A stretch of 13,909 bases of DNA, from the NCBI GenBank assembly GCA_030630935.1, contig DAOVMD010000029.1, forward strand, positions 1 to 13,909, read 5' to 3'. Below, piece after piece: positions 1 to 13,909 of the stretch. Under the pieces are notes generated by a model. That model was not told where the DNA came from. It worked only from the letters and a program-made list of their open reading frames with translations, and made no database searches. A program made the translations under genes and the position numbers. The DNA comes from Candidatus Mcinerneyibacteriota bacterium. Lineage in GTDB: Bacteria > AUK180 > JAQVHJ01. Position 1 is the first letter of the stretch. Every line of letters begins with the position of its first letter.

Positions 1-37
1 CATTATTCTGCTTTCTGCTCTCTAATATCTGTTTTCT

Positions 38-150
38 GCAGATGCAAGGGAGTTGCGTCTGCTGCTGTCCCTGCGGGACAGTGCTTTTCGGGGAACATCT
101 CTACCCAGCAATGAATTGCTGGGCTATTATCAATTGTCCTTACAGGACAA
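38..150. repeat. Cluster of four short palindromes (REP-like)
   Basis: Four hairpins can be read directly. Positions 38-47 pair with 53-62 (10 pairs, one G-T wobble, 5-base loop). Positions 65-71 pair with 75-81 (CTGTCCC/GGGACAG, loop TGC). Positions 104-112 pair with 115-123 (CCCAGCAAT/ATTGCTGGG, loop GA). Positions 134-140 pair with 144-150 (TTGTCCT/AGGACAA, loop TAC). The second and fourth share a GTCC...GGAC core and flank the third, giving an A-B-A' arrangement. The cluster lies upstream of the likely promoter, so it probably belongs to the 3' end of a preceding unit or to a dispersed intergenic repeat. Its function is unknown. Confidence 0.75.
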
Positions 151-226
151 ATATTGAAATTAAAAATATCGCAAGCTTATATAACTCTATTCTCTGCCCT
201 CGGTTTTCTAATATCTACAATTGAGT

Positions 227-295
227 GCATGCGAAGCATGCCTTGAACATTTGAACTATTGAACACATGCAAAGCATGTATTGAACATTTGAACT
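227..295. repeat. Two-copy tandem repeat with palindromic heads
   Basis: Positions 228-257 and 266-295 match at 27 of 30 bases with a 38-base offset. Each copy starts with a palindrome: GCATGC-GAA-GCATGC at 227-241 and ACATGC-AAA-GCATGT at 265-279. Each is followed by the same tail, TTGAACATTTGAACT. Further TTGAAC words lie between the copies. The differences within the second palindrome (C to A and C to T) are compensatory, so pairing is kept. That suggests the structure matters in RNA or DNA form. With only two copies this is not a CRISPR array. Confidence 0.8.
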
Positions 296-357
296 CTTTT
301 TGTTTTTTATATATATTTAGTAATTTTATATATAACTAAAATAAAATATAAAAAATC

Positions 358-386
358 TTGAAATCTAGTCTGAAATATTGTATAAT
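358..386 (+). promoter_or_regulatory. Sigma-70-type promoter for the cluster
   Basis: A -35 box TTGAAA (358-363) and a perfect -10 box TATAAT (381-386) are separated by exactly 17 bases, in a strongly AT-rich setting. Transcription would begin near 393, giving a 5' leader of about 24 bases before the radA start at 416. No convincing Shine-Dalgarno sequence is visible in that leader. All ten downstream genes are packed without room for other clear promoters, so this is the best candidate for driving the whole unit. Assigned by consensus match only. Confidence 0.7.
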
Positions 387-415
387 AAACTTTAACGGCA
401 AAAATTTATTAATTA

Positions 416-1798
416 ATGATGTCTAAGCAAAAGAGAATTTTTACATGTTCCGAATGTGGGTATAAGACTTCCAGGTGGCTTGGTCAATGTCCTGATTGTC
501 AGAACTGGAACTCATTTACTGAGGAGATCGTTGAAGGTAATAGTTTAAAGTCCGGACGTCGTAGTAAGAAATTACATACTGAATCGTTACCCAAAGTAAT
601 CGCCCTTCATACAGTTGATCCAATGTCTGATATCCGAATTGAAACGGGGATTGATGAGTTTGACCGGATTCTTGGCGGAGGAATTTTTAAAGATTCACTT
701 GTTCTGATTGGTGGTGAGCCCGGGATCGGCAAGTCCACCCTTATCCTTCAGGTTGCGGATAATCTTTCAAAAGCCGGGAGGAAGGTCTTATATATTTCCG
801 GGGAAGAATCTCCCTATCAATTAAAAGACCGCAGCAAAAGGCTTGGGCTGGATTCCCGAAATATCTTCATCCTTAATGAGATTGAGATGAAGAAGATTGA
901 ATCAGCTCTTAATACAATTCAACCGGAGATTTTGATAGTGGATTCCATTCAAACGGTTTATTTTAATGAAATCGACTCTATCCCGGGGAGTGTTTCCCAG
1001 ATTAGAGAAGTCACTGCAAGATTAATGTATATCGCTAAGAGCTTAGGAATCACCATCTTCATAATTGGACATATTACAAAAGGCGGAGTAATTGCAGGTC
1101 CGAGGATTTTAGAACATATGGTAGATACTGTGTTATATTTTGAAGGAGACCGGGATAACTATTTCAGGTTACTTCGTTCATTCAAGAATCGGTTTGGACC
1201 TACTAACGAGATTGGAATGTTTGAAATGACCGGAGCTGGTCTGAAGGAAGTAAAGGATATCTCCCAAATCCTGATCTCAAATTCAGATGCCCAATTACCC
1301 GGAGTTGTTTTAACATCTGTCTTTGAAGGAAGCAGATGCTTAATCATTGAAATCCAATCTCTGGTAACACCTACCAGTTTTGGAATGCCGCGAAGGTTAA
1401 GCACCGGGATAGACTTCAACAGGTTTACGTTAATGGTTGCAATTATCGAAAAGAAGATTCACATTCCATTACAGACAATGGATGTCTTTTTAAATGTAAC
1501 CGGTGGTTTAAAAGTTAAGGAACCTGCTTTAGACCTTGCAATCCTTACGGCAATAACCGGGGCATTCAAGGATCAGAAATTTCCCGAACCGACAATTGTC
1601 CTTGGTGAAGTGGGATTAAACGGAGAGATTAGACCTGTCTCAAGAGTTGAAGATAGGATCAGGGCGGGGAAACGGCAGGGATTTAATAATTTCATTGTAC
1701 CAAACCGGAATAAGAAAGGCTTAAAAAATTTCAATTCAAAAGGCCTGAAGATCAATTATGTAAGTTATGTTTCAAATATTTTTCAATTTATTAATTAA
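416..1798 (+). CDS. radA: DNA recombination/repair ATPase RadA (Sms)
   Basis: RadA is a RecA-like, DnaB-like cytoplasmic ATPase that processes recombination intermediates and promotes branch migration. The 460 residues match the usual family length. An N-terminal zinc finger uses C11, C14, C25 and C28. The RecA-type core has a Walker A motif GEPGIGKST at 100-108 and a Walker B strand ending at D176. The RadA-specific KNRFG motif is at 257-261. The C-terminal part (about 300-460) is the Lon-protease-like domain that forms the hexamer scaffold. Two adjacent ATG codons (416 and 419) could both start the protein. There is no clear ribosome binding site. The TAA stop overlaps the next ATG by one base (TAATG), indicating translational coupling to disA. 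The identification is secure. Confidence 0.97.
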   Translation: MMSKQKRIFTCSECGYKTSRWLGQCPDCQNWNSFTEEIVEGNSLKSGRRSKKLHTESLPKVIALHTVDPMSDIRIETGIDEFDRILGGGIFKDSLVLIGGEPGIGKSTLILQVADNLSKAGRKVLYISGEESPYQLKDRSKRLGLDSRNIFILNEIEMKKIESALNTIQPEILIVDSIQTVYFNEIDSIPGSVSQIREVTARLMYIAKSLGITIFIIGHITKGGVIAGPRILEHMVDTVLYFEGDRDNYFRLLRSFKNRFGPTNEIGMFEMTGAGLKEVKDISQILISNSDAQLPGVVLTSVFEGSRCLIIEIQSLVTPTSFGMPRRLSTGIDFNRFTLMVAIIEKKIHIPLQTMDVFLNVTGGLKVKEPALDLAILTAITGAFKDQKFPEPTIVLGEVGLNGEIRPVSRVEDRIRAGKRQGFNNFIVPNRNKKGLKNFNSKGLKINYVSYVSNIFQFIN

Positions 1799-2916
1799 TG
1801 GAGTATGCGATGGAAATAAAAACAAAGAAAGATTACCAAGAAGAGTTAATCCGAAATAAGAAGTTCCTTGGTGCCATGGAGAAGCTGGCTCCCGGAACAA
1901 ACCTGAGAGAAGGAATAGACTATATTGTTCAAGCGGGTACAGGTGGATTAATTATCCTTGGCTACCCTGATAATCAAAAGAATTTATTTGAGATCGGGTT
2001 CAAGATTGAATCGGATTTCATTTCGTTCAAGCTCTATGAACTCGCAAAGATGGATGGGGGAATTGTAATAAATAAAGATGCTACAAAGATTCTTTATGGA
2101 AACACTCACTTTCATCCCAGTATCGCAATCCCGTCTCAAGAGACAGGAACCAGGCACAGGGTTGCAGAGAGAATGGCAAAACAAACCGGGGAACTTGTAA
2201 TTGCAATCTCACAGAAGAGACATCTTGTAACTATTTACCTGGATAATATTAGATACACTCTGAAAGATCTCCCGGAGCTACTTTCTGAAGCTCAGCAAGC
2301 GATGCAGACTTATGAGAACTATAAGAAGAAACTCCATGAAAAGTTATATGAACTTTCTGTTATGGAATTTAAAGATATGACAACCTTTCAGGATGTAACA
2401 ACTACAATTGCAAGATACATGCGTTTAAAACTTGTTGAGAAAGAAGTAGAACGCTATATTTTGGAACTTGGAATTGAGGGGAGATTGTTAAGGATGAGAT
2501 TAAGGGAACAGGTTAGTGAAACGATTGAATCATCTTTCCTGGCCATGGATTTCTGTGCGGCGAATAAATTGAGTAAATTAAACAAGATTGAGGAAGCTCT
2601 AGATTTTTTAGCATATTCCGGACAATTAAATAACGTCTCAATTGCCGAAGCACTCGGTTTCGAGATTACACTTAAGCAATTGGAAGACCCTATCTCCTCA
2701 AGAGCATATAGAATAATGAGTAAGATCCAAAAGCTCTCACCGCAGATCATCGATAATATTGTCAAAACTTTTAGTTCACTACCAAAATTATTAAGTGCTT
2801 CAATTGACGAATTAACAAAGATTGAAGGAATTGGTGATGTCCGTGCAACAATGATTAAAGAAGGATTACAGAAATTAAAGAACCAATACCTATTCGATAC
2901 ACATAGAGGATATTAA
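1798..2916 (+). CDS. disA: DNA integrity scanning protein DisA, diadenylate cyclase
   Basis: DisA condenses two ATP molecules into cyclic di-AMP and scans DNA for branched structures, which slow its activity. It forms an octamer. The N-terminal DAC domain covers about residues 20-160, with the signature RHR motif at 119-121 inside GTRHR and the nearby strand VIAISQKRH. The other signature, normally DGA, reads DGG at 86-88. A helical linker follows (about 165-290). The C-terminal helix-hairpin-helix DNA-binding region (about 320-365) contains IEGIGDVRA. The 372 residues (368 from the 1810 start) are close to the family norm of about 360. Placement directly after radA fits known gene order; RadA is reported to modulate DisA in Bacillus. 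The Ala-to-Gly change in the active-site motif is the only oddity, and activity is probable but unproven. Confidence 0.95.
   Translation: MEYAMEIKTKKDYQEELIRNKKFLGAMEKLAPGTNLREGIDYIVQAGTGGLIILGYPDNQKNLFEIGFKIESDFISFKLYELAKMDGGIVINKDATKILYGNTHFHPSIAIPSQETGTRHRVAERMAKQTGELVIAISQKRHLVTIYLDNIRYTLKDLPELLSEAQQAMQTYENYKKKLHEKLYELSVMEFKDMTTFQDVTTTIARYMRLKLVEKEVERYILELGIEGRLLRMRLREQVSETIESSFLAMDFCAANKLSKLNKIEEALDFLAYSGQLNNVSIAEALGFEITLKQLEDPISSRAYRIMSKIQKLSPQIIDNIVKTFSSLPKLLSASIDELTKIEGIGDVRATMIKEGLQKLKNQYLFDTHRGY
1800..1803 (+). promoter_or_regulatory. Ribosome binding site favouring the internal disA start at 1810
   Basis: GGAG lies 6 bases before the in-frame ATG at 1810. The ATG at 1798 itself has no purine-rich site in front of it. 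The protein may therefore begin MEIKTKKD, four residues shorter than the longest frame. A coupled restart at 1798 after the radA stop cannot be excluded. Confidence 0.55.
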
Positions 2917-2921
2917 ATACA

Positions 2922-3614
2922 ATGAAAGTCGCAGGAGTTATTCTTTCAGCAGGAAGTTCAACAAGATTTGGACAAGAGATTGAAAAGCAATACTTATCTC
3001 TTATGTCAAAGCCTATCATTATTTACTCAGTAGAAGTATTTGAAGCTCTCGCTGAAATTTCTGATTACGTAGTTGTCGCAAAAGAAGAGAAATTTAATTA
3101 TCTCAAAAAAGATATTCTGGCCAAATATAATTTAACAAAGTTTCGGGGCTTGGTACCCGGGGGGCACTTGAGGGCAAACTCGGTAATGAACGCATTGAAT
3201 TTCCTGAAGAAATTTAATCCTGATTATGTCCTGATTCATGATGCTGCAAGGCCATTGATAACAAGTGAGTTTGTTAAGAAGATCCTTACTGAAACAATTA
3301 ATCATTCAGCTTGTGTTCCGGGGTTAAGAGTAACTGATACCGTAAAGATCACGGATGTCGAGAATTACATTGAAGACACCCTGAACCGGAATAGCCTTTA
3401 TGCTGTTCAAACCCCGCAAGGTTTTAAGTTTGACCTTTTACTCAGGGCATACCTTCGTGGAATGACTGAGGGTTTTGAAGGTACAGACGACGCTTCATAT
3501 ATTGAAAGGATAAACGAGAAAGTAAAAATAATTGACGGGCTATACTCAAATATTAAGATAACATATCCGAAAGATATTGAAATCGCTAAGATTTTAATGA
3601 AGGAGAAGGAATGA
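2922..3614 (+). CDS. ispD: 2-C-methyl-D-erythritol 4-phosphate cytidylyltransferase IspD
   Basis: IspD transfers CMP from CTP to 2-C-methyl-D-erythritol 4-phosphate, the third step of the non-mevalonate (MEP) isoprenoid pathway, in the cytoplasm. The 230 residues are typical. The nucleotide-binding loop SAGSSTRFG (9-17) supplies R15, and K22 in EKQY is the second catalytic basic residue. PGGHLRANSV (79-88), IHDAARP (105-111), TDDAS (188-192) and the substrate-binding ITYPKD near 213-218 are all in the expected order. The gene begins 5 bases after disA, with a weak GAGGA 11 bases upstream, and ends in an ATGA overlap with the next gene. No ispF follows, although the two are often adjacent or fused elsewhere. 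The identification is secure. Confidence 0.95.
   Translation: MKVAGVILSAGSSTRFGQEIEKQYLSLMSKPIIIYSVEVFEALAEISDYVVVAKEEKFNYLKKDILAKYNLTKFRGLVPGGHLRANSVMNALNFLKKFNPDYVLIHDAARPLITSEFVKKILTETINHSACVPGLRVTDTVKITDVENYIEDTLNRNSLYAVQTPQGFKFDLLLRAYLRGMTEGFEGTDDASYIERINEKVKIIDGLYSNIKITYPKDIEIAKILMKEKE
3600..3610 (+). promoter_or_regulatory. Strong ribosome binding site before the secreted propeller gene
   Basis: AAGGAGAAGGA lies directly before tandem ATG codons at 3611 and 3614. AAGGAG (3600-3605) is 5 bases from the first and 8 from the second, so the second start is equally good. The site lies inside the end of ispD. Independent loading is possible in addition to ATGA coupling. Confidence 0.6.
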
Positions 3615-6379
3615 TGAAAAATCTTAAACTGAAATTTATTTTTTTAATGCTTCTAATTCCAATCTTCACATTTGCCGAGTTGGAAGTTATTCCAAACCCA
3701 TTTAACAGTGATTCTGAAACCACCACGATTATCTTTACTACACACCAAGAGGCAGATGTTACGATTGGGATTTATAATACGGATGATATATTAATAAGAA
3801 GATTATATTCAGCATTTGTTTCGACAGGAACTATTTCAATTGAATGGGACGGACGAAATGATTATTCTGGCTTAGTTGAAAAGGGTGCATATACAGTAAA
3901 AGTTTCTAAAGATCAATATCCTGCCCTTGCAATACCTTATGGTTCTAATTCGCATTATGGTCAGGATACTGCATATAACAAAGGACGGATTGCAATTGCC
4001 AACGCTCTCGGGCATCAGGTCGAAATATTCTCAAGGCATGGCCAACTCTTAGGACGCTATGGAAAATACGGAACAGAAGTCGGTGAATTTTATTTCCCGC
4101 AGGGAATAGCAATGGACGATGATTCAAACCTGTTTATTTCAGATGCCTCCGGAAGAATTCAAAGATTTAATTATACTTCCTTTAATGTCATTGTTTCAGG
4201 ATTGAATAATACAAGGGGAATGGATTATTTTAGCACATCCCTTTACGTAAGTACTAATTTAGGAATACATAAATATAATAATTTAGGTGGCCCATTAGCT
4301 CAAACAGGTGTTTTAGGAGATATCCCCGATCTATGCGCCTATAAAATTCCAATGTTCACTGAAACATGGGTTTATTATTTACGTAATGATGGTCCCGGCA
4401 GCCCGGTTCTTTTTAAGATTGAAGATCAGGGTGCAGCATTTGGGGCTCCGATTGTCCTGCCTTCAACAACCTTAACCGATCCGCATGCAAAATGGGCCAG
4501 CGTATCGTATGACCAAAGAAACGAATTAGTTTATCTTCTTTATACAAATGAATCTGATAATAAATTCGGCATCTGGGTTTACAATCCAACAACTGACCTA
4601 ATTATAGATAAATTTGAAATTCTCCAGATATCCACTACAGGTCTCAGCATTGCAGTTGAAAATAGCTCTTGTGCACACATGCCTTCGGATAATAATTCAT
4701 TATGGGTACCGGGGGCTAATGTTCTAAATGAATTTGTTCATGAACCTATATCAAATCCCGGAGCACTTAATATTAACACTGTATTCGGCAATTCATCAAT
4801 ATTAATGTTATGGCCAGGGGACATTGAAGTAAGCCCATCAGGATTGGTACTTGCTATTGATAGAGGGGCTTATCCGCAAGCTAAATTTATTTTTCCAAAT
4901 TTCATAGATGCAGAAGATATTGATGTCCTTACCGATTTAGGAACCTTTTCCTTCAGTCAATGCGGAACAACAGTTGGTACAATCTGGGAAGCAACGGGAA
5001 TTGCGTCCTTATATAACGTTAATGAAAGCCAAGAACTTTACTATGTTACCGTTGAAAGTAATGATATCTATGCCAATTCAGATAAATTATACCGATATAA
5101 TGGAGCATTTGAATTTGAAGATAGTTATTTGGATATTAATAATCCGGTTGGATTAACTTCTTTTTATACCTGGCTCTTTACACTTGAGCAGAGCACTTCA
5201 CCCCCAAATAATTACCAAATAGTCGTAATTGATACTCACATTAACTCTTCTATGGCTACCATTGCGACAAAATACAGCTACCTACCCAATTCGGGATTTG
5301 GGGAACCAACTATCACTAACCCTGTTGACATTGCTGTAGATTATATTGGGATTATATATGTTCTTCAAGAAGAGGAGGTTCATCAATTCAGAATGATTCC
5401 TGAAGGTGAGAGCATTTCAATTGTTTATATCACTGACTTACAACTTCCCTCAGAATTCGGTAATGATTTTTCTGCAATTGCAGTTGATAGCTTTGGGAAT
5501 ATTTATGTCTATAACGATTTTAATGGCAGAATTTTAATCTTTAATAGAAACGGTGAATTCTTAAAAGATTTAGGTGGGGGCATTGGTTGGGAACCAGGGC
5601 AATTTAACCGGGTTGAAGGAATGGATTTCGATGAAGAAGGTAATCTCTGGATTTCTGATTCCGCTAACCATCGGTTTCAGATTATTGTTTTCAACTATCG
5701 TGGAACTGAACAGGAAACAGTTGTTATAACCGATAATCCGGGAATTCCATTTGTTTCAACTTTCTCAATCTCAAAACCTGAACCTGTAATTGCAGGGGAT
5801 CTTGAAATCACAATTGGTTTTTCTGAGGGTATGGACATGGAATACCCCCCAGAGGTTCTTCTGATTGACGGTAAGTATGGCAACACACATACGGTTACGA
5901 TGAATGAGTTTAAATTAAATAAATGGAGTGGCGACATTACTATCTACCCAAGAACAGGAAACGGAATGGCAACAGTTTTAATTCGAAATGCCAGGGACCT
6001 GGATGGTCATTATATTGTTGATACAGAGAGAAAATTTAAAATCAATACAGACGTATCAGATGTAATCTCAAACTTAACAAATTATCCAAACCCATTCTCA
6101 CCATTAAAGAAACCAACCCGGATTGAATATTACCTTAATCAACACTCTTATGTTACACTTGAGATATTTGACTTGAGCGGGAGACTTGTTCGGAGTCAGA
6201 AATTCTCGCCTGGGCAACTGGGCGGAAGGGAAGGTTTCGAAAATTATTTCGAATGGGACGGCAGAACTGATTCAGGAACTATGATTCAAAATGGTGTCTA
6301 CATTCTTAGGGTGACCGCGAAAGGTTTGAAATCTAGTGAGAAAAAAGTAATAAAACGAAAAATTGCGGTAATGAAATGA
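3611..6379 (+). CDS. Secreted NHL-type beta-propeller protein with FlgD/Ig-like domains at both ends
   Basis: This is an exported protein of unknown function. Residues 1-22 form a signal peptide (basic start, hydrophobic core, likely cut after FTFA). Residues about 27-100 look like a FlgD-type Ig-like domain (NPFN at the start, IEWDGRND at 77-84, then GAYTVKV). Residues about 115-700 resemble NHL/six-bladed propeller repeats, clearest at 124-186 (FPQGIAMDDDSNLFISD) and about 655-700 (VEGMDFDEEGNLWISD). The middle blades are divergent. About 713-815 is another Ig-like domain beginning with ISKPEPVIAGD. Residues 824-922 repeat the FlgD-like theme (NYPNPFSP, FEWDGRTD, NGVYILRV) and end in KRKIAVMK, reminiscent of type IX secretion sorting tails. 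It overlaps ispD and the following barrel gene by 4 bases each. Cell-surface or secreted location is inferred, and the domain calls are from motif reading only. Confidence 0.72.
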   Translation: MMKNLKLKFIFLMLLIPIFTFAELEVIPNPFNSDSETTTIIFTTHQEADVTIGIYNTDDILIRRLYSAFVSTGTISIEWDGRNDYSGLVEKGAYTVKVSKDQYPALAIPYGSNSHYGQDTAYNKGRIAIANALGHQVEIFSRHGQLLGRYGKYGTEVGEFYFPQGIAMDDDSNLFISDASGRIQRFNYTSFNVIVSGLNNTRGMDYFSTSLYVSTNLGIHKYNNLGGPLAQTGVLGDIPDLCAYKIPMFTETWVYYLRNDGPGSPVLFKIEDQGAAFGAPIVLPSTTLTDPHAKWASVSYDQRNELVYLLYTNESDNKFGIWVYNPTTDLIIDKFEILQISTTGLSIAVENSSCAHMPSDNNSLWVPGANVLNEFVHEPISNPGALNINTVFGNSSILMLWPGDIEVSPSGLVLAIDRGAYPQAKFIFPNFIDAEDIDVLTDLGTFSFSQCGTTVGTIWEATGIASLYNVNESQELYYVTVESNDIYANSDKLYRYNGAFEFEDSYLDINNPVGLTSFYTWLFTLEQSTSPPNNYQIVVIDTHINSSMATIATKYSYLPNSGFGEPTITNPVDIAVDYIGIIYVLQEEEVHQFRMIPEGESISIVYITDLQLPSEFGNDFSAIAVDSFGNIYVYNDFNGRILIFNRNGEFLKDLGGGIGWEPGQFNRVEGMDFDEEGNLWISDSANHRFQIIVFNYRGTEQETVVITDNPGIPFVSTFSISKPEPVIAGDLEITIGFSEGMDMEYPPEVLLIDGKYGNTHTVTMNEFKLNKWSGDITIYPRTGNGMATVLIRNARDLDGHYIVDTERKFKINTDVSDVISNLTNYPNPFSPLKKPTRIEYYLNQHSYVTLEIFDLSGRLVRSQKFSPGQLGGREGFENYFEWDGRTDSGTMIQNGVYILRVTAKGLKSSEKKVIKRKIAVMK

Positions 6380-9333
6380 TGAAGGCAATAAAAACAATTC
6401 TGATTAGTCTTATTCTCCTTGCTGCTGCTTCATTAAATATATTCTCTGAAGAAGGCGGTATAGTCGATCCTCTCTATAACCTTGCCGGGAGTGCAAGAAT
6501 CCTTGCAATGGGCAATGCATTTGTCGGGTTAGCTGATGAGCCAGGGGCAATGTTTCATAATCCTGCCGGGCTTACACAGTTAAAGATGAGAGGTATAATT
6601 TTTGAAACTCAAAGTTTTAATGATCCATCTATTCAATATACTTCACTTGGTTATGTTGCTCCACTTGGGAAAAAGGGTATATTAAACCTGGGAATTTACA
6701 ATTTATCCGTAACAGGAATTGAAGGAAGAGATGAAGATAATAATATTACGGAAAAATTTTCTTATCAGAAAACCATGACTCTGATAGGTGCGGGCTGGAA
6801 TTGCAAGAAGGAGTTATCAATTGGGAGTAACCTTTTAATTCTAAACGAAAAAATGCTTGAAAAAGAAGCATCGGGATTCGGGGTGAATGTCTCCTTTTTT
6901 TATAGGCCATTTAATGAGTTCACAGTTCAGATTAATGAGGCAAAAGATAAAGCAGATGCTCTCTTGAATTCCATTACTTCAGACCTTTATAAAGACTTAC
7001 ATGAAAAGTTGCGGGAAGGAAAGTTTAGTGAAGTTTTAGATATGTTCCCGGGTGTCCTTTCCATTGACCCGTTAAACCCTAAGGCTATGCATCTGGCAAT
7101 TAAAACTTCGCGAAAGAAGAAATTTCAATTTTCTGATACTTCAATCCAGCCGCTGATTGAATTTAAGAACAATCTCTTTGAAACTGATAATGTAATTGAA
7201 GCTCATTACTGTACATTGATTATTCTGACTTTATTAGAAAAGGATGAAAGGAAGAATATTGATCATCAACTTAAAGAGATTAATAAATCTGTTTTAAAAC
7301 TCATTAATGATAAAGAACAATATATTAATGAATTAATTGAAAACAATGATTGGGATACTGCCTTTTACGAGATTCAGAAAGGCGAAGAAATTACAGGATT
7401 CAAAGCAAGGTTTATAAAGCTCAGGTTTTCATTACGTGATCGGGTCATTAAGAAAAAGGGGAAACATTTCTTAAAGAAGATAGGTTATGAACTTTATAAC
7501 CAGGGTATGAATAACCTTGAAAAGAATCAGGTTAAGGAAGCTCTGATTAAATTTAAAGCTGCCATATTTCTATTCGATAATTTCCTGGATAACAGATTCA
7601 CATCCGGACTCACATTTGAAAATGTTGTCACTCCAAAAATCCGTTTAGACCAAGATTATGATGAGAAACCATTCGCACTTAAGTTTGGAATTGCCTATAA
7701 GTTCAGAACCTTAAACCTAAATTCGTCATTACAGATTGAAAAGACAAAGGAACTTCCAGTTCAGGCATTAATTGGTTTTGAATATCTAATATTTAAAGAA
7801 AGATTAGGATTGCGGTTTGGGTTCAATAAAGACCGGCTCACGGGTGGATTTGGTGTTAACATTAAAAACACAACCGTTGATTATGCCGTTACAGACACGA
7901 AGTTGGGAATAAACCATAAGTTCTCAATTACATATCGATTTGGAAAGGAATATGCAAGGAGTCCAATTGACCTCTTTAACCAGGGCGAACTTTTTTACCA
8001 GGAAAAAAATTATACTGAAGCCATCGCTTCCTGGGAAGAGGCTCTCAAGCTGGACCCGACTTACACCAGACCAAGAGAACGTCTGGTAAAAGTAAATAAG
8101 ATCATTGATAAAAAGGTTAAAGCACTTATGGAGTCGGGTGAGGAGAATTATAGCAACGATAATTTCACGGATGCAATGAAAGCTTTCCGCGAAGTACTCA
8201 CATTCCGGCCAAATAATTTTAGAGCAAATGAATACTTGATAAAATTAGACGCTGCTTCAAGAAAATATATTGCATCACTTGAAGTTGAAGCAAAAACCGC
8301 GATCGCTTCAAACGATATTCAAACTGCTCTCTTGAAATTAAATGAAATCTTGGAGATTGATCCAGCGAGAAAAGATATTATATCAAAATTAAATTCGTTA
8401 AAGAAACTGAGAAATATTGAGATTAATAAAGGCCTTGCAGAAGTTGAACAGCTTATCAAGAGCGGAAATGATGCTCAAGCACTTGAAATGATGGAGATGC
8501 TCTTGAAACTTGACCCGCAAAATAAAGTTTTAGCGAAGAAATTTACTAAAATAAAAAATGAAATTGTGCTAAAAACAGAGACTCAACAGACTCTTGCAAG
8601 CATCGACCACTTATTAGAAGCCAGGAGATTCAATGAGGCTCTGAGCCAGGTGGATAACTTAATAATAAAGACCGGGGAAATCGAACAGCTTATAAAAAAG
8701 CGCTCAGAAATTCATGATGCAAAATCAAAATATTTAAAGGAATTATTAATTAAAGCAAATCTCATTGTCTCAAATAAAAATTATTCAAAGGCAATTGAAC
8801 TTTACGAACAAGTTCTTAAGGTTGACCCTGACAATTTAGAGGGACAGGAACAATTATTTGAATTAAGGAATAAATCTGTTGATTCCGGAAAATTGAGGGC
8901 GTATCTATCTTCTGCACAGAATTTTTTTAAAAAGAAGGAATATGTAAAGGCTAAGAAGTATGTTGAAAAAGCACTCCAGCTTGACCCTGGTAATGCAGAA
9001 GCAAAATTATTAAAGTCCAGGTTAAACAAACTTTCAACTGCATCATTTGCCGCATTCGTGGAAGAAGCAGAGCAGAACCTGAGTGCTGGGAATATTGAAT
9101 CAGCCATTGATTACTGGGCGCAAGCTTTAAGGATTAAACGTGATTCCAAAATTAAGAAGAAGCTTGTTGAAAATGTTATTAATCTTGGAATTCAATATTA
9201 TAGAAAGGAGGAATTGAAGAAAGCCCTGGAAGTTTGGAAGATAGGTTTACAATTCGACCCAACGAATAAAGAGCTTCGGGATAACATCAAAAGAGTACAA
9301 ACGGAACTGGAGAAACTGGAAAATATTAAATGA
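6376..9333 (+). CDS. PorV/UPF0164-like outer-membrane barrel protein with TPR-like insert and long TPR tail
   Basis: An envelope protein of 985 residues. A signal peptide spans about 1-24. Residues 30-178 resemble the start of PorV/UPF0164-type barrels: SARILAMGNAFVGLADEPGA followed by HNPAGL, then alternating amphipathic strands. About 181-408 is a charged, helix-rich stretch with TPR-like pieces (204-240 and 371-407). Barrel-like strands resume at about 409-526 (FALKFGIAYKF, ALIGFEYLIF, LGLRFGFN, FSITYRFG). From 530 to the end are about nine TPR-like units, typically ending in LDP or IDP (for example EALKLDPTY, EQVLKVDPDN, EKALQLDPGN). This predicts a barrel with a periplasmic or surface TPR scaffold, which is unusual. 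The tandem ATG at 6376/6379 overlaps the preceding stop, and the stop overlaps the cyclase start. Function is unknown; T9SS PorV-like shuttle or assembly roles are conjecture. Confidence 0.72.
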   Translation: MMKAIKTILISLILLAAASLNIFSEEGGIVDPLYNLAGSARILAMGNAFVGLADEPGAMFHNPAGLTQLKMRGIIFETQSFNDPSIQYTSLGYVAPLGKKGILNLGIYNLSVTGIEGRDEDNNITEKFSYQKTMTLIGAGWNCKKELSIGSNLLILNEKMLEKEASGFGVNVSFFYRPFNEFTVQINEAKDKADALLNSITSDLYKDLHEKLREGKFSEVLDMFPGVLSIDPLNPKAMHLAIKTSRKKKFQFSDTSIQPLIEFKNNLFETDNVIEAHYCTLIILTLLEKDERKNIDHQLKEINKSVLKLINDKEQYINELIENNDWDTAFYEIQKGEEITGFKARFIKLRFSLRDRVIKKKGKHFLKKIGYELYNQGMNNLEKNQVKEALIKFKAAIFLFDNFLDNRFTSGLTFENVVTPKIRLDQDYDEKPFALKFGIAYKFRTLNLNSSLQIEKTKELPVQALIGFEYLIFKERLGLRFGFNKDRLTGGFGVNIKNTTVDYAVTDTKLGINHKFSITYRFGKEYARSPIDLFNQGELFYQEKNYTEAIASWEEALKLDPTYTRPRERLVKVNKIIDKKVKALMESGEENYSNDNFTDAMKAFREVLTFRPNNFRANEYLIKLDAASRKYIASLEVEAKTAIASNDIQTALLKLNEILEIDPARKDIISKLNSLKKLRNIEINKGLAEVEQLIKSGNDAQALEMMEMLLKLDPQNKVLAKKFTKIKNEIVLKTETQQTLASIDHLLEARRFNEALSQVDNLIIKTGEIEQLIKKRSEIHDAKSKYLKELLIKANLIVSNKNYSKAIELYEQVLKVDPDNLEGQEQLFELRNKSVDSGKLRAYLSSAQNFFKKKEYVKAKKYVEKALQLDPGNAEAKLLKSRLNKLSTASFAAFVEEAEQNLSAGNIESAIDYWAQALRIKRDSKIKKKLVENVINLGIQYYRKEELKKALEVWKIGLQFDPTNKELRDNIKRVQTELEKLENIK

Positions 9334-10727
9334 AAATAAGTATCAGGTTTAAAATTTCATCATTGATAATTCTTTTAATCAGTCTTCTGATGGTAACGAT
9401 ATCTACTATTGTTCTTAAAGACCAGAGCATCATTCTGAAGGAGGAAATGCGGAAAGCAGCCGAGGCAATTGCGAGGAACTTATCAGCGAATGCAAAGGAA
9501 TCCCTTCTTCTTGAGCGTTATCTTGATCTGGATTCCCTTGTATTTGAAGCTCAAAAAAATGTCGGGGTTAAATTCATTGCAATTGCAGATAAAAAAAATA
9601 TTATTCGAGCACACACCGATATAAATTTAAGAAATAAAGAATATAAAAACCCCAATAATATTAGGATAAATGAAAAGGATAATTCACTTGAATACCTCGA
9701 TAAAGATAAGAACTTGAATTATTATCTGTCCTTCCCTATTAAGAAAAAAGGTAAGTTACTCGGAACAGTTTACCTCGGGTATTCGCAGCAGCATATATTA
9801 ACAGCTCTGAAGAAAGCTGAAAAGAAAATGATTTTCTTTACAATATCTTCAATTCTGTTTGGAATACTGGGGGCATTGATGCTCAGTTCTTATATATCAA
9901 AACCAATTAAACTTTTAGCAAAGGGCACAAGAGAGATTGCAAATGAAAACTTTGAATATAGAATTCCTATTAAAACAAATGATGAGATCGGGGATCTGAC
10001 AATCGCATTTAACCAGATGGCAAATGACCTACAGCATAAAGAATTGATTAAGTCCGCATTTAAACGGTATGTCTCATCACAGGTCCTTGACCAGATAATT
10101 GCTGACCCTGATTTCTTAAAAAAATTAGGTGGAGAAAGGAAAATCCTAACCGTGCTCTTCTCAGATATTAGAGGGTTCACACCATTATCGGAAGCTCTTG
10201 CTCCGGAAGAAGTTATTACTCTCCTGAACGACTACCTCGATGGAATGACAGAGATTATCTTCTTAAATAACGGGATCATTGATAAATTCATTGGTGATGC
10301 AATCATGGCTGTCTGGGGTGCATTACAAGTTAATATGACCCCGGCTGAACAAGCCTATTATGCCGTAAAGGCTGCAGTCGAAATGCAGGAGAAATTAACT
10401 GAATTACAGGTTAAGTGGACCGCGCTGGGAAGGAAAACCGTCCAGGTCGGAATTGGAATTAATACAGGTGCAGTCGTTGTCGGGAATATCGGGTCAACCC
10501 AGAGAATAGAATATACTGTCATTGGCGATAATGTCAATATCGCTGCAAGAATGGAAGAAAATGCAAAACCGGGACAAACGCTAATTTCTGATACTACTTA
10601 TAACTTAATACAACATTATGTGAAAGCAAATAAATTAGAGCCTATGAAAGTTAAGGGTAAATCAAAACTACTTCATGTCTATGAAGTATTAGAATTTAAA
10701 ACAGGATTTGATCAAGAGAAAATATGA
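9330..10727 (+). CDS. Membrane-bound class III adenylate cyclase with periplasmic sensor and HAMP domain
   Basis: The enzyme makes cAMP from ATP. Layout: transmembrane helix 1 (about 9-29), extracytoplasmic sensor region (about 32-165, containing VGVKFIAIADKKN, cache-like in style), transmembrane helix 2 (about 167-188), HAMP domain (about 187-240, with P192 and NDEIGDL at 217-223), then the catalytic domain (about 265-455). Metal-binding aspartates are D279 (FSDIRGFT) and D323 (KFIGDAIMAV). The substrate-selecting pair is K319 and T396 (EYTVIGD), the class IIIb adenylate pattern. N403 and R407 (NIAAR) are the transition-state residues. All catalytic residues are present, so it should be an active homodimer. 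It starts in an ATGA overlap with the barrel gene and ends in one with the permease gene, suggesting that an envelope signal is converted to cAMP. The sensor ligand is unknown. Guanylate cyclase activity is less likely. Confidence 0.93.
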   Translation: MKISIRFKISSLIILLISLLMVTISTIVLKDQSIILKEEMRKAAEAIARNLSANAKESLLLERYLDLDSLVFEAQKNVGVKFIAIADKKNIIRAHTDINLRNKEYKNPNNIRINEKDNSLEYLDKDKNLNYYLSFPIKKKGKLLGTVYLGYSQQHILTALKKAEKKMIFFTISSILFGILGALMLSSYISKPIKLLAKGTREIANENFEYRIPIKTNDEIGDLTIAFNQMANDLQHKELIKSAFKRYVSSQVLDQIIADPDFLKKLGGERKILTVLFSDIRGFTPLSEALAPEEVITLLNDYLDGMTEIIFLNNGIIDKFIGDAIMAVWGALQVNMTPAEQAYYAVKAAVEMQEKLTELQVKWTALGRKTVQVGIGINTGAVVVGNIGSTQRIEYTVIGDNVNIAARMEENAKPGQTLISDTTYNLIQHYVKANKLEPMKVKGKSKLLHVYEVLEFKTGFDQEKI

Positions 10728-11605
10728 ATAACTTCATAACGTTAATCTCATCGCTTTTCATTATTACTTTACAAACCTCTACTCCTTTATTATTTGCGGC
10801 TTTAGGTGGAATCCTATCAGAAAGAAGCGGTGTAATTAATATTGGCCTTGAAGGAATGATGTTAACAGGAGCATTTGCCGGCGGAGCAATAGGAGTACTA
10901 ACAGGAAATCCATGGATTGGAATACTCGGAGCAATTTTCGCAGGAAGTATCATGGGCTTGATCCACGCGGTGTTCTGTTTAAAATTAAGAGCTAATCATG
11001 TAATATCAGGATTAGCAATTAATATCTTCGCAAGCGGTTTAACAATTTTCCTAACTCAGGCATTTTTCAATGGAGAACGATCTTTTGAAATCACTAAGAG
11101 ATTCACCAGTATCGGTCCATTCATTCCTCTTGTTTACATTGGTATTCTTCTTGTCTTTATTTTACAAGGATTCCTCTATCGAATTCCTACAGGGCTTCGA
11201 TTGCGTGCAACCGGTGAACTTCCAATTGCTGCTGATACAGCCGGGGTTAACGTTATGAAATATAAGTTCATGGCCGTGATCGCAAGCGGTGCTCTGGCTG
11301 CAATCGGAGGGGCATACCTGCCATACTTCGCAGGGTCGTTCACAAAAGATATGTCGGCAGGAAGAGGATATATCGCTCTTGCAGCAGTAATCTTTGGAAA
11401 TTGGAATCCTGGAAGAGCATTTATTGCATGCTTGATTTTCGGGTTAGCAGAAGCTATGCAGATGACATTCTCAAACTCTATAATCCCATCTCAATTTATG
11501 AAAATGCTGCCGTATATTATAACAATTATTGCATTGGTCGGGTTCATCGGAAAATCTACCCCGCCATATTCATTAGGAAAACCGTATGAAAAAAGAGAAA
11601 GTTAA
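10724..11605 (+). CDS. ABC transporter permease, BMP/nucleoside-uptake type (NupQ-like)
   Basis: An inner-membrane permease subunit, 293 residues, of the family that works with BMP/Med-type lipoproteins to import nucleosides or related sugars. Diagnostic stretches are SERSGVINIGLEGMML (32-47), TGLRLRATGE (156-165), DTAGVNV (171-177) and GRGYIALAAVIFGNWNP (213-229). I count about eight hydrophobic segments, which is normal. Transport would need a binding lipoprotein, an ATPase with two nucleotide domains and usually a second permease. None lies downstream in this window, and upstream is the cyclase. The start overlaps the cyclase stop (ATGA), and the 3' end overlaps queH by 20 bases. The partner genes may be elsewhere or lost. 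The family call is firm, the substrate is not. Confidence 0.9.
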   Translation: MNNFITLISSLFIITLQTSTPLLFAALGGILSERSGVINIGLEGMMLTGAFAGGAIGVLTGNPWIGILGAIFAGSIMGLIHAVFCLKLRANHVISGLAINIFASGLTIFLTQAFFNGERSFEITKRFTSIGPFIPLVYIGILLVFILQGFLYRIPTGLRLRATGELPIAADTAGVNVMKYKFMAVIASGALAAIGGAYLPYFAGSFTKDMSAGRGYIALAAVIFGNWNPGRAFIACLIFGLAEAMQMTFSNSIIPSQFMKMLPYIITIIALVGFIGKSTPPYSLGKPYEKRES

Positions 11606-12152
11606 AAAAGAAAAGATTCTATTACATATTTGCTGCGCACCGGATGCAACTTATCCTTCAGAATTATTAAGTAATAATTTTGAGGTTATTGGATATTATT
11701 ATAACCCTAATATGGATTCCGATGAGGAAGATAAAAAAAGATTTGAGGAAACAAAAAAAGTATCTGATTTATTTAAATTCGAACTCATTAACTCGCGGGG
11801 TAATATTAAGGATCGTGAAGAATGGAATAATGCAATTGCAGGATTAGAAAATTTACCGGAAGGTGGAACCCGGTGTTTTAAGTGCATAGAATTCAGGCTT
11901 AAAAAAACCGCAGAGAAAGCGAAAGAGAAGAATATTAAAGTTTTCACTACTACCCTAACTGTAAGTCCGCATAAAAATGCATTCCTTATTAATTCAATCG
12001 GGAAAAATATTGCTGAGAAGTTCAATCTCGAATTTCTTAAATCAAATTTTAAGAAAAACAATGGTTTAAAAAAAACACTGGAATATAGTAAAGAATTTAA
12101 TTTATACAGGCAGAAATATTGCGGCTGTATTTTTAGTAAAAGGAGAAGTTAA
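11586..12152 (+). CDS. queH: Epoxyqueuosine reductase QueH
   Basis: QueH carries out the last step of queuosine synthesis, reducing epoxyqueuosine to queuosine at tRNA position 34. It is the non-orthologous replacement of QueG and carries a [4Fe-4S] cluster. The 188 residues are the right size for the former DUF208 family. Visible signatures are HICCAPD (14-20, paired cysteines C16 and C17), RCFKC (96-100), TTLTVSPHKN (122-131) and the C-terminal YRQKYCGCIFS (174-184, C179 and C181). The lysine-rich start MKKEKVKK comes from reading through the last 20 bases of the permease gene in another frame. The next start able to keep the HICC motif is not evident, so I keep 11586. The other queuosine genes are not in the window. 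The adjacent trmO acts on the same anticodon loop. Confidence 0.93.
   Translation: MKKEKVKKEKILLHICCAPDATYPSELLSNNFEVIGYYYNPNMDSDEEDKKRFEETKKVSDLFKFELINSRGNIKDREEWNNAIAGLENLPEGGTRCFKCIEFRLKKTAEKAKEKNIKVFTTTLTVSPHKNAFLINSIGKNIAEKFNLEFLKSNFKKNNGLKKTLEYSKEFNLYRQKYCGCIFSKRRS
12138..12145 (+). promoter_or_regulatory. Ribosome binding site that selects a TTG start for trmO
   Basis: AAAAGGAG ends 7 bases before TTG at 12153, an ideal spacing. The first in-frame ATG (12162) is 16 bases away, too far for normal use. The TTG also directly follows the queH stop codon (TAA at 12150-12152), which suits coupled reinitiation. The start choice changes the protein by three residues. Confidence 0.7.
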
Positions 12153-12548
12153 TTGAACGAAATGAAATTATCACCAATCGGTATTGTTCATTCTAACTAT
12201 TCAAGAAAAACAAAACACGATTACCTGGACAGGGTTGCGATTGAAGCAAAAATTGAAATTTATCATGAGTTTGTTGATGGGCTATTTAAACTTGAAAAAT
12301 TCAATGAACTGTGGATTCTATTCTGGTTCACCGAGATCGATGAACAGGAAAGACAAACACTGCGTGTTCACCCAAGACGAAACCCTGATAATCCGGAACG
12401 CGGGGTATTTTCAACCAGATCACCGGCAAGGCCTAACCCAATTGGTTTAACAAAAGTTAAGTTACTTAAAATAGAAAAAAACATCTTAACTGTCAAAGGT
12501 TTAGATGCATTTGATAATACATTAATATTAGATATTAAAGAGGTATAA
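12153..12548 (+). CDS. trmO: tRNA t6A37 N6-methyltransferase TrmO (TsaA), single-domain form
   Basis: TrmO uses S-adenosylmethionine to methylate N6 of threonylcarbamoyladenosine at position 37 of certain tRNAs, next to the anticodon. The hallmark region is VHPRR (72-76) followed by RGVFSTRSPARPNPIGLT (83-100), with the N-terminal SPIGIVHS (7-14) and the FWFTEID strand (57-63). At 131 residues it is a single beta-barrel domain, like archaeal and other short TsaA proteins. The E. coli protein is about 235 residues with an extra C-terminal domain. It likely starts at TTG (see the ribosome binding site at 12138-12145). It follows queH without a gap and is followed 9 bases later by the PilZ gene. 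The family assignment is strong. Exact tRNA targets are unknown, and the annotation of short forms as TrmO is by homology. Confidence 0.9.
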   Translation: MNEMKLSPIGIVHSNYSRKTKHDYLDRVAIEAKIEIYHEFVDGLFKLEKFNELWILFWFTEIDEQERQTLRVHPRRNPDNPERGVFSTRSPARPNPIGLTKVKLLKIEKNILTVKGLDAFDNTLILDIKEV

Positions 12549-12553
12549 GGAGG
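12547..12553 (+). promoter_or_regulatory. Consensus ribosome binding site before the GGDEF-PilZ gene
   Basis: AAGGAGG overlaps the trmO stop codon and lies 4 bases before the ATG at 12558. It is the best Shine-Dalgarno match I noticed at any start in this window, so this last gene may be translated well independently of upstream genes. Confidence 0.7.
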
Positions 12554-12557
12554 AATT

Positions 12558-13733
12558 ATGAAATCTGAAGAATTTTTAAATGCTCTTCTTGCAAGACTTA
12601 ATTTTGATGAGAAGAACTTAGAGCTGATTAAGGAAAAAATAAATAATACAAAAGCTTTAGCAAGAACTACGATTTATAAAAATTTATTGAATATGCTGAC
12701 ACACTTGAATGTCTCAAATAAGATAGCAAAGGAACATTTTGAAAGATGTTTCAAGCTTCAAGACGAGTTGAATGCAAAATTAGAGAAACCGGTCTCATTT
12801 AATACTGCTCTAATTGAATACTTCTCCCGATTAAATATGCAGTCGAGTAAACCGGTCATTATAGAATTTGAATTAAGTTCAAAATTAGCTTATAAAAAGA
12901 TTAAAGACAGTGTTACCGGGCTCTGCAATAAAAAATATGGCTATGAGATTCTGAAAAAAGAAGTGGCCCGAACAGCACGATACGGATTAAACTTATCACT
13001 TTTGATAATCGATATTGATGATTTTAAAACCATTAATGAAAAATACAGCCATGAGTTTGGGGATTTACTTCTCAGACATGTTAGTGATATTTTTAAAACA
13101 TGTATAAGGAATATTGATTTGATATATCGAAATGACAGTAATCAATTTGTTTTCATCCTCCCCGAAACACCGGCACTTGGAGCTCTTGAAGTTGGGAACA
13201 GAGTAAGAAAAAAATTGCTCGATGATTATATTACTCCGGATAATAGTGATGCACCGGTAACGGTAAAAGTATCCGGTGGAATTTCGTCTTTTAAAATTGA
13301 TGCTGAAAATATTAATGAGCTGGTTGAATTCGCAATTGAAGCTTTGGTCTCTGCAAAAAATGACGGTGGGAATAAAATATATTTATTCTTCCAGGAAAAA
13401 CGTAGATTCATAAGACTGGATGCTTATTGTAAAGTTGGTTTTCAAGTAGTAGAAGGTAATTCGAGTACAACATTTAGTAAGAATATAAGTGCAGGCGGAC
13501 TTCTATTTGAGAGCGACGCTTTCATCGCATTAAATACCATGATAGAAATCACAATTCAAATACCGGATATCGACTGGATAATTACATCGGTAGGAAGAAT
13601 AATTAGAGTGGAACAACTCCCAAATGGAAAATATGACCTGGGAATTTTCTTTACTGAGATTGATCCGGAAGACCAGAATACAATTCTGAGGTATATTCAG
13701 AATAAAGTTAATCCAAAATTCAATATTTACTAA
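12558..13733 (+). CDS. Degenerate GGDEF domain plus PilZ: probable c-di-GMP receptor
   Basis: A cytoplasmic signalling protein of 391 residues with no membrane segment. Residues 1-110 are helical and of no recognised family. Residues about 112-278 form a GGDEF fold: SVTGLCNKKYG (118-128), then the metal/substrate strand IDIDDFKTIN (151-160) with D152, N160 and the GD at 168-169. The signature loop GG(D/E)EF is replaced by DSNQF at 193-197, so diguanylate cyclase activity should be lost. The product-inhibition I-site RxxD is kept as R184 and D187. Residues about 280-385 are a PilZ domain with both c-di-GMP motifs: RRFIR (282-286, RxxxR) and NISAGG (309-314, NxSxxG). It is therefore likely a c-di-GMP effector with two possible binding sites. 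The output partner is unknown. It has its own strong ribosome binding site. Confidence 0.92.
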   Translation: MKSEEFLNALLARLNFDEKNLELIKEKINNTKALARTTIYKNLLNMLTHLNVSNKIAKEHFERCFKLQDELNAKLEKPVSFNTALIEYFSRLNMQSSKPVIIEFELSSKLAYKKIKDSVTGLCNKKYGYEILKKEVARTARYGLNLSLLIIDIDDFKTINEKYSHEFGDLLLRHVSDIFKTCIRNIDLIYRNDSNQFVFILPETPALGALEVGNRVRKKLLDDYITPDNSDAPVTVKVSGGISSFKIDAENINELVEFAIEALVSAKNDGGNKIYLFFQEKRRFIRLDAYCKVGFQVVEGNSSTTFSKNISAGGLLFESDAFIALNTMIEITIQIPDIDWIITSVGRIIRVEQLPNGKYDLGIFFTEIDPEDQNTILRYIQNKVNPKFNIY

Positions 13734-13794
13734 GGACTGATAATAATTATTGCAGTATTAACGTTATTTGTCATTGAGACTGTGTCATAACTAA

Positions 13795-13833
13795 GATTAC
13801 GAAGATGGTTTTTCCGTAATCATGATTTTTTTT
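13795..13833 (+). terminator. Probable intrinsic terminator of the cluster
   Basis: GATTACG (13795-13801) pairs perfectly with CGTAATC (13815-13821) around a 13-base loop, and a run of eight T residues (13826-13833) follows after 4 bases. The stem is only 7 pairs and modest in GC content. The loop may partly close further (AA with TT around a bulged C). An alternative small hairpin pairs TCATGA at 13820-13825 with TCATGA at 13833-13838 across the T run. Its position about 60 bases past the last stop fits the end of the operon. Confidence 0.5.
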
Positions 13834-13885
13834 CATGAAATTTAATGATTTTAATTTTTGTTAGTTAAATAAAAAGAACAAAACC

Positions 13886-13909
13886 ATGATTTATGATGAA
13901 TATATTCAA
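13886..13909 (+). CDS. Possible start of a further gene, cut by the window end
   Basis: An ATG at 13886 opens eight codons (MIYDEYIQ) that run off the window. It lies about 50 bases after the putative terminator in AT-rich DNA, where a new gene could begin. There is no clear ribosome binding site immediately upstream (only AAAGAAC at 13873-13879). It is too short to identify, and it could equally be chance. Confidence 0.25.

Follow-up and report, generated by a model that had tools for sequence, protein, structure and literature searches.

The fold of PorV and FadL has 14 strands and a periplasmic N-terminus. PorV (PDB 6H3I and 8GL6) is the type A carrier of the type IX secretion system (T9SS), and its known system contains no receptor gene. 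Residues 193–199 of Flavobacterium johnsoniae PorV form, as seen by cryo-EM, a periplasmic loop that contacts the chaperone SkpA; SprE is a TPR protein of the Extended Translocon, and type A sorting tails have a conserved lysine near their end (PMC10994853). Shuttles of the PorP/SprF kind are encoded beside their cognate type B substrates (PMC12618676), and PorA of P. gingivalis links the cell surface to PorXY-SigP (PMC7712824).

In the window, by which we mean the whole 13,909-nucleotide stretch of DNA that was analysed, a barrel gene starting with ATG occupies positions 6376–9333 of the forward strand and encodes 985 amino acids. Its product resembles PorV in the 14-strand fold, with the same strand topology maintained across an insert, and PorV is recovered by the sequence profile of the barrel family with an E-value of 2.7e-34. 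It differs from PorV in having a 230-residue insert where PorV has a short periplasmic loop, in its TPR tail, which PorV lacks, and in the receptor gene next to it. The FadL/TodX channels also have 14 strands, an N-terminal hatch and an NPA motif (Z of about 27–32), but they lack the insert, the TPR tail and a sorting-tail partner. A candidate substrate gene directly upstream of the carrier gene recalls the PorP/SprF-like shuttles (PMC12618676), for which neither TPR arms nor a HAMP receptor have been reported, whereas the tail in the window is type A-like. The PorA-PorV-PorXY-SigP system, in which a PorV-binding sorting-tail protein influences an inner-membrane sensor kinase (PMC7712824), resembles the mechanism proposed below, but uses separate genes and an ordinary PorV without a TPR scaffold. 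SprE/PorW likewise places TPRs at the periplasmic face of a translocon that contains PorV, yet it is a separate lipoprotein and is not fused to the barrel.

All segments of the barrel gene are read from the forward strand. Residues 1–25 (positions 6376–6450) look like a signal peptide, and the structural model has a helix at residues 2–20. A hatch-like segment with the NPA motif at residues 62–64 lies ahead of strand 1. The first barrel half comprises strands 1–6 (residues 72–176, positions 6589–6903), as indicated by profile matches, model and superposition, and the second comprises strands 7–14 (residues 408–522, positions 7597–7941), for which BLAST gave additional evidence. The NCBIfam model of the PorV/PorQ family, NF033709, matched residues 35–179 with 74.3 bits (E 1.3e-20), short of its cut-off of 90 bits; the match is split by the insert. 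In BLAST searches, compact relatives of 300–340 amino acids matched residues 39–177 and then directly residues 406–522, with no gap in between.

AlphaFold2, run with a 34-sequence alignment, predicted six strands before the insert and eight after it, helices at residues 181–400 and helical repeats from residue 530. The mean pLDDT was 80.8, with values of about 90 in the barrel strands, mostly 50–80 in the insert and mostly 80–95 in the tail; the pTM was 0.52, and therefore the relative placement of the arms is not reliable. Model residues 24–529 superposed on Flavobacterium PorV (8gl6_F) with Z 32.2 and an rmsd of 4.9 over 285 residues, and the model superposed on E. coli FadL (3pgr) with Z 31.7 and an rmsd of 2.6 over 264 residues. 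In the model, the protein is thus a single closed 14-stranded outer-membrane barrel of the PorV/FadL type that continues across the insert, and it has the 14 PorV-like strands as well as the hatch and NPA motif of FadL transporters. From a compact PorV, which spans about 400 residues and has no additional domains, it departs in length, insert and tail. The sequence-only reading had suggested a PorV-type barrel, split by a helical TPR-like insert and ending in about nine TPRs, with boundaries at about residues 30–178 and 409–526 and repeats up to residue 985. The model, the superposition on PorV and the Pfam TPR matches bear this out, the boundaries being right to within a few residues; the strands on either side of the insert close into one barrel, and the architecture differs from that of compact homologues, which join the halves without a gap. 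Two separate small domains or the absence of a barrel were ruled out by the model and the fold search, and a normal soluble fold, also named in advance as a contrary outcome, failed against the same evidence.

FadL, TodX and TbuX were all close structural matches of the barrel model (Z 27–32). Together with the NPA motif, this similarity would fit a FadL-type protein that conducts or senses hydrophobic compounds; the Cache receptor encoded downstream would respond to the imported ligand, and the TPRs would act as a scaffold. We consider such a function quite unlikely, since PorV has the identical fold and motif and the recurrent sorting-tail gene upstream of the barrel would be left unexplained.

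The helical, TPR-like insert (residues 178–407, about 230 residues; positions 6907–7596), defined by profiles and model, stands where strands 6 and 7 would otherwise be joined by a periplasmic turn. When profiles of both barrel halves were searched in all fetched loci, fewer than about 30 residues separated the halves in most cases. Gaps of at least 90 residues with strong matches to both halves were found only in the window protein (226) and four other genes, three from Candidatus Lindowbacteria (142, 139 and 96) and one from the groundwater genome JACQOF01 (142), which makes five genes from three genomes and two lineages. All five inserts lie at the identical alignment position in the barrel. 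Because the long gap is confined to these five genes, the insert is a rare, derived feature of two lineages. The layout that had been put forward as distinct is therefore rare with respect to the insert but not unique as a whole, since members of the barrel family commonly end in a TPR tail.

The Pfam family TPR_2 was matched by all five inserts, with a best E-value of 1.2e-9 and a weak one of 0.09 for the window's own insert. Folded alone, the insert formed helical pairs (mean pLDDT 76.8), and its best structural matches, short and with Z of about 8 or less, were for the most part TPR or helical-repeat proteins. These weak matches speak against a known non-TPR domain, though not decisively. 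Against a profile of the relatives' inserts, the window insert scored 9.7 bits, compared with a maximum of 7.3 in 921 shuffles, and stretches of the window protein's own TPR tail outscored it with up to 26.5 bits. The barrel tree leaves the window protein unplaced, and a single origin of the window and Lindowbacteria inserts is not established by tree or scores. A single-sequence search of genome contigs gave no relative of the barrel protein; an alignment-based search did find relatives. Of the three Lindowbacteria paralogues, two (L077 and L084) lack a neighbouring HAMP gene: a gene for a regulator-propeller-like protein comes after one of them, and the other is near an integrase.

Aligning the family profile to PorV placed the insertion point at F. 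johnsoniae PorV residues 193–199. As the insert replaces a loop described as periplasmic, it would be periplasmic itself, and the C-terminus would be on the same side because the strand count is even and the N-terminus is periplasmic. Judging from the homologous PorV, both the insert and the C-terminal TPRs should face the periplasm.

The C-terminal TPR-like array (residues 530–985, positions 7963–9330) has about nine repeats according to Pfam, model and periodicity, with Pfam TPRs running from residue 533 to 985. Its period is 51 residues. Of the four insert-bearing relatives, three likewise have this as their strongest period, and in the fourth it ranks second. At 7963–9330 this period of 51 replaces one of 34, and long (30) and short (14) helices alternate in the model. 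Among the C-terminal extensions of barrels, OmpA domains of the peptidoglycan-binding type were present in 5 of 59, instead of or besides TPRs, and CarboxypepD_reg in 4 of 59, which suggests that the barrel family swaps its periplasmic tails.

The gene upstream of the barrel (3611–6379, forward strand) encodes a 922-residue surface protein with NHL/propeller repeats (Pfam NHL, 1.7e-7) that ends in a FlgD-Ig/T9SS type A sorting tail (about 6083–6376; Pfam FlgD_ig, 5.6e-18). The T9SS type A model TIGR04183 matched residues 825–915 of this C-terminus with 35.6 bits, passing its cut-off of 23 bits. A FlgD-Ig sorting-tail gene was found upstream of 37 of 44 TPR-tailed barrels and of 44 of 65 compact barrels; with compact barrels so often having one, the sorting tail does not discriminate between barrel types. 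TIGR04183 was matched at E 0.001 or better by 24 of the 35 tails scanned, and many of the upstream tails end in a KIAVVK-like motif. The translocon protein SprA gave six partial matches on two contigs of the window's genome (best 1.4e-20), all under the cut-off in this fragmented assembly (471 contigs, 80% complete), and exceeded the cut-off in all three same-class genomes tested.

The gene downstream of the barrel (9330–10727, forward strand) encodes a 465-residue inner-membrane receptor with two predicted transmembrane helices centred at residues 20 and 176. A periplasmic sCache_3_2 domain at residues 38–162, a HAMP domain at 185–235 and a class III adenylate/guanylate cyclase domain (Guanylate_cyc) at 273–448 all scored over their Pfam cut-offs, corresponding to the plan transmembrane helix, periplasmic sensor, transmembrane helix, HAMP and output. 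The barrel gene overlaps each of its two neighbours by 4 bp, and the genes of the window are all tightly packed on a single strand, so that adjacency in the window alone means little. One contig edge of the nearest relative's genome (G001) carries the final part of the barrel gene (59% identity) with the same cyclase after it, and the start of the surface-protein gene lies at a different contig edge. The window also holds three kinds of cyclic nucleotide makers within 12 kb on one strand, a DisA-like protein (1798–2916), the cAMP/cGMP-type cyclase (9330–10727) and a GGDEF-like protein (12558–13733).

To compare loci, we mapped which genes lie beside 146 distinct barrel genes. These had been found through their similarity to the window protein and its relatives, and related sequences count repeatedly among them. 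Where the sequence continued for 1.6 kb or more downstream, we counted same-strand HAMP genes no further than 1.5 kb away. Such a receptor followed 30 of the 38 TPR-tailed barrels, none of the 43 compact ones and 1 of the 21 that have a different extension, the last value ruling out that the receptor goes with any C-terminal extension rather than with TPRs. Fisher's test for TPR-tailed versus compact barrels gave p = 3e-15, a value that treats the loci as independent although they are related and Calditrichota are over-represented. A Pfam scan of 46 open reading frames downstream of compact barrels showed no HAMP among the families with at least two matches, so a bias of our own HAMP model against compact loci was rejected as an explanation. 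Taken together, the upstream and downstream counts indicate that the tail-bearing partner is general to the barrel family, whereas the receptor belongs to the TPR-tailed kind. Downstream of three extended barrels that have no HAMP neighbour (L045, L218 and L207), the next genes encode a secreted protein and two proteins resembling ExbD, which suggests an energy-coupled variant.

About six changes of the TPR trait are needed on the barrel tree. One TPR group with receptors (L206 and L217) nests among compact barrels with SH-aLRT support of 94–99, and the pairing of tail and receptor has therefore probably arisen more than once; when TPR tail and receptor were tested by independent pairs, well-supported branches yielded just two such pairs, too few for significance. 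The 30 barrel–receptor pairs span at least 17 family-level groups, plus Zixibacteria and KSB1 genomes.

These distributions bear on two further explanations. The arms could bind peptidoglycan-associated or other envelope proteins and make the barrel a structural anchor, with its neighbours sharing an operon by convenience. The OmpA domains in 5 of the 59 extensions and the density of the window's operon are in line with such a role, which is nonetheless quite unlikely given that the gene order recurs across so many family-level groups and that the receptor is absent beside compact barrels. Alternatively, the protein could be a platform for secretion or surface assembly, a role that the sequence-only reading had raised. 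A PorV-like carrier would then be tied to components of the T9SS by its TPR arms, much as the TPR lipoprotein SprE/PorW and SkpA do in trans, and the receptor would regulate export load without contacting the barrel. The T9SS sorting tail upstream of the barrel gives this earlier proposal part of its support, as do the location of the insert at the PorV loop contacting SkpA and the presence of the TPR protein SprE in the Extended Translocon (PMC10994853). However, HAMP receptors lie beside TPR-tailed and not compact barrels, though compact ones also adjoin sorting-tail genes. As the neighbour that best sets TPR-tailed barrels apart is an inner-membrane HAMP receptor, signalling is favoured over a platform, which we regard as unlikely.

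The receptors vary mainly in their output. Of the 30 scanned, 29 matched HAMP, 26 SpoIIE, 19 HATPase_c_2, 12 sCache_3_2 and 2 a cyclase; SpoIIE was the output in 26, a cyclase in 2 and a histidine kinase in 2, both kinases belonging to the nested TPR group. HAMP follows a transmembrane helix in all, and a second helix lies about 150–180 residues earlier in most, giving a common plan of transmembrane helix, periplasmic domain of about 150 residues, transmembrane helix and HAMP. Since sensor and HAMP are constant while outputs vary, contact between barrel and receptor is most likely periplasmic, if the genes cooperate; a constant sensor with changing outputs would be expected if the barrel touches the periplasmic part of the receptor.

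Building on the closed barrel of the model and on the insert position, TPR tail, sorting tail, receptor domains and conserved gene order computed here, we lean towards a signalling function, in which the barrel protein serves as a PorV-like carrier or anchor whose periplasmic TPR arms relay the state of a surface protein to the downstream receptor. A T9SS-type translocon would export the upstream propeller protein, whose sorting tail would dock on the outer face of the barrel. In the periplasm, the two TPR-like arms formed by the insert and the C-terminal repeats would contact the Cache sensor of the HAMP-cyclase and report to it either the loading of the barrel or the binding or pulling of the surface protein. 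More tentatively, such a route from loaded barrel through TPR arms to a Cache-HAMP receptor with an interchangeable phosphatase, cyclase or kinase output may form a trans-envelope signalling system spread over many phyla, of which the window form, with its second arm, would be the most elaborate.

The occurrence of these barrels between surface-protein and membrane-sensor genes in many unrelated bacteria suggests an undescribed route from the surface to the cell interior. A search of the open-access literature, with subscription papers and preprints outside its scope, returned no paper linking type IX secretion to SpoIIE, and the link appears undescribed there. Reporting from the surface to the cytoplasm in cells of the Gram-negative type is known for only a few systems. 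If the proposal is true, a barrel that unites a surface-protein docking site with a periplasmic scaffold and a genetically linked receptor would offer a compact and testable answer to how this is achieved, in phyla whose cell-surface biology is almost unstudied.
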